A DNA stretch of 64,000 bases from Candidatus Gastranaerophilales bacterium (GTDB lineage: Bacteria; Cyanobacteriota; Vampirovibrionia; Gastranaerophilales; Gastranaerophilaceae): positions 1-64,000 of the forward strand of contig JAFQHZ010000032.1 of NCBI GenBank assembly GCA_017415185.1, written 5' to 3'. The notes under the pieces were generated by a model. The model was not told where the DNA came from, did no database searches, and worked only from the letters and a program-made list of their open reading frames with translations. Positions 1-64,000 of this stretch are shown piece after piece (within the stretch, counting starts at the first letter, position 1; every line of letters begins with the position of its first letter). The translations under genes were made by a program, and so were the position numbers.

Positions 1-38
1 AAAAGAAAACAGGGCTTGGTTAATTCGTCGATTTCTTC

Positions 39-182
39 TTTTTTAAATTTTTATCTACTCAAAAAACAGTCGAGCTTTTGTATTTAAATCATTCTCATAC
101 AAAACATGCTTATTAACTAGAACTAAGCCATGTTTTACAAAACCTCTCCGGTTTTTTGATGTGATGATAAAAATTTAAAAAA
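39..182. repeat. Intergenic element bounded by 17-bp inverted repeats, copy 1
   Basis: A 144-bp element starts with TTTTTTAAATTTTTATC (39-55) and ends with its exact reverse complement (166-182). Inside are the conserved blocks AAAAAACAGTCGAGCTTTTG, ACAAAACATG and ACAAAACCTCTCCGGTTTTTT. The same architecture occurs at 44892-45034. Similarity between the copies continues to the left (AAAAGAAA...GGCTTG...TTCTTC), so this copy is probably cut by the window edge. No reading frame is present, so it resembles a MITE or other non-coding dispersed repeat. The rest of 1-437 holds only AT-rich sequence and the short motif CAAGTTCAGGGTGAC (near 274-288), which has a relative near 45389-45403. Confidence 0.75.
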
Positions 183-393
183 GGCGAATAAAAAAGAGCA
201 AATAAAAAAACAAACAAAGCTTTTAAATTTTTTCAAAAATATGTTTAGAACTTAACATCAATCAGACCCCAAACCAAGTTCAGGGTGACAAAATGCAAGT
301 TCAAAATGACATGTCATCGCCCAACAGAGCAAAACAAAACCCACGCCATAAAAAAGCAAAGCCCTTGTACCTCAAAAGCTTTTATGCGACAAC

Positions 394-418
394 AATACAG
401 CCTAAATTAGGCTGTATT
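394..418 (-). terminator. Hairpin downstream of the ETGGS peptide gene
   Basis: An 11-bp perfect stem, AATACAGCCTA / TAGGCTGTATT with a 3-nt loop, lies 20 bp beyond the stop codon of the minus-strand gene at 438. No strong U-run follows on the minus strand, so termination is possible but not certain. Confidence 0.45.
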
Positions 419-437
419 GAATATATAAACTTATACT

Positions 438-650
438 CTAGCAAACGAAGCTTGTTGAACCGCCTGAAGAAGACGATGAAGAGCTTGACGCAATAGAACC
501 GCCTGTTTCAACTGATGGAGCAGCAGGAACTGCGTTAAACAGTGGGCTTGGCGTATTTGTGTTGCTTGCAATAACGCCTCCTGTTTCAACAGCTTCAATG
601 TGTGTTTCTTTTTTTGGTTGTACGTTAGTGTTTAAAGATACTTCTGACAT
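438..650 (-). CDS. Small Ser/Gly-rich peptide with duplicated ETGG motif (RiPP-precursor-like)
   Basis: A 70-residue peptide. The start at 650 is chosen because GGAAAGAG lies just upstream; an in-frame ATG nine codons earlier is poorly placed. The N-terminal third is mixed and charged. It is followed by two repeats that begin VETGGVIAS and VETGGSIAS, separated by a Pro/Asn/Ala stretch. The end is a serine run, glycines and the terminal residues SFVC. The peptide at 14139 shares ETAGSVASS and a cysteine near its end, so the two form a family. A leader plus repeated core with a terminal cysteine is typical of modified peptide precursors, but no maturation enzyme or exporter is adjacent. Function is not recognised. 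Confidence 0.7.
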   Translation of the reverse strand: MSEVSLNTNVQPKKETHIEAVETGGVIASNTNTPSPLFNAVPAAPSVETGGSIASSSSSSSSGGSTSFVC

Positions 651-756
651 TTTGGTCTCTTTCCGTAAATATGGCAAAGTGCCCTAGTAATTCCTAATTT
701 GTATATTCCACAATTATTAAAAATTTATTAGGTTTTTTATTAAATAATTTACAAAA

Positions 757-1935
757 CTAAATATCTATATGCGCAACCAAATTGTCAATCAATTGCTTCG
801 CAATTCTTGGGCTTCTTGTGCCTTTAATTAAAGCCAATCTTTGCGCTTTTTCAATTAATGTTTTTTCGTCAATTTTAATATTATTATCACGAGCAAGTTC
901 AAGCACAATTTGATTAAATTCATCATTGGTTGGTTTTGAGAAAAATAAATTAATTCCAAAACGCTCAGACAATGAATTTATTTCGTTTAATGTATCTTTC
1001 AAATGTATTTCGTCACCATATCTTGAAGACAAGGTTTCTTTAACCAAATGACGTCTGTTAGAAGTTGCGTAAATAACCGCATTATCGGGGCATTGAATCA
1101 AAGAGCCTTCAATAATCGCTTTCATTGTTGAAAAAATTTCGTCTGATTCATCAAAAGAGATATCATCAGCAAAAATTATGAATTTATAAGGAAGATTTTC
1201 AAGTTTTAAATATAATTTATCTAAATTAATTAAATTATTCTTCAAAATTTGAATAATTTTTATATCTTTAAATTCGTTCAAAAGTGCTCTAACGCTTGAT
1301 GATTTTCCACATCCAGCATCGCCATATAGCAAAATATTATTAACTCTTGCGCCCGACAACAAAGCAGAAGTATTGTCATACAACACTCTTTTTTGTTCGC
1401 TATAACCCTTCAAGGAAGCAAAGCTAATATTTTCCGATGTTTTAACTGGTTTAATTTCAAAATCGTTGTCGAAAATAAACGCTTGATGATTCTTATAAAG
1501 CTCATCTTCCTCTTGTTCTTGAGCTTTAAAATCATTTAAGCAAAGATCAAATTCAAAAGAATCAAATTTTGGCAAATTTTCAAACAAATCTACATATTGA
1601 GGAAATTTTTCAGATAATTTTTCTTTTAAAAATTGAAAATTAATTTTCGAAAATTGCGAAATAATTTTTAATTCTTTTTCAATTTGTTCTTTGTCTTCGC
1701 CAATTTCTGTTTTAAAAATGTTTCTTTGAATATAAGAAGAAAAATTTGTTTCTTTTTGTTTTTTCAAACTAGAAACAAAATTAATATATGATTCAATATT
1801 TTTTTCAATATTTTCTTCTTTTTCAACTGTTTTAATTAATTCTAAAAATTTTTTAAAAATCGAATCATTCTTTAAATCACCAAAAACATAAAGAAAATAA
1901 GACGATAAATATATTTTTTCTAAATTATCCATCAT
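757..1935 (-). CDS. AAA+ ATPase of the DUF815 type
   Basis: 392 residues. The N-terminal ~190 residues are charged and helical. A P-loop ATPase domain follows, with Walker A GDAGCGKS at about 205-212 and Walker B FIIFADDI at about 252-259. The sequence YATSNRRHLV lies where DUF815 proteins carry their TSNRRHL segment. The family's exact role is unknown. The start codon lies inside the last codons of the debranching-enzyme gene upstream (11-bp overlap), so the two are translationally coupled. The second of two tandem ATGs (1932) could also be the start. Confidence 0.8.
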   Translation of the reverse strand: MMDNLEKIYLSSYFLYVFGDLKNDSIFKKFLELIKTVEKEENIEKNIESYINFVSSLKKQKETNFSSYIQRNIFKTEIGEDKEQIEKELKIISQFSKINFQFLKEKLSEKFPQYVDLFENLPKFDSFEFDLCLNDFKAQEQEEDELYKNHQAFIFDNDFEIKPVKTSENISFASLKGYSEQKRVLYDNTSALLSGARVNNILLYGDAGCGKSSSVRALLNEFKDIKIIQILKNNLINLDKLYLKLENLPYKFIIFADDISFDESDEIFSTMKAIIEGSLIQCPDNAVIYATSNRRHLVKETLSSRYGDEIHLKDTLNEINSLSERFGINLFFSKPTNDEFNQIVLELARDNNIKIDEKTLIEKAQRLALIKGTRSPRIAKQLIDNLVAHIDI

Positions 1936-4057
1936 AAACTTCCATAAATACAGCCATTGCCTGCGGATTAAGAATATAATTTTTTTCTATGTAATCTTTA
2001 GGCGATAAATTTATATTACCAAAAATGGATGTATCAAGGCAAATATGCCAAGAAGATTTTTCTTTGTTTTGAGGAAGAGAAATATTCAATCTTTCATTTG
2101 AACTGCTTGAAGCAATATACAGTCTATTTTGAGAAGAATTAATCATCACCCCAAAGAATTTTTCAAGCGGATTTTGCCAATATCCTTCGTTTTCCAAAGA
2201 AGCACTCAAACCGTTATCATAATGATATGTTAAAGATTTAACAAATTCTTCGCTTCTAAAAATAGAATTTTCGTTTCTGAATTTAATTAAATTTCTAATA
2301 TATTCCATTATTCTATTTTCAAAAGAATCTTTCCTTAAGGCTTTTTCCCAATTCAAATAATTTGTTGAATCATCCTTATTGAAGCTATTATTATTGCCAT
2401 TTTTAGTGTGCATTATAATATCTCCAATTTGAATCATCGGAATACCATAAGACAAGAATAAAAACGCCAATTGTTTTCTTATTGCATTTTCTTTTATTAA
2501 TTGATTATTATCATAATCACCGCAAATTTCCCAATCAGAACCTCCTTGGGTAGAATTTGATTTATGATTAAAACTGTTTAAATCAAACAATGTAAAACCA
2601 TCATGTGATGCAATATAATTGATTGATTTATTTACCCCATTAAATCTTGAAAAAGTTCCTTCTAAAACGTCTTTCATTTGCATTGGGCTAACTTCATTTG
2701 GTCTTAGGGTAATTTTTCTGATTATATCTCTACTAATATCATTCCATTCTGCCCAAAAATCTGGAAAATTCCCAAGCTGATAACATTCTTTTCCGCCGCA
2801 AGTCCAAGGCTCGGCAATTAATACAACGCCTTCTTGAGCTTGAGAAAAATTATCAACAACTTTTATCCCCTTTGATTGAAGAATTTCTTTCATTTTTCCT
2901 GCAAGAGAATTAATATTGTCATATATTTCGTCACAATCACAGCCACATTCTAATAACGCAGCAGCAAGGTCGAATCGAAAAGCGTCAACTCCTTGATTAA
3001 TCCAAAAGACCAACGAATCAACAATTAAGTTTAATGCTCCTTCATTATTTGCATTAAAATCGTTCCCGCATCCTGAATTAGAGCGATAATATCCATTTTT
3101 GTAAACTTTATAATACGAAGAATTATCAATTAGCACATACGATAATTGCATTGCATCTTCAACATTATTATTCGCTAAACCCGCTTCTCCTGTATGATTG
3201 TAAACCATATCAAGGCAAACTTTGATGTCGTTTTTGTGAAATTCGTTGACCATTAAACGAAATTCATTCAATAAAGAACCCAAAGTTTTATCATAAGCAT
3301 ATTTTCGAGCCAGACTAAAATATCCTAATGGCATATAACCCCAATGATTTCCGCCATTTTGCTTTGAATCAAACTCGTTTATAGGCAAAAATTCAATCAT
3401 TGTAATTCCAAGATTTTTTAAGCTTTTTGCAAATTTCGCCGCTCCACGATATGTCCCCGATTCGGGCATATTAATCTTTTGGGTTAAATCTTTAATATGA
3501 ACTTCGCCGATAATTTCGGTATTAAAAGGGCGAAGAGAAACGTTTTGAATTTCTTCATTTTCTTTTGGGAAAAATACGGATTTTATTGCCCATTTTGCAT
3601 TATCAATCAAATGGAAACTTCCGCCAGAGCGAAACATATTATATCCAGGATTAACATCAGAAGCTAAATGAGATAATTCTTGAGAATAAGGGTCATAGGC
3701 AACTTTGTTCGGGTTAAAGCGGTTGTTATTTCTATCAAATTTTGAAACAAAGCCAATATCGCTTCCAGCTTCCCAATTTTCGCTATATTGCCAATTTTGC
3801 CCAAAAACTCTATAACCATAATAAACAGGTCTTTTTTCGCAATTTAAAATATAATTTTTAACCGAAGTATAGAAAATATCATTTTCAATGCGCTCCATAT
3901 TTAAAACCATGATAGGGTCTTCGCCTTGGGGTTTTTCAAAGATACACAAAAGGACTTTGGTCGCATTCTTAGAATATAATCTAAATTCAACGCATTTGGT
4001 TGATTCATTATACTTTGCCCCAAGCGGAGTTTTGTCATTGGCTATTAAATTTTCCAT
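1925..4057 (-). CDS. glgX: Glycogen debranching / isoamylase-type GH13 enzyme
   Basis: A 710-residue alpha-glucan debranching enzyme that would hydrolyse alpha-1,6 branches in glycogen. An N-terminal CBM48-like beta domain occupies about 1-110. The GH13 barrel shows the four classic regions: DMVYNHT (283-289), AFRFD with nucleophile D363, IAEPW with acid/base E416, and SHD at 484-486. NHWGYMP (about 237-243) is typical of the isoamylase/GlgX/pullulanase branch. It has no signal peptide, so it acts in the cytoplasm. It sits 9 bp after the DUF1015 gene and overlaps the DUF815 ATPase gene, giving a three-gene minus-strand operon. GlgX against other isoamylase subfamilies cannot be settled by eye. 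Confidence 0.8.
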   Translation of the reverse strand: MENLIANDKTPLGAKYNESTKCVEFRLYSKNATKVLLCIFEKPQGEDPIMVLNMERIENDIFYTSVKNYILNCEKRPVYYGYRVFGQNWQYSENWEAGSDIGFVSKFDRNNNRFNPNKVAYDPYSQELSHLASDVNPGYNMFRSGGSFHLIDNAKWAIKSVFFPKENEEIQNVSLRPFNTEIIGEVHIKDLTQKINMPESGTYRGAAKFAKSLKNLGITMIEFLPINEFDSKQNGGNHWGYMPLGYFSLARKYAYDKTLGSLLNEFRLMVNEFHKNDIKVCLDMVYNHTGEAGLANNNVEDAMQLSYVLIDNSSYYKVYKNGYYRSNSGCGNDFNANNEGALNLIVDSLVFWINQGVDAFRFDLAAALLECGCDCDEIYDNINSLAGKMKEILQSKGIKVVDNFSQAQEGVVLIAEPWTCGGKECYQLGNFPDFWAEWNDISRDIIRKITLRPNEVSPMQMKDVLEGTFSRFNGVNKSINYIASHDGFTLFDLNSFNHKSNSTQGGSDWEICGDYDNNQLIKENAIRKQLAFLFLSYGIPMIQIGDIIMHTKNGNNNSFNKDDSTNYLNWEKALRKDSFENRIMEYIRNLIKFRNENSIFRSEEFVKSLTYHYDNGLSASLENEGYWQNPLEKFFGVMINSSQNRLYIASSSSNERLNISLPQNKEKSSWHICLDTSIFGNINLSPKDYIEKNYILNPQAMAVFMEVYDG

Positions 4058-4066
4058 ATTTTCCTT

Positions 4067-5314
4067 CTAACTAAGTGGATTTATAACAATACCTGATAAT
4101 AATTTCGGATAAAAATAAGTTGATTTTTGAGGCATACGAAGCCCAGCAGAAGATATATCGATAATATCTTTCATTTTTGGATACGCCATAATAAAGCAAG
4201 CGCTTGCAGAGCCATTTTTTACAGACTCAAACGAAACTTGTTCTTTTTTCTCATATTTTACGCCATTTTGAGCCATTAATTCTTCTTGGCTAAAATTCAA
4301 TTCGCCTTTTAAAATTACTTCATGCAAAACTGTCAAATCAAGATTTTGCAACTCTTTTGGTGTAGCTATTGATTCTTTTACACCTGCTTTTAATTTTAAA
4401 ACATAATATTTTTCGTCGTCTTTCAAAATCAAACCTGTTGTAATTTGATTTTTGTTTTCTTGTTCAATTTTTTCCAAAAACTCGTCTTTTTCAGTCATTT
4501 CAAGAATATCATAATGTTTTTTAACAGCAGACAAAATTTCGTCTTTTGAAAAATTCTTTTCGATGATTCTATGAGTAGGATAAATTACCAAATTTTCATC
4601 AGCTGCATTTGTAAAATAGCTCATAACATATTGAGCATATTCATTTTCTGGATGTTCCTTAGCATATCTCATAGAAGTTTCATATCTATGATGACCGTCT
4701 GCAATTAATAATGTTTTATCTGCTAAAACTTCAGATATAATTGCAACATCAGAAGGTTCATCAATTAAATATACAAGATTTTGAATGCCTAAATCATCAA
4801 CTATATCCATATATGGTTTTTGCGCTAAATATTTTGCAGCGACTTCATTTTCAATTCTTTGCGCTTTATCTTCGTAAACCATAAAAATTTGAGAATAAAA
4901 TGCACCTGTTGCAGATACTAATTTAAATCTATCCTCTTTTGGTCCGCCCATTGTAAATTCATGTGGCAAAACTTTCTTAGATTCAAAATCTTCAATTTTA
5001 TTTCTTGCAATGAAGCCTTTTCGCTCGATTAATTTGCCTTTTTCATTTTTATATTTTTGAACAATGTAAAATATTGCTGGTTTTTCTGTTTTGATTAAAA
5101 CTTCTTTTTCTTTCCAATCATTAAAACATAAAGCAGATTCAGCATATCTATCTTCACTTTTATTTAAAATTAAACGAACGCAATTGAATTCGCTTCTTGA
5201 GTATAATTCGTCTTGATATTTCTCATCAATTACATCATAAGGAGGCGCTACAACGTCTGTCATATCTACTTTTTCTTGATTATAAACTATTGCATTTAAT
5301 GGTAAAACTTCCAT
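4067..5314 (-). CDS. DUF1015 family protein
   Basis: 415 residues with the hallmark motifs of DUF1015: VAPPYDVI at 22-29 and a LLIADGHHRYETS block near residue 205. Archaeal relatives include a free-serine kinase, but a kinase role here would be a guess. No signal peptide or membrane segment is visible. A good ribosome site (GAGGAGGAAT on the minus strand) precedes the ATG. It is the first gene of the likely operon with the debranching enzyme and the DUF815 ATPase. Confidence 0.8.
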   Translation of the reverse strand: MEVLPLNAIVYNQEKVDMTDVVAPPYDVIDEKYQDELYSRSEFNCVRLILNKSEDRYAESALCFNDWKEKEVLIKTEKPAIFYIVQKYKNEKGKLIERKGFIARNKIEDFESKKVLPHEFTMGGPKEDRFKLVSATGAFYSQIFMVYEDKAQRIENEVAAKYLAQKPYMDIVDDLGIQNLVYLIDEPSDVAIISEVLADKTLLIADGHHRYETSMRYAKEHPENEYAQYVMSYFTNAADENLVIYPTHRIIEKNFSKDEILSAVKKHYDILEMTEKDEFLEKIEQENKNQITTGLILKDDEKYYVLKLKAGVKESIATPKELQNLDLTVLHEVILKGELNFSQEELMAQNGVKYEKKEQVSFESVKNGSASACFIMAYPKMKDIIDISSAGLRMPQKSTYFYPKLLSGIVINPLS

Positions 5315-5488
5315 TTATTCCTCCTCTTGATTTGTCTTTTAAGCTAATTATATCTTATAAAAGCCCTTCATTAAAATATTTTTTAACATTTGTTACATTT
5401 GGTTAAGACTGGGCAATTTTTGTTCGAAAAAATACTTTATTAACATGTATATAGTGTGTAGTGTATTAGTTTAAGGTTAGTATTTAGT

Positions 5489-6400
5489 ATGGTAAATGCA
5501 ATTAGCATTAACGACGAATATGCAAAAAGGCTCAACGGCTTTGAACGCTCTTTTGGTTCACAAAAAGCCGAAGAACAATCCATATTCTTAGAGGAAAAAC
5601 TCCAAGCCATTGAAGACGAACAAGGCTTATTGGGAAAAACTTGGAATGGCATAAAAGAGTTGACTACTCTTGGTGTGTCACAAAATGATTGTGAAAAGAT
5701 GCTTAGAAAATATAAAGTTGGAGAAATAAGTTTTGAAGAAGCTATTAATTATTTGGATGAATATGAATCTAAACAAGAAACTATGTCCGGTTTATTGTCG
5801 AATATCGTAACAGGTATTGGTGCAATTACCGTTGCAACGACAACTGCGATGACAGGAGGCCTGGGCGCAATCGGCTGGGGTCTTGCTTTTGCAAAAGGTG
5901 CCCCAATAGGGGCAGCAATTAAAGCAAGCGTAAACTTCATCGATAGAGCAACAAACGACGTTGAAGGCGATGCATTTGATGCTAAACAAATTGCAAAAGA
6001 CGCCATTTCAGGCGCATTAACAGGAGCAACTAGCGCTGTTGCATCGGGCGTTGGCGCTGGTATTAGAAGTGGTCAATTTGGAACAACTGTTTTAAACGGT
6101 ATGAAATGCGGTGCAATTTGCGGCTCAATGTCTGGAGCTTGCGGTTATTTAACAGATGTTGCTTTTGGCGATGAAGATTTTGAATTTGGAGAACTAACAA
6201 CAAACACCCTTATTTCAGGCGCAACTTCAGCAACAGTTGGTGCTTTTGTGGGCGCAAGCATGTATGGAGGAGCTTCTTTAATGGGAACTGCAGGCAAGGA
6301 AGTTGCAAAAACCACAGGACAAGTAATTGCTCAAGATTCAACTTCAAGTTCAGCAAGAAAAATTCTCGGTACTGAAGTAAAACAATTAATTAACGCATAA
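5489..6400 (+). CDS. Hypothetical protein with glycine/alanine-rich membrane-active core
   Basis: 303 residues, not recognised. The first ~100 residues are charged and helical. From about 105 the protein is rich in Gly, Ala, Thr and Ser (ITVATTTAMTGGLGAIGWG and further GxxxG-like runs up to about 270), which suggests glycine-zipper helices that could insert in or associate with membranes. No signal peptide. It is transcribed alone, divergently from the DUF1015 operon, and ends at a shared terminator. Confidence 0.75.
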   Translation: MVNAISINDEYAKRLNGFERSFGSQKAEEQSIFLEEKLQAIEDEQGLLGKTWNGIKELTTLGVSQNDCEKMLRKYKVGEISFEEAINYLDEYESKQETMSGLLSNIVTGIGAITVATTTAMTGGLGAIGWGLAFAKGAPIGAAIKASVNFIDRATNDVEGDAFDAKQIAKDAISGALTGATSAVASGVGAGIRSGQFGTTVLNGMKCGAICGSMSGACGYLTDVAFGDEDFEFGELTTNTLISGATSATVGAFVGASMYGGASLMGTAGKEVAKTTGQVIAQDSTSSSARKILGTEVKQLINA

Positions 6401-6425
6401 AAAACGAGGCAAATGCCTCGTTTTT
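6401..6425. terminator. Bidirectional rho-independent terminator
   Basis: AAAACGAGGC / GCCTCGTTTT stem with a 4-nt loop and T-runs on both sides. It lies between two convergent stop codons (6400 plus, 6430 minus) and can serve both genes. Confidence 0.85.
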
Positions 6426-6429
6426 AATA

Positions 6430-6822
6430 TTATAATGCAGCTTTTTGTTTATTATAGTATTCAAGTTGTTTATCTAAAGCTTTTGTTTTTATAGTTTTTT
6501 CAGTATATGTCATATCTTTAGAAGATTGAATTGCTGCTTTTTGTTTGTTTAATTCAGCGATTTTTTTGTTAATTTCGCTCAATTTAGCTTCTTTTTTAGC
6601 CTTAATAGCTTTTGCTTGAGCTTCTTCGTTTGCTTTTGCTTTAGCTTCTAGGTCTTTTTTAATCGATTCTTTAACAGAAGCATTGTAGCTTTTTGCTTCT
6701 TGTTTTGATGTTTCAATGTCTTGTTTAATAGCGTTTTTTAATGCTGTTCCGTATGATGTTGCAGCAAAAGTCATACTAGTTGAAATAGCTAATGCTAAAC
6801 CAAGAGTTAATAATTTTTTCAT
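6430..6822 (-). CDS. Secreted Lys/Ala-rich coiled-coil protein
   Basis: 130 residues. A clear Sec signal peptide (MKK, a hydrophobic stretch, then TFAA) is followed by an almost entirely helical, Lys/Ala/Glu/Gln-rich chain with heptad character (KANEEAQAKAIKAKKEAK). There are no cysteines in the mature part. It is probably a periplasmic or surface helical protein of unknown role. GGAGGGAA precedes the ATG at normal distance. Confidence 0.75.
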   Translation of the reverse strand: MKKLLTLGLALAISTSMTFAATSYGTALKNAIKQDIETSKQEAKSYNASVKESIKKDLEAKAKANEEAQAKAIKAKKEAKLSEINKKIAELNKQKAAIQSSKDMTYTEKTIKTKALDKQLEYYNKQKAAL

Positions 6823-6900
6823 AAAATTCCCTCCTTTATTAACAAAATAATTTTATCAATTTTTTTTATTATTGTAAATTAGAAAAATTATGCAAAATAA

Positions 6901-6919
6901 AACGGGGTTAAACCCCGTT
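6901..6919 (-). terminator. Terminator hairpin after the HU transcription unit
   Basis: AACGGGG / CCCCGTT stem with a 5-nt loop; on the minus strand it is followed by TTTTATTTTG. It lies about 147 bp downstream of the HU stop codon. The intervening 6920-7065 has no gene. It contains repeats of GCTTA/GCGCTTTA type and two GATGTG(C/G) blocks, so it is either a long HU 3' UTR or a small RNA. Confidence 0.7.
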
Positions 6920-7065
6920 AAATCTGTGTTTCTATCGCTCCTATGGATATTTTAACTTTGTTTTGCTAATCACTAAACAGCCTTAATTATCCCACATCGC
7001 AATAGAATTTTTTCGCACATCACACCAAGCTTAACGCTTAGCGCTTTAGTGCTTTACACTTATAG

Positions 7066-7344
7066 TTATTTTTTATTAACTAATTCTTTGAATTTTTTAC
7101 CTGCTGAGAAAGCTGGAACAGTTTTAGCAGCGATTTTAATTTCTTTACCAGTTTGTGGGTTTCTACCAGTTCTAGCAGCTCTTTTTCTAGATTCAAAAGT
7201 ACCGAAACCAACTAAAGTAACTTTTTCGCCTTTAGCAACAGTTTTTTGAACTGTTTCTACTAAACCATTTAAAACTTCTGCAGCTTCTTTTTGAGTAACT
7301 TTAGCTTTTTTAGCAATCTCTTGTACTAATTCTTCTTTGTTCAT
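7066..7344 (-). CDS. hup: HU family DNA-binding protein
   Basis: 92 residues, the standard HU length. It starts MNKEELVQEIAKKA and carries the signature GFGTFESRKRAARTGRNPQT around 46-65, the DNA-gripping arm. HU is a dimeric, non-sequence-specific nucleoid protein that bends DNA. It is monocistronic, with AGAAAGGGG as ribosome site and a consensus promoter just upstream. Confidence 0.97.
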   Translation of the reverse strand: MNKEELVQEIAKKAKVTQKEAAEVLNGLVETVQKTVAKGEKVTLVGFGTFESRKRAARTGRNPQTGKEIKIAAKTVPAFSAGKKFKELVNKK

Positions 7345-7374
7345 TATGAACCCCTTTCTATATCTCTTGGGTTT

Positions 7375-7403
7375 ATTATATTGGAGAAAATTGCATGTTG
7401 CAA
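7375..7403 (-). promoter_or_regulatory. Sigma70-type promoter of hup
   Basis: On the minus strand TTGCAA (7398-7403) and TATAAT (7375-7380) are separated by exactly 17 bp and lie about 30 bp upstream of the HU start codon. This is the best consensus promoter I found in the window. Confidence 0.8.
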
Positions 7404-7451
7404 GCCCTTTTTTTAAATTTTCAAAAAAAATATTTTTGCTATAATAGTAAT

Positions 7452-7799
7452 ATGAAGAAATTTTTCGTAAGATGGTATGAAAAAGACGAATATCTAAAAG
7501 CTTTTATGAATCTTATGCAAGATTTACCTATGGAAATTCAATGTGAACTTGCAATTGATATAATTATGAAAGCTTCCGATATGATAGACAGAGACTATAC
7601 AAAGCTTATTTCTGAAGTTTCAAACTTCAATCCTAAAGATTTTAAAAGATGGTATGACAAAAATCCAAACGTTCATCTTGCAATTGAAGCTTTAAGAGAT
7701 TTAACCCCAGAACAAAGGGATGAAATTGTTAAAGAATTTTCACAAAAAATATTAAGCTCTCATTTTATCAAATTAGACGAAATTGGGGATATGCCTTAA
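7452..7799 (+). CDS. Hypothetical protein
   Basis: 115 residues from the ATG at 7452. An upstream in-frame start at 7395 would place TATAAT inside the gene, so it is rejected. TATAAT (7440-7445) ends six bases before the ATG, which suggests a leaderless mRNA. The protein is helical and charged, with RWYEKDEYLKAF near the start and DFKRWYDKNPNVHLA in the middle. No family is recognised. Its stop overlaps the start of the next gene by one base (TAATG), so it is coupled to the short-chain reductase. Confidence 0.75.
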   Translation: MKKFFVRWYEKDEYLKAFMNLMQDLPMEIQCELAIDIIMKASDMIDRDYTKLISEVSNFNPKDFKRWYDKNPNVHLAIEALRDLTPEQRDEIVKEFSQKILSSHFIKLDEIGDMP

Positions 7800-8497
7800 T
7801 GAAAAATATATTGATAACAGGAGCAACCTCGGGAATTGGAAAACAAATTGCCACTGTTTTATCAGCAGACAACGATTTATTTTTGTCAGGAAGAAGAAAA
7901 TTAGACAAAGTAAACTATTATGCCTGCGATTTGGTTGATATGTTTGAAATTGAAACACTTTACAATAAAGCTATTGAATATTTTAATTCTGATATCGATG
8001 TTTTAATCAATTGCGCAGGACAATATATCTACAAACCAATAGAAAAAATGTCTTTTGATGAAATTTCTTATTTATTAGATGTTAATTTTAAATCTGCATA
8101 TATTTTATCAAGCCTTGTTATAGAAGGAATGAAGAAAAATAATTGGGGAAGAATTATCAATATTGGTTCAATTTCGGGCGTAGTAGGAGAAGCTAATGCA
8201 AGTTTATATTCTGCTACAAAATCAGCGTTTAACGGTTTTAGCAAAGCCTTGGCTCTTGAAGTTGCAACAAATAATATAACAATCAACACAATAAACCCTG
8301 GCTGGGTTGAAACGCCTTTGGCGCAAAACGCACTAAATCAAGAAGAAAGACAAGAAGTAATAGACATCACTCCGCAAAAAAGATTTGTTGAACCAATTGA
8401 AATTGCCAATTTATGCAAATATTTAATTTCCAATTCTGCCAAAGGAATTACAGGGCAAGGAATAAACATTTGTGCAGGTTTAACTTGCGGTTGTTAA
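7799..8497 (+). CDS. Short-chain dehydrogenase/reductase (FabG-like)
   Basis: 232 residues with the full SDR signature: cofactor motif TGATSGIG (7-14), NCAG (71-74), catalytic serine around 124-126 and YSATK (Tyr137, Lys141). The Rossmann fold and length fit 3-oxoacyl-ACP reductase, which reduces beta-ketoacyl chains with NADPH. The gene is not beside other fatty-acid genes, so substrate identity is open. It overlaps the preceding hypothetical gene by one base. Confidence 0.9.
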   Translation: MKNILITGATSGIGKQIATVLSADNDLFLSGRRKLDKVNYYACDLVDMFEIETLYNKAIEYFNSDIDVLINCAGQYIYKPIEKMSFDEISYLLDVNFKSAYILSSLVIEGMKKNNWGRIINIGSISGVVGEANASLYSATKSAFNGFSKALALEVATNNITINTINPGWVETPLAQNALNQEERQEVIDITPQKRFVEPIEIANLCKYLISNSAKGITGQGINICAGLTCGC

Positions 8498-8570
8498 GAT
8501 AGTTTAATTTATTAGCAAAATCTTTCATTTACATGTTTCATAGGTATAAGCAAAAACTCTGGAGCATTAA

Positions 8571-11500
8571 ATGATTACACCCGTTAGAAATATTTCTTTT
8601 AATTCAATAAAAAAACAAAACAAAATTAACAACACAACGCAAAATTCGCCTATCAATAATCAAGCTTTTACAAACAGCTCAAAGCTTAATTTCACGGGCT
8701 ATTTGTCAATTAAACCAAAAGTTAAACTTGAATATGGAATTGAAAATAACTTTTTTAAACTTCCAAAAATAACTCTTGAAGACGGCACAACAACACAAAT
8801 TCAACCAGATAACAGCCAAAAAAAATGCGCTAAACAACTTTGCGAAGGCAAAAACGTTTTGTTCGACGCTCCAACAGGAATGGGCAAAACTTCCGTTGCG
8901 CATTTTGCCATAAACAAAAATTTATTCGAAGGCAAAAAAACAATCTATACCGTTCCAATTAAAGCTTTGGCAAATGACAAATATAACGAATTTTGCAAAA
9001 TTTATGGCGAAGAAAATGTTGGCGTTTTAACAGGTGATAGAAAAATTAATGCTCAAGCTCCGATAGTTATTGAAACAACAGAAATCTTTAATCTTCAATC
9101 TCAATCAATGACTTTAAATGATGCGCTAAAAACAGGCACAGTTGTATATGACGAAGGTCATTATTTAGGCGATGAAGAACGTGGAATTGCTTGGGAGCAA
9201 TCAATGATAAACGCAGCTAGTCGTGGAATTCAAATTTTAACGTTATCGGCCACAATTGGAAATGCATCAGAAGTTGCTTCTTGGATAGGAAAAATTGAAG
9301 GCGCAAGACCAACTGTTAGAATAAGCGTACCATCTGAAGAACGCCCAGTCCCTTTGGTTTGGAAAGTGTTTAGAACTGAAAAAGACAGAAACGATAAATT
9401 ATCTCCTATTATGTATGGCGAAATTGATTTATCAGGAGAATTTCAAGATTTGTCTTATGACATTATTAATTTAATTTATCAAACCGAAATGCATTATTTT
9501 GAAAAAAAACATAGAGCAAATCAAGATAAATCGCAATACAATAATGAATTTTTAAAAGATTCAACTTATAAAGAAGAAATTCGCCCTAAATTAGAGCGCG
9601 CACTTGGCGAAAATTGGATAAATGCAGATTTTTCAGACGAAAAAACATATAAAAAATTAATTGCCGAATTTCCTTCTTTGATTCAATCAGACATGCAAAC
9701 CATTCAAGCAATCGCTTCAAAATCAGGAATAAATGTATTATCTGATAGACAAAAAGCAGCGCTTGAGCTTCTTTATAAAAAAGAATACGAAACAGAAGAC
9801 AACTATCAAATGACCGATGATGATTATGACTTTATCTATAACCAATTAAAAATGGGTATAGGCGAAGGACAAAACAACTTCAAATTTGATACTGAATCAT
9901 TCAAAAAACGCTTAGCTCGAGAATTTCGCACATTAGACAAAATTGAACTTGATTTTATATCTCAAGCAATGGCAAGAGGGGATGTTAAAAGCGTTAATGC
10001 AATCCACGAAAACTGGGGAGAAGACAATTATCCTCGTTTAATCAATAAACTCCAAAAAGAAGATATGCTTCCTGCAATCGTCTTTAAATTAAGCCAAAAA
10101 GGCTGTGAAGAAGCAGCAATGAGCTTGTATGATTCTGAAACAGAATATGAATATTACGTTAAATCTCCTGAAGGAAAAGAAATAAAATTAAAAACTCCGC
10201 TTGAAATACTAAATCAAGAAGAATATGAAGAAGCAGAACTCCAAGGCGATTACATAGAAGCAAAAATAAAAACTCCGATCGGAATAGTGGGTTGGGATGA
10301 TATTATCGTAAAAGATATAACTTTAGATAATCCAAAAGTTAATCTATTAACCCCTCAAGAAAAACAAGAAATTAGAGAAATAATTGAAAAATATGAAAAA
10401 CAAGGGGTATATTTAGGTTCAAACCCTCAAAAACAACTTTTATTGAATGGCATTGGGGTTCACCATGCCGGAAGATTGCCACAATATAAGAAACTCATTG
10501 AAGAATTATTCTCTAAAAAATTAATCAAAGTTGTTTTTGCAACTTCAACTCTTGGCGCTGGAATCAACATGCCAACAAGAACCGTTGTAATCACTGGAAC
10601 TTCATATCCTAAACAAGACCCAAACTCAAAAGAAATGATTCAAGAAGAATTAACCGCTAACGAATTTCATCAAATGGCGGGTCGTGCTGGTCGCCGTGGC
10701 ATAGATAAGGTTGGAAATGTTGTTTTATATAATCTTCACACCCCATTTTGCAAATTCAACAAAGAAGAAAGAAAAGACAAAACAGAAAACTTTGATGAAT
10801 TATGGCATGCATATAAATTAATGGACATGCCAGCAGACGACATCAGAAGCTCGTTCAGACCGCAACCTGTAATGTTGGCTAATTATTATGCTAGAGAAAC
10901 AACCCCTGAAGGATTGTGGAAAATTATCAAACAAACATTCAAAGTGCATAACGCTAAAGACAGAGACAAAGCAGACAAGCAAATGCACAAAAAATTTGAA
11001 AATTACACTCAAGTTTTATTAAAACAAGGCTATTTGATGAAAAATCACAAAAAAGAACTTGTTTTAACTCCAAAAGGAGAGCTTTTAACACAAGCGCAAG
11101 GAATGAACCCTTTGATGATGGCTTCATTATTGTATGATGAAAAATTAGCCAAAATGTCTCCAATTCAATTGGCGCAAATTGCAGCACATATCCAAGGTTC
11201 ATCCGAACAAAGCGAATCAAAAGAATTAGCAGAATTAGTTGCTTCTAAATTAAAATATATGGAAATTGGAACTCAACAAGCAGTTTCTTTAATCCAATTT
11301 GAACAAACAAAAGGAACTTACGATTCAATTGAACAAAAAGTTTTAAAAGCACTTAACGAAAGCAGGGTAAATAAGCTTGATATTAAACAAACAGACTCAA
11401 CAAGCGGCTTGATTGGCTATTTATTTGCAAGTTTTAATTCTTTATATCCTGATGAATCAATAAACAATTTTGAACAAATAACAAATAGCGGTTCAATTGC

Positions 11501-11762
11501 TGCTGGCTCAGATTCTTTGACAAATTCAAGATATGAAAATAAGATGTCAGAAGGTAATGTTTATAAAATCATCGCCGGCTCTATTTCAACTCTTAAACAA
11601 ATGATTAGAATTTGCGATTATGCACTCTCAAACGAAGAATCATTCCCGAATGCTGAATATTTCAAAATCGTGAAAGAAAATGCAAAAGAAGCAATCAAAT
11701 TACTAGACAAAGAACCAATAAACAACGACCCAAATTATGCAAATAAATCTTCAAACATTTAA
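8571..11762 (+). CDS. Ski2-like superfamily 2 helicase with unusual N-terminal extension
   Basis: 1063 residues. A low-complexity Asn/Gln/Lys/Ser N-terminus of about 40 residues ends in LNFTGYLS (FTG at 41-43). The helicase core follows: Walker A APTGMGKT (100-107), DEGHYLGDEERGIAWEQ (194 on; the usual DEVH is DEGH), SAT (226-228), GVHHAGRLP, ATSTLGAGINMP and QMAGRAGRRG near 700. These motifs are characteristic of the Ski2/Mtr4 group of RNA helicases. A charged insertion sits between the two RecA domains (about 300-500). The C-terminal ~300 residues are helical and unlike ordinary arch domains. It overlaps the next gene by 26 bp. Likely ATP-dependent RNA or DNA unwinding; target unknown. Confidence 0.9.
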   Translation: MITPVRNISFNSIKKQNKINNTTQNSPINNQAFTNSSKLNFTGYLSIKPKVKLEYGIENNFFKLPKITLEDGTTTQIQPDNSQKKCAKQLCEGKNVLFDAPTGMGKTSVAHFAINKNLFEGKKTIYTVPIKALANDKYNEFCKIYGEENVGVLTGDRKINAQAPIVIETTEIFNLQSQSMTLNDALKTGTVVYDEGHYLGDEERGIAWEQSMINAASRGIQILTLSATIGNASEVASWIGKIEGARPTVRISVPSEERPVPLVWKVFRTEKDRNDKLSPIMYGEIDLSGEFQDLSYDIINLIYQTEMHYFEKKHRANQDKSQYNNEFLKDSTYKEEIRPKLERALGENWINADFSDEKTYKKLIAEFPSLIQSDMQTIQAIASKSGINVLSDRQKAALELLYKKEYETEDNYQMTDDDYDFIYNQLKMGIGEGQNNFKFDTESFKKRLAREFRTLDKIELDFISQAMARGDVKSVNAIHENWGEDNYPRLINKLQKEDMLPAIVFKLSQKGCEEAAMSLYDSETEYEYYVKSPEGKEIKLKTPLEILNQEEYEEAELQGDYIEAKIKTPIGIVGWDDIIVKDITLDNPKVNLLTPQEKQEIREIIEKYEKQGVYLGSNPQKQLLLNGIGVHHAGRLPQYKKLIEELFSKKLIKVVFATSTLGAGINMPTRTVVITGTSYPKQDPNSKEMIQEELTANEFHQMAGRAGRRGIDKVGNVVLYNLHTPFCKFNKEERKDKTENFDELWHAYKLMDMPADDIRSSFRPQPVMLANYYARETTPEGLWKIIKQTFKVHNAKDRDKADKQMHKKFENYTQVLLKQGYLMKNHKKELVLTPKGELLTQAQGMNPLMMASLLYDEKLAKMSPIQLAQIAAHIQGSSEQSESKELAELVASKLKYMEIGTQQAVSLIQFEQTKGTYDSIEQKVLKALNESRVNKLDIKQTDSTSGLIGYLFASFNSLYPDESINNFEQITNSGSIAAGSDSLTNSRYENKMSEGNVYKIIAGSISTLKQMIRICDYALSNEESFPNAEYFKIVKENAKEAIKLLDKEPINNDPNYANKSSNI

Positions 11763-14025
11763 CAATATAATTTCATACAAAAACAGAAATGCGCAAAAAA
11801 AAGAAGCAATAAGCAAAAGTTACGCTTCGAATCCTTTTGCGCAAATTAGCAAAGATACAGTACAAATTTCTTTCAAAGGAAATGATTATTGTTCTCCTAA
11901 AAATTTCCAAGTTAAAAATTTGGAAAATTTGCGCTGTCCTGTTTGCGGCTTAATAATGCTAACAGAAAAACAAATTGGCGAATATGTTAATGATATTGGA
12001 GCAAAAAAAGGACAAGCCTTAATTGACGCTCTTGAAAAATATGAGGATGAAAGCGTAATTACAGGTAAACCCTCAGAGGATAAAACGGGCTTTGGAATTT
12101 ATCGTCCTTATAAAAAAGAAATTGTTGATGTTTATATCGAGCTTGCAAAACAAAATCCAAAATTAAATTTATTAGAATTAACAAAACATCAAGCACAAAT
12201 TTGTATAAACGCTTTAATTGCAGAGCAATTAGTTGTCATAGACGAATTAAAAGCACATATTGAGCAAGAATATGAAGGCGATTTAAAAGAAGATTTATTA
12301 AAAAGAGTTAAAAAATATACAAAACAAATTAAAGGCGAAGACAAAGAAACGTTTGCTCGTCAAAAATTTATTTTTGGCATGAAAAAAGGTCTGGATTCTG
12401 AACGACAAGCCAAACTTGACGAAATTACAACAAAAATGCCTACTTCTGAAAACGATATCAATTCGTTTTTCGTTCAATATCAAAGACTTGAATCTCCAAA
12501 AGACGTTGCAAAAAAATTAGTTCAACAAACAAGACCAACAGCAGAACACATTACCCCAAGAGCGCTTGGCGGTTCTGATAGTTATGCAAATTATTTTTGC
12601 GATTGCGAAGATTGCAACGGCAAAAGAAGAACAACAGGCTTCTATGAGTGGTATAAAGGCATTCCGGGTTTTGCCGAAAGATTACAAAAATATATAGAAG
12701 TTGTTAGAATTGCAATCGATGAAGATAGACTCGACGGAGAATATGACGATTATATTGAAACATTTGCAGACACGATTCTTGACGTTTCAGAAGGGGAAAT
12801 TATATTAGAAATTCCTGAAGTAACCAATCCCGAAAAAAAACAAATGGTTTTAAAGAAAAGATTTCGTCAAATTGAAAATTTACGTTCAAAACATGGCTCC
12901 CTAATAAGCATTAGAAACCAAATTAAAGACGAAATTGCAAAATTAAAATCTTACAAGCATTATGAAGATACAAACAAATATCGAAAAAATTTAGAAGAAC
13001 TTGCAAGAATCGCAAAAGAAAGAGAAGAAATTGTTGCGCAACTAGAAGCGCTTAGACCTCCATTATATGAAGCCAGAAAAGAAATGACTTCATTAAAAAC
13101 CTCAGCAGATTCAGAAAAAAATCCTGCAACGAAAATGGTTTTAACTGCGCAATATGAAGAAAAAGCGAAAGAATATGCAAGAAGAAACGGACAAATCACG
13201 CAGCTTGAAGCAAGAGATAATGAACTAAGAAAAAGAGTTATTATTTTAAAAGTTCAAAATAAAACTTCAGCAGCGAGAGAAGCTGCACTTGAAAGCCAAT
13301 ATAATGCTTTAAGAATCACAAAATCAAGAATAGAAGAACTAGAAGAAAAAATCGCCAAACTTGGAGATGTCAATTCAAAAGAGGCTGATTTAAACGCAAA
13401 AATTGAAAATTGCGATATGAATATTGCAACTCTTGAAGCAGCAAACGAAGGCTTGTTAGCAAGCGGATTTGACAAAAACGACGACAGCTTATATCAAAAA
13501 TGGCTTCATCAAAACAACTTACTAAAAGCAACAGAGACAATTTTAAAAAGCAAAGATTGCCAAAAAATGTCTGTCAGCCTTGCAAACGCAAGAGAAATTA
13601 TTGAAACCGCTAAAAAAACAATCAAACAAGAAATCGCACAACTTGAAAATCAAGCTTGCGTTTGTTATTTCATCAATCAAGACATGATTAAAACCCTAAG
13701 CAAAGAAAGAAGCAACTACCAAACAAAATTAGATAGTGTCTTAGCTATTAAAGCTCAGGTTCAATCTCTTCAAGCGCAAGTTGAAACTCTATGCAAAGGC
13801 AAAACTCCACAAGAAATCAGAAGGGAATATGAGCTTATTTCAAACGAAAAAAGAATAATTTTCGATATTTATCGCATAGGAGAAAAGAAAGCAAGACTTG
13901 AAAGACTAAATGAAATTATCGAAAAAAATGAAGCTCAATTTACACAATTAGAAAATTATGAAAACCTAACAAATGCCCAATATGATGAATTGATAAGCTT
14001 TATAGAGGTTGATGAAGTTTTTTAG
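11737..14025 (+). CDS. HNH-nuclease-like protein with long coiled coil
   Basis: 762 residues. The polar N-terminus carries VQISFKGND (FKG at 46-48). RCPVCG follows at 66-71, the first half of a possible zinc site. At about 270-297 lies an HNH-like block: EHITPRALGG, an Asn at 285, then CDCEDCNGKR with Cys 288/290/293 and Asn 294. This matches the [D/E]HIxPxxxGG...N...CxxCN layout of HNH endonucleases. Residues ~370-750 are almost continuous coiled coil. The gene starts inside the helicase gene, so both are made from one mRNA. I infer a nucleic-acid-cutting or binding partner of the helicase; substrate and cellular role are unknown. Confidence 0.75.
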   Translation: MQINLQTFNNIISYKNRNAQKKEAISKSYASNPFAQISKDTVQISFKGNDYCSPKNFQVKNLENLRCPVCGLIMLTEKQIGEYVNDIGAKKGQALIDALEKYEDESVITGKPSEDKTGFGIYRPYKKEIVDVYIELAKQNPKLNLLELTKHQAQICINALIAEQLVVIDELKAHIEQEYEGDLKEDLLKRVKKYTKQIKGEDKETFARQKFIFGMKKGLDSERQAKLDEITTKMPTSENDINSFFVQYQRLESPKDVAKKLVQQTRPTAEHITPRALGGSDSYANYFCDCEDCNGKRRTTGFYEWYKGIPGFAERLQKYIEVVRIAIDEDRLDGEYDDYIETFADTILDVSEGEIILEIPEVTNPEKKQMVLKKRFRQIENLRSKHGSLISIRNQIKDEIAKLKSYKHYEDTNKYRKNLEELARIAKEREEIVAQLEALRPPLYEARKEMTSLKTSADSEKNPATKMVLTAQYEEKAKEYARRNGQITQLEARDNELRKRVIILKVQNKTSAAREAALESQYNALRITKSRIEELEEKIAKLGDVNSKEADLNAKIENCDMNIATLEAANEGLLASGFDKNDDSLYQKWLHQNNLLKATETILKSKDCQKMSVSLANAREIIETAKKTIKQEIAQLENQACVCYFINQDMIKTLSKERSNYQTKLDSVLAIKAQVQSLQAQVETLCKGKTPQEIRREYELISNEKRIIFDIYRIGEKKARLERLNEIIEKNEAQFTQLENYENLTNAQYDELISFIEVDEVF

Positions 14026-14138
14026 GTTAAGCAATTATTAAGTAATGTAACAAAAAAAGTATATACTGAAATCGCATTTTGTATATCGTTTTTATATAAA
14101 TGTAAGGCACGATAATTTATCATAAGGAGATATATACA

Positions 14139-14291
14139 ATGGGTTTAACAGTTTCATCAGCAGCACCAAGCGCAGCACCAGCAGTTTCTTCAACACCAGC
14201 ACCAAGCATTTCTAATTCACAACCTTCATTTTCTTTTTCAACAGAGACAGCAGGCTCAGTAGCTTCTTCTGGTTTCTGTATTATGGCTTAA
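14139..14291 (+). CDS. Small ETAGS peptide (RiPP-precursor-like)
   Basis: A 50-residue peptide with a strong ribosome site (AAGGAGA at 14123-14129). It is Ser/Pro/Ala-rich, with a C-terminal block ETAGSVASSGFCIMA. The motif ETxGS(I/V)AS and a near-terminal Phe-x-Cys or Phe-Cys are shared with the peptide at 438-650. It is followed 20 bp later by a tiny membrane-peptide gene and then a terminator, so the pair looks like one unit. No modifying enzyme is next to it. Possible roles are a modified-peptide precursor or a small secreted structural peptide. Confidence 0.65.
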   Translation: MGLTVSSAAPSAAPAVSSTPAPSISNSQPSFSFSTETAGSVASSGFCIMA

Positions 14292-14311
14292 GAAAATTAA
14301 GGATTTTGAAA

Positions 14312-14452
14312 ATGACTGAGATGAAATTAGCAAATTATTTACTCGGCGCATTAGTTTTAATTTCTTGCACAATGTTCGTATGGACCCTAAGCTATGTGAC
14401 CGCAGCAAACAATATACAAGCACCGATAGCAATATCTGCATTTAATGGATAG
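14312..14452 (+). CDS. Small single-span membrane peptide
   Basis: A 46-residue ORF with AAGGAT ahead of the ATG, 20 bp after the ETAGS peptide. It has one strongly hydrophobic segment (about residues 8-30, LLGALVLISCTMFVWTL) and a short polar tail. The length and position suggest a membrane partner of the peptide upstream (for example immunity or export), but this is inference from neighbourhood only. Confidence 0.55.
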   Translation: MTEMKLANYLLGALVLISCTMFVWTLSYVTAANNIQAPIAISAFNG

Positions 14453-14497
14453 AAAGATAAATTATTATATATAAAGGCGAAAGCTACTAGACTGGAT

Positions 14498-14525
14498 AAA
14501 AAGGCTCTTTGATAAGAGCCTTTTT
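14498..14525. terminator. Bidirectional rho-independent terminator
   Basis: Stem AAAAAGGCTCTT / AAGAGCCTTTTT with a TGAT loop. It ends the plus-strand unit containing the small peptides and the minus-strand glycosyltransferase gene whose stop is at 14529. Confidence 0.9.
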
Positions 14526-14528
14526 ATT

Positions 14529-15767
14529 TTATTTTATTTTAAATCTTGAATAAAAGAATTTTATTAATTTTTCTATTGCGTCCATTCCTCGGACATGTTG
14601 AATTGCGCCATTTTTTCCATAAATGAAATCATAAGTGCTTAATTGGTAATTATGTTGCATTGCAAGATCAACCCAAATATTTTTTTCAATTTGCCCTTTT
14701 TCATAATCTGGCAAATTTTCCTTATAATATGGAATTGAATCAATAATTGTATTCACAAAATTTCTTCTTCCATTATGAATTAAATAATTTTTCCTTGGTT
14801 CATATTTATCTGGGTTATTAATAACTTTGTGAATTGTGTCCGCAAGAGATTCAGGGCTAAATTCAGGAACATATTCCCCGCTGTTTCCAAAAAATACAGG
14901 ATAATCTCCTCTTGAATATTTATTGAAATCTTTAAAAACAATTACTGGAGTATTGCAACTCATTGCTTCAGAAATAAAACGATTTTTTCCTTCTAACAAT
15001 GAAGCTAAAACGCTACATCTTGCTCCTGTGTAATATGTTGGTAAATCTTTGTAATCAATGAACGAGAAAAATTCAATATATTTTGTATAGTCGCCCAAAA
15101 TTTCCATTACTTTTTTGAGCTGTTCTCGAGCGTCAAATCTCAGTTTTGAAATGTCGATTGTTTTATCTTCATTAACAATTAAATCTCTTGCACCAAGAGC
15201 ATATTTAACTTTTAAAACTTTACCATATTTTTTCTCATAAGCCTTAATTGCCATTGCAATAACAGGCAAATTTTTAACAGGATATGGCGTTGAAACGCAA
15301 AAAATATCGTATGTTTTAAAAACATTGAACGCTGGAGCAACTTTATATTCATTCATAAAATCAGCGTCTTGCAAAGGCAACATTACAATATCTTTTTTAT
15401 TAGGATATTTGTTTTTGTAATATTTTTCTCTTGCTTCATTTTTGTAACATGTGAAAAAAGCGTCTGCATGTTCAGACTGCGGATAACTAGAAAACATCGA
15501 ATTTCCAATTGGAAAGAAAATCTCTTTCAAACGAGGAAATTTTTCGATGATAATATCCACAGCTTGAGAATAAAAAACTCCTTTAATAACTTTCCCTCTA
15601 TAATTCAAAGGAATGAAAGGAATCACAAAATCAATTTTGTTTAATTTGTCTTCAGACTCATACTGTGATTCAAAAGTATATCCATCAATATCATCCCAAA
15701 TTTGTTCAATTGGCTTGTTGCTGTTGGGATTGTGAAAATATTCAATTGGCCAAACGTTACCCTTCAT
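14529..15767 (-). CDS. Glycosyltransferase, GT4-type C-terminal domain
   Basis: 412 residues. The C-terminal half has the GT-B nucleotide-sugar-binding pattern: YIEFFSFIDYKDLPTYY, then SLLEGKNRFISEAMSCNTPV (the E-x7-E-like segment, about 260-285), then SPESLADTIHKVINN. It would transfer a sugar from an activated donor to an envelope or other acceptor. No membrane segments. It is monocistronic. TATGAT ends six bases before the ATG, suggesting a leaderless transcript. Confidence 0.75.
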   Translation of the reverse strand: MKGNVWPIEYFHNPNSNKPIEQIWDDIDGYTFESQYESEDKLNKIDFVIPFIPLNYRGKVIKGVFYSQAVDIIIEKFPRLKEIFFPIGNSMFSSYPQSEHADAFFTCYKNEAREKYYKNKYPNKKDIVMLPLQDADFMNEYKVAPAFNVFKTYDIFCVSTPYPVKNLPVIAMAIKAYEKKYGKVLKVKYALGARDLIVNEDKTIDISKLRFDAREQLKKVMEILGDYTKYIEFFSFIDYKDLPTYYTGARCSVLASLLEGKNRFISEAMSCNTPVIVFKDFNKYSRGDYPVFFGNSGEYVPEFSPESLADTIHKVINNPDKYEPRKNYLIHNGRRNFVNTIIDSIPYYKENLPDYEKGQIEKNIWVDLAMQHNYQLSTYDFIYGKNGAIQHVRGMDAIEKLIKFFYSRFKIK

Positions 15768-15891
15768 AATTGAATCATAACATAGTGCAAAAAGATTAAA
15801 AATATTAATAAGCTAAATTAACCCTTTTGCACTAGATTGTTTTTTATAGTAAAATATATAATTATAGACTATTTCGGAAGGAGTTTAAGTT

Positions 15892-18486
15892 TTGGCTCAA
15901 ACAAGCTTATTTGATGACGGAAAAATTATTCCAGTTAATATAAGAGAGGAAATGAAACGCTGTTATATCGATTACGCTATGTCTGTAATCGTTGGCAGGG
16001 CATTGCCAGATGTTAGAGATGGTTTAAAACCAGTTCATAGACGTATTCTTTTTGCAATGAACGAATTAGGTATGATGCCAGATAAACCATTCAAAAAGTG
16101 TGCTCGTATCGTTGGAGAAGTTCTTGGTAAATATCACCCACACGGCGACTCTTCAGTTTATGAAGCGTTAGTTCGTATGGCGCAAGATTTCTCAACAAGA
16201 TATTTAACAGTAGATGGACACGGAAACTTTGGTTCAGTCGATGGTGATGGCGCTGCTGCAATGCGTTATACAGAAGCAAGAATGCACAAAATCACAACTG
16301 CAATGTTAGCAGATATCGATTGTGAAACAGTTAAATTCGTTCCAAACTTCGATGGCTCTTTAGAAGAACCGTCAGTTCTACCAACAAGACTTCCAATGTT
16401 ATTATTAAACGGAACTTCAGGGATTGCTGTTGGTATGGCAACAAATATTCCTCCTCACAACTTAAACGAAGTTGTGGATGGCGTTATTGCATTAATTGAC
16501 AATCCTCAAATCACAACTGAAGGCTTAATGCAATATATTAAAGGTCCAGATTTTCCAACAGCAGCAACAATTGTTGGAACATCTGAAATCAAAAAAGCAT
16601 ACGAAACTGGTCGTGGCTCAATTAAAATGCGTGCAGTTTCATCAATTGAAGAGCTTCCTGCAAGCGGCGGTCGCCAATCTAGAAGTGCAATTGTTGTAAC
16701 AGAAATTCCTTATCAAGTTAATAAAGCAGAATTAATCAGAAAAATCGCAGAACTTGTTAAGGATGATAAAATAAAAGGTATTTCAGACCTTCGTGATGAA
16801 TCAGATAGAGAAGGTATGAGAATTGTTATCGAATTAAAACGTGATGCTAAACCTGACGTTGTGAGAAACAATTTATACAAACAAACAGCACTTTCTACAA
16901 GTTTTGGCTTTAATATGGTAGCACTCGTTGGTCAACAACCAAGACTATTAAACCTTTATGAAGTATTATCAGAATTCGTTGAACATAGAGTTGATGTTAT
17001 CACTCGTCGTACAATGTTCTTCTTGAAAAAAGCAAAATCAAGAGCCCATATCTTAGAAGGCTTAATGATTGCTCTTAATTCGCTAGACGAAGTAATTGAA
17101 TTAATCAAAAAATCTCCAAATACTGAAACTGCTCGTGCAGGCTTAATCAATAGATTTGGTCTTGATACTGAACAAGCAAATGCAATTTTAGAAATGCAAT
17201 TAAGACGCTTAACAGGCTTGGAACAAGACAAAATCAGAGCAGAACATGCTGAATTGATGAAGAAAATTGCAGAATATGAAGAACTACTTTCTTCAAGAGA
17301 TAATATTTTACAACTTATTAAAGTTGAATTGAATGAAGACAAAGAAAAATATGGCGACGAAAGAAAAACACAAATCGTTCCAGAAGAAGGCGAAGTTACA
17401 ATTGAAGATTTAACTCCAAATACTCAAATGGCTGTGTTTATCACTCGTCAAGGCTATATTAAACGTATATCTTTAGACACATTTGTTCGCCAAAATAGAG
17501 CAACAAGAGGCAAAGGCGGAATGAAAACAAAAGAGGATGATGACGTTGCACACTTCTTTACTGCAATGATGCATGATAAAGTGCTGTTCTTCTCTTCTAA
17601 AGGTCTTGTTTACTCGTTATCTGTTTATGATTTCCCAGAAGGCTCAAGACAATCTAAAGGACTTCCAATCATCAACGTTCTTCCACTAGAACAAGACGAA
17701 CAAATTACCGCAATTGTTCCTGTGTCTGAATTTAAAGAAAATCTAAATTTAATAATGCTTACTAAAAAAGGCTATATTAAACGCATTTCTTTAGATAATT
17801 TCACTTCAATTCGTCGCAATGGCTTAATTGCAATTGGATTAGAAGAAAATGACACATTGAATTGGGTTAAATTAGCAAACAGCAACGATGAAATTTTAAT
17901 TGGTACATCTTGCGGTATGGCAATTCGCTTCCCAATTGAAGATTTAAGACCATTAGGAAGAAGCGCAAGAGGCGTTAATTCAATGAAATTACGCTCAAGT
18001 GATGAAATCATCGGTTGTGATGTTGTTCCAAGAGATTACGACGCTGATTTATTGGTAATTACATCAGATGGCTTTGGAAAACGTTCAAAAATTTCCGAAT
18101 TCAGAACTCAAAACAGAGGCGGAATGGGCTTAATTGCAACTAAATTCAAATCTTCAACTTCAAGATTAGTTGACCTTTCAATTGTTCAAGAAGACGATGA
18201 AATCATGGTTGTAACAGCTTCTGGCGTTGTGACAAGAGTTTCTGCAGCAGACATTTCTCGCCAAGGTAGACCTGCAACAGGCGTAAGAGTTCAAACACTG
18301 GTTGGCGACGACACTGTTGTTTCTGTTAATAAAATTATTAACACAGACAAAGACGACGAAGAAGAAAAAGCTGCTCTTGTTGGTGCTGCTAAAGAAGAAT
18401 TGGCAGGCATTGAACAAGGAAACATCTTCAATATGGAACAAACAAGCGAGCAAACAAGCGCTCAGGACGAACCAAGCGAAGAATAA
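15892..18486 (+). CDS. gyrA: DNA gyrase subunit A
   Basis: 864 residues, normal for GyrA, the subunit that cuts and reseals DNA. It starts at TTG, supported by GGAAGGAG at the correct spacing. The winged-helix segment [17 protein letters not shown] leads to the active-site tyrosine in RYTEARM (about Tyr126). The C-terminal beta-pinwheel begins with RATRGKGG at the GyrA-box position, a divergent form of the QRRGGRG box. ParC is possible but less likely given six pinwheel-type repeats and length. The tail is acidic and Gln-rich. Confidence 0.93.
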
Positions 18487-18502
18487 TATAACAAAACATC
18501 AT

Positions 18503-18531
18503 AAAAAAGAGGCTTTTTAAGCCTCTTTTTT
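18503..18531. terminator. Bidirectional terminator between gyrA and dnaX
   Basis: A 13-bp stem AAAAAAGAGGCTT / AAGCCTCTTTTTT with a TTT loop and T-runs at both ends. It overlaps the last bases of dnaX and terminates both convergent genes. Confidence 0.9.
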
Positions 18532-20338
18532 AATCTATAATTCTTCCGTTAAATTGCTCAATCATATCTCTAACCTTTGGACTATATTGCCTTTTTTCAG
18601 CGCTCGAAGTTTGCTCTTCTTGTTCATCATTTTGCACTTCAGAAGGCTTATTTTCGACTTCAGGCAAAACAACAGGTGCAGAAGTTGGTCTTGGTTGTGG
18701 AGCAGGAGCAATTTTTGGCTTTACTTCAACAATTTTTGTATCAGCATCAATTCTGATAAATTCTACGCTATAACCTGCATAAGTTGAATTAATAGCATTT
18801 TCCAATAATGACAATTTTGCAGGAGATTTCGCACCAGTTAAAACATTATCATTTAAAAAGCCAAGTTTAATTTTTTTGTCTTGTATTCCAACTAGCTTTG
18901 CAACACCAGAATAAAATGCTCTTGTAGGAAGCGAAGGTATTGCTGCAACAATATTTGACCAAATTTGCGCACTATCTTGGTTTTGGGCAATATGCTCTGG
19001 AACAAGCGCCGATTGCGCTTGAACTGGCGAAGAAGCTTGCTGAGATACTTGAGCGGGACTGTTTGAAATAGCAGGCTTCGCACTTGGTGCTTCAGGCATT
19101 TTTGGTATAGAAACTTGAGGCTTTTGTATTGGAGCTTGTGCATTTAAAGCCGCCATTTTCGCATTTTGCACTGGACTAACATTTTGAATTGGCGCACTTT
19201 GAGAAACATTTTGAACAACAACAGGTTGCGCTTGTTTCAATTCCATTTTACAAGCACTCAAAGCAGCAAGTTCCATCCAAAGATATGGATTTGTTGAAAC
19301 TTTTATTTCTTTATAATATTCGATTATTGTATTTAAAATTTTAATAATTTTATCTTTATCAAAATTGCAAGCTTGAATTTTTTCAACATCAACAGAAACC
19401 AAAGCGGTAAACTTTGTCACATTTTGCGGATTTGTCGAATTCAAAACTAAAATAACATTTCTCAAAAATTCAATGAAATTTTCTGCAAGATTTCTTGGCT
19501 CATTTCCTTTTGTATATATTTCATCAACAGAAATCAAAGCCTGTTCAATATTTTCATCATATATATTTTTAAGCAAATTCAATAAAATATCGAAATTGAT
19601 TTTGCCCAATAATTCTTCAATTAAATCTTTATCAATTTCTTCTTTAACGCCTAAAATGCTGACTTGGTCTAATAAAGCAAGAGAATCTCTTAAACCGCCA
19701 GAAACATTTTTTGCAATTGTGAACAAAGCATCGTCTGTTATTTTAATATTTTCAATATCGGAAATTTCTCTTAAGCGTTTAATGATGTCGTCTGTTGTGA
19801 TTCTTCTTAAATCAAATCTTTGACACCTTGAAACAATTGTTTCAAGAACTTTGTGAGGTTCCGTTGTTGCCAAAATGAAAATAACATTTTTAGGTGGTTC
19901 TTCAAATGTTTTTAATAGTGCATTAAAAGCGTCATTTGAAAGCATGTGGACTTCATCGATGATGAAGATTTTATATTTGCCATTAATTGGAGCATATTGC
20001 ACTTGTGCAATTAAATCTTTGGCGTCTTGAATTCCACGATTTGAAGCGGCGTCAATTTCAATAACGTCAAGCCCTGTTGTGTTTGTAATATCAACACAAC
20101 TTGCACACTTTTGGCAAGGTTCAAGCGTTGGACCATGTTCGCAATTTAGCGATTTTGCAAGAATTCTTGCACTTGAGGTTTTTCCTGTTCCCCTTGGTCC
20201 GCAAAACAAATATGCATTAGCAATTCTATTTAATTCGATTGCATTTGATAAAGCTTTAACTAAACTCTCTTGTCCGACAACATCTTTGAATGATTGAGGA
20301 CGATATTTCCTAAATAACGGCAAATAATTTTGTTCCAT
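18530..20338 (-). CDS. dnaX: DNA polymerase III subunit gamma/tau
   Basis: 602 residues from the ATG at 20338. The upstream TTG frame would include the TATAAT hexamer. The clamp-loader ATPase shows Walker A GPRGTGKT (47-54), a zinc module with Cys at about 66, 75, 78 and 81, and IIDEVHMLS. A Pro/Ala/Gln/Ser-rich linker runs from about 370 to 455, followed by a tau-like C-terminal domain. It loads the sliding clamp and links the replicase to the helicase. TATAAT ends six bases before the start, so the mRNA may be leaderless. No obvious A-rich frameshift site for gamma was located. Confidence 0.95.
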   Translation of the reverse strand: MEQNYLPLFRKYRPQSFKDVVGQESLVKALSNAIELNRIANAYLFCGPRGTGKTSSARILAKSLNCEHGPTLEPCQKCASCVDITNTTGLDVIEIDAASNRGIQDAKDLIAQVQYAPINGKYKIFIIDEVHMLSNDAFNALLKTFEEPPKNVIFILATTEPHKVLETIVSRCQRFDLRRITTDDIIKRLREISDIENIKITDDALFTIAKNVSGGLRDSLALLDQVSILGVKEEIDKDLIEELLGKINFDILLNLLKNIYDENIEQALISVDEIYTKGNEPRNLAENFIEFLRNVILVLNSTNPQNVTKFTALVSVDVEKIQACNFDKDKIIKILNTIIEYYKEIKVSTNPYLWMELAALSACKMELKQAQPVVVQNVSQSAPIQNVSPVQNAKMAALNAQAPIQKPQVSIPKMPEAPSAKPAISNSPAQVSQQASSPVQAQSALVPEHIAQNQDSAQIWSNIVAAIPSLPTRAFYSGVAKLVGIQDKKIKLGFLNDNVLTGAKSPAKLSLLENAINSTYAGYSVEFIRIDADTKIVEVKPKIAPAPQPRPTSAPVVLPEVENKPSEVQNDEQEEQTSSAEKRQYSPKVRDMIEQFNGRIID

Positions 20339-20494
20339 AAAAATATTATAATACAAAATTCGTCATGCATTACCTAATTAGAAAAAATTATTAGCCAATC
20401 AGGTAACAAACAAACTAGACACGAGGCTAATTGGCGAAATAACCCAACTAAGATAGTATTAACCTATTAAAAATAAACAAGAAAGGATAATAAA

Positions 20495-21196
20495 ATGAGC
20501 CAACAAGTTTTAGACAAAACAATAAAAAACAAAGATGTAAGAGTGATTATAGTTGAGGATTATAAATTAACCCGAGTTGGCTTAAGATTTGCCTTAAATG
20601 AAATCGAAAATATAAACGTTATCGCAGAAGCGCAAAGCGCAGAAATCGGCTTGGAATTAATCAAAAAAGAGCAACCAGACGTTGTTTTGATGGATTTAGG
20701 TTTACCAGGGATTAATGGTCTTGAAGCAACATCAAAAGTTAAATCTATTTCTCCTAATACAAAAGTTATTATTTTAACTTCTCACGATAGAGAAGAAGAA
20801 GTCATCGCCTCTTTGGGTTCGGGCGCAAGCGGATATTGTCTTAAAGACATTGACCCAATTACATTATCAGGAGTAATCAAAAATGTTGCAAAAGGAGCTT
20901 GTTGGATTGATTCAAACGTTGCGCATTTGGCACTAAAATTTTTCCCAAAACCGCAAAACTCTGAAATTATGACAACATGCACAACACAAGAAGTCAAAAC
21001 AAAACTAACTGAACGAGAAAACGAAGTTTTGAAATTATTAGTCCAAGGCAAATCAAACACAGAAATCGCACAAGAATTAATCGTTTCTGTTCATACTGCA
21101 AAAGCACATGTTTGCTCAATTTTGCAAAAATTATGCGTTGACGACAGAGTTCAAGCCGCAGTAAAAGCAATTAAAGAAGGGCTTGTAAGTGTTTAA
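20495..21196 (+). CDS. NarL/LuxR-family response regulator
   Basis: 233 residues. A receiver domain (VRVIIVEDYK, phospho-acceptor Asp67 in VVLMDLGLPG) is joined to a C-terminal LuxR helix-turn-helix beginning LTERENEVLKLLVQGKSNTE at about 171. It is a transcription factor controlled by phosphorylation. No histidine kinase is adjacent, so it is an orphan. AAGGATAATAAA precedes the ATG. Confidence 0.92.
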   Translation: MSQQVLDKTIKNKDVRVIIVEDYKLTRVGLRFALNEIENINVIAEAQSAEIGLELIKKEQPDVVLMDLGLPGINGLEATSKVKSISPNTKVIILTSHDREEEVIASLGSGASGYCLKDIDPITLSGVIKNVAKGACWIDSNVAHLALKFFPKPQNSEIMTTCTTQEVKTKLTERENEVLKLLVQGKSNTEIAQELIVSVHTAKAHVCSILQKLCVDDRVQAAVKAIKEGLVSV

Positions 21197-21247
21197 GCAA
21201 AATATATTTTTCAGTAGTTTTGTTTATACAAGCTGAAAGGAAAATAT

Positions 21248-21589
21248 ATGAAAATTAATTCAATTAATAATACATCATTTAAGGCTAATATTTCTTCAAG
21301 ATTTCTTGCGCCAGCAAAAAGACAGCTTGAAAATGCGACATATACTCAACAAATGAATTTCGAAGACAATTTAAATATGTTTAAAGCAATGCCAAACACT
21401 CAAGGAATAACAATTAGTTATGAAAGAATAAGAGAAGATGGCGAATTAAAACATGCACTTGTTGCTCAAAAAGGGGATAAAAAGGTTATTTTGTCTCAAA
21501 AAGACCAATTCAGAAAACTTGTTGAAAAATTTTCAAGAATGACAGAATACGAATTCCGCCAAAAATGGGAAGAGAAAAAAGGAATTTAA
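21248..21589 (+). CDS. Small protein with N-terminal FKA motif
   Basis: 113 residues, not recognised. It starts MKINSINNTSFKANISSRF, with FKA at 11-13, a variant of the FKG/FTG motif seen in several proteins here. The remainder is basic and looks like a small alpha/beta domain (TISYERIREDGELKHALVAQ). It lies 51 bp after the response regulator and has its own AAAGGAAA ribosome site and a terminator. Confidence 0.75.
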   Translation: MKINSINNTSFKANISSRFLAPAKRQLENATYTQQMNFEDNLNMFKAMPNTQGITISYERIREDGELKHALVAQKGDKKVILSQKDQFRKLVEKFSRMTEYEFRQKWEEKKGI

Positions 21590-21609
21590 AAGAGGCAAAA
21601 GCCTCTTTT
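21588..21609 (+). terminator. Rho-independent terminator
   Basis: AAAAGAGGC / GCCTCTTTT with an AAAA loop directly at the stop codon of the gene at 21248, followed by T-rich sequence. Confidence 0.9.
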
Positions 21610-21713
21610 TTATTAGTGCTTACAGTAATCAAAATTGATTGTTTTTAAACAAAAAGATGTTGCGAGGCACAAACACAAAGCTAGCAAAACGGCGAAAAAC
21701 TATAACTAATAAG

Positions 21714-21737
21714 AAAGAGAGTCCAAGGACTCTCTTT
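21714..21737 (-). terminator. Hairpin T1 downstream of tRNA-like unit A
   Basis: AAAGAGAGTCC / GGACTCTCTTT with a 2-nt loop. It is placed relative to the AGGCACGC 3' end of unit A exactly as hairpin T3 is placed relative to the intact tRNA-Arg. Confidence 0.7.
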
Positions 21738-21740
21738 ATG

Positions 21741-21882
21741 GCGTGCCTGGAGAACCTGAATCGAATGAGCCTAGCCAGACTTGGCTTGGCGAATGAAGAT
21801 GAAGGCACAAGGTGTGTGAAGCTCGTGACGGCGGACCGATGAGGTCTGCCGGACAGAGCGAAACCGTACCACATACAGGCAT
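21741..21882 (-). other. tRNA-like unit A: structured sequence with tRNA-Arg acceptor ends
   Basis: This stretch is visibly richer in G and C than its surroundings. On the minus strand it begins TGCCTG and ends CAGGCACGC, which are the acceptor-stem ends of the adjacent tRNA-Arg; 744-749 can pair with 876-881. The interior is not tRNA. It contains an 8-bp hairpin GGCGGACC / GGTCTGCC (830-850) and another at 769-790. Short open frames in both directions cross it but they look like by-products of the structure. It may be a degenerate tRNA duplicate or an independent small RNA. Confidence 0.5.
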
Positions 21883-21884
21883 AA

Positions 21885-21914
21885 TTAAAGGAACTTATAA
21901 TTAAGTTCCTTTAA
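21885..21914 (-). terminator. Hairpin T2 downstream of unit B
   Basis: A 13-bp stem TTAAAGGAACTTA / TAAGTTCCTTTAA with a 4-nt loop, again immediately beyond an AGGCACGCC tRNA-like 3' end. Confidence 0.65.
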
Positions 21915-22006
21915 TGGCGTGCCTAGAGAAGGACTCCGTTCGAGGAGATTGATTATCTCCGAGAATGGAGGGGAGAACCCTCGGGTGAGAATCCCTCATT
22001 AATAAG
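21915..22006 (-). other. tRNA-like unit B: degenerate tRNA-Arg 3'-end copy
   Basis: On the minus strand the unit ends CTAGGCACGCC before hairpin T2, copying the tRNA-Arg 3' end with one change. It contains small hairpins (GGAGAT / ATCTCC at about 21946-21962; GAGG / CCTC). It also has GGGTGAGAATCCCTC on the opposite strand, similar to a T-arm in inverted orientation. No complete cloverleaf can be folded by eye. Confidence 0.45.
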
Positions 22007-22032
22007 AAATGAGAGTCTAACGACTCTCATTT
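22007..22032 (-). terminator. Terminator T3 of tRNA-Arg
   Basis: AAATGAGAGTC / GACTCTCATTT with a TAAC loop four bases beyond the tRNA 3' end; on the minus strand TTCTTATT follows. Confidence 0.8.
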
Positions 22033-22036
22033 AATG

Positions 22037-22110
22037 CGTGCCTGGAGGGATTCGAACCCCCGACCTTTTGGTTCGTAGCCAAACACTCTATCCAGCTGAG
22101 CTACAGGCAC
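22037..22110 (-). tRNA. tRNA-Arg (anticodon ACG)
   Basis: A complete 74-nt cloverleaf on the minus strand. Acceptor stem GTGCCTG / CAGGCAC, D-arm AGCTCAGCTGGATAGAGT, anticodon stem TTTGG / CCAAA around loop CTACGAA (anticodon ACG, read as ICG after editing), T-arm GGGGG TTCGAAT CCCTC, and discriminator G. The 3' CCA is not encoded. It reads CGU/CGC/CGA arginine codons. Confidence 0.97.
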
Positions 22111-22139
22111 ATATATTTAATTTTTCTTGTCCTTTTGCC

Positions 22140-22225
22140 GCTGGATAGAGTGTCACTTTCTCTATATTTGTTTGAATTTTACCAAGGTAAAATATCAAAC
22201 GCCCAGCTGAGCTACAGGCACATAT
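22140..22225. repeat. Direct and inverted fragments of tRNA-Arg 5' half
   Basis: 22203-22225 repeats 23 bases of the tRNA 5' end (22092-22114) without change and in the same orientation. 22140-22153 repeats 14 bases of the D-arm region (22083-22096) in inverted orientation. The copies lie within 115 bp upstream of the intact gene. No integrase or other mobile gene is nearby. Confidence 0.8.
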
Positions 22226-22297
22226 TCAATTGTATAATCAATTTTATAACGCTCAAAATAATTTTGCAAATATCAAAAAATTAATTAAAATATCATT

Positions 22298-22804
22298 ATG
22301 ATTACAGACACAAATCTAATCGCTTATGAATACTTCAAAAATCAATATGTCCCAAAAGAAGTCTATGTCAGTGGCGAAAAAGAAGAAACAAAATTAATTA
22401 ATAAATATTCCAATAAAAAAGAATCTGCGCCAATTTTAAGCCTCGAAGACGACATAATCAACGATGAAGGTTATGGTCTTAAAAAAGGGTTTTATAGCGT
22501 TATTCCTGACAAATATCTTGATTTTTTATTGCTTTATCAATCAGGCAAATTGAAAGCAAAAGTTCCCGTTGTTTCAATGGAAGTTTATGAAACAAACAAT
22601 CCAAAACAAGAAAAAATTAAAAAAATGAGCGCAAAAAAATTTGCCCGTGAACAAGAAAAAGAATATAGAAAATATATGAATGGGCAAAATCCGCAAGATG
22701 TTGATTGGAAAGAAGCGAAAATCTACAAAACAGACGAAAAAAATTCTTGGATAATCATATATAATTCCAATAATATCCAACTTAGCGGGGTTATAAAGTT
22801 CTAA
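22298..22804 (+). CDS. Hypothetical protein
   Basis: 168 residues, not recognised. It is charged, with a Lys-rich segment (KQEKIKKMSAKKFAREQEKE, about 105-124) and no signal peptide or membrane span. TAAAAT (22286-22291) ends six bases before the ATG and TTGCAA lies 16 bp further upstream, so a leaderless promoter is likely. Confidence 0.7.
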   Translation: MITDTNLIAYEYFKNQYVPKEVYVSGEKEETKLINKYSNKKESAPILSLEDDIINDEGYGLKKGFYSVIPDKYLDFLLLYQSGKLKAKVPVVSMEVYETNNPKQEKIKKMSAKKFAREQEKEYRKYMNGQNPQDVDWKEAKIYKTDEKNSWIIIYNSNNIQLSGVIKF

Positions 22805-22901
22805 TTTCCACCAAAAGATTGATTTTTTGAATTGCCACTTATGATATCTTTTTCTAGAGGATAAATCGTATTATAAGATATAAGTAAGAAAGGCAAGAAA
22901 A

Positions 22902-23375
22902 ATGCAAAAGATTTCCCCCCTAAGATCAAGCATCGAAGCTTTTAACAAATTTAAAGCTCTTAGAGCTAACAAAACAGACAAAGCTCAAAAAACAGAACAA
23001 AAAGCACAAACAAACCCATTTGGAATCACATTCAAAGGCAATATGATTCAAATGGATGTTTTTGAAAAAACACAAAAAACTGAAAAAGCAATGTCACCAT
23101 CCTTAAAAGAAAGATTACAAAACACAGGTAAACTTTTAGCATCTGCTTGGGTTGGTACAATTAACAAATTTTCATCATTCAAAACAAATGCAATCGCTTT
23201 CGGTAACAAATTGAAAGACAACACAATTGCATTTGGTCACAAATTAAAAGAAATTGGTAACACAAAAGTTGAATTTGATGTGTTCAAATACAACGTATCA
23301 AGATTACAAAATCAACCGGTTAGTGAATTAAAATCACTATTAGCTAATGAATTACAAGGAGTTAGTAATGAATAG
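22902..23375 (+). CDS. FKG-motif protein with repeated amphipathic segment
   Basis: 157 residues. The basic N-terminus ends in NPFGITFKGNM (FKG at 44-46). Around 103-125 two near-identical segments occur, TNAIAFGNKLKD and DNTIAFGHKLKE. There is no signal peptide or known domain. The next gene starts within its last codons (8-bp overlap), so the two proteins are co-translated. AAGAAAGGCAAG is the ribosome site. Confidence 0.75.
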   Translation: MQKISPLRSSIEAFNKFKALRANKTDKAQKTEQKAQTNPFGITFKGNMIQMDVFEKTQKTEKAMSPSLKERLQNTGKLLASAWVGTINKFSSFKTNAIAFGNKLKDNTIAFGHKLKEIGNTKVEFDVFKYNVSRLQNQPVSELKSLLANELQGVSNE

Positions 23376-23730
23376 TAGAAGAGTTAGAAACATTATTGAA
23401 GCGCTAGGCAAACACAAAGACGAAGAATCAATTCAAGTTTTAAACGAACTTGGCACAAATTGCCCAATTGACGAAATCAGAGAATTAACAAGCAAAGCTT
23501 TGATTCGTAAAAACACTCATAGCGCACTTGAGCTTATGATTGTAAACAAAGGCAAAGGTATCAATGATTTATCTGCTCGTGTTGCAATGTGCGCAATCAA
23601 TGAACTTTTAGCTCTAAAAGATAAACAAGAAGCTATTAAAATTCTTGACGATACAATCAATATGCATTCAGAAAAAGAAGTTCAAGATACAGCTCGTTCT
23701 GTAAAAGCTTTAATGTCTTTTAGTTCTTAA
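23368..23730 (+). CDS. Small helical-repeat (HEAT-like) protein
   Basis: 120 residues from the ATG at 23368, chosen because AAGGAGTTAGT lies just before it; an ATG at 23347 has no such site. It consists of paired helices (NIIEALGKHKDEESIQVLNE and similar), with a pattern like HEAT repeats used for protein binding. It is coupled to the FKG protein upstream by an 8-bp overlap. Function unknown. Confidence 0.75.
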   Translation: MNSRRVRNIIEALGKHKDEESIQVLNELGTNCPIDEIRELTSKALIRKNTHSALELMIVNKGKGINDLSARVAMCAINELLALKDKQEAIKILDDTINMHSEKEVQDTARSVKALMSFSS

Positions 23731-23750
23731 AATTATAATAGATTTATCCA

Positions 23751-23783
23751 AAAAAGATTCCAAGTTTGTCTTGGAATCTTTTT
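23751..23783 (+). terminator. Rho-independent terminator
   Basis: AAAAAGATTCCAAG / CTTGGAATCTTTTT with a TTTGT loop, 20 bp after the stop at 23730. Confidence 0.9.
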
Positions 23784-23813
23784 GCGTCTATTTTTAGGAT
23801 TTTATACTTATAA

Positions 23814-23845
23814 AAATGCTACAAGGTATAACTCTTGTAGCATTT
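23814..23845 (-). terminator. Terminator of rpsO
   Basis: A 12-bp stem AAATGCTACAAG / CTTGTAGCATTT with an 8-nt loop; on the minus strand TTATAAG follows. It lies about 55 bp beyond the rpsO stop. Confidence 0.75.
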
Positions 23846-23898
23846 AAACTTGAAATTACTTATTAACTCTTGAACTAGGAAGGCTCTCGCCTTTTGAA

Positions 23899-24174
23899 TT
23901 AGCCTCTGATTCCTAATTCTTTAATCAATGCACGGTATTTGTCTAGGTCAGCATTTTTTAAATATGTTAGCATACCTTTTCTTCTACCAACCATAACCAA
24001 AAGACCACGTTTTGCTTGGAAATCTTTTTTGTTTGATTTTAAGTGTTCTGTTAATTCAGAAATTTTTTGAGATAACATTGCGATTTGTACTTCAATGTTT
24101 CCTGAATCTTTTTCAGATTTACCAAATTTTTTGATAATTTCTTGTTTGTTTTTCAAGTTAATTGACATTTTCAT
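23899..24174 (-). CDS. rpsO: Small ribosomal subunit protein uS15
   Basis: 89-91 residues with the S15 signature (SGNIEVQIAMLSQKISELTE, then RGLLVMVGRRKGMLTYLK). It binds 16S rRNA in the platform. Two in-frame ATGs (24174 and 24168) follow AAAGGAAAA; the second gives the usual 89-residue length. Monocistronic. Confidence 0.97.
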   Translation of the reverse strand: MKMSINLKNKQEIIKKFGKSEKDSGNIEVQIAMLSQKISELTEHLKSNKKDFQAKRGLLVMVGRRKGMLTYLKNADLDKYRALIKELGIRG

Positions 24175-24293
24175 TTTTCCTTTTGTTATACTTTACCAGA
24201 ATGTATTGTAATATAAAAACACAAAAAAATATATTTTTTTCTTAATATTTTTTAATATCTAAAAACTTAAAAACTCTGTGTTATCATAAAAAT

Positions 24294-24800
24294 ATGCAAA
24301 ACTTTAAAATTCGAGAAATGGCGCATGAAGATATTGATGAAATTCTTCAAATAGAAGAACTTTGTTATGGTGCGCATCACTGGTCAAGAGAGTCTTTCCA
24401 AACCGAGTTATCAAACAAAATTTCAACATATAAATGCATTTTAGACGACAAAAAATGTATTGGTTATATGGGAATTTGGAAAATTATGGACGAGGCCCAC
24501 GTTACAAATTTATCCATCCATCCAGATTATCAAAACAAAAAATTAGCCCATAGATTGCTTCTTTCAATGATTGATGAATGCTATAAAGAAAAAATCAAAT
24601 ATATTACGCTTGAAGTTCGTGTTTCCAACGAAAGAGCCATCCATTTATACGAAAAATTTGGCTTTAAATCTTTGGGTTTAAGAAAAAAATATTACCAAGA
24701 CAACAACGAAGATGCGCTCATTATGTGGAGCGAAAACATTTTCGACAAAAAATATAAAGATTTATATAGCGAATTAAACAAAATAGTCGAACAAAATTAA
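24294..24800 (+). CDS. rimI: Ribosomal-protein-alanine N-acetyltransferase
   Basis: 168 residues, a GNAT enzyme. LSIHPDYQNKKLAHRLL (about 73-89) is the acetyl-CoA-binding motif and the C-terminal RAIHLYEKFGFKSLGLRKKY is typical of RimI, which acetylates the N-terminus of ribosomal protein S18. TATCAT ends six bases before the ATG, so the message may be leaderless. Another GNAT of similar type cannot be fully excluded. Confidence 0.85.
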   Translation: MQNFKIREMAHEDIDEILQIEELCYGAHHWSRESFQTELSNKISTYKCILDDKKCIGYMGIWKIMDEAHVTNLSIHPDYQNKKLAHRLLLSMIDECYKEKIKYITLEVRVSNERAIHLYEKFGFKSLGLRKKYYQDNNEDALIMWSENIFDKKYKDLYSELNKIVEQN

Positions 24801-24834
24801 ACTAAGTGCTACAATTAGAGCATTGAGAGAGTTT

Positions 24835-25530
24835 ATGATTAACAAACGTTATAAAGATATTTTTCAACAATACATACACAAAGGCGAAGCAACTCCATTA
24901 ACAATTGGAACTTTGGTTGTTTGCGCTTTATGCTTTATAATTTTAATCATTGCAACTTTTACACAAATTAATTTTGCACACCCTTGGATGAAGTTCATTC
25001 CCCATGAAGGTTTCATCGCTTTTTCAAAACAAGTTTCGTATAGTCCATTGTTGCCTGCAATGATATTCATAATTTATATTCTAGGCAAAAGCTATTCAAT
25101 TTTAACTTTCATTTGCTACCTTATTGTTGGTTTTTTTGTATGGCCAATTTTTGTTTTCGGCGGTGGTCTTGATTACCTTCAAAATTACCTTTTTGGTTAT
25201 ATGCTGGGCGTATTTTTTGCAATAGCCATAATTAGCTATATTTTAAAAATATCAAGAAATTTTCTATATAGAACAATCTCGGCAATTTTTGGAGTATTAT
25301 CAATCCATATTTTTGGCTTTTTATATTGCATAATCTTAGCTATTTTTAGAGTAATTAGCTTTAGCTTGGTTATTCCGATTCTTACTGAAATCAGCCTTGG
25401 CAATATCTTATATGATATCATTTTTAGCATAATCGTTATTTTAATTGCTCCATACATCAAAAACGTTTTATGGACTTGCATGAAACCAAAAATGGATAGA
25501 GTTAAAAAAACTAAAATCAAAGAAGCTTAA
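24835..25530 (+). CDS. BioY-like biotin transporter subunit
   Basis: 231 residues from the ATG at 24835, with GAGAGAG ahead; an in-frame TTG at 24823 is less likely. Six or so hydrophobic spans. The block from LGKSYSILTF through FVFGGGLDYLQ to GYMLGVFFA matches the BioY pattern (Gly-rich FxGGG...Y...GYxxG). BioY imports biotin, alone or with an ECF module. No biotin genes are adjacent. It ends overlapping fliR on the other strand by four bases. Confidence 0.65.
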   Translation: MINKRYKDIFQQYIHKGEATPLTIGTLVVCALCFIILIIATFTQINFAHPWMKFIPHEGFIAFSKQVSYSPLLPAMIFIIYILGKSYSILTFICYLIVGFFVWPIFVFGGGLDYLQNYLFGYMLGVFFAIAIISYILKISRNFLYRTISAIFGVLSIHIFGFLYCIILAIFRVISFSLVIPILTEISLGNILYDIIFSIIVILIAPYIKNVLWTCMKPKMDRVKKTKIKEA

Positions 25531-26306
25531 AAAATATTTGCGTAAGCAACCAAATATTCAGTAATAACATTTATAAGCATTGGCAAAATAACGATTAAAA
25601 TAAAAGCGCCCATAACCGGTTTAAACAAGAAGCTCAATGAAAAAACGTTAATTTGAGGAGCTGTTTTCGATATAATCCCCAAAATAATATCTTGAGCCAA
25701 TGTCGCAAGCAAAACAGGTCCTGCAATATGCAATCCAGTAAACAAAATATTTCCTGTTACTTGTCCTAAATATTGAATATTTATGAAATTTTCAAAATGA
25801 AAGTTCACGCTATACATCGGAAAAAGCTCAAAGCTTCTAATCAATGCATTAAAAAGCCAATAAACACCGCCTGAATATATGAAAATCAACATTGCAAGAA
25901 CAGAAAAAAAGTTCGCCATCATACTAACTTGGCTTTTTGTGCTTGGATCCATAATCATTGCAGAAGACAAGCCCATTTGCGTATTTATCATATCTCCGCC
26001 TGTTAAAACTGCCGCTAGAATACAGTTTGCAACAAAACCAATTAAAGCGCCAAAAACAAAATTCAAAAACATACAAAGAAATATTGGCGTTTCAGCAGGT
26101 GGCGGCGTAGGCTTAATCACCCCAACCAATATCACTGTGCAAATTATAGCAAAGGACAAACGAACCATTGCGGGCACTTCGCTTTTAGACAAAACTGGCG
26201 CAAGCCTCATCATTCCGACTAATCTCAAAAAAATCATAATGCCAGCGCCAAAAGCAGAATTTAGCTCTGGAAACATTATTGCAAATTGTTTTAAGATTTC
26301 TTCCAA
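25527..26306 (-). CDS. fliR: Flagellar export apparatus protein FliR
   Basis: 259 residues with six or more membrane spans and the FliR pattern (FLRLVGMMRLAPVLS near the start, GDMINTQMGLSSAMIMDPST near the middle). FliR sits in the FliPQR export gate through which flagellar proteins leave the cell. It is the last gene of the cluster and lies 11 bp after fliQ. No FlhB gene or fusion follows, so FlhB and FlhA must be encoded elsewhere. Confidence 0.92.
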   Translation of the reverse strand: MEEILKQFAIMFPELNSAFGAGIMIFLRLVGMMRLAPVLSKSEVPAMVRLSFAIICTVILVGVIKPTPPPAETPIFLCMFLNFVFGALIGFVANCILAAVLTGGDMINTQMGLSSAMIMDPSTKSQVSMMANFFSVLAMLIFIYSGGVYWLFNALIRSFELFPMYSVNFHFENFINIQYLGQVTGNILFTGLHIAGPVLLATLAQDIILGIISKTAPQINVFSLSFLFKPVMGAFILIVILPMLINVITEYLVAYANIF

Positions 26307-26317
26307 CTACTAATCCC

Positions 26318-26809
26318 TTATCTGCTATTAGACTGAATTCTTTGTCTTTCTATAAAATTAGGCTCAACAACAGGAGTTTGTTTTGAATTAACATAAATTT
26401 GGCGTTTTGTCGCTTTTTTATCCCAAGAAGGAGTACCCATCATTTTTTTAGTTAAAGAGCCTTCTTTTTTAACTCCGTCTTTCATTTCACCCGCAAACGG
26501 CTTTGTATATTTAAAATAGTTATCTGGCAAAACATAATCGTCTTGCCTTGGAACAATTTCAAAAGCCACATGGGAACCTTCATAAAAATAATTTGTTAAA
26601 ACTTTAATAAAATATCCGCCCAAAAGAACAATTGTCAAAAAAACCAATATAATTTTTGGCGCAGCTGCAATTGTTTGCTCTTGAACTTGTGTAACTGCTT
26701 GCAAAATCCCAACAATAAGACCCACAAGCGCAGCCATTAAAACGCAAGGCATGCTTATCATAAGCATTACCATGAAACCTTTTCCCAAAAATTCTACCAA
26801 AGCTTCCAT
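26318..26809 (-). CDS. fliQ: Flagellar export apparatus protein FliQ with C-terminal extension
   Basis: 163 residues against about 90 for normal FliQ. The first ~90 are canonical: two membrane hairpin spans with LMISMPCVLMAALVGLIVGI and QAVTQVQEQT. An extra ~70-residue, Lys/Pro-rich hydrophilic tail follows (KKMMGTPSWDKKATKRQ and beyond), presumably cytoplasmic. It overlaps fliP by one base. The extension's role is unknown. Confidence 0.92.
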   Translation of the reverse strand: MEALVEFLGKGFMVMLMISMPCVLMAALVGLIVGILQAVTQVQEQTIAAAPKIILVFLTIVLLGGYFIKVLTNYFYEGSHVAFEIVPRQDDYVLPDNYFKYTKPFAGEMKDGVKKEGSLTKKMMGTPSWDKKATKRQIYVNSKQTPVVEPNFIERQRIQSNSR

Positions 26810-27450
26810 CAGTTAAAACTCTCCACAAGCCCTTTAACAATCAAGCTCCAACCATCAACTGCAATGAATATCAGCAATTTAAAAGGTGTTGAAACAATTT
26901 GAGGCGATAACATAAACATACCAAGCGCAAGCAAAATATTCGCCACAACCAAATCCAGCACAATAAAAGGAACATAAATTATGAACCCGATTTCAAAAGC
27001 AGTTTTCAATTCTGAAACAATATATGCTGGCGCAACTTCCCACAAAGTCAGCTCTTCAGGAGATTCGGGCGCTTGTTTTCTTGTTTTTTCAACAAAAAAA
27101 GCCAAATCCGACTGGCGAGTTTGTTTAAGCATATATTCTTTTAAAGGCTTAGAACTTGCATTTAGCGCCTCTACGACATTTTTATTTTTTTGATAAGGAA
27201 CTTGATAAGCTTGATACATATTATCAAAAACAGGACTCATAGTATAAAGAGTCAAAATTAAAGAAAGACCAATCAATGTTATAGCAGGAGGAACAGAATT
27301 TGTACCCATTGCTGTTTTAAGCATAGAAAAAACAATTGTAAATCTTAAAAAAGGCGTCATGGAAACAAATACAAATGGCAAGAGCGAAAATGCTGCCATT
27401 GTAATCAAAAGTTGTATAACAGGATTTATATCTTTCAATAAACTATCCAT
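26809..27450 (-). CDS. fliP: Flagellar export gate protein FliP
   Basis: 213 residues with FTIVFSMLKTAMGT, KEYMLKQTRQSDLAFF, VSELKTAFEIGF and FKLLIFIAVDGW, all diagnostic for the FliP/SctR family. It begins directly with the first membrane span and lacks the cleaved signal peptide that many FliP proteins carry, which makes it the length of injectisome SctR. The FliF/FliG context makes it flagellar. It overlaps its neighbours by one base on each side. Confidence 0.95.
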   Translation of the reverse strand: MDSLLKDINPVIQLLITMAAFSLLPFVFVSMTPFLRFTIVFSMLKTAMGTNSVPPAITLIGLSLILTLYTMSPVFDNMYQAYQVPYQKNKNVVEALNASSKPLKEYMLKQTRQSDLAFFVEKTRKQAPESPEELTLWEVAPAYIVSELKTAFEIGFIIYVPFIVLDLVVANILLALGMFMLSPQIVSTPFKLLIFIAVDGWSLIVKGLVESFN

Positions 27451-27995
27451 TAAAATTTACTCCCGTTTTTTGCATTTGATGTTGCGTTTAAATCCCTCAA
27501 CAATTGCTTAACCATTTCTTTTCTGCTTGTAGCTATGCTATTTATTTGAGGTTTTGGTGTTTCGTCTTTTTCGTATAATTCTCTAAATTGTCTTTGAAGC
27601 TCCATTTCTCTTGAAATTTTTGTGTCATCAAATCTTTGTCTTGGCGCTTCTTGGACAATTGGCTCGCCATAAATTTCGTCAATAATGGATTCTTCAACAA
27701 CTTCAGGCGTAATTAATTTTTCTTTAATTTGTTCAACTGCGCTATCAGATTCAAGTTTTGATAAAAATGTTGTGTGTTCTAAACCTGACGCTATTAAAAA
27801 TTTTTCATTTTTAATTTTTACAACAAGGAGCATTTTTTTATTACCGATAGGCAAACTATCGATTATTTTAATAACTCCTCTATTTTCGCCTTTAGCGTTA
27901 TTTAAAAAGCTTTTTTTATACACAACAAACCCGATTAGCAAAATGCCAATCATTGCAAGTGTGTAGAATATAAAAGCTGTTACATAAGTCATCAT
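27450..27995 (-). CDS. fliO: FliO-like flagellar assembly protein
   Basis: 181 residues: one N-terminal membrane span (FIFYTLAMIGILLIGFVVY), then a small beta domain (IKIIDSLPIGNKKMLLVVKI) typical of FliO, then a charged tail of about 100 residues. FliO helps assemble the FliP ring. Position directly before fliP supports the call, since the family diverges rapidly. Confidence 0.82.
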   Translation of the reverse strand: MMTYVTAFIFYTLAMIGILLIGFVVYKKSFLNNAKGENRGVIKIIDSLPIGNKKMLLVVKIKNEKFLIASGLEHTTFLSKLESDSAVEQIKEKLITPEVVEESIIDEIYGEPIVQEAPRQRFDDTKISREMELQRQFRELYEKDETPKPQINSIATSRKEMVKQLLRDLNATSNAKNGSKF

Positions 27996-28009
27996 AATTT
28001 TCAGTGTCC

Positions 28010-29260
28010 TTACTTTTCAAAATCAGAATAATCAAATTCTTCGTCTTCAGCTGCCTGAGGTTTTGCTTGCGGTTTTGGCTGTGGCGCTGGTTGTTTTGGC
28101 TGAGCTTGCGCAGCTCGAGTTGGTATTGGTCGATTTTGCGCAGGCTGAGGGCGAACTTGCGCAGCTTGCGGTTTTGGCTGTGGCGCTGGTTGTTTAACTT
28201 GAGCTTGAGCTGGTGCTGGTGCTGTTTTAGCAGGTGCAGGAGCTGTTTTTGGCGTATTAGTGCTTAATACTTCATTTAAACGCACCGCATATCTATCATT
28301 AATGATGATTAATTCGCCTTTTGCAACTTTTCTCTCCTCGACAAAAAGAGAAATTTCGTTATCAAAAATTGAACCCAAATCAACAATTTGACCTTGAGAG
28401 ATTTGTTTTAATTCTCCTATTGTCATTTTAACCTTTTCAAATTCGGCATTTATCTCGATTTGGATATCATCCCATAAGTTTTTTTCCATTTTTACCTCTT
28501 CATAAGTTTGAATAAAATCTTCTTCATCACCCTCGTTTTCATCAAGATTAACTATCAAAGAAGGGTTGATTTTAATATTGAATTTGTTTTCAACTTCGCC
28601 AGACAACAAAATCATTTTGCTTAATTCGCTATTTTCAAGCACGATAATGTCATCAGGGGCAAGATTTTGAAGCTCTTCCAATGTAATTTTAGAACTTCCA
28701 GCTTTAAGACGAATTAAAGCGCTTGAGTTTAAAAAATCTTCGTCTTTAAAATTTTGGATTTGTTTAACAGTTTCAAGATTGATTCTGTCTTGGGGTATGG
28801 ATATCATCATTTTTGAGCAAGTATTGCTTTTTGAAGGAATAATAAAAAGCAAATTGATATTTTTTTCGCTTTTTTCGCTTAATTTTGCAACATTTGGCGG
28901 AATTAAAATTTCTTTTAGTTTTTTGTATAGAAATTCACAAAAACCATTCAAAATTTTTATTTCAAGAGGGGTTATTTCGCTAAATTTAAATGCAAAAAAG
29001 TTTGCTTCAAGAGAATCTTGAAGAATATTTTCGACAAACTCCTTACTAAGTCTTATGATAACTGGTTTATGGTTTTCAACCTTTATTTGACTAGAGAAAA
29101 AATCAAGATTTGAGATTAATTTTTCATCCCTAATTTCACGATAATCATTAACAGCTTGCAAAATTACTTTGGTGTCTTGCTCCCAAAAAGATTCAAGTGC
29201 AGAATTCAATGCTTCGCAAAATTGCGAAGTTAGAAGATTTAAATTTTTATCGATAAACAT
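28010..29260 (-). CDS. FliN/FliY-like flagellar switch protein with two SpoA-type domains and a long tail
   Basis: 416 residues from the ATG at 29260; a GTG seven codons upstream is the alternative. The N-terminal half resembles a FliM/FliY-like middle domain. A first SpoA-like segment (SSKITLEELQNLAPDDIIVL) and a second (GELKQISQGQIVDLGSIFDN) follow. Unusually, the second SpoA domain is not the C-terminus: about 85 residues of Pro/Ala/Gln/Lys repeats (PAPQPKPQA twice) and an acidic end follow. Two SpoA units could form the C-ring building block alone. FliM is not otherwise seen here. Confidence 0.78.
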   Translation of the reverse strand: MFIDKNLNLLTSQFCEALNSALESFWEQDTKVILQAVNDYREIRDEKLISNLDFFSSQIKVENHKPVIIRLSKEFVENILQDSLEANFFAFKFSEITPLEIKILNGFCEFLYKKLKEILIPPNVAKLSEKSEKNINLLFIIPSKSNTCSKMMISIPQDRINLETVKQIQNFKDEDFLNSSALIRLKAGSSKITLEELQNLAPDDIIVLENSELSKMILLSGEVENKFNIKINPSLIVNLDENEGDEEDFIQTYEEVKMEKNLWDDIQIEINAEFEKVKMTIGELKQISQGQIVDLGSIFDNEISLFVEERKVAKGELIIINDRYAVRLNEVLSTNTPKTAPAPAKTAPAPAQAQVKQPAPQPKPQAAQVRPQPAQNRPIPTRAAQAQPKQPAPQPKPQAKPQAAEDEEFDYSDFEK

Positions 29261-29316
29261 ATTTTTTGTTTTTTTATGCACTTGATATCCAAATTTTGCT
29301 ATAAAACCCCACGTGT

Positions 29317-29346
29317 ATTATATAATTTTATTTTTTACCAAGGCAA
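29317..29346 (-). promoter_or_regulatory. Possible internal promoter ahead of the fliN-like gene
   Basis: On the minus strand TTGCCT (29341-29346) and TATAAT (29317-29322) are spaced by 18 bp in the 92-bp gap after fliI. It may allow the fliN-O-P-Q-R part to be expressed separately. Confidence 0.45.
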
Positions 29347-29372
29347 AATTTTAAAAAATCTTAAACAATAAA

Positions 29373-30680
29373 TTACATTTTAGACAAGTTAATTAATTCA
29401 TTTTTTGCAATTTCATAATCAGCGCTATCATCGCTTCCTTGAATCAAATAAGCATTAATTTTGTCATACATCATAATGGCTTTATCTGTGTTTGCGTCTG
29501 TTCCCTTTGCATAAGCGCCAATCGAAATCAAGTCTTCATTTTTTGCATAACTTGCCATCAAATTCCTAATTTTTCCAGCAGCGCTCTTATGCTCATCATC
29601 AACAACATTATTCATAACACGAGAAATACTTTGCAAAACATCAATCGCAGGATAATGATTTTTATGCGCAAGTGCACGAGACAAAACAATATGACCGTCT
29701 AAAATACTTCTTGCAGCGTCAGCAATCGGCTCATTCATATCATCCCCTTCAACAAGAACAGTGTAAAGACCTGTAATTGTCCCATTTTTATTAGCTCCAG
29801 CACGTTCCAAAAATTTTGGCAAAAGCGCAAAAACAGAAGGAGTATAACCACGAGTAGCAGGAGGTTCACCAACTGCAAGCCCAACTTCCCTTTGAGCAAG
29901 AGCGATACGAGTTACACTATCAAGCATAAATAAAACATTTTTGCCCTTATCTCTAAAATATTCTGCAATAGCGCAGGCTACAAAACTTGCCTTAATTTTA
30001 ACCAATGCAGGCTGCTCAGAAGTTGCGCAAACAACAATTGAGCGCTTCATACCTGATATACCCATCGTGTTTTCAATAAATTCACGAACTTCTCTTCCAC
30101 GCTCGCCAATTAAGGCAATTACATTTATATCAGCTTCGGTGTTTTTTGCAATCATCGCTAATGTCGTAGATTTTCCGACGCCTGAACCAGCAAAAATCCC
30201 AACCCTTTGCCCTTTTCCAATTGTATTTAAACCATCAATTGCACGAAGCCCCAAAGACAAAGGCTCGTCAATCGGTTTTCTATCCATCGGATTAATAATT
30301 GCAGCATTTGTTGGATAATATTCGTCAGCAATAATATCCCCTTTTCCATCAATCGGATTTCCAAGCCCATCTAAAACCCTTCCCAAAAGTGTTTCAGAAA
30401 CTTTGACTTTCATGCTTGTTCCTGTGTTGATTACCCTTGCGCCCGCTCTTAATCCATCAATCGAACCAAGAGGCATTAAAAGGATGCAATCTTTTCTAAA
30501 ACCAACAACTTCAGCAAAAATTATTTCATTTGAACCATCTTGAACAATATGACACAAATCGCCAATTGATGAAACAGGACCATCTGCAATAATTGTAAGC
30601 CCAATTATTTCAATAATTTTGCCAATTTTTGAAACAGGTTTTGAATTATTTATAATTTCATTTAAATCATTCAATTTCAT
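29373..30680 (-). CDS. fliI: Flagellum-specific ATPase FliI
   Basis: 435 residues, the usual length. Walker A GIFAGSGVGKST, then ALIGERGREVREF, then LFMLDSVTRIALAQREVGLA and GEPPATRGYTPSVF are FliI/SctN signatures. It energises loading of export substrates. Its start lies 14 bp inside the end of fliH, its regulator, so the two are coupled. Confidence 0.96.
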   Translation of the reverse strand: MKLNDLNEIINNSKPVSKIGKIIEIIGLTIIADGPVSSIGDLCHIVQDGSNEIIFAEVVGFRKDCILLMPLGSIDGLRAGARVINTGTSMKVKVSETLLGRVLDGLGNPIDGKGDIIADEYYPTNAAIINPMDRKPIDEPLSLGLRAIDGLNTIGKGQRVGIFAGSGVGKSTTLAMIAKNTEADINVIALIGERGREVREFIENTMGISGMKRSIVVCATSEQPALVKIKASFVACAIAEYFRDKGKNVLFMLDSVTRIALAQREVGLAVGEPPATRGYTPSVFALLPKFLERAGANKNGTITGLYTVLVEGDDMNEPIADAARSILDGHIVLSRALAHKNHYPAIDVLQSISRVMNNVVDDEHKSAAGKIRNLMASYAKNEDLISIGAYAKGTDANTDKAIMMYDKINAYLIQGSDDSADYEIAKNELINLSKM

Positions 30681-31632
30681 TTTCGTAGTTGTCTAAGTCA
30701 AGCTTTCCATTTTGCGTATTGTCGTAAATATTTCTAACTATAACATCTAACTGCGAATTAATGGAAGCATCATATCTTTCTTTTAAATTTTCAACAATAA
30801 TCGTATCGTCATCAAACTCTGAATTGTATAAAACATTGAAATTTTCATATTGTTTAAAATCTTCAAAATTAAAATCAATTTCATCAGCCAAGGATTCTTT
30901 TTGAAATTCAAACAAAATTTTTGCATATTTTTCAGACAAAATCACATTAACATTTTCTTTTTTTTCAAGCAAAGAAACAGTGTTTTTAATAATTTTATCT
31001 ATCACTTTAGCATCGACTTCTTTTAATAAAATTTTCTTTGAAATATTCAAAATAATATCAATTATATCTTTATTTGCAGATTTTAAAATTTTGTCTCTAA
31101 CTTCATATTGATTTGAACAAAAAACATCAAAATTTTGAATTTTTTCTTCCATTTCTTTTTGAATATGTTCCAACCCATCTTTATATCCTTCATCATAAGC
31201 ATTTTTAATGGTTGCAACTCTTTCTTGTTCAATTGTTTCTTTGGAATTTTCTATTAGTTCTTGCGACTCTTTGTTTGATTTTTCCTTCGCTTCTTCAATG
31301 ATTTTTAAAGCTTCTTCATTTGCTTTTTCGATAATTTCTTTTTTTTGCTCTTCAAGTTCAGCAAAAGCTTTATGCTTTGCTTCATTTGTTTCAAGGGTGG
31401 TTTTGTCGATTAATTCTTGCGCTTCATTTCTTGCACGATTAAGAATAAGCTCAGCTTCGTCTTTTTTCTTGTTAGCTTCAAGAATGACTTCCTGTGCTTC
31501 ATTTAAGGCTTTGGTTTCTTCTTGAGTTCTTTTAGAATTATTTTTTTTTGTTCCTTTTTCGTTTTCCTTATCCACCTCAACAAGAAAATCAGCCTCATCA
31601 AAATTAATTTTGTCTAATTTAATTTTACTCAA
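30667..31632 (-). CDS. fliH: FliH-like export regulator
   Basis: 321 residues. The first ~160 are a Glu/Lys/Ala-rich continuous coiled coil. The C-terminal part (NAYDEGYKDGLEHIQ onward, then IIDIILNISKKILLKEVDAK) resembles the FliH domain that binds FliI. It overlaps fliG by 8 bp and fliI by 14 bp. Identification rests on position and architecture, as FliH sequences vary. Confidence 0.85.
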   Translation of the reverse strand: MSKIKLDKINFDEADFLVEVDKENEKGTKKNNSKRTQEETKALNEAQEVILEANKKKDEAELILNRARNEAQELIDKTTLETNEAKHKAFAELEEQKKEIIEKANEEALKIIEEAKEKSNKESQELIENSKETIEQERVATIKNAYDEGYKDGLEHIQKEMEEKIQNFDVFCSNQYEVRDKILKSANKDIIDIILNISKKILLKEVDAKVIDKIIKNTVSLLEKKENVNVILSEKYAKILFEFQKESLADEIDFNFEDFKQYENFNVLYNSEFDDDTIIVENLKERYDASINSQLDVIVRNIYDNTQNGKLDLDNYENEIE

Positions 31633-32647
31633 TTAATTCGTCCTCTTGACCGCCACGGTAGATAGTCACTTCGCCAACAGCTTCAAGCGCTTTAATTACA
31701 CCAACAATTTTTGATTGAGCTTTTTGTACTTCTTTTGTTCTAACAGGTCCCATATATTCAATATCTTCAAGCAATACACTTTGCGCACGCTCAGACATAT
31801 TTTTAAGGATTTTTTGTTTAACTTCTTCTTTAGAACCCTTCAAAGATGTTGCTAAATCTCTTGAATCAACTTCTCTTAAAACTCTTTGAATAGAAGAATC
31901 ATCCAATTGAACAATGTCTTCAAATACAAACATAAGACTTCTAACATCTTCTGCTAATTCTGGAGTTTCGATTTCCATCATTTCAATAACATTCTTTTCT
32001 GTTGCCCTGTCTGTGCTGTTCAAGATATTAGCAAGCGTTTTCGTTCCGCCTGCACGAGAAAAATCTGACGCAACAACGTTTGAAAATCTTGATTCAACAA
32101 TTTTTTCAACTTCAGAAATAACTTCTGGATTTGTTGTGTTCATTTGCGCAATTTTAAGAGCAACCCTGTGTTGAATATTTGGAGCAAGGCAATTTAAAAC
32201 TTTTGCCGATTGTTCAGGTTTTAAATATGCCAAAATCAAAGCAATCAATTGAGGATTTTCGTTTTGAAAAGAAGTCGCCAATTGAACAGGATCTGCTTCA
32301 TTAAAAAATTGAAAAGGATTGGAATTTAAAATTGTAACTAAACGGTTTAAAATGTCATTTGCTTCATTTGCCCCATAAGCTTTTTCAAGCAACTCTCTAG
32401 CATAAGCCATACCGCCTGCTGCAAGCATTGAAGAAGCTTGAAAAACAGTATGAAATTCATCAACAATTGTTTCAATAACATCTTGCGGAAGTTTTGATAA
32501 CCCAGCAATTTCAATCGTAATTTGCTCAAGTGCATTATCGTCTTCTATGTTTTTCATAATTTCAGAAGCGGCAGTGGGACCCAGCGTGATTAATAGCGCT
32601 GCGACCTTTTGAGTTGGTGTCATTTGTTCAATACGAATATTTGCCAT
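31625..32647 (-). CDS. fliG: Flagellar motor switch protein FliG
   Basis: 340 residues with the three FliG domains: MTPTQKVAALLITLGPTAAS near the N-terminus, the EHPQ-region equivalent ENPQLIALILAYLKPEQSA in the middle, and the C-terminal torque domain (MFVFEDIVQLDDSSIQRVLR). It joins the MS ring to the rotor C-ring and contacts the stator. It follows fliF after 18 bp. Confidence 0.96.
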   Translation of the reverse strand: MANIRIEQMTPTQKVAALLITLGPTAASEIMKNIEDDNALEQITIEIAGLSKLPQDVIETIVDEFHTVFQASSMLAAGGMAYARELLEKAYGANEANDILNRLVTILNSNPFQFFNEADPVQLATSFQNENPQLIALILAYLKPEQSAKVLNCLAPNIQHRVALKIAQMNTTNPEVISEVEKIVESRFSNVVASDFSRAGGTKTLANILNSTDRATEKNVIEMMEIETPELAEDVRSLMFVFEDIVQLDDSSIQRVLREVDSRDLATSLKGSKEEVKQKILKNMSERAQSVLLEDIEYMGPVRTKEVQKAQSKIVGVIKALEAVGEVTIYRGGQEDELIE

Positions 32648-32665
32648 TTTATATTTTTTTCTTCC

Positions 32666-34432
32666 TTATTCTTTAATATATGATGTTAAAATTCTGGCTG
32701 CTTCCTCTGGATTATCGAGAATAGAATTAATAATTTCACTTTTCTTTTTGTCAATTGCAGAAGTATATTGAATATCTTGCTGATAAAAATCATCGGAATT
32801 CGTGTGATTACTTTGAAGGGCAAGATATGGATCAAAACTTGGAAGCATATCTGTTTCTTCTTCTTCAGCAATCTCTTCTTCTTCGATTGGTTTTGGTGCT
32901 TTGAAAATATTTCCAAAATTATGCAACGCAATCAAGCCAAGAATCAAAATTATAAACACAGGAGAAACATTCTTGAACACAAAAGTCAACACTTCAAGAA
33001 TGAATTCTTGTTGTTCTCTTTTATCTTTTTCAAGTTCTTCACTATTGTCTATGCCAGTAAATTTCAAGCTTGAAACATTAACAACATCTCCACGCTCAAT
33101 ATCCATGCCAGCTGCTGCTATTACAAGATTTTTGATTTCTTCTTTTTCATTGTCAGTTAAAATTTTATTTACTGCAACCGCAACGCTCATTCTTGTTACT
33201 GAACCAGGAGCATAAACAACTTGTTTAATTTCCTTTGTAACAGCGTATGTTGTTGCAGATTTTTCTTTTTCATAGCTTAATTTTTTAGCTTCTTCTTTAT
33301 TTTTACCATACTCAGTATCATAATAATTTGTTGTTTTAGCGGGTGTTTCATTCAATGGCAACCCTGTAACGTCTTGCGCAGCGCTTGCACCTTGGGCTTG
33401 ATTTAATAAAGGATTTTCTTCCTGAGCGGCTGCAATGTTGTTCATTTGATTTTGCGCTAATTGTTGCGCTTGAGTAGGCGCAGCCCCTTGTGTTATTTGA
33501 TTATTTTTATTCGAAGGCAAATCTTTTGGATTTGAATAAATTTCTTTTTCGCCTTGACGAGTTAAAACAACGCCCGCATTTGTGTCTTTGCTTGGAGTGT
33601 AACTTTCGATTGTTGCTCTTGTTTGATTAAAATCCATAACAGAAGACACTTGAACAGAAACATTGTCTTTTCCCATAATTGTTTCAAGAGTATCTTTAAT
33701 TTTTTTAGCAGCTTCTTTTTCAAAAGAGCTTCTAAAAGTTTGCATATCAGAAGAATTTCTTGAAACATCTTCTGATAATGTGTTTCCATATTGGTCAGTA
33801 AGAAAAACTCTATCTGTTGTTAATCTTGGAACAGAATAAGAAACAAGGTTTTTAATAGCCAAAATTTGACTTGCTTTTAGTTTAACACCTGCTTCTAAAA
33901 TTAAAACAACGCTTGCAGAAGGCTCTTCGTCATTATCAGAAAAAATTGAACGTTCTGGCTCTGCTAATTGAACTCTTGCTTTTTTAACACCATGGATTTT
34001 TTCAATTGAGCGAGTTAATTCACCTTGAAAAATTCTTTGTTTAGTGAGTTTATTTTTAAAATCAGTAGAACCCAATTGCAAATCGTCAAGCAATTCAAAA
34101 CCGCCTGCCGTATCTTTAATTAAATCATTTTCAGCAACAAAAAGTCTTAAATCTTCCTTATCTTGGTTTTTAACCAAAATTGTTGTTTTATCATCGGAAA
34201 GTTTATAGCCATATCCGCTTTTTTTCAAACTCTCAGTTATTGCTTTAACATCTTCCTTTGACAAATCAGAATATAAAACAGTCCAATTTGGCTCTGTTGC
34301 TTTAAATATGAAAAAAATGCCTACAACAAACATTGCAACGAGCAATGCGCCGATTGAAAATTTTTGATTAATGTCTAGTTTTTGCCAAAGTTTTTTAATA
34401 TCATCAATTAATAATTTAACGTGTTCGTTCAC
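32666..34432 (-). CDS. fliF: Flagellar MS-ring protein FliF
   Basis: 588 residues, GTG start with GGAATAA upstream. The first membrane span (about 25-45) is followed by ring-building motifs WTVLYSDLSKEDVKAI and GFELLDDLQLGSTDFKNK, a variable Gln/Asn-rich middle (about 310-365), the second span (about 490-510) and a FliG-binding C-terminus. It is the first gene of the nine-gene cluster. Confidence 0.96.
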   Translation of the reverse strand: MNEHVKLLIDDIKKLWQKLDINQKFSIGALLVAMFVVGIFFIFKATEPNWTVLYSDLSKEDVKAITESLKKSGYGYKLSDDKTTILVKNQDKEDLRLFVAENDLIKDTAGGFELLDDLQLGSTDFKNKLTKQRIFQGELTRSIEKIHGVKKARVQLAEPERSIFSDNDEEPSASVVLILEAGVKLKASQILAIKNLVSYSVPRLTTDRVFLTDQYGNTLSEDVSRNSSDMQTFRSSFEKEAAKKIKDTLETIMGKDNVSVQVSSVMDFNQTRATIESYTPSKDTNAGVVLTRQGEKEIYSNPKDLPSNKNNQITQGAAPTQAQQLAQNQMNNIAAAQEENPLLNQAQGASAAQDVTGLPLNETPAKTTNYYDTEYGKNKEEAKKLSYEKEKSATTYAVTKEIKQVVYAPGSVTRMSVAVAVNKILTDNEKEEIKNLVIAAAGMDIERGDVVNVSSLKFTGIDNSEELEKDKREQQEFILEVLTFVFKNVSPVFIILILGLIALHNFGNIFKAPKPIEEEEIAEEEETDMLPSFDPYLALQSNHTNSDDFYQQDIQYTSAIDKKKSEIINSILDNPEEAARILTSYIKE

Positions 34433-34537
34433 TGATTTATTCCAATACTAATTTTATCCAATAATTATAATTACTCCCAATAATATAATATATCATTGAT
34501 ATTGTTTTTCAATGTTGTAAAGATTTATGAACATTAA

Positions 34538-34562
34538 AAAACCCTCCAATTTGGAGGGTTTT
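34538..34562 (-). terminator. Terminator of the SLH-protein gene
   Basis: AACCCTCC / GGAGGGTT stem with a short AT loop; on the minus strand TTTTTTAATG follows. It is 17 bp beyond the stop at 34580 and separates this gene from the flagellar cluster. Confidence 0.88.
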
Positions 34563-34579
34563 ATTTATAAAATTAATTT

Positions 34580-35788
34580 TTATATTTCTTCTTCAACATT
34601 GAAGATTTTAACTCTTAAAGGCTCAAGTAAAACAAAATCTACTCTTTGACCTTTGTGAATATACATATTTTGACCTTTAACAACATTGTAACGTGTTCTT
34701 GTTAAATAAGGGTCATTTCTGATGATTCTCATATCTGCTTCTCTTTCTCCAAGAGTTGCAACGATTTTCATATCAGGATTACCTTTGTCATCAAGAATGT
34801 TTGATGTTGTTAAAGCCATGTATCCATTTTGGAAGAATCTGTGCGGTCTTTCAACTTTGTGAACTTTGCCATCAATTTGAACCCCAATAGGAATTACAAC
34901 ATATTTTTCTCTTGTAACGAAGTTATATGGAGTTCTTGCGATAAATGTTTCGCCTTCTTTAGCTGTTTTTGTGTTGATACATTTTTGAACAGTTAAAGGA
35001 AGAATTGTTCCTTCAGGAATTACTGCGTATTCTTCATCATAATAAACGTTATCTAAAATAAAGCCGTTAGCTTTTTTAGGCTCAGCAAATTTTTTCTTTG
35101 GCGCAACTTCTTCTTTAATTTTTTCGCTTGGAATAACTTTTGCTGCTTCAACCATGTTGAACAAAAATCTTGCCAATTCGCCACGAACAGCGTGTCTGTT
35201 TGGTTCAAGAGTTGTCTCATGCCCTGGAGTATTATAAACAAGACCAAGCATTTGACATTGTCCTGCTGCAATTAATGCCCAATCAGGAATTTCAGAATAA
35301 TCGCTATAAATTGAAACAAAATGTTTAGCTTGTTCTGAATCAATGTTTTGAGGAGAAAGCGCATTTAAAATAATATTAAGAGCTTCCATTCTTGTTACAT
35401 AAGAATTTGGATGAAATGTTCCATCGCTATATCCTTTAACAAGTCCATAATAAGAAGCCACTTGAATGTTTCTATCTGCCCAATGTCCTTTTGTATCTTT
35501 ATAATCAAACACTAATGGCACATTTTTTTCATATAAGCCTAGCGCTTTAATAACCATTGTTGAAAATTCGCCTCTGGTTACTTTTTGATCAGGTCTATAT
35601 AAGCCATCTGGATAACCTACAACAACTTGTTTATCGGTCAAAAAAGTTACTGCTTCATAAGCCCAGTGAGTGCTTGGAAGGTCAGGATAACTGCTTGGAC
35701 CTTGTTCTAAAACGTAATTCGCCATAGCTGGTGCTGCAAAAAGAGCTAATGCAATAGTGGCGATAACATTCATAAATAATTTTTTCAT
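34580..35788 (-). CDS. Secreted S-layer-homology (SLH) domain protein
   Basis: 402 residues with a signal peptide ending APAMA. Two or three SLH units follow: YPDLPSTHWAYEAVTFLTDK with GYPDGLYRPDQKVTRGEFS, then DTKGHWADRNIQVASYYGLV with GYSDGTFHPNSYVTRMEA, and a weaker third to about 215. SLH domains anchor proteins to cell-wall polymers. The C-terminal ~180 residues form a beta-rich domain without a visible porin barrel, unlike the SLH-porins of cyanobacteria. Probable envelope tether. Confidence 0.9.
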   Translation of the reverse strand: MKKLFMNVIATIALALFAAPAMANYVLEQGPSSYPDLPSTHWAYEAVTFLTDKQVVVGYPDGLYRPDQKVTRGEFSTMVIKALGLYEKNVPLVFDYKDTKGHWADRNIQVASYYGLVKGYSDGTFHPNSYVTRMEALNIILNALSPQNIDSEQAKHFVSIYSDYSEIPDWALIAAGQCQMLGLVYNTPGHETTLEPNRHAVRGELARFLFNMVEAAKVIPSEKIKEEVAPKKKFAEPKKANGFILDNVYYDEEYAVIPEGTILPLTVQKCINTKTAKEGETFIARTPYNFVTREKYVVIPIGVQIDGKVHKVERPHRFFQNGYMALTTSNILDDKGNPDMKIVATLGEREADMRIIRNDPYLTRTRYNVVKGQNMYIHKGQRVDFVLLEPLRVKIFNVEEEI

Positions 35789-35936
35789 TTACACTTTGCT
35801 CCATTCTTAATAAATTAATTTTACATGCTAAAAGTAGAGCATGCAAGGCTTTTATTAATATTTCGTCTATACAATGCACCTAAACAAATTTTTTTGTTCA
35901 TTGGTTTTGTATATTTAAATTTTAAAAGGTTTAATT

Positions 35937-37421
35937 ATGCAAATACATTTTTTAGGAACAAAAGTAAATACAATATTTTATAACGATTCACACGGCTCAA
36001 CAGTTAATGTTGATGGGTTTTTAAAAGCCCAAGATGAATTTTATAAAGAACATCCCGCAACTCCAAACTTAACATTATCAGGAGGAGATGTTTTTATCAC
36101 AACAAATCCAAACAATGAAGTTGTAGCTAAAAAACTATGCACTAAAACAGACGCAATCGGGCTAGGCAACCATGATATCGAAGGCGGAGAACACCTTAGC
36201 AATTTAATTAAAAAATATGCTCTAAAAGGAAAAATGCTTGCTGCAAATTTATTTTTCAAAAGAGAAAACGAAATGGAAAAAAATATTCTTCCAAGCACAA
36301 TAATTGAAAAAAACGGCGAACGCTTTGGAATAATTGGCATTAGCGCAATGGATTTCAGAGAGCTTTGCTTCACAAACAAAGAAAACGACTTTTTTGAAGT
36401 TGCGCCATTAAATCAAACTCTCAAAATGGCAAGAAATGAAGTTGAAAAACTTCAAAAACAAGGAATCGATAAAATTTTTATTTTGGCTCACACCGGACAA
36501 TTTGATACAAACAAAACAAATTTATATGAAGCCTTAGGCAAAATTTCAGGCGTTGATGTTGTAATTGGAGGACATGACCACATCCAAATCGACGAATGGA
36601 GCGAAACAGAATCAAACGAACCAGTTAAAATTGTTTCAACAGGAAGCTCTCCAACAAACGATTTCAGAGAAAATCTTAATATGTATGGAATATTAGAACT
36701 CGAATTTGATGATGATGGCGTTTTAATAAAAGAAAAATCAAAAACAAGTTTTAAAGAACTTGAAGAAATGAATTTTGATAATTTTTATCCAATAGTTGCA
36801 ACCATAAAAGAACCTCTTAAAAAAGGTGAAATTTTATATGGTCATAGCGAAATTGGAAATTTGGTTGCTGATTCAAATTTGTGGTACGTCAATTCAAGAA
36901 CAAACACCCAAAAAGCAGACTTTGCCTTTGTTAATGCAGGAACTATTAGAGCAAGTCTAAACGATACAAATATTTCAACAAAAGACATTGAAGAAGTCGT
37001 TCCTTTTACAACTCAAAAATTAATTAAAACAACATTAAGCAAAAAACAAATAATCAAAACTCTTGAATGGTGCGCATTATCAACAACTTTCAAAAAAGTT
37101 TCCCCAGGAATAATGCAAGTTTCTAATATGACATACACAATTAACCCCGATTTGAGCATTTCAAACGTTAAAATTTTAAATGAAGATGGTTCAATTAAAT
37201 ATGATGTTGATAAATTGAGCGATGATTTCGAATTTTGTGTCGTTTATGATGATTTTCTTGCAACTGGAGTTGCTGGTTTAAGCGAATTAATCAAAGATGT
37301 TGAAAATGATGATTCTATTGAAATATACGACACAACTAGGCAAAACGCCTTAAAAGAATATTTAATTAATGGTAAAATAAAAGAATGCAAAACGCCAAGA
37401 ATATCTAATTTATCAATTTAA
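35937..37421 (+). CDS. 5'-nucleotidase / metallophosphoesterase family protein
   Basis: 494 residues. The metallophosphatase domain shows FYNDSHGS (15-22), SGGDVF, GLGNHDIEGG, ILAHTGQFD and IGGHDH. The C-terminal 5'-nucleotidase domain follows (VNAGTIRASL, VPFTTQKLIKTTL). It would hydrolyse nucleotides or related phosphoesters with two metal ions. Most family members are exported, but no signal peptide is seen: residues 1-10 lead straight into the first metal motif. Confidence 0.88.
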   Translation: MQIHFLGTKVNTIFYNDSHGSTVNVDGFLKAQDEFYKEHPATPNLTLSGGDVFITTNPNNEVVAKKLCTKTDAIGLGNHDIEGGEHLSNLIKKYALKGKMLAANLFFKRENEMEKNILPSTIIEKNGERFGIIGISAMDFRELCFTNKENDFFEVAPLNQTLKMARNEVEKLQKQGIDKIFILAHTGQFDTNKTNLYEALGKISGVDVVIGGHDHIQIDEWSETESNEPVKIVSTGSSPTNDFRENLNMYGILELEFDDDGVLIKEKSKTSFKELEEMNFDNFYPIVATIKEPLKKGEILYGHSEIGNLVADSNLWYVNSRTNTQKADFAFVNAGTIRASLNDTNISTKDIEEVVPFTTQKLIKTTLSKKQIIKTLEWCALSTTFKKVSPGIMQVSNMTYTINPDLSISNVKILNEDGSIKYDVDKLSDDFEFCVVYDDFLATGVAGLSELIKDVENDDSIEIYDTTRQNALKEYLINGKIKECKTPRISNLSI

Positions 37422-37467
37422 AAAACCGTGTTATACTTCTTTTGAATAGCAAAATTGAGGAGTATAA

Positions 37468-39210
37468 ATGATTTTAGACAAAATTAATTCACCAATGGAT
37501 TTAAAAAACTTAAATCTTGATGAAATGAATTCTCTTGCAAATGAAATGCGAGAAATTATTATAAAAAAAGTGAACACAACAGGCGGACACATGGCGCCAA
37601 ATTTAGGCATAATCGAAACAACAATTGCGCTTCATTATGTTTTTAATTCGCCAGTTGATAAGTTTGTTTTTGATGTTTCCCACCAATGCTATCCTCATAA
37701 AATTCTTACAGGAAGAAAAAATGGCTTTATTAACGAAGAAGACTATCAAAAATATACGGGCTACACTGCTCCTGAAGAATCCCCTCATGATATGTTTAAA
37801 ATTGGGCATACTTCAACATCTATCTCACTTGCAAGCGGACTTGCCAAAGCAAGAGATTTAAACAATGAAAATTATAATGTAATTGCGCTAATTGGAGACG
37901 GCTCTTTATCAGGCGGCGAAGCACTTGAAGGCCTAAATTTTGCTTCAAAATTAAATTCAAATTTTATAATCATTGTAAACGACAATCAAATGTCGATTGC
38001 TCAAAACTATGGCGGTTTATATGATAATTTGGCACTTTTAAGAGAAACAAAAGGAAAAGCTGAAAATAATTTCTTTAAAACCTTAGGTTATGATTATTTG
38101 TTTGTTAAAAACGGAAACAATATTGAAAAATTAATTGAAGAATTTCAAAAAATTAAAAATGTTAATCATCCACTTGTTGTTCATTTGATAACAGAAAAAG
38201 GTCACGGACTTCAGCAGGCAACAGACAACAAAGAAAAATTCCATTGGATTATGCCAAATGAATTGGATGAAAAACCAGAAATAACCACAAACGAATGCTA
38301 TACTTCAATTACAGTTGATTATTTCTTAAAAAAAGCAAAACAAGATTCAAGTTTTGCAGTCGTAAACGCCGCAACCCCAGGGGTTTTTGGATTAAGCAAA
38401 GAAATCAGAGAAAAGCTTGGCAAACAATATATTGACACTGCAATCGCAGAAGAACACGCAATTGCTATGATTTCAGGAATGGCTTCAAATGGCGCAAAAC
38501 CTGTTTTTTGCATAATGAGTTCATTTATTCAAAGAACTTATGACCAATTATCGCAAGATTTGTGCTTGAATTCAAACCCTGCAACAATTCTTGTTTATTG
38601 GGGTGGAATAACAGAATCAGACGCAACTCATTTAACAACATTTGATATCTCTTTGATGTGCAATATTCCAAATCTTGTTTATCTTGCACCAACAACAAAA
38701 GAAGAATATCTAAAAATGCTTGATTGGTCGGTTGAACAAAGCGATTTTCCTGTTGCAATAAGAGTTCCTAGTACTGAATTAATTTCAGTTGGAGCTGAAG
38801 ATAAAACAAATTATTCAATTTTAAACAAATATCAAATAACAAAAAAAGGCGACAGTGTTGCGCTTATGGGACTAGGCAATTTTTATTATAAAGCTGTTGA
38901 AATTTCTAAAGATTTAGAAAAAGAAGGAATTAATGCGACAATTATTAATCCAAAATTTATAACAGGCATCGATGTTGAATTAATGGAAGAATTGAAAAAA
39001 ACCCACAAAGTCGTTGTAACTTTGGAAGATGGAGAATTAAACGGCGGCTGGGGCGAAAAAATTGCAAGATATTTTGGTGATTCTGATATGAAAGTTTTAA
39101 ATTATGGAAGTCATAAAGAATTTTCAGACAGAATTCCATTGAATGAACTATACACAAAATATCGCTTGCACAATGAATTAATTTTGGAAGATATAAAAAA
39201 GGCTCTATAA
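37468..39210 (+). CDS. Divergent DXS-like thiamine-dependent transketolase-family enzyme
   Basis: 580 residues, shorter than typical 1-deoxyxylulose-5-phosphate synthase (about 620-640). DXS-like blocks: GGHMAPNLG, ALHYVFNSPVDKFVFDVSHQ, YPHKILTGRK, GHTSTSIS, GDGSLSGGEALEG (thiamine diphosphate) and IAEEHA. The glutamate that activates the cofactor is kept. Where DXS usually has DRAGLVGxDGxTHHGxFD, this protein has YWGGITESDATHLTTFD. It may be a true DXS of a divergent clade or a paralogue with another acceptor. GGAG lies before the ATG. Monocistronic. Confidence 0.75.
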   Translation: MILDKINSPMDLKNLNLDEMNSLANEMREIIIKKVNTTGGHMAPNLGIIETTIALHYVFNSPVDKFVFDVSHQCYPHKILTGRKNGFINEEDYQKYTGYTAPEESPHDMFKIGHTSTSISLASGLAKARDLNNENYNVIALIGDGSLSGGEALEGLNFASKLNSNFIIIVNDNQMSIAQNYGGLYDNLALLRETKGKAENNFFKTLGYDYLFVKNGNNIEKLIEEFQKIKNVNHPLVVHLITEKGHGLQQATDNKEKFHWIMPNELDEKPEITTNECYTSITVDYFLKKAKQDSSFAVVNAATPGVFGLSKEIREKLGKQYIDTAIAEEHAIAMISGMASNGAKPVFCIMSSFIQRTYDQLSQDLCLNSNPATILVYWGGITESDATHLTTFDISLMCNIPNLVYLAPTTKEEYLKMLDWSVEQSDFPVAIRVPSTELISVGAEDKTNYSILNKYQITKKGDSVALMGLGNFYYKAVEISKDLEKEGINATIINPKFITGIDVELMEELKKTHKVVVTLEDGELNGGWGEKIARYFGDSDMKVLNYGSHKEFSDRIPLNELYTKYRLHNELILEDIKKAL

Positions 39211-39220
39211 AGAGCCTTTT
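39197..39220. terminator. Bidirectional terminator
   Basis: AAAAGGCTCT / AGAGCCTTTT with an ATAA loop, overlapping the stop codon of the DXS-like gene and the end of the convergent gene at 39219. Confidence 0.88.
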
Positions 39221-39821
39221 ATTTTAAATCAAGATAATGTTTCGTTTTTTCGTTCAAATTAACATAATGAAAATCAACATTTCTTTGCTTTTGGGCGTGG
39301 AAATCTTCAATATTTAAATTATTTTGAACATGTCCATCTTCAAATTTTGTGATTTCTTCAATATCATGAGCTTTTTTGTTTACAAAAATATCCATAAAAG
39401 ATTTTGAAGTTTTTATTTTATTTTTCTTAATTTTAGCTTTGCATTTTTTATTTTTATAAAAAACAGTTTTGTAGTAAATTATTTTTTTATTTTCAACTTC
39501 AAAATTTTGAGTATTATCAAAATGAATATCTGATTTAAAAGCTTCCCAATTAGAATTATTTTCTTTCAACACAAAAAGCTTATAACCCGCCAAAGAATAA
39601 AAATATTGAGATTTAACAATCCCCAAAATTTCTTTTTTGCTATCATCATCGATATCAACAAAATAGCTTACAACATCAAAATTTTCGCTGTTCAATTTTT
39701 GTTGAATAAAATTTTTCAAAATTTTGTTTGAATCAGCATTTCCAACTTTGTTAAAATCCAAATTTTGCGCATTAACTTTCGCAAAAAACAATAAAAAAAT
39801 AGCTAAAATAATCTTTCTCAT
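39219..39821 (-). CDS. Secreted hypothetical protein
   Basis: 200 residues with a signal peptide (MRKIILAIFLLFFAKVNA). The mature part is mixed alpha/beta with DIDDDSKKEILGI, a pattern seen in small VCBS-like or calcium-binding-like secreted proteins, though I do not assign it. TAATAT ends six bases before the ATG. Confidence 0.7.
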   Translation of the reverse strand: MRKIILAIFLLFFAKVNAQNLDFNKVGNADSNKILKNFIQQKLNSENFDVVSYFVDIDDDSKKEILGIVKSQYFYSLAGYKLFVLKENNSNWEAFKSDIHFDNTQNFEVENKKIIYYKTVFYKNKKCKAKIKKNKIKTSKSFMDIFVNKKAHDIEEITKFEDGHVQNNLNIEDFHAQKQRNVDFHYVNLNEKTKHYLDLK

Positions 39822-39956
39822 AAATTGATATTACCATGGCGAATATTAACTAACAAATTATTTTTTTCACAAGCGTTTAAGAATCAAGAGAGTGTTGTTT
39901 TTTGAATAAAAAAATGATATTATTTTGGTAATTTAAACGACTAAAAGCGAGGCAAA

Positions 39957-40292
39957 ATGGTCGACAATCGAGGTATTTCACCACTATCCACAATAGGCTT
40001 TAAAGCTGATAATGCATCAGCCAATAAAATGTCTGAAGAAAAATATGGACAAGGCGGCGAATATTTTGCTCAAGAAATGAAAGAAGAACAAGAGCAAACC
40101 TCTCAACAAAATTATCAAGACCGCTCCGCTCAATTAAGAGCTTCCCTTAATGGACTTGCGATGGCAAATGCTGGTTCAATTATGCTTATGAAAGCATTAA
40201 AAGAAAAAGAAGAAAAAAAGAAAAATTCAAAACTTTCCAAAGAAAAACTAGAAGAAGAAAAAGAAGAACAAGAAGAAACCTTTAGCGATTAA
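39957..40292 (+). CDS. Hypothetical Glu/Lys-rich protein with N-terminal FKA motif
   Basis: 111 residues. N-terminal STIGFKADNAS (FKA at 15-17) resembles the FKG motif of other local proteins. A central helix (LRASLNGLAMANAGSIML) and a highly charged Glu/Lys C-terminus follow. GCGAGGC is the ribosome site. Convergent overlap of 4 bp with the next gene. Confidence 0.7.
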   Translation: MVDNRGISPLSTIGFKADNASANKMSEEKYGQGGEYFAQEMKEEQEQTSQQNYQDRSAQLRASLNGLAMANAGSIMLMKALKEKEEKKKNSKLSKEKLEEEKEEQEETFSD

Positions 40293-40774
40293 TCGTAAAT
40301 TATTCTAACCCCAGTTTTAGAAGAAACTCCTCCATTTCGATTTATCCATTCTCCCCTTTTATGATAAGAACCACCAGCGCTTGGAGTTGAAAACAAATCC
40401 GTTGTGCAATTTGGCGCAATTTTGTTGGTGTCCCAAAAATCTTGTCCAAATTGATTATAAATGTTTTGATTAATTGGAGTTGAATATCCCGTCATAATGC
40501 CATTTTTATTTCTGTTTAAATTCCAGCTTACAATATTATTTCTAATTCGATTCAAATGACGAATTCGATTAATTCTTTGCATCCTTTTTGCATCGTTATA
40601 GTTTGTTTTTCTATAACGATAAGGGCTGTAATACATATTTGAATATGGACTATACACTGGTCTTTTATAAATTTGATTATTAAACACAGGCGGTTGTTGA
40701 ATATAAATTTTTTCAATTGCGAAAGATTCAAGCGAAAAGAAAAATAAACCCAAAATTATTAAATATTTTTTCAT
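40289..40774 (-). CDS. Secreted Tyr/Asn/Arg-rich hypothetical protein
   Basis: 161 residues from the ATG at 40774, which begins a clear signal peptide (KKYLIILGLFFFSLESFA). A longer frame from 40885 lacks such a start. The mature part is rich in Tyr, Asn, Arg and Pro (KRPVYSPYSNMYYSPYRYRK) and basic; no domain is recognised. Confidence 0.7.
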   Translation of the reverse strand: MKKYLIILGLFFFSLESFAIEKIYIQQPPVFNNQIYKRPVYSPYSNMYYSPYRYRKTNYNDAKRMQRINRIRHLNRIRNNIVSWNLNRNKNGIMTGYSTPINQNIYNQFGQDFWDTNKIAPNCTTDLFSTPSAGGSYHKRGEWINRNGGVSSKTGVRIIYD

Positions 40775-40955
40775 AATAAAAAAATAATCCGCTTTTAAAG
40801 CAATTACATTGCCTTTTTGGACAATAGCAAAATGGACAATATTAATTATTAACTTATGTAACAAAAACGTTTTTTTAAGCTCCATTTCTTAAAGTTTGAA
40901 AGGTTTTTGCCGATAAATTAAGTGTTAGACAATAAAGCTTTTAAGGAGAATAATC

Positions 40956-41861
40956 ATGGGGCTTTCTGCAAGCCAAGCTAGATTTTTGCAATTAACAGCG
41001 AGAAAGGGCGATCTTGAATATGAAGTTCAACAAATCAACCTTCAAAGGCTTAAATTGTCTGATATTTCTTCTGCTGCATCAATCAAATATCAAGATGCAG
41101 TAAACAACAGAAAAATGGTATTTTCATTCAATGGCGGAGAAGGCGTTAAAAGCGTTGATATTTCATACAACAACTACAAAAATTATATGAACCAACAAAT
41201 GGATGGTTTAATCACTTCTCAAGCAAAATATTATCTTGTTTCTTCCTCAGGAAACAAATTAATCGTTTCATCAGAAGAAGAAATGAATGAAATGATTGAA
41301 AGATATACAACAAGAACTCCTGTTGCGCAAATTCAAGCAGCAAAAGCTGAAGTTGAGGCAGCTGGCGAAGACACTTCAGGAATAGATAACTATACTTTAA
41401 GCTTGTCTAAAATTGATTTAACTTCTTATGAATCAGAAACAAGAAACGATGAAAACGGCAACCCTGTTGAATATCATGTTGCAAGAGAATTCAGCGCCGA
41501 TGATTTCTTAATTGTTGATGATTTAGATAATACCGAAACATTCCAAAGAGCGATTAAAGAAGGTATTTATTATTTCGCAAAATATCAAGAAAACGAAGAA
41601 ACAAAAGAAATGGAATTTAATCCAATCGAATGGGCAACTCTTGGCGGCGGAGCAATTTCAGAAGAATATGACAAATCTGACGATGCAGCAGCTCAAGCAG
41701 AATATGAAGCTACACAAAGCAAAGTACAAAATCTTGATAGAAAACTTGAAATGGAATTAGATAGGCTTGAAACAGAAAGACAAGCCATTACAACCGAAAT
41801 GGAATCTGTTAAAAAAGTTGTTGATGACAACGTTGAAAAAACTTTTAATATATTTAGTTAA
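40956..41861 (+). CDS. Hypothetical helical protein, MGLSASQARFLQLTARK type
   Basis: 301 residues. The first ~50 residues (SQARFLQLTARKGDLEYEVQ) form a long helix followed by ISSAASIKYQDAVNN. The middle is mixed and the C-terminal ~60 residues are coiled coil (LDRKLEMELDRLETERQAIT). The ends-helical, middle-variable layout resembles flagellar rod/hook/filament-type proteins, but no proper flagellin motif is present. AAGGAGAATAATC is the ribosome site; a strong terminator follows. Confidence 0.75.
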   Translation: MGLSASQARFLQLTARKGDLEYEVQQINLQRLKLSDISSAASIKYQDAVNNRKMVFSFNGGEGVKSVDISYNNYKNYMNQQMDGLITSQAKYYLVSSSGNKLIVSSEEEMNEMIERYTTRTPVAQIQAAKAEVEAAGEDTSGIDNYTLSLSKIDLTSYESETRNDENGNPVEYHVAREFSADDFLIVDDLDNTETFQRAIKEGIYYFAKYQENEETKEMEFNPIEWATLGGGAISEEYDKSDDAAAQAEYEATQSKVQNLDRKLEMELDRLETERQAITTEMESVKKVVDDNVEKTFNIFS

Positions 41862-41885
41862 TTCTAGGGATAATTTATAAACACG

Positions 41886-41915
41886 AAAAAAATGAGCCTT
41901 TTGGCTCATTTTTTT
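41886..41915. terminator. Bidirectional rho-independent terminator
   Basis: AAAAAAATGAGCC / GGCTCATTTTTTT with a TTTT loop, between convergent genes ending at 41861 and 41936. Confidence 0.92.
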
Positions 41916-41935
41916 AAATATATTCCGCTAAATTA

Positions 41936-42370
41936 CTACGCTAAAGCGTATGTATTAAATTCATTTACAGGATATAATTCTCTATCATACTGCCCATATT
42001 GTTTTGTTGTAGGGTCATTAAGCATTGCTTGATGCATAGCGTAACCTCTATCTATTTGCTGTTCTTCCTCTGCTTGCATTGCAGATAAAGTTTCTAATGC
42101 AACAGTTGCTTTTTCTAAGTCTTCAGTGCTTGCTCCGCCCATCCAACCAAATAAAGCATTAAAGAAGCTTTCAATTAAAGAAGGCTCTTGTGCTCCAGAA
42201 GAAGGAACTTGAGAAGTTGCGCCTTGTTGTGAAGTATTAACAGCACCAACGCCTTGTTGTCCATAAGCGCCAGGATTAAAATTACCATAACCTTGGTATT
42301 GAGCAATCTGTTCGCTTGCTCTAGTCCATTTGTTTAAATCCAAATTTGTAGGTGAAAGATAATTTCCCAT
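41936..42370 (-). CDS. Hypothetical Gln/Gly-rich protein
   Basis: 144 residues, not recognised. N-terminal NLDLNKWTRASEQIAQYQ, then a Gly/Gln/Ser-rich linker (about 28-65), then a helical segment with SFFNALFGWMGG and LEKATVALETLSAMQAEEE. No signal peptide. It lies 100 bp downstream of a hairpin with terminator features on the same strand, so its expression may depend on read-through of that structure. Confidence 0.7.
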   Translation of the reverse strand: MGNYLSPTNLDLNKWTRASEQIAQYQGYGNFNPGAYGQQGVGAVNTSQQGATSQVPSSGAQEPSLIESFFNALFGWMGGASTEDLEKATVALETLSAMQAEEEQQIDRGYAMHQAMLNDPTTKQYGQYDRELYPVNEFNTYALA

Positions 42371-42469
42371 AAAATACCTATACTAATCTACATATTTAAA
42401 AAGTATTTTTTTGAATTAAAATTGCGAAAATTAATATTTTGTTTACAAAAATTAATAATTAAATAATAA

Positions 42470-42645
42470 AGCGAGCCTGATACCATATCACTGCTCGCTA
42501 AGTTTTTGTTGTTTCTCCTAGGCTATTGTTTTAATAACCCACTCATTCCAGCAAATTCGTGTGGTGCAACCTTACTAAAGCATTGAATCCATCTTGCTTG
42601 AAGCATTCACTAATAACTCATCAGACCTTATTGTGAATGGTAGTT
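42470..42645 (-). ncRNA. Candidate structured RNA or leader ending in a terminator
   Basis: On the minus strand: hairpin CATTCAC / GTGAATG extended by AATAA / TTATT (42604-42639), hairpin GGGTTATT / AATAGCCT (42520-42540), then AGCGAGC / GCTCGCT with nested TGATA / TATCA (42470-42499) followed by TTTATTATTT. The second stem needs G-U pairs that exist only on the minus strand, which supports that orientation. The rest of 42371-42787 is AT-rich. It may be a free small RNA or a transcription-attenuating leader of the gene at 42370. I cannot match it to a known class. Boundaries are approximate. Confidence 0.5.
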
Positions 42646-42787
42646 TTTGTATCTACATATATATAAAGTATATATCTTTTATACAATTTCAGTTTTAATT
42701 ATTTTTGTTACATTTCTTAATAAAGCTATCAAAAAAGCCGATTTATCAGGATTTTAATGCTATTATAATCTCACCAAAGAGGTTAAA

Positions 42788-43363
42788 ATGAAAATCAAAA
42801 ATGCAAAATTTATTATAAGTTCCCCAAATTTAAAATTATGCCCAGAGCTTAATTTACCTGAATTTGCACTTTTGGGGCGTTCAAATGTTGGAAAATCAAC
42901 TTTCATAAACACATTAACAAACCAATCAAAACTGGCTAAAACATCCAACACACCCGGGAAAACTCGCCTTATCAATCTTTTTGAAATAACAACAGACAAA
43001 AAACCCTTTGTTTTAGCGGATTTGCCAGGATATGGATATGCAAAAGTATCAAAAAAAGAACAAGACTCATGGCAAAAAAATCTTGAACAATATCTTTTAA
43101 AAAGACCTTTAATCTCTACAATCCAGTTTATTGATGCTCGTCATGATATTCAAAAAAACGATATTTTAATGCAAGAATGGCTAAAATTTAATAAAATTCC
43201 TTGTTTTAATATTTTAACCAAATGCGATTACGTTTCAAAAAATGATGTAACAAAAAAAATCGCTCAAATTAAAAAAGAGTTTGGAAATGACGCTTTAACG
43301 TTTTCTTCCAAAAACAAAATTTATGTTGATGGAGTTTTAGCATACATTTCTAATTTAATCTAG
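42788..43363 (+). CDS. engB: Ribosome biogenesis GTPase EngB/YsxC
   Basis: 191 residues, normal length. G1 GRSNVGKS (30-37), G2 region NTPGKT, G3 DLPGYG and G4 TKCD. The family is needed for large ribosomal subunit assembly. TATAAT and AGAGG lie upstream. Its last 14 bp overlap the convergent MerR-type gene. Confidence 0.95.
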   Translation: MKIKNAKFIISSPNLKLCPELNLPEFALLGRSNVGKSTFINTLTNQSKLAKTSNTPGKTRLINLFEITTDKKPFVLADLPGYGYAKVSKKEQDSWQKNLEQYLLKRPLISTIQFIDARHDIQKNDILMQEWLKFNKIPCFNILTKCDYVSKNDVTKKIAQIKKEFGNDALTFSSKNKIYVDGVLAYISNLI

Positions 43364-43703
43364 GCCTGCCTCTTTTTGCAGTTTTTATTATGTTATCTTC
43401 TTCGTTAATGTTTATTTTTTTAATTAGAGTTTTAACAAAAGAAATGTAGTTTTTAGGTTCAATTTCTTTATCTTCAATCATTGCTAAAATTAATCTTACT
43501 CCCATTATATTTAGTGCTAAATTCCTTGTTAAATAAAGAATTAGTTTTGCTTTTTCAAGGTCATTATTACTATACATTCTTCTATTTTTATCATTTCTTT
43601 TTGGAGATAAAATCCCTAATTCATCATATATTCTTAAGCTTCTTTGATGAACGTTTAAGAGGTTTGATAGTACGGATATTGGGTAGATTGGTTTGTTGTT
43701 CAT
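43350..43703 (-). CDS. MerR-family (HspR-like) regulator
   Basis: 117 residues. A winged helix-turn-helix of the MerR type: ISVLSNLLNVHQRSLRIYDE, then GILSPKR and RRMYSNNDLEK, with ALNIMGVRLIL in the position of the HspR GxNLAGIRLIL block. HspR represses heat-shock genes, but no chaperone gene is adjacent. The gene is divergent from the XRE cluster and shares its intergenic region. Confidence 0.82.
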   Translation of the reverse strand: MNNKPIYPISVLSNLLNVHQRSLRIYDELGILSPKRNDKNRRMYSNNDLEKAKLILYLTRNLALNIMGVRLILAMIEDKEIEPKNYISFVKTLIKKININEEDNIIKTAKRGRPRLN

Positions 43704-43743
43704 AAATATTTCCTAAATAAAGAATTATAAGTAATAGTGCTTT

Positions 43744-43786
43744 TGTAGCAGTGGTGATTCATAGGAATACACCCTATCATTTTTTT
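43744..43786 (+). promoter_or_regulatory. Leaderless promoter with TAGCAGTGGTG element, copy 1
   Basis: TAGCAGTGGTG at 43746-43756 recurs at 44056-44066, each ahead of one of two paralogous XRE genes. TATCAT (43775-43780) lies exactly six bases before the ATG at 43787. TGGTGA inside the element falls 17 bp upstream of it, so the element probably overlaps the -35 box. Likely an autoregulatory operator. Confidence 0.5.
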
Positions 43787-44008
43787 ATGGATTTTGAAAA
43801 AAATGCTTATATTGCAATAGGTAAAAACATTAGAAAATATCGTCAAGAACGTGGTATTTCTCAAGAAAAACTTTCTGAATTATTAAATGCTAATTCTAAA
43901 TTCGTTGGCCATGTTGAACGATTTGAAAGATATATTAGCTTGAAAAAACTTATTCAAATATCTGAAATTTTATGCGTTTCCCTATCTTCACTCGTAGAAA
44001 TGAACTAA
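43787..44008 (+). CDS. XRE-family helix-turn-helix protein, paralogue 1
   Basis: 73 residues from the ATG at 43787; an in-frame GTG at 43751 lies inside the operator-like element. HTH: IGKNIRKYRQERGISQEKLS followed by LNANSKFVGHVERFERYIS. The paralogue at 44097 shares the IGK, Q-E-LS and GH(V/I)ERFER elements, so they arose by duplication. It is a DNA-binding regulator of the phage-repressor type, with no extra domain. Confidence 0.85.
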   Translation: MDFEKNAYIAIGKNIRKYRQERGISQEKLSELLNANSKFVGHVERFERYISLKKLIQISEILCVSLSSLVEMN

Positions 44009-44049
44009 CACACCCGTTACACAAGAACTAAACTGTCTAAGATATGGTG

Positions 44050-44075
44050 CTTATATAGCAGTGGTGCTATATAAG
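44050..44075 (+). promoter_or_regulatory. Palindromic operator-like element, copy 2
   Basis: CTTATATAGCA and TGCTATATAAG are exact inverted repeats (11 bp each) around GTGG. They contain the TAGCAGTGGTG motif shared with copy 1, and lie about 20 bp before the start of the second XRE gene. Confidence 0.6.
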
Positions 44076-44096
44076 TATATGTTAAATAATTAACTT

Positions 44097-44336
44097 ATGT
44101 CAAGTTTTGAAGAATATTATTATAGAAATATTGGCAAAAGAGTCCGCTATTATAGGCTTAAATTTAATTACACCCAAGAAAATCTTTCTCAAGCCTTAGG
44201 ATTAAACGAAAAATATATTGGTCATATTGAACGATTTGAAAGACAAATAAGCAATAAAGTTTTAGCTTCACTATTAGAATTTTTTAAAATTCAACCAAGT
44301 GAATTTTTTAATTTCAAAGAAGAATATAAGTTTTAA
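44097..44336 (+). CDS. XRE-family helix-turn-helix protein, paralogue 2
   Basis: 79 residues. IGKRVRYYRLKFNYTQENLS, then LNEKYIGHIERFERQIS, matching paralogue 1 across the whole HTH. No ribosome site is evident. A stand-alone DNA-binding domain, probably binding the palindrome just upstream of its own gene. Confidence 0.87.
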   Translation: MSSFEEYYYRNIGKRVRYYRLKFNYTQENLSQALGLNEKYIGHIERFERQISNKVLASLLEFFKIQPSEFFNFKEEYKF

Positions 44337-44357
44337 ATTAAGGCTTAATATTAAAAA

Positions 44358-44468
44358 ATGAATTTTAAAGAACAATATCAAAAACTAGGCAAACAAATAA
44401 AACAACTTCCAAAATATATAAATTCCATACGTATGGAATATCTAAATTCAATTTACCATTATTATTAA
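44358..44468 (+). CDS. Tiny ORF resembling a truncated XRE N-terminus
   Basis: 36 residues. TAATAT ends six bases before the ATG, so it probably has a leaderless promoter. The beginning (FKEQYQKLGKQIKQL) resembles the first helix of the XRE proteins next door (FEEYYYRNIGKRVRYYR), but the HTH core is missing. Probably a remnant of a third copy or a small leader peptide; it carries an 18-bp palindrome. Confidence 0.4.
   Translation: MNFKEQYQKLGKQIKQLPKYINSIRMEYLNSIYHYY
44422..44439. promoter_or_regulatory. 18-bp perfect palindrome upstream of third XRE gene
   Basis: ATTCCATACGTATGGAAT is fully self-complementary and lies 34-51 bp before the start of the XRE gene at 44473, the usual place for a dimeric repressor site. 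Confidence 0.55.
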
Positions 44469-44472
44469 TTTA

Positions 44473-44742
44473 ATGCAAGAACAAGATGCAAAATTATATA
44501 AAAATGTGGCAAAAATTCTTCGTACCCAAAGAAAAGAGAAGGATTTAAAATTTACTATTTTTTGTTATGAAAACGATATTGCGACATCTTCGCTAAATAC
44601 AATAGAAAAAGGTGAAACAAAAATTTATTTTTCCAACATTGCAAGAGTAGTTAGAGCGCTTGGTTTGAGTTTTGAAGAGTTTGGAAAATTATTGGATGAA
44701 GAAGTAAAAGAAAACGATAACGATTTGATAGATTCTTTATAA
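44473..44742 (+). CDS. XRE-family helix-turn-helix protein, divergent third member
   Basis: 89 residues. VAKILRTQRKEKDLKFTIFC, then IATSSLNTIEKGETKIYFSN and IARVVRALGLSFEEFGKLL give the HTH_3 layout, with the acidic tail KENDNDLIDSL. It is less similar to the two paralogues upstream. TATTAT lies seven bases before the ATG. Confidence 0.85.
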   Translation: MQEQDAKLYKNVAKILRTQRKEKDLKFTIFCYENDIATSSLNTIEKGETKIYFSNIARVVRALGLSFEEFGKLLDEEVKENDNDLIDSL

Positions 44743-44778
44743 TTTTTTAGAGCAAAACCATAGTTTGTTCTTCATTTT

Positions 44779-44798
44779 AAAGAAGCTAAAGCTTCTTA
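44779..44798 (+). terminator. Short hairpin after the XRE cluster
   Basis: AGAAGC / GCTTCT with a TAAA loop, 38 bp after the stop at 44742, followed by TTATT. Confidence 0.55.
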
Positions 44799-44848
44799 TT
44801 CACTTTCTTTTCTTTGTTCAAGCGCCTATCAAAGAAAAGAAAGTGAAT
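44798..44848. repeat. 19-bp inverted repeat (purine/pyrimidine hairpin)
   Basis: ATTCACTTTCTTTTCTTTG (44798-44816) and its exact complement (44830-44848) flank a 13-nt loop. One arm is almost all pyrimidine and the other purine. It stands next to the repeat element at 44892 and may be part of the same unit. The whole stretch 44743-45412 contains no gene I can support. Confidence 0.85.
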
Positions 44849-44891
44849 CGAAAGAAAAGAAAGAAGGCTTGATTAAATTCTTTGTTTCTTC

Positions 44892-45034
44892 TTTTTTAAA
44901 TTTTTATCTACTTAAAAAACAGTCGAGCTTTTGCAATTAAGCTAAACTTATACAAAACATGTATATAATTAAACTTTAATTCTAAAACACAAAACCTCTC
45001 CGGTTTTTTAATGTGATGATAAAAATTTAAAAAA
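44892..45034. repeat. Intergenic element bounded by 17-bp inverted repeats, copy 2
   Basis: The same end sequences as copy 1 (44892-44908 and 45018-45034, perfect inverted repeats), with conserved AAAAAACAGTCGAGCTTTTG and ACAAAACCTCTCCGGTTTTTT. Between those blocks the two copies differ in sequence but not in spacing (143 against 144 bp). Flanking AAAAGAAA...GGCTTG is also shared. Non-coding. Confidence 0.8.
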
Positions 45035-45238
45035 GATGAATGCTACAAGCGAAAAATTTAATTCCACAAAAAGGCAAAAGCTGAAAAGATTTTGCACGCC
45101 ATTATAATTCAATTACCAAACATAGAAATTATTGTGTAAGATGTCAAAATCTTTGAATCTTTTGACTAGGAATTAAATTTTGAAGCGTTTTGATAAGCTT
45201 GAAATTCATTAAGCCGTTATTTTCTTCTTTTTTGGTTC

Positions 45239-45289
45239 CATTTTTTCTTCTTTTGATTACGGCGTTTGAGTGCAAAAGAAGAAAAAATG
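45239..45289. repeat. 17-bp inverted repeat, second purine/pyrimidine hairpin
   Basis: CATTTTTTCTTCTTTTG (45239-45255) and its exact complement (45273-45289) around a 17-nt loop. It has the same design as the hairpin at 44798-44848, in the same gene-free stretch. Confidence 0.85.
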
Positions 45290-45412
45290 AACTGGAACTT
45301 TAGTTCCAAAGAAATAAACTTTTAGCTTTACAAAAGACCCTGCCAAGTAGGTACAGGTTTTCACAAAATCAAAGATTTTGGAAAAACTAGCAAAACAAGT
45401 TCAGCATGACGG

Positions 45413-45907
45413 TCACTCAGGTTTTGAACCTGAAATTTTAACGCCTTCAACAATATATAGCGCTTCATTTTTCTTGATTAAAGAATTATTTTTGTCATAT
45501 TCTTCAACAATAAATTTATCTGTTCCGGAAAAATTATTTCCCAAAAGCCTGAAACTGACGATTTCTCTATATATTACTTTCGATAAATCGTCTTGTTTAA
45601 CAATTTTTTCTCTTTCAAATTTCAAAGTTCTTCCATCAGAAGCTTTGTCTTTAATTCTAATTTCGCTTCTTGCTCCACTTTGCAAGTTTTGCAAAACCAA
45701 AACATTGCTATGCCCAGACAAAGTCCAAATATCTCTGCTTTGATAATTAAACATTGTAGGATTATTTGAACTATCAAGCTTTGAAATCACACCCCAAGAA
45801 CCAAAAAATCCCGAAGGGATATATTCTTCGCTGACTGAGCCTTTTAAAATTGAAGCGTCAGCACAAAGAAAAAATAATGAAAAAATAAGCAATATAAACT
45901 TTCTCAT
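45413..45907 (-). CDS. Secreted hypothetical protein
   Basis: 164 residues with a signal peptide (RKFILLIFSLFFLCADA). The mature chain looks like a small beta-barrel (GFFGSWGVISKLDSSNN, IWTLSGHSNVLVLQNL) and may bind ligands or lipids, but no family is recognised. TAAAAT ends six bases before the ATG, so it may be leaderless. The last codons form a small hairpin. Confidence 0.7.
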   Translation of the reverse strand: MRKFILLIFSLFFLCADASILKGSVSEEYIPSGFFGSWGVISKLDSSNNPTMFNYQSRDIWTLSGHSNVLVLQNLQSGARSEIRIKDKASDGRTLKFEREKIVKQDDLSKVIYREIVSFRLLGNNFSGTDKFIVEEYDKNNSLIKKNEALYIVEGVKISGSKPE

Positions 45908-46002
45908 ACTACGATTTTAATTAAATTTATAAAAAATTCAACCGCAAGATTGAGGAATTTTCGAAATATTATTGTAAGATTACAATAGATGGGGAGCTAG
46001 TT

Positions 46003-46470
46003 TTGAAACAAACATTGTCTGTATTAATACCTTTAGCGTTAATTATTGCTTTGATTTTAAATCAAGCAATGCCTGCTGATGCAGCAAAGAAAAACGTTAA
46101 AAAGAAAGGCGTTGCCCAAGAAATAATTACAGATATGGCAACAAAAATCAATGGCTTAACGCAAAAAGTTTATGAAAGAGAACTTTTTACCCCCGAAGAT
46201 TCAAAATCATTAATCACATTAAAATTGCAACTTGATGAACACATGGACAATCTTCCTGAAGCAAGTTTTGCGCCTTTATATTATAAAATTGGTAACATTT
46301 ATAGATTAAGAGGGGAAGAAAAAGACGCAATTATTTGTTATCAAACAATCCTTGAAAACTTCTCAGACACAGCTTATGGACCAAAAGCAAGAGATGTTTT
46401 AACACAAATGGGTGTTGAAATAAGAGTGCCTGTTGAAGAAGAAGAGGATGTTTTTGAAGAAGAAATTTAA
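46003..46470 (+). CDS. Exported TPR-like protein
   Basis: 155 residues, TTG start with GGGGAG six bases ahead. An N-terminal hydrophobic span (SVLIPLALIIALILNQ) ending in ADAA acts as a signal peptide or anchor. The mature part carries about two helical pairs of TPR type (APLYYKIGNIYRLRGEEKDA), and ends in a very acidic tail. Probably a periplasmic protein-interaction factor. Confidence 0.75.
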   Translation: MKQTLSVLIPLALIIALILNQAMPADAAKKNVKKKGVAQEIITDMATKINGLTQKVYERELFTPEDSKSLITLKLQLDEHMDNLPEASFAPLYYKIGNIYRLRGEEKDAIICYQTILENFSDTAYGPKARDVLTQMGVEIRVPVEEEEDVFEEEI

Positions 46471-46493
46471 CACAAAAATTTTTTTTGTGATAA

Positions 46494-46626
46494 TATAATT
46501 TTAAAATTAAATAGGAAACAGGGGTGAAATTCCTCAACTGGGCCGCAGCCGTTATAGTCGGAAAACTCAAATTTTAAAGTATTTAGCGTGTCACTAATGC
46601 TTTATATGAATGCTGGTTATTTAACC
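46494..46626 (+). promoter_or_regulatory. Cobalamin-riboswitch-like leader
   Basis: GGAAACAGGGGTGAAATTCC (46514-46533), CAACTGGGCCGCAGCCGT (46535-46552) and AGTCGGAAAAC (46556-46566) follow, in order, the conserved cobalamin riboswitch blocks GGGAA..GGTGxAAxTCC, CNGxCCCGCxxCTGT and the B12-box start AGYCxGRARAC. Flanking AATTTTAAAATT and AAATTTTAAAG can close the P1 helix. GTGTCACTAATGC downstream resembles the GCCACTG part. It looks like a compact variant. It ends about 25 bp before the TTG start of an unknown gene, so control could be at translation. No intrinsic terminator was seen. Confidence 0.65.
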
Positions 46627-46651
46627 GCTCGGCTCAATAGAAAGGTCGATT

Positions 46652-47359
46652 TTGGTAGCACCAGCAGGAGCAGCAACAATACAAAACACAGGAAAATGTC
46701 CACATGGACTGCCAATTGGAGCATGCCCGATTTGCTCTGGTATGGGTGGCGGTGGCGGAATACGCCAAAATAAAGACAAACCAAGAGTTGCAGGGGAAAT
46801 GAGCTATAATGAATGCATGGCAGCTTGGATTAAAATTCAAGCTGCAAAAGAAGCAAAAATCGAAGCTCAAATTCAAAGGCTAGAAAATGCTCAAGCAATG
46901 CATTTACAACATCGAATGATAATGGGTCTTGAAAAAGCCGTTCAAAAATTAGACACTTTAGTCCAAAAATTAGACCAAATGCCCAAAATTATTGCAATTC
47001 CAGCTAAAATTTTAATCAATGTTTTGATTAAGCCGGTTTTAAATTTAATTTCCAATATTCCTCAAATAATTAATAGCATTCAAACTTTTATCTCTAACGT
47101 AAGAAATTTCATCACTTCAGTTGGAGAAAAACTCGCTTCTGTTTTTGGCGAAGTAAAAAACTTTATAGACGCAAAAATTTCACAACCAATTAAAAAAGCG
47201 ATTAAAAGTGTGCTTAATTTCTTTACCCAAGGGGAAGAAGACGAAAACGAAGAAGTTGAAAAATTAAAAGCAAGAGAAATTAAAAAAGTCCTCAAAGGAT
47301 TATTCAGAATAAAAGACAATAAAGAAAAAGAACTTGAAAAAGAAGAAGAAAAATTATGA
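46652..47359 (+). CDS. Unknown protein with Cys-rich N-terminus, downstream of cobalamin-type leader
   Basis: 235 residues, TTG start with AGAAAGG ahead. CPHGLPIGACPICSGMGGGG (16-35) holds Cys16, His18, Cys25 and Cys28, a possible metal site, then a glycine run. A helix rich in Ala/Lys/Gln (55-100) precedes long amphipathic helices with regularly spaced Ile/Pro (PKIIAIPAKILINVLIKPVL and on to about 190) and a charged C-terminus. No known B12-linked domain. It is co-transcribed with the next gene (4-bp overlap). Confidence 0.7.
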   Translation: MVAPAGAATIQNTGKCPHGLPIGACPICSGMGGGGGIRQNKDKPRVAGEMSYNECMAAWIKIQAAKEAKIEAQIQRLENAQAMHLQHRMIMGLEKAVQKLDTLVQKLDQMPKIIAIPAKILINVLIKPVLNLISNIPQIINSIQTFISNVRNFITSVGEKLASVFGEVKNFIDAKISQPIKKAIKSVLNFFTQGEEDENEEVEKLKAREIKKVLKGLFRIKDNKEKELEKEEEKL

Positions 47360-48852
47360 AACCAACCCAGTTAGACGCATTTAAAACAAAAACAAAGACG
47401 CAAATTTTAAGAACAAGCCATCCACAGAACGACACAATCAAGGGCGTGCTGCTGAACAATCACATTAAAAAAGATTCATTTGAGCGCATTGAGGACTTTG
47501 ACAGAATTTCAAACGAACTTTTAATTCCGAACAAACTGGAAATGCTAAAAGAAGAACAAAAAAAAGAAAAAAAAGAATCTTTTGATTACAAAAAAGCGCT
47601 AAAACCCGCAGCAATTGCAGCAGCAGCAATGCTTGGGGGAATGCTTGCAATTAGCTTAGGCGTTAAAAAATATTCTAATGTAATGGCAAACAAAAGCGAT
47701 ATAGTGCGTCCTGGAGATTTAGCAAGAAACATTAATATCTTAGAAGAACCTCACTTTGCAGCATATAGAATGTTAAGAGACCCAAATGCAAAAAATGTTG
47801 CAGGATTTATTGGCGTTTGTTTAATGAGCGCAGTCACTTTAGTTGCCAAAAATTTTATCGACGCTTCAAAAGAAATTTGGATTAAAAAACAAAACTGCGA
47901 TATAGAATATGACCTTCAAGAAAATTTGATTGAAGTTGAAGCGGAGGCATTTAAAGGCAAATTGAATATCGTTAATACTTTATTATCCGATACAACAAAA
48001 TATTTCAAAGAAACCTTATCATCACAAAAAACTGACTCAAAGCCAAACTTTAAAAGTTATTTAAGTTTTAAAGGCTCCAAAAAAGAAGAAAACACAAAAG
48101 AAAAAAATATAAATCCAAAAACAATTTTTGCAATTGGAGCAGGGGTTTTGAGTTTTGTTGGAATTTCTTTTGCGCTATTTAAAAACTATCAAAAAACATT
48201 GAAAAATCTTGATATTTTTGTTCAAAAATATGAACATAACGAAATAAGCGCCAAAATCATAAACGCAATAAATAACGATGATAAGGAAACTGCAATTAAG
48301 GAATTGAAAGATATTTTCAAGGTAATAAATGCAACAAATAAAACTATGGAAGATAATTTTTCGAAAATAAATGGAATTAGCACAGAAGAAATTCAAAAAG
48401 CAATAAGAGAAGTATCAGAAGCGCAAATTTATGCCCAAGCCCCTGAAGCGCTTGGTGGAATCAGCGAAAAAATTCAATATTATTGCTATATCAATGAAGA
48501 AAGAGGACATTTATACAATTGGATTTTGAATCCTGAAAATAAATTTAACGAATATTTATTCTTGTGTTTTAGTGCAATAAGCTCAATTGGTTACATAGGA
48601 AAGCAAGCAGCGGATGCAATTAGAGAAGTTATTGTAAACAAAGAAAATTCTAAAAGCGAGCTTGGGCTTAAAAAACGCCTCGTTGAAACTGAAATTAACA
48701 ATTTTAAAACAAAAAAGTTGAGTGCTGTTAATCCTCATATTGATACGTTTATTCATCAATTAGAACAAGGAAAACCAAAAGAAGAGCTAAAACAAATGGC
48801 GGAAAACATCTTAATCGAAATTAAAAATGGTCCGCCATACGTTTATTCATAA
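47356..48852 (+). CDS. Unknown membrane protein, second gene of the cobalamin-type operon
   Basis: 498 residues, not recognised. Polar N-terminus (about 1-75), membrane spans at about 80-98 (AAIAAAAMLGGMLAISLGV), near 150-170 and near 260-280, with charged regions between. YLSFKGSKKEE near residue 235 repeats the FKG motif, here internal. A helical domain occupies 285-400, a possible fourth span lies near 395-415, and the C-terminus is helical. ATGA overlap with the preceding gene implies translational coupling. Confidence 0.7.
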   Translation: MKPTQLDAFKTKTKTQILRTSHPQNDTIKGVLLNNHIKKDSFERIEDFDRISNELLIPNKLEMLKEEQKKEKKESFDYKKALKPAAIAAAAMLGGMLAISLGVKKYSNVMANKSDIVRPGDLARNINILEEPHFAAYRMLRDPNAKNVAGFIGVCLMSAVTLVAKNFIDASKEIWIKKQNCDIEYDLQENLIEVEAEAFKGKLNIVNTLLSDTTKYFKETLSSQKTDSKPNFKSYLSFKGSKKEENTKEKNINPKTIFAIGAGVLSFVGISFALFKNYQKTLKNLDIFVQKYEHNEISAKIINAINNDDKETAIKELKDIFKVINATNKTMEDNFSKINGISTEEIQKAIREVSEAQIYAQAPEALGGISEKIQYYCYINEERGHLYNWILNPENKFNEYLFLCFSAISSIGYIGKQAADAIREVIVNKENSKSELGLKKRLVETEINNFKTKKLSAVNPHIDTFIHQLEQGKPKEELKQMAENILIEIKNGPPYVYS

Positions 48853-48859
48853 AATATTT

Positions 48860-50119
48860 TTAATATTTTTTAAATACTAAAGAAGCGTTTTGTCCGCCAA
48901 AACCAAATGAATTAGAAAGAGCATAATTAACTTCTGCTTCCACTGCTTTGTTTGGAACATAATTCAAATTAGCAACCTCTGGGTCTTGATTTTCCAAATT
49001 AATTGTTGGAGGAATAATTCCTTCTTGAATTGCTTTAATACAAACTATGCTCTCAATTGCTCCAGTTGCGCCAATCATGTGTCCATGCATAGATTTTGTT
49101 GAAGAAACTTTCAAATTTTTGTTTGTTTCTAAATCTCCAAATATCTTTGCAACCGCTTTTGATTCTGCGATATCGCCAAGATGGGTTGAAGTGCCGTGAG
49201 TATTAATATAATCAACATCTTTTGGCTCAATTTGAGCATCTTTAACAGCAAGCTCCATTGCTTTTGCTGCCCCTGCGCCTGATGGGTCTGGTGCAACCAT
49301 ATCATACGCATCTCCAGTTTGACCATAGCCAACAATTTCAGCATAAATTTTAGCGCCTCTTTTAAGAGCATGTTCTAATTCTTCAAGAATCAAAATCGCA
49401 GCGCCTTCGCCCATAACAAAACCATCTCTATCAACGTCATAAGGTCTTGAAGCTTTAGTTGGCTCGTCGTTTCTTCTTGATAATGTACGAGCGGTTGTAA
49501 AAGCACCAAGCCCAATATGGGTTAATACCGCTTCTGTACCGCCTGCAATAATAACATCCGCATCATTATATTGAATTGAACGAAAAGCATCGCCAACACA
49601 ATGCGCACTAGAAGCACAAGCTGTTACTATGCATTTGTTAATTCCCTTTGCACCATGGCGCATAGAAACTCTTCCTGCTGCCATATTTGAAATCAACATT
49701 GGAATTGTAAAAGGAGAACATTTTGTTGGTCCTCTATCAATAATAGCCTTATGTTGTTTTTCGTAAGTATCAAATCCGCCAGCGCCAGACCCCACAACAA
49801 CACCAACCCTGTATGGGTCTTCTTGAGTTATATCAAGTTTTGAATCTTTAACTGCTTCATCAGAAGCAACACAAGCAAATTGAGTAAATCTATCCATGCG
49901 TTTCATTTCTTTAACATCAAGAAGATTTTGCTCAAGCACTTCATCATCAAAAGTTGAAACTTCTCCGCCAAAATGAACCAAATGTCCATCAAGCGCAATT
50001 CTTGTTAATTTTTTAATGCCAGATTCGCCTTTAATAATCGAATCCCAAAACTTTTTAACTCCACATCCAAAAGGGCTAACTGCGCCAATTCCGGTTACAA
50101 CAACACGTCTTTTTGTCAT
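48860..50119 (-). CDS. fabF: 3-oxoacyl-ACP synthase II
   Basis: 419 residues. Condensing enzyme with the Cys-His-His triad: ACASSAHCVGDA (Cys about 167), THGTSTHLGD (His about 307) and STKSMHGHMIGATGA (His about 343). It elongates acyl-ACP with malonyl-ACP. It follows acpP on the same strand, the usual arrangement; the 196-bp gap between them contains a hairpin. Confidence 0.96.
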   Translation of the reverse strand: MTKRRVVVTGIGAVSPFGCGVKKFWDSIIKGESGIKKLTRIALDGHLVHFGGEVSTFDDEVLEQNLLDVKEMKRMDRFTQFACVASDEAVKDSKLDITQEDPYRVGVVVGSGAGGFDTYEKQHKAIIDRGPTKCSPFTIPMLISNMAAGRVSMRHGAKGINKCIVTACASSAHCVGDAFRSIQYNDADVIIAGGTEAVLTHIGLGAFTTARTLSRRNDEPTKASRPYDVDRDGFVMGEGAAILILEELEHALKRGAKIYAEIVGYGQTGDAYDMVAPDPSGAGAAKAMELAVKDAQIEPKDVDYINTHGTSTHLGDIAESKAVAKIFGDLETNKNLKVSSTKSMHGHMIGATGAIESIVCIKAIQEGIIPPTINLENQDPEVANLNYVPNKAVEAEVNYALSNSFGFGGQNASLVFKKY

Positions 50120-50145
50120 ATTTTTCCTCTACTTGTTTATTTTAA

Positions 50146-50189
50146 AATTAAAGACTGCAAGAACACTCAAATTCCAACAGTCTTTAATT
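50146..50189 (-). promoter_or_regulatory. 12-bp inverted repeat in the acpP-fabF gap
   Basis: AATTAAAGACTG and CAGTCTTTAATT are exact complements around a 20-nt loop, about 27 bp ahead of the fabF start. On the minus strand TTAAAATAAAC follows. It may be a weak terminator that lowers fabF relative to acpP or a binding site. It does not match the FapR or FabT consensus as I know them. Confidence 0.45.
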
Positions 50190-50315
50190 ATTTTATAGCT
50201 TCTAAAACATTTTGGCTCTATTTTGCAAAATTGCTCACTAGCCATAATTGTTTTCACCCATCAATTACCCAAACTTACTTTAATTAAAGTTCGTTTGCGA
50301 TTGGCTTTCGCTTTC

Positions 50316-50552
50316 TTATTGGTGAGCTTCGATATAGTTTACAGCGTCTTGAACAGTAGCGATTTTTTCAGCTTCTTCATCAGGAATTTCGCAACCGAAA
50401 GCTTCTTCAAAAGCCATTACTAATTCAACTGTATCTAATGAATCAGCACCAAGATCAGCTGTGAAAGAAGCAGTTGGAGTAACTAAAGCTTCATCAACGC
50501 TTAATTGATCTATAACAACTTTTTTTACTTTTTCTAAAATTTCTGTACTCAT
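50316..50552 (-). CDS. acpP: Acyl carrier protein
   Basis: 78 residues, acidic. [16 protein letters not shown] contains the serine that receives phosphopantetheine. It carries growing fatty acids. GAGG lies before the ATG. First gene of the acpP-fabF pair. Confidence 0.97.
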
Positions 50553-50700
50553 TTTTACCTCAATTTAATAATACTAAACTTTTACATGCTCAATTATATA
50601 AGGCAAAAGATATTTTTGCAAATTTATTTATCCTTATTGCAAACAAAATGCTGTTTTGGCGCAGTTTTACGAGGGTTTTTATATGTAGTTTTGTAAATAA

Positions 50701-52470
50701 TTACAATTCAAATTTGCAAAAAACGCCCAAAGGAGTTTTATATAATTCAATATTTTTTGCAACCTTAAGAGCGTAATCGTCCAAATAAAAATTCAACAGA
50801 TAAACAACGCTCGGTTTTTTAATTTCATATTTTCTAATATCAAGCGTATCAATACCAAAATTCACAGGTAAATATAGCATTTTTGCGCCTTTTATTTCAA
50901 AATCTTTATATCCAACAACAGTGTCAGACATAAAAATATAATTATTTTTTATTTCATTAATATCTTGCTTTATAAAATTCAAATATAGATTATGATTGCA
51001 GAACAAATTTAATTGATTCAATCTGAAATTTAAAGTTATAAACAATAAAAATATTAAAATAAGACCATATTTTTTACTTAGCAAATGTTTGAAAATTATC
51101 GCAAACAAAAATAAAACGCACGGAAAAACAACATAAAAATATCTATAACAAAATATTGGTTTAATTAAATATGAAAAAGCTATTGCACACAAGAAAACAA
51201 ACAAAATTGCAAAAGAATTATATTTTACAAAAAGTCGATTTTTTTTCGTACCTTTAAAGAATAAAATCAATATTGCAACAACAAACGCCACAAAAACAAA
51301 AACATTTCCAAACAATGTTTCAACAACAAGACTATAATCGTTCATTTTTGGAATTTGAAGCCAAGAATTAAATTCTCCACTTAGACTCATTTTTTTATAA
51401 ATCAACTCAGGCAAAAAACCAACAAAAGAAAGAACATTCACCAATATAAATTTTTTAATTTTATCTTTATTTTTAAAAATAGTTAAACCAAAAATAAAAT
51501 TATAAAAAACAAAAAAAGCGCCATAAAAATGCGTATATAAAAGCGCTAAAGAAGAAATTAAATATTTAAATTTAGTTTTGTTATTAAATTTAAAAAGAAA
51601 ATAGCTATTAATTAATGCTAAAAGCATTAAAAGCGCATAACATCTTATTTCTTGCGAAAAATAAATCAAAACAATATTCACACAAACAAATAGGGCTGAT
51701 ATTATTGCTGTTTTTTTTGATAAAAAAGTTTTTATATAAAAATAAAAAGCAATATTAAACAAAACGCCAATTAATACCGATGAAAATCTATAAAAATCAG
51801 GATTTTGAAATAATGCTCGATAAATTTTAAACAAAATAAAATATAAAGGAGGGTTTCCTGGGTCTTTTAATGTGTCAAGCCAAGCATTTGTATGTGACAA
51901 AACATATATTTCATCGTCCCAAAAAGGAATATTATTCAATTGCGCCATTCTCAACAAAAAAGAAAGAGAAAAAAGAAAAATAAGCCCGATTTTTGTTTTG
52001 GAACAATTAAATTGAAAATTATACAAAAACAAAAATAAAAATATATAAGAAAAAATATAATATTGCGGATTATAAAAATAGGAAAGAAAGGCTATTGAAG
52101 CCTTATCAAGCAAGTTTTTGTTATTATCAATTTCAATTTCAGACAAATTATTTTTCGGGAAAATCCCCTCGTTTCCAACATAAACTACAATTTTTTGAAT
52201 ATTTTCAATATTTTTTATTTCTATTTTTTTAACCAAACCAAAATATTTTGTTTTAAAAAGATAATGATTTTCGTCTATTTTTATATATTTTTTTATTTCT
52301 TTATCTTGATAATAAACTTTTGGAGGCTCTTTTTTGAAAATAATATCTGTTTGGATTTCTTTATAAAGACCGCCAAAATATGGAATATTTATTTTATGAA
52401 AATTTAAAGCAAAAGACACAAAAAAGCCCAAAACTGCCAAAATTAAAAATATGAAAGCTTTTTTGTTCAT
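50701..52470 (-). CDS. Membrane glycosyltransferase, GT39/ArnT-like
   Basis: 589 residues from the ATG at 52470, with AAAAGGGA upstream; a TTG six codons earlier is rejected. Ten or more membrane spans. FWDDEIYVL near 190 carries the acidic pair typical of lipid-linked sugar transferases, and YFSQEIRCYALLMLLALINS matches the next conserved loop. It would move a sugar from a polyprenyl carrier to an extracytoplasmic acceptor. The start lies one base beyond the stop of the protease gene upstream, so both are one operon. Confidence 0.8.
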   Translation of the reverse strand: MNKKAFIFLILAVLGFFVSFALNFHKINIPYFGGLYKEIQTDIIFKKEPPKVYYQDKEIKKYIKIDENHYLFKTKYFGLVKKIEIKNIENIQKIVVYVGNEGIFPKNNLSEIEIDNNKNLLDKASIAFLSYFYNPQYYIFSYIFLFLFLYNFQFNCSKTKIGLIFLFSLSFLLRMAQLNNIPFWDDEIYVLSHTNAWLDTLKDPGNPPLYFILFKIYRALFQNPDFYRFSSVLIGVLFNIAFYFYIKTFLSKKTAIISALFVCVNIVLIYFSQEIRCYALLMLLALINSYFLFKFNNKTKFKYLISSLALLYTHFYGAFFVFYNFIFGLTIFKNKDKIKKFILVNVLSFVGFLPELIYKKMSLSGEFNSWLQIPKMNDYSLVVETLFGNVFVFVAFVVAILILFFKGTKKNRLFVKYNSFAILFVFLCAIAFSYLIKPIFCYRYFYVVFPCVLFLFAIIFKHLLSKKYGLILIFLLFITLNFRLNQLNLFCNHNLYLNFIKQDINEIKNNYIFMSDTVVGYKDFEIKGAKMLYLPVNFGIDTLDIRKYEIKKPSVVYLLNFYLDDYALKVAKNIELYKTPLGVFCKFEL

Positions 52471-52471
52471 C

Positions 52472-53734
52472 CTATAATCCCTTTTCAATTTCTTTTTCTA
52501 GATATTTTTTTGCATAAGCCAATTGCGGATCAATATTATTCACAAAATCATTATGGCTAAACATAACCGTATAATCAGGGCTAACCCCTTTTTGGTTTAT
52601 ATCTGCTCCATTTGGAGTTAAATATCTTGCAATAGTAAGATTCATGCCTGATTTGTTTGGAAGAGAAAAAACTTTTTGAACTAAGCCTTTTCCATAAGTT
52701 TTTGTGCCGATTAAAATCGCTCTTTTATTATCCTTCAGTGCAGAAGACAAAATTTCGCTCGCAGAAGCAGAATTTTCATCAATCAAAACCACCAAAGGAT
52801 TGTCATATATGCATCCTTCATCAGATGCACTATATGTATTCATTTTTCCTTGACGAGCAATAACATTAACAATAGTGCCTTTTTTCATAAAAAGATTTGA
52901 TATAACTATTGCATTTTGAAATAAACCGCCTGAATTGCCTCTTAAATCAAGAATCAAAGCTTTTGTGTCTTGAAGCCTATTTAGCGCAATGACAAATTCT
53001 TTTGAAGTATCCATTCCAATAAAGCTTGAAATTCTAATATAGCCTATATCGTCTGTGATTTTTTTATAATCAATTGTTTTAACTTTAATTTCTTCACGTT
53101 TAACAACTTTTTCAAATTTTTCATTTCCACGAAGAAGTTCAAGGGAAATGTTTGCATTTGCTTCCCCTCTTATTAATTGAGCAACATGATATATCGATTG
53201 CCCGCTAACATCGATTCCATTAACTTTTAAGATAATGTCTCCTAAACGAATTCCTTGATTATAAGCTGGCGCATTTTCAATAACGTTTGCGATATATATT
53301 TTCCCAGCAATTGAAGCAATATTTATTCCAATTCCATATAATTTTGAATTAATTGCGCTATTTTGAGCAGAAAACTCTTCTTCAGACATAAATTTTGAAT
53401 ATGAATCATCCAAAGAAGCCAACATGGAATTAATTGCAACATAAGCATCTTCTTGGGTTTTAATTTTGCTTAAATATCTTTTTTTCCATTTATTCCAATT
53501 TTGTTCATTAAGGTCTGAACGATAATAGTTTGATTTAATAATTTGCCAAGATTCCAAAAACAAACCCTTAGGAGAAGTTTTTTCTTCATTAATGACATTT
53601 ATTCCTGAAATATTGCTAATTCTTTTATTTTGCTTAATTTTGAAATCATGATAAGAAATTAAAAACAAAATAATAGCGCTTATAAAAAGCATTAAAAAAT
53701 GTTTTAATTTTTTGTTATTAATTTTTATCATCAC
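52472..53734 (-). CDS. C-terminal processing peptidase (S41 family)
   Basis: 420 residues. One N-terminal membrane anchor (about 11-28). A PDZ domain lies around 125-200 (GIGINIASIAGKIYI, GDIILKVNGIDVSG). The S41 protease core shows DLRGNSGG, the nucleophile serine in ENSASASEIL and the lysine in GTKTYGKGLVQK. Such proteases trim or degrade envelope proteins at the C-terminus. It is 4 bp after the response-regulator gene and runs into the GT39-like gene. Confidence 0.92.
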   Translation of the reverse strand: MMIKINNKKLKHFLMLFISAIILFLISYHDFKIKQNKRISNISGINVINEEKTSPKGLFLESWQIIKSNYYRSDLNEQNWNKWKKRYLSKIKTQEDAYVAINSMLASLDDSYSKFMSEEEFSAQNSAINSKLYGIGINIASIAGKIYIANVIENAPAYNQGIRLGDIILKVNGIDVSGQSIYHVAQLIRGEANANISLELLRGNEKFEKVVKREEIKVKTIDYKKITDDIGYIRISSFIGMDTSKEFVIALNRLQDTKALILDLRGNSGGLFQNAIVISNLFMKKGTIVNVIARQGKMNTYSASDEGCIYDNPLVVLIDENSASASEILSSALKDNKRAILIGTKTYGKGLVQKVFSLPNKSGMNLTIARYLTPNGADINQKGVSPDYTVMFSHNDFVNNIDPQLAYAKKYLEKEIEKGL

Positions 53735-53738
53735 GTCT

Positions 53739-54449
53739 TTATTTTTCTACACCATCCGACAAAAGCCTATATCCACCACCATATATAGTCTTAATATATT
53801 TATTTTTTTCATCAGAAATTTTATTAATCTTCGCTCTTAGGTGAGTTATATGAACACGAATCGTATCAATATCGTCATCCTCATATCCCCAAACTTCTTT
53901 TAATAAAACTTTTGAAGATACCATTGAGCCTTCATGTTGCATTAAAACATTTAATATATCGAATTCTATTGGGGTTAATTGCGTTTTTTTGTCTTTTATT
54001 TGAACGCAATAACTTTCAGGAATTAATGTTATATCTCCTTTTGAAAGAACTTCTTTAACTCTAAGAGAATCTATTTTCGAACCTGAACGATTCAAAAGCG
54101 CCAAAACACGAGCTTTCAGCTCTTCGATTTCAAAAGGTTTTGTCATATAATCATCAACACCGCTATTGAATCCATCAAGCTTGTTGTTCAATTCGCCAAG
54201 CGCTGTTAGCATTATTATTGGCGTTTTTGATATTAAAGAAGTGGAACGAATCTTTTGCGCAACATCATAACCACTTATTGCACCCATCATAACATCCAAA
54301 ATCACAAGATTAGGATTTTCCTGCTTAATTAGTGCAAAACCTCTTGTTGGGTCTGTTGCATATATGCATTCATATCCTTGCAGTTCTAGGTTGATTTTTA
54401 TAAGTTCGCAAATTGCAATATCATCATCAATAATTAATATCTTAGCCAT
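53739..54449 (-). CDS. OmpR/PhoB-family response regulator
   Basis: 236 residues. Receiver domain (ILIIDDDIA, phospho-acceptor Asp51 in LVILDVMMG, Lys in MTKPFEIEEL) and a winged-helix DNA-binding domain (LTPIEFDILNVLMQHEGSMV ... GGGYRL). Its kinase is not nearby. It is the first gene of an operon with CtpA-like protease and a glycosyltransferase. A TAATAT hexamer lies six bases before the ATG. Confidence 0.95.
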   Translation of the reverse strand: MAKILIIDDDIAICELIKINLELQGYECIYATDPTRGFALIKQENPNLVILDVMMGAISGYDVAQKIRSTSLISKTPIIMLTALGELNNKLDGFNSGVDDYMTKPFEIEELKARVLALLNRSGSKIDSLRVKEVLSKGDITLIPESYCVQIKDKKTQLTPIEFDILNVLMQHEGSMVSSKVLLKEVWGYEDDDIDTIRVHITHLRAKINKISDEKNKYIKTIYGGGYRLLSDGVEK

Positions 54450-54504
54450 ATAAAAATATTATATCTAAAGACTGTTTGAAACAATAAATATTGCGATTTT
54501 TTAA

Positions 54505-55371
54505 CTATTTTATGGCCTTAATTAATGCAGTATTTGAACTAACGCTTATTTCTGTGTCACCAAGAGCATTTTGAACTTCTAAAATAAAATTGTCGACTTT
54601 TTTTTCTTCAAAATATTGCAAAAATCTTTCCTTCATAGTTTTTTGATCAGGAGCAGGAGGCGCAATAAACCAATTTAAAATCGCCTCTTTTGTTGGAATA
54701 TATTTTGAAGCAACTGCTTGAACATTAACCAAAACATCGCTAAAACCAGCTTCTTCAAGATTTTTATCCAAACTTTGTGCACTGAAATTAACCAATGGGT
54801 CATTAGGGTTTTCCATAAATTCTTTTTCTGCAAGTTTAAAATCTTGATAATCGCTAATTTGCGCTTCATTAACTAATTCATAATATCTTGTATTTTCAGA
54901 TATGATTGGTTCAAAAGCGCAATAATATCCTTGAGGCTTTAAAACCCTATAAAATTCGTTAAAACAAGGCTGTTTGTCTTTAACATGAACCAAAACAGAG
55001 CGCGTCATCGCCCTATCGAGATAATTTGATTCTAATTTGATATCAGAAACATCGCTTTGCAAAAAACTCACATTGTATGGAGTTTCAATTTGAGACAAAA
55101 TATTTTTGCATTCGTCTAAACAATCTTGAAATTTATCAGAAAAAATCAATTCGACGCTATCTTTATAATGTTCTAAAACGCCAAAGCCCAATAAGCCAGA
55201 GCCACAACCAAAATCTGCAACTTTTTGTCCGGCTTTAATATCTGCCAATAATAAAACTTGGTTTCTAATGCTCAAAAGCCAATTAAGAGTTTGCTGAACC
55301 TGGGTTTCGTCCATATATGAAAATCTGGTTTTTTTAAGCCAAGTTGACCAATTTTTGCATATTTCGCTCAT
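54505..55371 (-). CDS. Class I SAM-dependent methyltransferase
   Basis: 288 residues. The SAM-binding motif VADFGCGSGLLGFG (about 49-62) is followed by a Rossmann-type domain with VLVHVKDKQPCFNEFYRVLK. The substrate is unknown; the layout resembles small-molecule or quinone-type methyltransferases. AGGAGGAAT precedes the ATG. Confidence 0.82.
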   Translation of the reverse strand: MSEICKNWSTWLKKTRFSYMDETQVQQTLNWLLSIRNQVLLLADIKAGQKVADFGCGSGLLGFGVLEHYKDSVELIFSDKFQDCLDECKNILSQIETPYNVSFLQSDVSDIKLESNYLDRAMTRSVLVHVKDKQPCFNEFYRVLKPQGYYCAFEPIISENTRYYELVNEAQISDYQDFKLAEKEFMENPNDPLVNFSAQSLDKNLEEAGFSDVLVNVQAVASKYIPTKEAILNWFIAPPAPDQKTMKERFLQYFEEKKVDNFILEVQNALGDTEISVSSNTALIKAIK

Positions 55372-55444
55372 TATTCCTCCAAAAGTTGTATTTAGCCTTA
55401 GTCGCAGTGATTTTTAATAATTTAAGATTTATAATTATTTTATT

Positions 55445-57085
55445 ATGTCAGATTATCAAAAATTGTCTTTAGAAAACAATATAAAGTATCTTAACATGAT
55501 GTTTGAAGTTAGCACAATTGCTAATCAAACGGATGATGTATATGATTTGCTTGCAAGATTGAAAAATTATTGCTCAAACATTATTAATTCTGACGATATT
55601 ACTTTTTATTTGCTTGAAAATCAAAGATATAAATGCACAACAACTTCAAACGATAATCTGAGAAATAGCGAATTTGTCGAAGGCGACGAAAGCAATGTTG
55701 CCTTTTGGGATGCTGTTAGTAAAGCAAAATTAATTTCAATGAAAAACGAGCAAGGCGCTCATTTATTCAAAGGCTTTTTAGAAAAAAACAATATTTTATC
55801 GCTCGACCCAAGCCATGTCAGAGTGTTTTTCAGCAATCAAGTACCGATTTGTTTTTGTTTTATTAAAGAAAATAATGAAACTCCAATTGAATCTGAAACA
55901 GTTGATAATTTAAACAAAATTTTTGATTATATGGAGCCAATTGTTGCGAAATATCACCGCAAAATCAAGAAAAATGAAGAAATAATCCAACTTCAAAAAT
56001 CACTTCATAATATTTCAATTTTGTATAATATTTCGCAAGCAGTTAATTTCATTGACGATTTAAAAAGATTATTACAAGTTATTATCCAAAAAGCCTTAAT
56101 CACGCTTGACGCAGAAAAAGGTTCTTTAATGCTTTACGATTATTCAATTAATGCGCTTCAAGTAAGAATTGTTTCAGGCTTGCAAGACAAAAAACTTGAA
56201 GAAGCAATCAACAATGGCGCTGTGCAATGCGCAAAAATTGGAATCGGCGAAGGCATTGCAGGGACAGTTTTCTTAGAAAGAAAGCCAATCATAACAAACC
56301 TAGGCTCAGCAGACCCTCGCTTTATCGTTAAAGAAGTTTTATCAAACACAAAATCTTTGCTTTGCGTTCCTTTGATTGCAAAAGGCGAGGTTATTGGCGT
56401 AATTAACATTACAAACAAAAAACACGATAAACTATTTAATCAAAAAGATTTGGAATTCATCACTTCTTTAGCAAACCAAGCAGCAATTGCAATTGACAAT
56501 GCTAAATTGTACGAACTTGCAACAAAAGACGGTATGACCAAACTTTATATTTATCGTCATTTCTATACATTGTTGGAAAACGAAATTCGCCGTTGTTCAA
56601 GATATAAGAGAAATATGTCTCTAATCATTATGGATATTGATAATTTCAAAAAAATCAACGACACATACGGACACTTGACCGGAGACTTAATTTTAAAAAG
56701 ACTCGCAGCAGTTTTGCAAGAAACAGTAAGAAAAATCGACGTTCCAGCTCGTTATGGTGGAGAAGAATTTGTTGTTATTCTTCCTGAAACAGACAAAAAA
56801 GACGCTTGCGTTATAGCAGAACGCATAAGAAAAAATATTGCGCAAATTGAAGTTAAAATAAACGAAACACAAACGCTTTCGCCAACCGTTTCAATGGGCG
56901 TTGCTCAATATACAACAGACGGTCAAGAAGCAAAAGAATTAATTAATGCAGCAGACACAGCTCTTTATTATTCAAAACATAATGGCAAAAATATGGTGTC
57001 AACTTTTGAAAAAGAAGGATGTAAAAAAGCAGAAATTGAAACTTTTGAACAAATGCAAGAAAACGGCGGAGAAGTAGCGTTTTAA
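55445..57085 (+). CDS. GAF-GGEEF diguanylate cyclase
   Basis: 546 residues. The N-terminal ~170 look like a degenerate GAF. A clear GAF domain lies at about 190-350 (LDAEKGSLMLYDY ... SLLCVPLIAKGEVIGVINITN). The C-terminal GGDEF domain has the active site GGEEF (about 437-441) and an RKID inhibitory site five residues earlier, so product feedback is likely. It makes cyclic di-GMP in response to a ligand bound to GAF. No EAL domain is present. Confidence 0.93.
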   Translation: MSDYQKLSLENNIKYLNMMFEVSTIANQTDDVYDLLARLKNYCSNIINSDDITFYLLENQRYKCTTTSNDNLRNSEFVEGDESNVAFWDAVSKAKLISMKNEQGAHLFKGFLEKNNILSLDPSHVRVFFSNQVPICFCFIKENNETPIESETVDNLNKIFDYMEPIVAKYHRKIKKNEEIIQLQKSLHNISILYNISQAVNFIDDLKRLLQVIIQKALITLDAEKGSLMLYDYSINALQVRIVSGLQDKKLEEAINNGAVQCAKIGIGEGIAGTVFLERKPIITNLGSADPRFIVKEVLSNTKSLLCVPLIAKGEVIGVINITNKKHDKLFNQKDLEFITSLANQAAIAIDNAKLYELATKDGMTKLYIYRHFYTLLENEIRRCSRYKRNMSLIIMDIDNFKKINDTYGHLTGDLILKRLAAVLQETVRKIDVPARYGGEEFVVILPETDKKDACVIAERIRKNIAQIEVKINETQTLSPTVSMGVAQYTTDGQEAKELINAADTALYYSKHNGKNMVSTFEKEGCKKAEIETFEQMQENGGEVAF

Positions 57086-57144
57086 TAAGATTTTTAATTA
57101 CTAGGCACAATGTCTAATTTAAAAATAGAATTTTTAAATTATGC

Positions 57145-57156
57145 TATAATTTTGTT
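57145..57156 (+). promoter_or_regulatory. Leaderless-type -10 element of the amidase gene
   Basis: A perfect TATAAT at 57145-57150 is followed by six bases and the ATG, placing the expected transcription start at or next to the start codon. Confidence 0.55.
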
Positions 57157-58326
57157 ATGAAAAAATGGATTTTATTTTTAGCGCTACTAATAGCGCAAGG
57201 AGCATTAGCGCAAGAATTGCAAGATGTTGGCATTGCAAAATATGCAGTTTTGGAAGTCCTTGACGACAATGCCCCTTTAAGATTAAACGACAATGAAAAC
57301 TCTCAAAGATTAACGCATTTGTTTAAAAATGCTGTTTTGTTTGCCGACAAGCAAAACGAAAATTATTTCCGAATCGAATTAAAAGAAAATGATTATGCTT
57401 GGATTAACAAAAAATTTGTCGAAGTGCAAGCAATTATTCCTGAAAAAAGATTTGATAATATAAATAAAATTATCTTTAAAAACGACAAAAACAAATTTCA
57501 AGCACATATCCAAACGCCATCTCAAAGCGCATTTATCGTTAAAGAAGAAGGAAACAATTTAAATTTTACCCTTTTTGATAACAGATATGACCCAATAGAA
57601 ACAAAAATTACAAATCGCAATCATCGCTTTATTTTAGACGAAAAAATAAACAACGAATTAAATTTAAAATTTTTAAACAATAAGCCCTTGTTTGGCTACG
57701 ACATTGAAAAATCAGAAGATGGATATCTTTTGTCTATAAAAAAAGCTCCAAATATCGATAGAAAAAGACCTTTAAACAATATAACTGTTGTATTAGACGC
57801 AGGTCATGGCGGATGCGAAAAAGGGGCTTGCGCCTTTGGCTTGGAAGAAAAAACCATCAATATGCAAATTGTTAAAGCCTTAAGAAAAGAACTCAAGAAA
57901 AAAGGCGCAAAAGTATATTTAACAAGAAAAAAAGACAAACAAATTACACTCAATGAAAGAATTTCTTTTGCAAAAGAAAAAAATAGCGATATTTTATTAA
58001 GCATTCATCAAAATTCTCTTGCAAACCCAAACGATATCGACAAAAAGCACGGGGTTGGAACATATTATTATCATCCTCAATCAAAACCTTTGGCAAAAAA
58101 AATTCAAGACAATTTATTAAACGCAACAAACTTCAAAGACGACAAAGTAAACTATGCTTCTTTTGCTCTAACACGCCCCACAAGTCAATTAAGCGTTTTG
58201 ATAGAATGTGGATATATAATCAGAAAAGAAGAAGCCGAAAAATTAACCAATAAAAAATTCCAAAAAGTTATCGCACGAGCGATAACTAAAGGATGTGAAG
58301 AATATTTAAAAGAAAGCTTTAATTAA
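57157..58326 (+). CDS. N-acetylmuramoyl-L-alanine amidase
   Basis: 389 residues. Signal peptide (MKKWILFLALLIAQGALA). An SH3-like domain lies at about 28-90 (VLEVLDDNAPLRLNDNENSQ), then a beta linker, and an Amidase_3 catalytic domain from about 210: LDAGHGG (first zinc His), EEKTINMQIV (Glu), SIHQNS (His) and LIECGYI (catalytic Glu). It cuts the peptide from glycan strands of peptidoglycan in the periplasm. No ribosome site is visible. Confidence 0.92.
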   Translation: MKKWILFLALLIAQGALAQELQDVGIAKYAVLEVLDDNAPLRLNDNENSQRLTHLFKNAVLFADKQNENYFRIELKENDYAWINKKFVEVQAIIPEKRFDNINKIIFKNDKNKFQAHIQTPSQSAFIVKEEGNNLNFTLFDNRYDPIETKITNRNHRFILDEKINNELNLKFLNNKPLFGYDIEKSEDGYLLSIKKAPNIDRKRPLNNITVVLDAGHGGCEKGACAFGLEEKTINMQIVKALRKELKKKGAKVYLTRKKDKQITLNERISFAKEKNSDILLSIHQNSLANPNDIDKKHGVGTYYYHPQSKPLAKKIQDNLLNATNFKDDKVNYASFALTRPTSQLSVLIECGYIIRKEEAEKLTNKKFQKVIARAITKGCEEYLKESFN

Positions 58327-58623
58327 TTATTTCTTTAGCAATTTTAATAAAGCTCCTATCGAACATCCAACGATTGCCAAAGAAAAGAAATTTTGCAATT
58401 TAAAGCCCTTATTCGCATTTGTCGTGAATTTATAGATTGTTCTTGGGTTTTCTTGCCTTTTGATTGTCATTGTGTCCAATAAAGGTGTTCTTGAAATCAC
58501 AGGAACCTCTAAAATTCCGACATTTGGAGTGTTATACTTGCGCTCAACAGGAGCGCCATTTGCGCTTTGAACGCTTGGTGCTGGTTGTCGAATAGAATTT
58601 AAATTCGCTGGAGCATTATTCAT
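58327..58623 (-). CDS. Small hypothetical protein with C-terminal membrane segment
   Basis: 98 residues from the ATG at 58623; an ATG seven codons earlier is possible. Polar, Pro/Asn-rich N-terminus, then NTPNVGILEVPVISRTPLLD, and a hydrophobic C-terminal segment (FFSLAIVGCSIGALLKLL) that could anchor it to a membrane. Not recognised. It ends immediately next to the amidase stop. Confidence 0.6.
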   Translation of the reverse strand: MNNAPANLNSIRQPAPSVQSANGAPVERKYNTPNVGILEVPVISRTPLLDTMTIKRQENPRTIYKFTTNANKGFKLQNFFSLAIVGCSIGALLKLLKK

Positions 58624-58735
58624 ACACGAATAAAACCAAAACAATAAAAAAATTGCCTAATTTGGAACAAAAAAATCTTTTTTTCGTCTTTAGCTTAAGA
58701 ATTTATGATAAAATGGCAATTAGCGAGGATTTATT

Positions 58736-59677
58736 ATGTCAAAAAATTTTGATTGCATAATTTTAGGAGGCGGTCCTGCGGGACTTTCAGCTTCTCTTTA
58801 CGCTTATAGAAGCGGAATTAAAACCGCTATTATAGACATATCCGCAATCGGCGGAACTCCGACAAATTATTGTGAAATTGATAATTACTTAGGATTTAAT
58901 AAAATTCAAGGTTTTGAACTTTGCGAAAAATTCGAAAACCATATTGACGAATTTAATATTGAAAAATTTCCTTATGAAGAAATTGAAAAAATTGATTTAA
59001 CTTCGCCAATTAAAAAAATTAAAACCATAAACCACGAATTTTGCGCAAAAAGCGTGATTATCGCAACAGGCGCAAGAAACAAAAAACTCGGAATCAAAGG
59101 CGAAATTGAAAACATAGGCAAGGGTGTTAGCTATTGTGCAGTTTGCGACGGAGCTTTTTACAAAGACAAAATTGTTGCCGTTGTTGGTGGGGGAAATTCT
59201 GCTTTAGAAGAAGCGCTTTATTTAACTAAACACGCTAAAAAAGTTTATTTAATTCATAGAAGAGATACTTTTAGAGCAGATAAAATCATCCAAGATAAAA
59301 TTTTTTCAAATAAAAAAATTGAACTCGTACTGGATTCAACCGTTGAAGAAATTTTTGCCGACAAAAAAGTTAATTCTATTGCAATAAAAAACGTTAAAAA
59401 CAACAAAAAAGCGAAGTTAAATATAGATGGAATATTTCCATATATCGGGCTTGAGCCTAATATCGAATCTTTTGGAGCTCAATTAAAATTAGATAAATCT
59501 GGTTTCATTTTGACCGACGAAACAATGAAAACAAATTTAGAAGGGGTTTTTGCAATAGGCGACGTTAGAAAAACACCCCTAAGACAAGTGATAACCGCAG
59601 TTTCTGACGGTGCTATTGCAGGCGTTGAAGCCTCAAAATATATAATGAATTTGGAAAATGTAGCAATAAGGAAATAA
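58736..59677 (+). CDS. trxB: Thioredoxin-reductase-like flavoprotein
   Basis: 313 residues, normal TrxB length. FAD motif LGGGPAGL near the start, redox pair CAVC (in SYCAVCDGAFY), NADPH motif GGGNSALEEALY, and the closing GDVRKTPLRQ. It reduces thioredoxin with NADPH, or a related disulfide protein. GCGAGG precedes the ATG. The alcohol dehydrogenase gene starts two bases after it. Confidence 0.9.
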   Translation: MSKNFDCIILGGGPAGLSASLYAYRSGIKTAIIDISAIGGTPTNYCEIDNYLGFNKIQGFELCEKFENHIDEFNIEKFPYEEIEKIDLTSPIKKIKTINHEFCAKSVIIATGARNKKLGIKGEIENIGKGVSYCAVCDGAFYKDKIVAVVGGGNSALEEALYLTKHAKKVYLIHRRDTFRADKIIQDKIFSNKKIELVLDSTVEEIFADKKVNSIAIKNVKNNKKAKLNIDGIFPYIGLEPNIESFGAQLKLDKSGFILTDETMKTNLEGVFAIGDVRKTPLRQVITAVSDGAIAGVEASKYIMNLENVAIRK

Positions 59678-59679
59678 AT

Positions 59680-60648
59680 ATGAAAGCATTAGTTTTTGAC
59701 AACACTTTAAAATTAGAGCAAAATTATCCAAACCCAACAGTGAAAAATAACGAAGTTTTGATTAAAACTTCAATGGTTGGAATTTGCAACACCGATTATG
59801 AAATCACTCTTGGTTATATGGGCTACAAAGGCGTTTTAGGGCATGAATTTGTTGGCGTTGTTGAAAATGTGGGAGCTGATGTTGATAAAAATTTAATAGG
59901 CAAAAGAGTTGTTGGAGAAATTAATTGCGCTTGTAATTCTTGTCCAACTTGTTATCAAAATCTTCAAAGGCATTGTCCAAACCGCTCTACTCTTGGAATT
60001 TGGCAAAAAGATGGCTGTTTTAGCGAATATTTTACGCTTCCTGTTGAAAATGTGTTGCCTATTAGCGAAAATGTTGATGATATAACCGCAACATTCACTG
60101 AACCCCTTGCGGCAGCTTATGAAATCATCGAACAAATTCATTTTAAACCGACCGACAAAGTCGCAATATTAGGAGATGGCAAACTAGGACTTTGTATTTC
60201 ATTAGTATTTTCCGCTATGAATATTGACTTTACCCATATCGGAAAACATGAAGAAAAACTTACAATTTCAAAGAAAAATGGCGCAAAAACTATGCTTTTA
60301 GAAGAAATTACCGATAAAGAAAGAAAATCTTTTGATGTCGTAATTGAAGCAACAGGCTCAACTGGCGGTTTTGAAACAAGCGCAAGCTTAGTAAAACCAA
60401 GAGGAATTTTGGTTTTAAAAAGCACAATTGTAGCTCGTGAAGGATTAAATTTGGCTTCTATTGTAGTTGACGAAATAACTATCCAAGGCTCTCGTTGTGG
60501 TCAATTTAAACCAATTTTAAGACTTCTTGAAAACAAGAAAATCGATGTAACTCCTTTGGTTAGCGCAATTTATGAACTTGACGATTTTGAAAATGCTTTC
60601 AAAAAGAATTCCGAAAAAGGAACTTTAAAAGTGTTAGTTAAGTTTTAA
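59680..60648 (+). CDS. Zinc-dependent alcohol dehydrogenase (MDR family)
   Basis: 322 residues. Catalytic-zinc region GICNTDYEI and GVLGHEFVGVVENVG; structural-zinc loop with cysteines in INCACNSCPTCYQNLQRHC (all four present); cofactor fold VAILGDGKLGL. It oxidises or reduces an alcohol or polyol with NAD(P). The specific substrate cannot be read. It is co-transcribed with the TrxB-like gene. Confidence 0.87.
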   Translation: MKALVFDNTLKLEQNYPNPTVKNNEVLIKTSMVGICNTDYEITLGYMGYKGVLGHEFVGVVENVGADVDKNLIGKRVVGEINCACNSCPTCYQNLQRHCPNRSTLGIWQKDGCFSEYFTLPVENVLPISENVDDITATFTEPLAAAYEIIEQIHFKPTDKVAILGDGKLGLCISLVFSAMNIDFTHIGKHEEKLTISKKNGAKTMLLEEITDKERKSFDVVIEATGSTGGFETSASLVKPRGILVLKSTIVAREGLNLASIVVDEITIQGSRCGQFKPILRLLENKKIDVTPLVSAIYELDDFENAFKKNSEKGTLKVLVKF

Positions 60649-60726
60649 TTAGTAAATTAATAGTTTACATTAACAACTAAATCTACTACTTAAGTTTTTA
60701 TTTTTTAATGCTAAAATAGAGTCAGT

Positions 60727-61524
60727 ATGATAAAAGATGTTCAAAATCAAAAAGATTTAAGAAATATTCCAATTCAAAAAGTTGGAGTAAAAGACGTTGA
60801 AATTCCTTTAAGAATCGAAAGAAAAACTCAAGACAACACTCCTTTAACAGAAGTTGTTTATGCAAAAGCGAAAATGTCTGTGAGTTTACCATCTCATTAC
60901 AAAGGGACACACATGTCTCGTTTTATTGAAATTTTAAACAAATATCAACAAGAATCCTTGGTTTCAACAGATATCAAACAAGTTCTTTGCGATATGAAAA
61001 AAAAATTAGACGCAAAAGACGCTTATTTAAAATTTAATTTTAAATATTTCATTAAAAAACAAGCGCCAATTTCACGCCTAGAGTCCTTAATGTGTTACGA
61101 TTGTGCTTTTGAAGGCGAAATTGACGAAGAAGACAACTATAATTTCTTTTTAATCACAAAAGTGCCTATAACAACGCTTTGTCCTTGTTCAAAAGAAATT
61201 TCAGAATATGGCGCACACAACCAAAGAGCATTATTAACAATTAAAGTAAGCTATGACAACGACAAGCATATTTGGCTTGAAGATTTAATAAAAATGGCTC
61301 AAGATTGCGCATCAAGCGAAATTTATCCTCTTTTAAAACGTGAAGACGAAAAATTTGTTACAGAAAAAGCGTATGAAAATCCTAAATTTGTGGAAGATGT
61401 TATTAGGGACATTGTTTCAAAGCTGAATGAAAATGAAATAATCAATTTTTACGAAGTTGAAATGGAAGCTTTTGAATCAATCCATGCACATAATGCGTGG
61501 GCATACCAAAAATTTCAAAAATAA
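60727..61524 (+). CDS. folE2: GTP cyclohydrolase FolE2
   Basis: 265 residues. VGVKDVEIPLRI, HMSRFIEILNK and the metal-binding LCPCSKEISEYGAHNQR are typical of the type IB enzyme, which makes 7,8-dihydroneopterin triphosphate for folate or queuosine synthesis. TAAAAT lies nine bases before the ATG, so the leader is very short. Confidence 0.93.
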   Translation: MIKDVQNQKDLRNIPIQKVGVKDVEIPLRIERKTQDNTPLTEVVYAKAKMSVSLPSHYKGTHMSRFIEILNKYQQESLVSTDIKQVLCDMKKKLDAKDAYLKFNFKYFIKKQAPISRLESLMCYDCAFEGEIDEEDNYNFFLITKVPITTLCPCSKEISEYGAHNQRALLTIKVSYDNDKHIWLEDLIKMAQDCASSEIYPLLKREDEKFVTEKAYENPKFVEDVIRDIVSKLNENEIINFYEVEMEAFESIHAHNAWAYQKFQK

Positions 61525-61538
61525 GTTAGAATAAATTT

Positions 61539-62435
61539 ATGGTAGAAATTAAAAACATTGTTTTTACTTCTTGCGGTTTTAATTTAATAAAACACACCAT
61601 GTGCTTTATTAACCATTTGCTACCCTTAAAATTAAAATTTGCAAACGAAAGCTATATCGCCCTTGTTGACGACAAAAAAACGGCACTAGTAACATTCGAC
61701 AAAGATTCGAAAAGCAATACACGTTTTAAAATTACCAAATTAATTTTAGAAGAATATTGTGCAGACGTTTCAAAACAATTAATTAATTTTGTAATTTCCA
61801 AATATAGAGCGCAAGGCGCAACGTCTTTTTATGTTGTTGTTGATGAAAAACAAGCAGATTTATTGAACATTTTTAAAAACGAAATGAATTTCAGAGCTTG
61901 CGGTTTTGAATATTTATTCAAAGTTAATTGCCCAAATACAACACAACAAATCTATTTAAGACCTTTTAAACAAAGCAGGGTTAATGAAATTCGCGCTTTT
62001 TATAATGAAAATATTAATTCATTTAATAAATTTTTATTTTCTCGAGAAAATTATCAATTTTCAAACAATTTTGAAAAATATGTTTTCTATAATGACGACG
62101 AGACAAAGCTTTTGGGATATTTTGAAGTAGCAACAAAAAACTGCGAAGATTTTTATATTAATTTTTCAATTGATTATGCCTACAATATCTATATAATCGA
62201 CGCTATACGCTTTATTTGCTCAAGACTAAAGCAAAAATATAAAAACTTTAATTTATATATTAAAGTCAAAGATTATTTTATGAATTCCAAAGAATTATTG
62301 TCGATTTTAAAAGAAAACAATATGGAATTTGTTTCAAAAAGCGAAATTTTAGCGAAAGATTATTACAGAGAAGTCAAAGAAAATAACCTTTTTAAAAATG
62401 CAAAAATCATTTTCAACGACCCAACAACAGCGTAA
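61539..62435 (+). CDS. Hypothetical protein, possibly GNAT-like
   Basis: 298 residues. Two halves with mixed alpha/beta patterns (LINFVISKYRAQGATSFYVV; LLGYFEVATKNCEDFYINF) recall tandem GNAT folds, but I see no convincing acetyl-CoA loop. TAGAAT ends six bases before the ATG, inside the 14-bp gap after folE2, so it may have its own leaderless start. Confidence 0.7.
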   Translation: MVEIKNIVFTSCGFNLIKHTMCFINHLLPLKLKFANESYIALVDDKKTALVTFDKDSKSNTRFKITKLILEEYCADVSKQLINFVISKYRAQGATSFYVVVDEKQADLLNIFKNEMNFRACGFEYLFKVNCPNTTQQIYLRPFKQSRVNEIRAFYNENINSFNKFLFSRENYQFSNNFEKYVFYNDDETKLLGYFEVATKNCEDFYINFSIDYAYNIYIIDAIRFICSRLKQKYKNFNLYIKVKDYFMNSKELLSILKENNMEFVSKSEILAKDYYREVKENNLFKNAKIIFNDPTTA

Positions 62436-62560
62436 AATCAAACTAGGCAATTTTAGCACACGTTTTGTTTTTATTTCTTAAAAATCAATTGACGACAAGG
62501 TTTTAGCATGATAATATCATTATTGCTAAATACAAATAACTTCCGAAGGAGGTGAAAACA

Positions 62561-62734
62561 ATGCCAGAAGTAAGAGTTCGCGAAAACGAAAATATCGAAT
62601 CAGCTTTAAAAAGATTTAAAAAGAAAATTCAAAAAGCAGGTATATTATCTGAAATCAAACGCAGAGAAAGATATGAAAAACCATCTGTAAAAAGAAAAAG
62701 AAAATCTGAAGCTGCTAGAAAAAGAAAAGTATAA
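62561..62734 (+). CDS. rpsU: Small ribosomal subunit protein bS21
   Basis: 57 residues. [20 protein letters not shown], then a basic Arg/Lys C-terminus, is the S21 pattern. The start at 62561 is set by the very strong ribosome site AAGGAGGTGA (62546-62555). That site is far stronger than at most genes here, which is notable as S21 sits beside the anti-Shine-Dalgarno helix. Confidence 0.96.
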
Positions 62735-62737
62735 CTA

Positions 62738-62767
62738 AAAAGAGGTTCAATGATTTGAACCTCTTTT
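62738..62767. terminator. Terminator between rpsU and the AbrB-like gene
   Basis: AAAAGAGGTTCAA / TTGAACCTCTTTT stem with a short loop and T-runs; serves both convergent genes. Confidence 0.9.
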
Positions 62768-62783
62768 ATTATTTAAAATTAAA

Positions 62784-62966
62784 CTATTTTTTATTGGTCT
62801 TTTTTTCCACTTTTTTATCACTTTTTGTGATAATTAATTTATCGTTTTCAATAACATATTTCACCATATCAACTTCAGGATTAACATCCAAAAAGCCAAG
62901 TATAGTTGAATTTATACTGAGCGCCCAACCATTTCCATTTCTCATTAATTTTCTATCTACTGTCAT
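62784..62966 (-). CDS. AbrB/MazE-type DNA-binding protein
   Basis: 60 residues. RNGNGWALSINSTILGFLDV and YVIENDKLIITKS follow the SpoVT/AbrB swapped-hairpin pattern of MazE antitoxins and AbrB regulators. A basic Lys-rich tail follows. No toxin gene overlaps or adjoins it on this strand; the divergent small gene at 63057 is the only near candidate. Confidence 0.75.
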   Translation of the reverse strand: MTVDRKLMRNGNGWALSINSTILGFLDVNPEVDMVKYVIENDKLIITKSDKKVEKKTNKK

Positions 62967-63056
62967 AATAATCTCACATTGTCCTTGACAATATAATATT
63001 ATCTGTATATATTTATTTCTAATCTTACATTGTATCGTTGTTTGTAAATTAAGTAT

Positions 63057-63266
63057 ATGAAAAAAGAAATCTTCATATCAAGAATTAAAGATTTTAAAAA
63101 ACTAGAAACAAAAATTAAAAAGACTTTTACACAAATTTATGATGGAATTAACGACGATTTTATTTCGCAAGAAACATTACACGAATTAAATATGGTTATT
63201 TGCGAATTTTATGAAAGAGGAGTTCTATTCACTAAAGAATTATGCGAAATTTATTGGAAAAAATAA
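63057..63266 (+). CDS. Small hypothetical protein
   Basis: 69 residues, helical and charged (FISRIKDFKKLETKIKKTF, then LHELNMVICEFYERGVLF). Divergent from the AbrB-like gene. TAAATT lies six bases before the ATG. Not recognised; a toxin role has no motif support. Confidence 0.6.
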   Translation: MKKEIFISRIKDFKKLETKIKKTFTQIYDGINDDFISQETLHELNMVICEFYERGVLFTKELCEIYWKK

Positions 63267-63340
63267 CTTTCTCCCCCTTTTAAATTAATTTAAGCCTTAA
63301 ATATCTTTTAAAAACTTGCTCTTTATAATAAAATATTCAA

Positions 63341-64000
63341 ATGGAAAAAAATTATAATTTAAGCTTTAAAAAGAACGATATTGAAAAGTTATTATTGAAT
63401 TTGGACCAAAATCCATATTCGCAAAAAAACAAAGATTTCAGATTCACTCTGTCTTTGATTTATGAACTTGTTGAAGAAGAATTCGCAGACACTTTTGATA
63501 CAAAAAACCCTATTTTAAGGCAAACAGAAGTATCATTAGACAACAACGACAATGATGTATCAATTTTTATCACTCCTCCATACAGTTTTGATTATTATCT
63601 TAAACAAAAAGGGTCTTTGTATCGTTTAAGACCGGAATATAAAGGCTCAGAATACGGTTACAAAATCAATCTCAATATGTTTTTTGAATATTTTACAGGG
63701 GTTGATGAAAACTTAGATTTATCAGATTGCTCTGACAATTATAAATTTTATTTCAATTTGGTTCAATTTGTTAAAAAAACCGTTGAAAAGCTCCATTTTA
63801 TCCCAGCAGTAAACTTCAAAAAAGAAACATTCAGCGTTTATTGGGAACCTTATTTTAAAAACAAAGACTTCGTCAGTGCATATTGCGATATCGTAGAAAA
63901 CGATATTTTAGACAGCACAACGACAAAAAAATTAATCGAAAAATATTTAAATTATTTAATTTTCACATTTTTGAACGTTAAACATTACCGCTTTAAAGAT
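63341..64000 (+). CDS. Partial protein, possible N-terminus of a SNF2-type helicase
   Basis: 220 codons open to the right edge of the window, with no stop. TATAAT (63324-63329) lies shortly upstream. The sequence (PYSFDYYLKQKGSLYRLRPE, later KLHFIPAVNF and TFSVYWEPYF) resembles the N-terminal region that precedes the helicase core in bacterial SNF2 proteins, where a W-x-P-type motif follows a basic strand. No ATPase motif falls within the window, so this is tentative. Confidence 0.5.
   Translation, partial: MEKNYNLSFKKNDIEKLLLNLDQNPYSQKNKDFRFTLSLIYELVEEEFADTFDTKNPILRQTEVSLDNNDNDVSIFITPPYSFDYYLKQKGSLYRLRPEYKGSEYGYKINLNMFFEYFTGVDENLDLSDCSDNYKFYFNLVQFVKKTVEKLHFIPAVNFKKETFSVYWEPYFKNKDFVSAYCDIVENDILDSTTTKKLIEKYLNYLIFTFLNVKHYRFKD

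Follow-up and report, generated by a model that had tools for sequence, protein, structure and literature searches.

A conserved operon downstream of an AdoCbl-II riboswitch in Gastranaerophilales: a candidate for cobalamin acquisition

Operons of the BtuBCDF type encode TonB receptor, FecCD permease, ABC ATPase and periplasmic binding protein domains, and btuBCDF-like operons in the bacterial lineage considered here can carry the same riboswitch as the locus described below. The ECF-CbrT system is also known to import cobalamin, and BacA/Rv1819c and BtuM are further known cobalamin importer types (PMC10960864, PMC12713380). Among these, BtuM is a Cys-bearing membrane protein able to process cobalamin (PMC12713380). 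The closest described RNA is the AdoCbl-II riboswitch (RF01689, clan CL00101).

The locus lies in a window of 64,000 nucleotides (the whole stretch of DNA that was analysed) from a Candidatus Gastranaerophilales genome, and consists of a riboswitch leader followed by genes for two proteins, here called P1 and P2. None of the four BtuBCDF-type domains was found in P1 or P2, which have no domain in common with a Btu protein, and most genomes with P1-P2 lack both a BtuC-type permease and a TonB receptor. If P1-P2 serves in cobalamin acquisition, as we propose, it would share its substrate with ECF-CbrT and BacA/Rv1819c. However, EcfT is missing from all 97 genomes sampled from the family, and BacA/Rv1819c has an ABC-transporter fold whereas P1 and P2 lack an ABC domain. 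The likeness to BtuM is one of description, in that BtuM, a small transporter and decyanase of cobalamin, is a membrane protein with a functional Cys and no ATPase of its own. By the same kind of description, P2 is larger and duplicated, and the invariant Cys residues reside in P1 rather than in P2.

The AdoCbl-II leader and its expression platform

The initial annotation read the leader as a cobalamin-type riboswitch with core and B12-box-like sequences, and both of these (GGTGAAATTCC and AGTCGGAAAAC) are present where they were said to be. A search against Rfam bears this reading out, as the full-length RF01689 (AdoCbl-II) model matches positions 46497-46574 of the + strand with 40.9 bits (gathering score 36.5; E-value 2.5e-6 for the 64-kb window and 1.4e-8 for a 361-nt stretch). 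No other RF01689 match in the 1.87-Mb genome exceeds the cut-off. The leader therefore falls in the AdoCbl-II family and not in the large RF00174 type, and it conserves P4, P5, P6, the B12-box-like segment and the L5-L13 kissing loop. The complementary flanks that had been proposed to form the P1 helix (a riboswitch stem, distinct from protein P1) were only partly borne out, since the arms pair but the pairing is partial in the covariance-model alignment. A chance match is ruled out by the score above the Rfam threshold together with a position that is kept in 83/83 P1 loci. On this sequence evidence the leader is a genuine cobalamin riboswitch of the AdoCbl-II class, with cobalamin as the presumed ligand assigned by class. 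The riboswitch class is already known, but the genes that it controls here are new and have no known relatives.

Structural support for the leader is provided by the covariance model and by covariation among relatives, whereas the window leader taken alone folds unremarkably and no better than its shuffles (z 0.49). Among 35 diverse leaders, 87% of the cells in core helices pair, compared with 78.5% when shuffled, and double-sided changes occur in 74 cells versus 24.8 when shuffled, with lower values in slid controls. The compensatory changes sit in P4 (95% paired, 4/5 pairs changed on both sides) and in the L5-L13 kissing loop (82.5% paired, 3/5 pairs changed on both sides), although the figure for the kissing loop is biased towards a good result because its columns were picked by inspecting the same alignment. 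In a separate L5/L13 re-pairing test, 2/1000 shuffles were as good as the real leaders, a result that is no more than suggestive given that the leader sequences are related. P5 is paired in 100% of cases, P6 is uninformative on structure because it is invariant, and pairing in the outer helix reaches only 58%.

The region between the aptamer and P1 (46575-46651, + strand) can be read from the leaders of relatives as a probable expression platform, in which a P13-type hairpin, with a loop that in relatives pairs with L5, is followed by a hairpin over the P1 Shine-Dalgarno sequence. This Shine-Dalgarno sequence is paired in 99/108 leaders, compared with 55/108 when the upstream bases are shuffled, which points to translational control of P1 by the leader. 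Thus, the P4/P5/P6 core with compensatory change, the kissing loop and the expression platform expected of RF01689 are all found, with weaker support for the platform in the window copy, where the hairpin covering the Shine-Dalgarno sequence is short. Directly before the aptamer lies a promoter-like consensus match, TTAACA-16-tgGATAAT (46467-46494, + strand), with a TG ahead of the second hexamer. We regard this element as no more than suggestive because the region has fewer promoter-like sites than its shuffles. At another locus (L213), a long insert of near-identical repeats of ~80-90 nt separates the aptamer from the P1 start.

Proteins P1 and P2 and variants of the operon

P1 (46652-47359, + strand) is an ORF of 235 amino acids with a TTG start, and P2 (47356-48852, + strand) is an ORF of 498 amino acids that overlaps it by 4 nt. 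Neither belongs to a known family. The initial annotation had described this overlap, a Cys-rich protein with amphipathic helices and a multi-span membrane protein, and each of these descriptions was upheld. Specifically, the CPHGxPxG..CPxC motif of P1 is invariant, and after it come a linker rich in Gly, one more invariant Cys and the amphipathic helices, whereas P2 has four predicted transmembrane segments, two long helices and a conserved C-terminus. An internal duplication in P2 is clear (hhalign probability 96.9 with E 1.4e-10, whereas five shuffles gave 0.4 at most).

No relative of P1 or P2 was found in Pfam, NCBIfam or PDB sequences, and these searches likewise yielded no known transporter fold or transporter relative for the operon proteins. 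Their Pfam matches were all below the cut-off or scattered over single members, and profile searches of PDB sequences gave weak helical matches only. AlphaFold modelled both proteins with modest confidence (mean pLDDT 67 each), and a fold search of the PDB with these models returned no significant match. Judged by the libraries searched, the P1-P2 operon appears to be new.

The two-gene operon that was originally described is present in the window, but this picture is incomplete because most relatives carry a third gene, P3. This gene comes next after P2 in 49/69 loci with enough sequence, and is not found there in the window's genus. P3 proteins are marked by SPNIQTFLAGIYRKTxxPDAFGPL and FDPNEEIGGAILSY and are without a Pfam family (L115-L131, L291:4151-4705 and L262-L265). 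In genera g25 and g30, P1 is present without P2, and duplicated P3-like genes occupy the place of P2. Several lineage-specific proteins, those at L262-L264 among them, have in common a short N-terminal pattern (e.g. MKIQAITNPIxKxxFKG), which is possibly a sorting or interaction signal.

Conservation of the operon and cobalamin supply in the lineage

P1 was detected in 84/97 family genomes, one of which (G062) gave a short fragment match that was set aside, leaving 83 P1 loci. In 83/83 of these loci an RF01689 match precedes P1 on its own strand at a distance of 73-232 nt, a count that accepts matches down to E 0.001, some of them below the gathering score. The homologous genes are therefore preceded by the same leader, and neither of the two results that the initial annotation had named as refuting, the lack of a significant Rfam match and homologous loci without the leader, was obtained. 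Moreover, the aptamer core was recognized by a simple sequence pattern upstream of 124/130 distinct P1 genes, and by eye upstream of the other six. The lack of a P1 match in one genome (G255) is probably due to its contig, which ends directly after the aptamer. Within the order, families f3 and f4 likewise have the arrangement riboswitch-P1-P2, and in a sample of 289 genomes from across the class P1 is listed solely inside the order. Homologues in named records come from Candidatus Gastranaerophilales (gut Melainabacteria), which are relatives of the cyanobacteria. A viral or plasmid origin was considered and set aside, as relatives were not found in the viral contigs or plasmids searched. A literature search, with most subscription journals outside its reach, found no report linking Gastranaerophilales or Melainabacteria with a cobalamin riboswitch.

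Eight of the 97 family genomes lack the riboswitch; P1 and P2 are missing in 8/8 of them and NrdJ, the B12-dependent class II ribonucleotide reductase, in 6/8. In genus g26 (G026, G061 and G088) and in G016 and G077, the riboswitch, P1, P2 and NrdJ are all missing, as if the regulon had been lost as a unit.

The initial annotation knew of no B12 link for the locus, and such a link is now provided by other targets of the same riboswitch class. Further AdoCbl-II copies in the family precede nrdD-nrdG, a btuB-btuC-btuD-btuF-like operon and a B12-binding radical SAM gene. The nrdD-nrdG genes encode the anaerobic, B12-independent ribonucleotide reductase, and NrdD and NrdG2 score above NCBIfam cut-offs. 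For the BtuB-like and BtuF-like proteins, vitamin B12 models are among the best matches, yet these fall below the NCBIfam cut-offs. Several genomes (G018, G054, G081 and, in the wider sample, G311) have no P1, and the riboswitch precedes a btuB-like gene instead.

De novo B12 synthesis and ECF import were ruled out for the family, as CobS and EcfT (CbiQ) were each found in 0/97 genomes by searches that were positive in 10/14 control genomes. FecCD (BtuC type) occurs in 11/97 genomes and a TonB receptor in 12/97, namely the same 11, in which the two genes adjoin, and G004. These counts leave 85 genomes with neither, in an importer survey that covered the BtuC type, TonB receptor and EcfT. BacA/Rv1819c and BtuM types lie outside this survey, which is the main gap in the argument that no known importer is present. 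NrdJ is found above the cut-off in 67/97 genomes, including 62 of the 85 that have neither a BtuC type nor a TonB receptor. P1 and NrdJ tend to occur together: among genomes at least 90% complete, those with P1 comprise 58 with and 17 without NrdJ, whereas those without P1 comprise 1 with and 7 without (Fisher p 5e-4, in a test that ignores phylogeny). One genome (G080) has NrdJ in the absence of the riboswitch, P1 and BtuC type, which makes it a counter-example unless its assembly has a gap.

The window's genus has no full NrdJ, but proteins with B12-binding domains are present. The window genome contains an NrdJ-like ORF of 432 amino acids (L271:2543-3841, G000:C37) that is far shorter than NrdJ, and weak matches of a similar kind occur in G057 and G021. 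It also has its own btuB-btuC-btuD-btuF-like cluster (L254:4492-9035, G000:C5) without a recognisable riboswitch core, and therefore P1-P2 is not its sole candidate importer. The same cluster carries the riboswitch in g19, g38 and f3. A simple replacement of BtuBCDF by P1-P2 is weakened as an idea, since both systems occur together in the window genome, in G038 and in f3 genomes.

Possible functions of P1-P2

Cobalamin acquisition is the most economical function for a riboswitch-controlled operon that is conserved through a family of B12-using bacteria which do not synthesize the cofactor and in most cases have no recognised importer. Given that CobS and EcfT are absent, that a BtuC type or TonB receptor occurs in 12/97 genomes and that NrdJ occurs in 67/97, P1-P2 is the conserved core of the Gastranaerophilales cobalamin regulon and the best candidate for a new acquisition route. 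As to the direction of switching, a function in import and what each protein does, we infer the following. When plentiful, cobalamin would bind the aptamer and lock the L5-L13 kissing loop, and the locked loop would hide the P1 Shine-Dalgarno sequence and stop the coupled translation of P1 and P2. Both proteins would be made when the cofactor is scarce. P2 would then form the duplicated, four-transmembrane membrane part, and P1 may be a partner that binds metal, or cobalamin itself, via its invariant Cys/His motif.

This account as a whole, in which a true AdoCbl-II riboswitch represses P1-P2 and the most likely job of P1-P2 is cobalamin acquisition, is our best explanation, and our confidence in it is evenly divided. 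More tentatively, and with doubt somewhat outweighing confidence, we propose that P1-P2, along with P3 in most relatives, constitutes a new type of cobalamin acquisition system that is unrelated to BtuBCDF, ECF, BtuM and BacA and that serves as the main B12 entry of most Gastranaerophilales. Of the uptake, storage or salvage roles suggested in the initial annotation, the riboswitches of B12 genes and the rarity of Btu and ECF importers favour uptake as the probable function. Points that count against acquisition are that P1-P2 has no obvious way across the outer membrane, the lack of a known transporter fold or relative, the modest AlphaFold models, the presence of btuBCDF alongside P1-P2 in the window genome, G038 and f3 genomes, the genome G080 and the occurrence of P1 without P2 in g25 and g30.

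P1-P2 might instead spare the cell its need for cobalamin, in the way that NrdDG stands in for NrdJ, while leaving cobalamin itself untouched, and it would therefore also be made when cobalamin is scarce. The precedent is close at hand, since nrdDG, a B12-independent isozyme, is the other common riboswitch target in the lineage. However, an isozyme swap is expected of soluble enzymes, whereas P1-P2 resembles a membrane protein with an amphipathic Cys/His partner, and the operon is nearly universal, also among genomes that lack NrdJ. To our knowledge, there is also no B12-dependent process for P1-P2 to replace, and we consider this role rather unlikely.

Perhaps P1-P2 handles cobalamin or cobalt inside the cell, acting at the inner membrane to traffic, store, reduce or decyanate cobalamin that has been imported by other means. 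For this, P1 could use its invariant Cys/His motif as a binding site for metal or cobalamin, and BtuM offers a precedent for a Cys-bearing membrane protein that processes cobalamin (PMC12713380), but most genomes would still need another, new importer, which makes this reading quite unlikely in our estimation. That the leader senses another ligand, as had been raised initially, or is a cobalamin riboswitch co-opted for an unrelated function, as proposed in Mycobacterium tuberculosis (PMC12713380), would fit the lack of a known cobalamin motif in P1 and P2 but is improbable, because the same riboswitch family controls nrdDG and btu-like genes in the lineage, its association with P1 holds in 83/83 loci, and the eight genomes without it all lack P1 and P2, six of them lacking NrdJ as well.

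The preferred reading, cobalamin acquisition, bears on how a major, largely uncultured gut lineage gets an essential cofactor that it apparently does not make itself. The search for its B12 supply is narrowed to one conserved, testable operon that is present in ~85% of the sampled family genomes. If P1-P2 imports B12, it would represent a new transporter class, and would help to predict cofactor sharing in the gut and to annotate hundreds of genomes. The locus also illustrates how a riboswitch can be a means of assigning function to genes without known relatives.

Two further loci outside the family may encode an analogous system. In G101 (family f9), an AdoCbl-II riboswitch is followed by genes for a hydrophobic protein and then a Gly-rich protein of 226 amino acids (L288:2414-4159 and 4166-4846), and in G099 (family f7) the riboswitch precedes a gene for a hydrophobic protein of the same sort (L289:1650-3170). 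These hydrophobic proteins (506-581 amino acids) contain LHxLDSxxS-like repeats and differ from P1 and P2.
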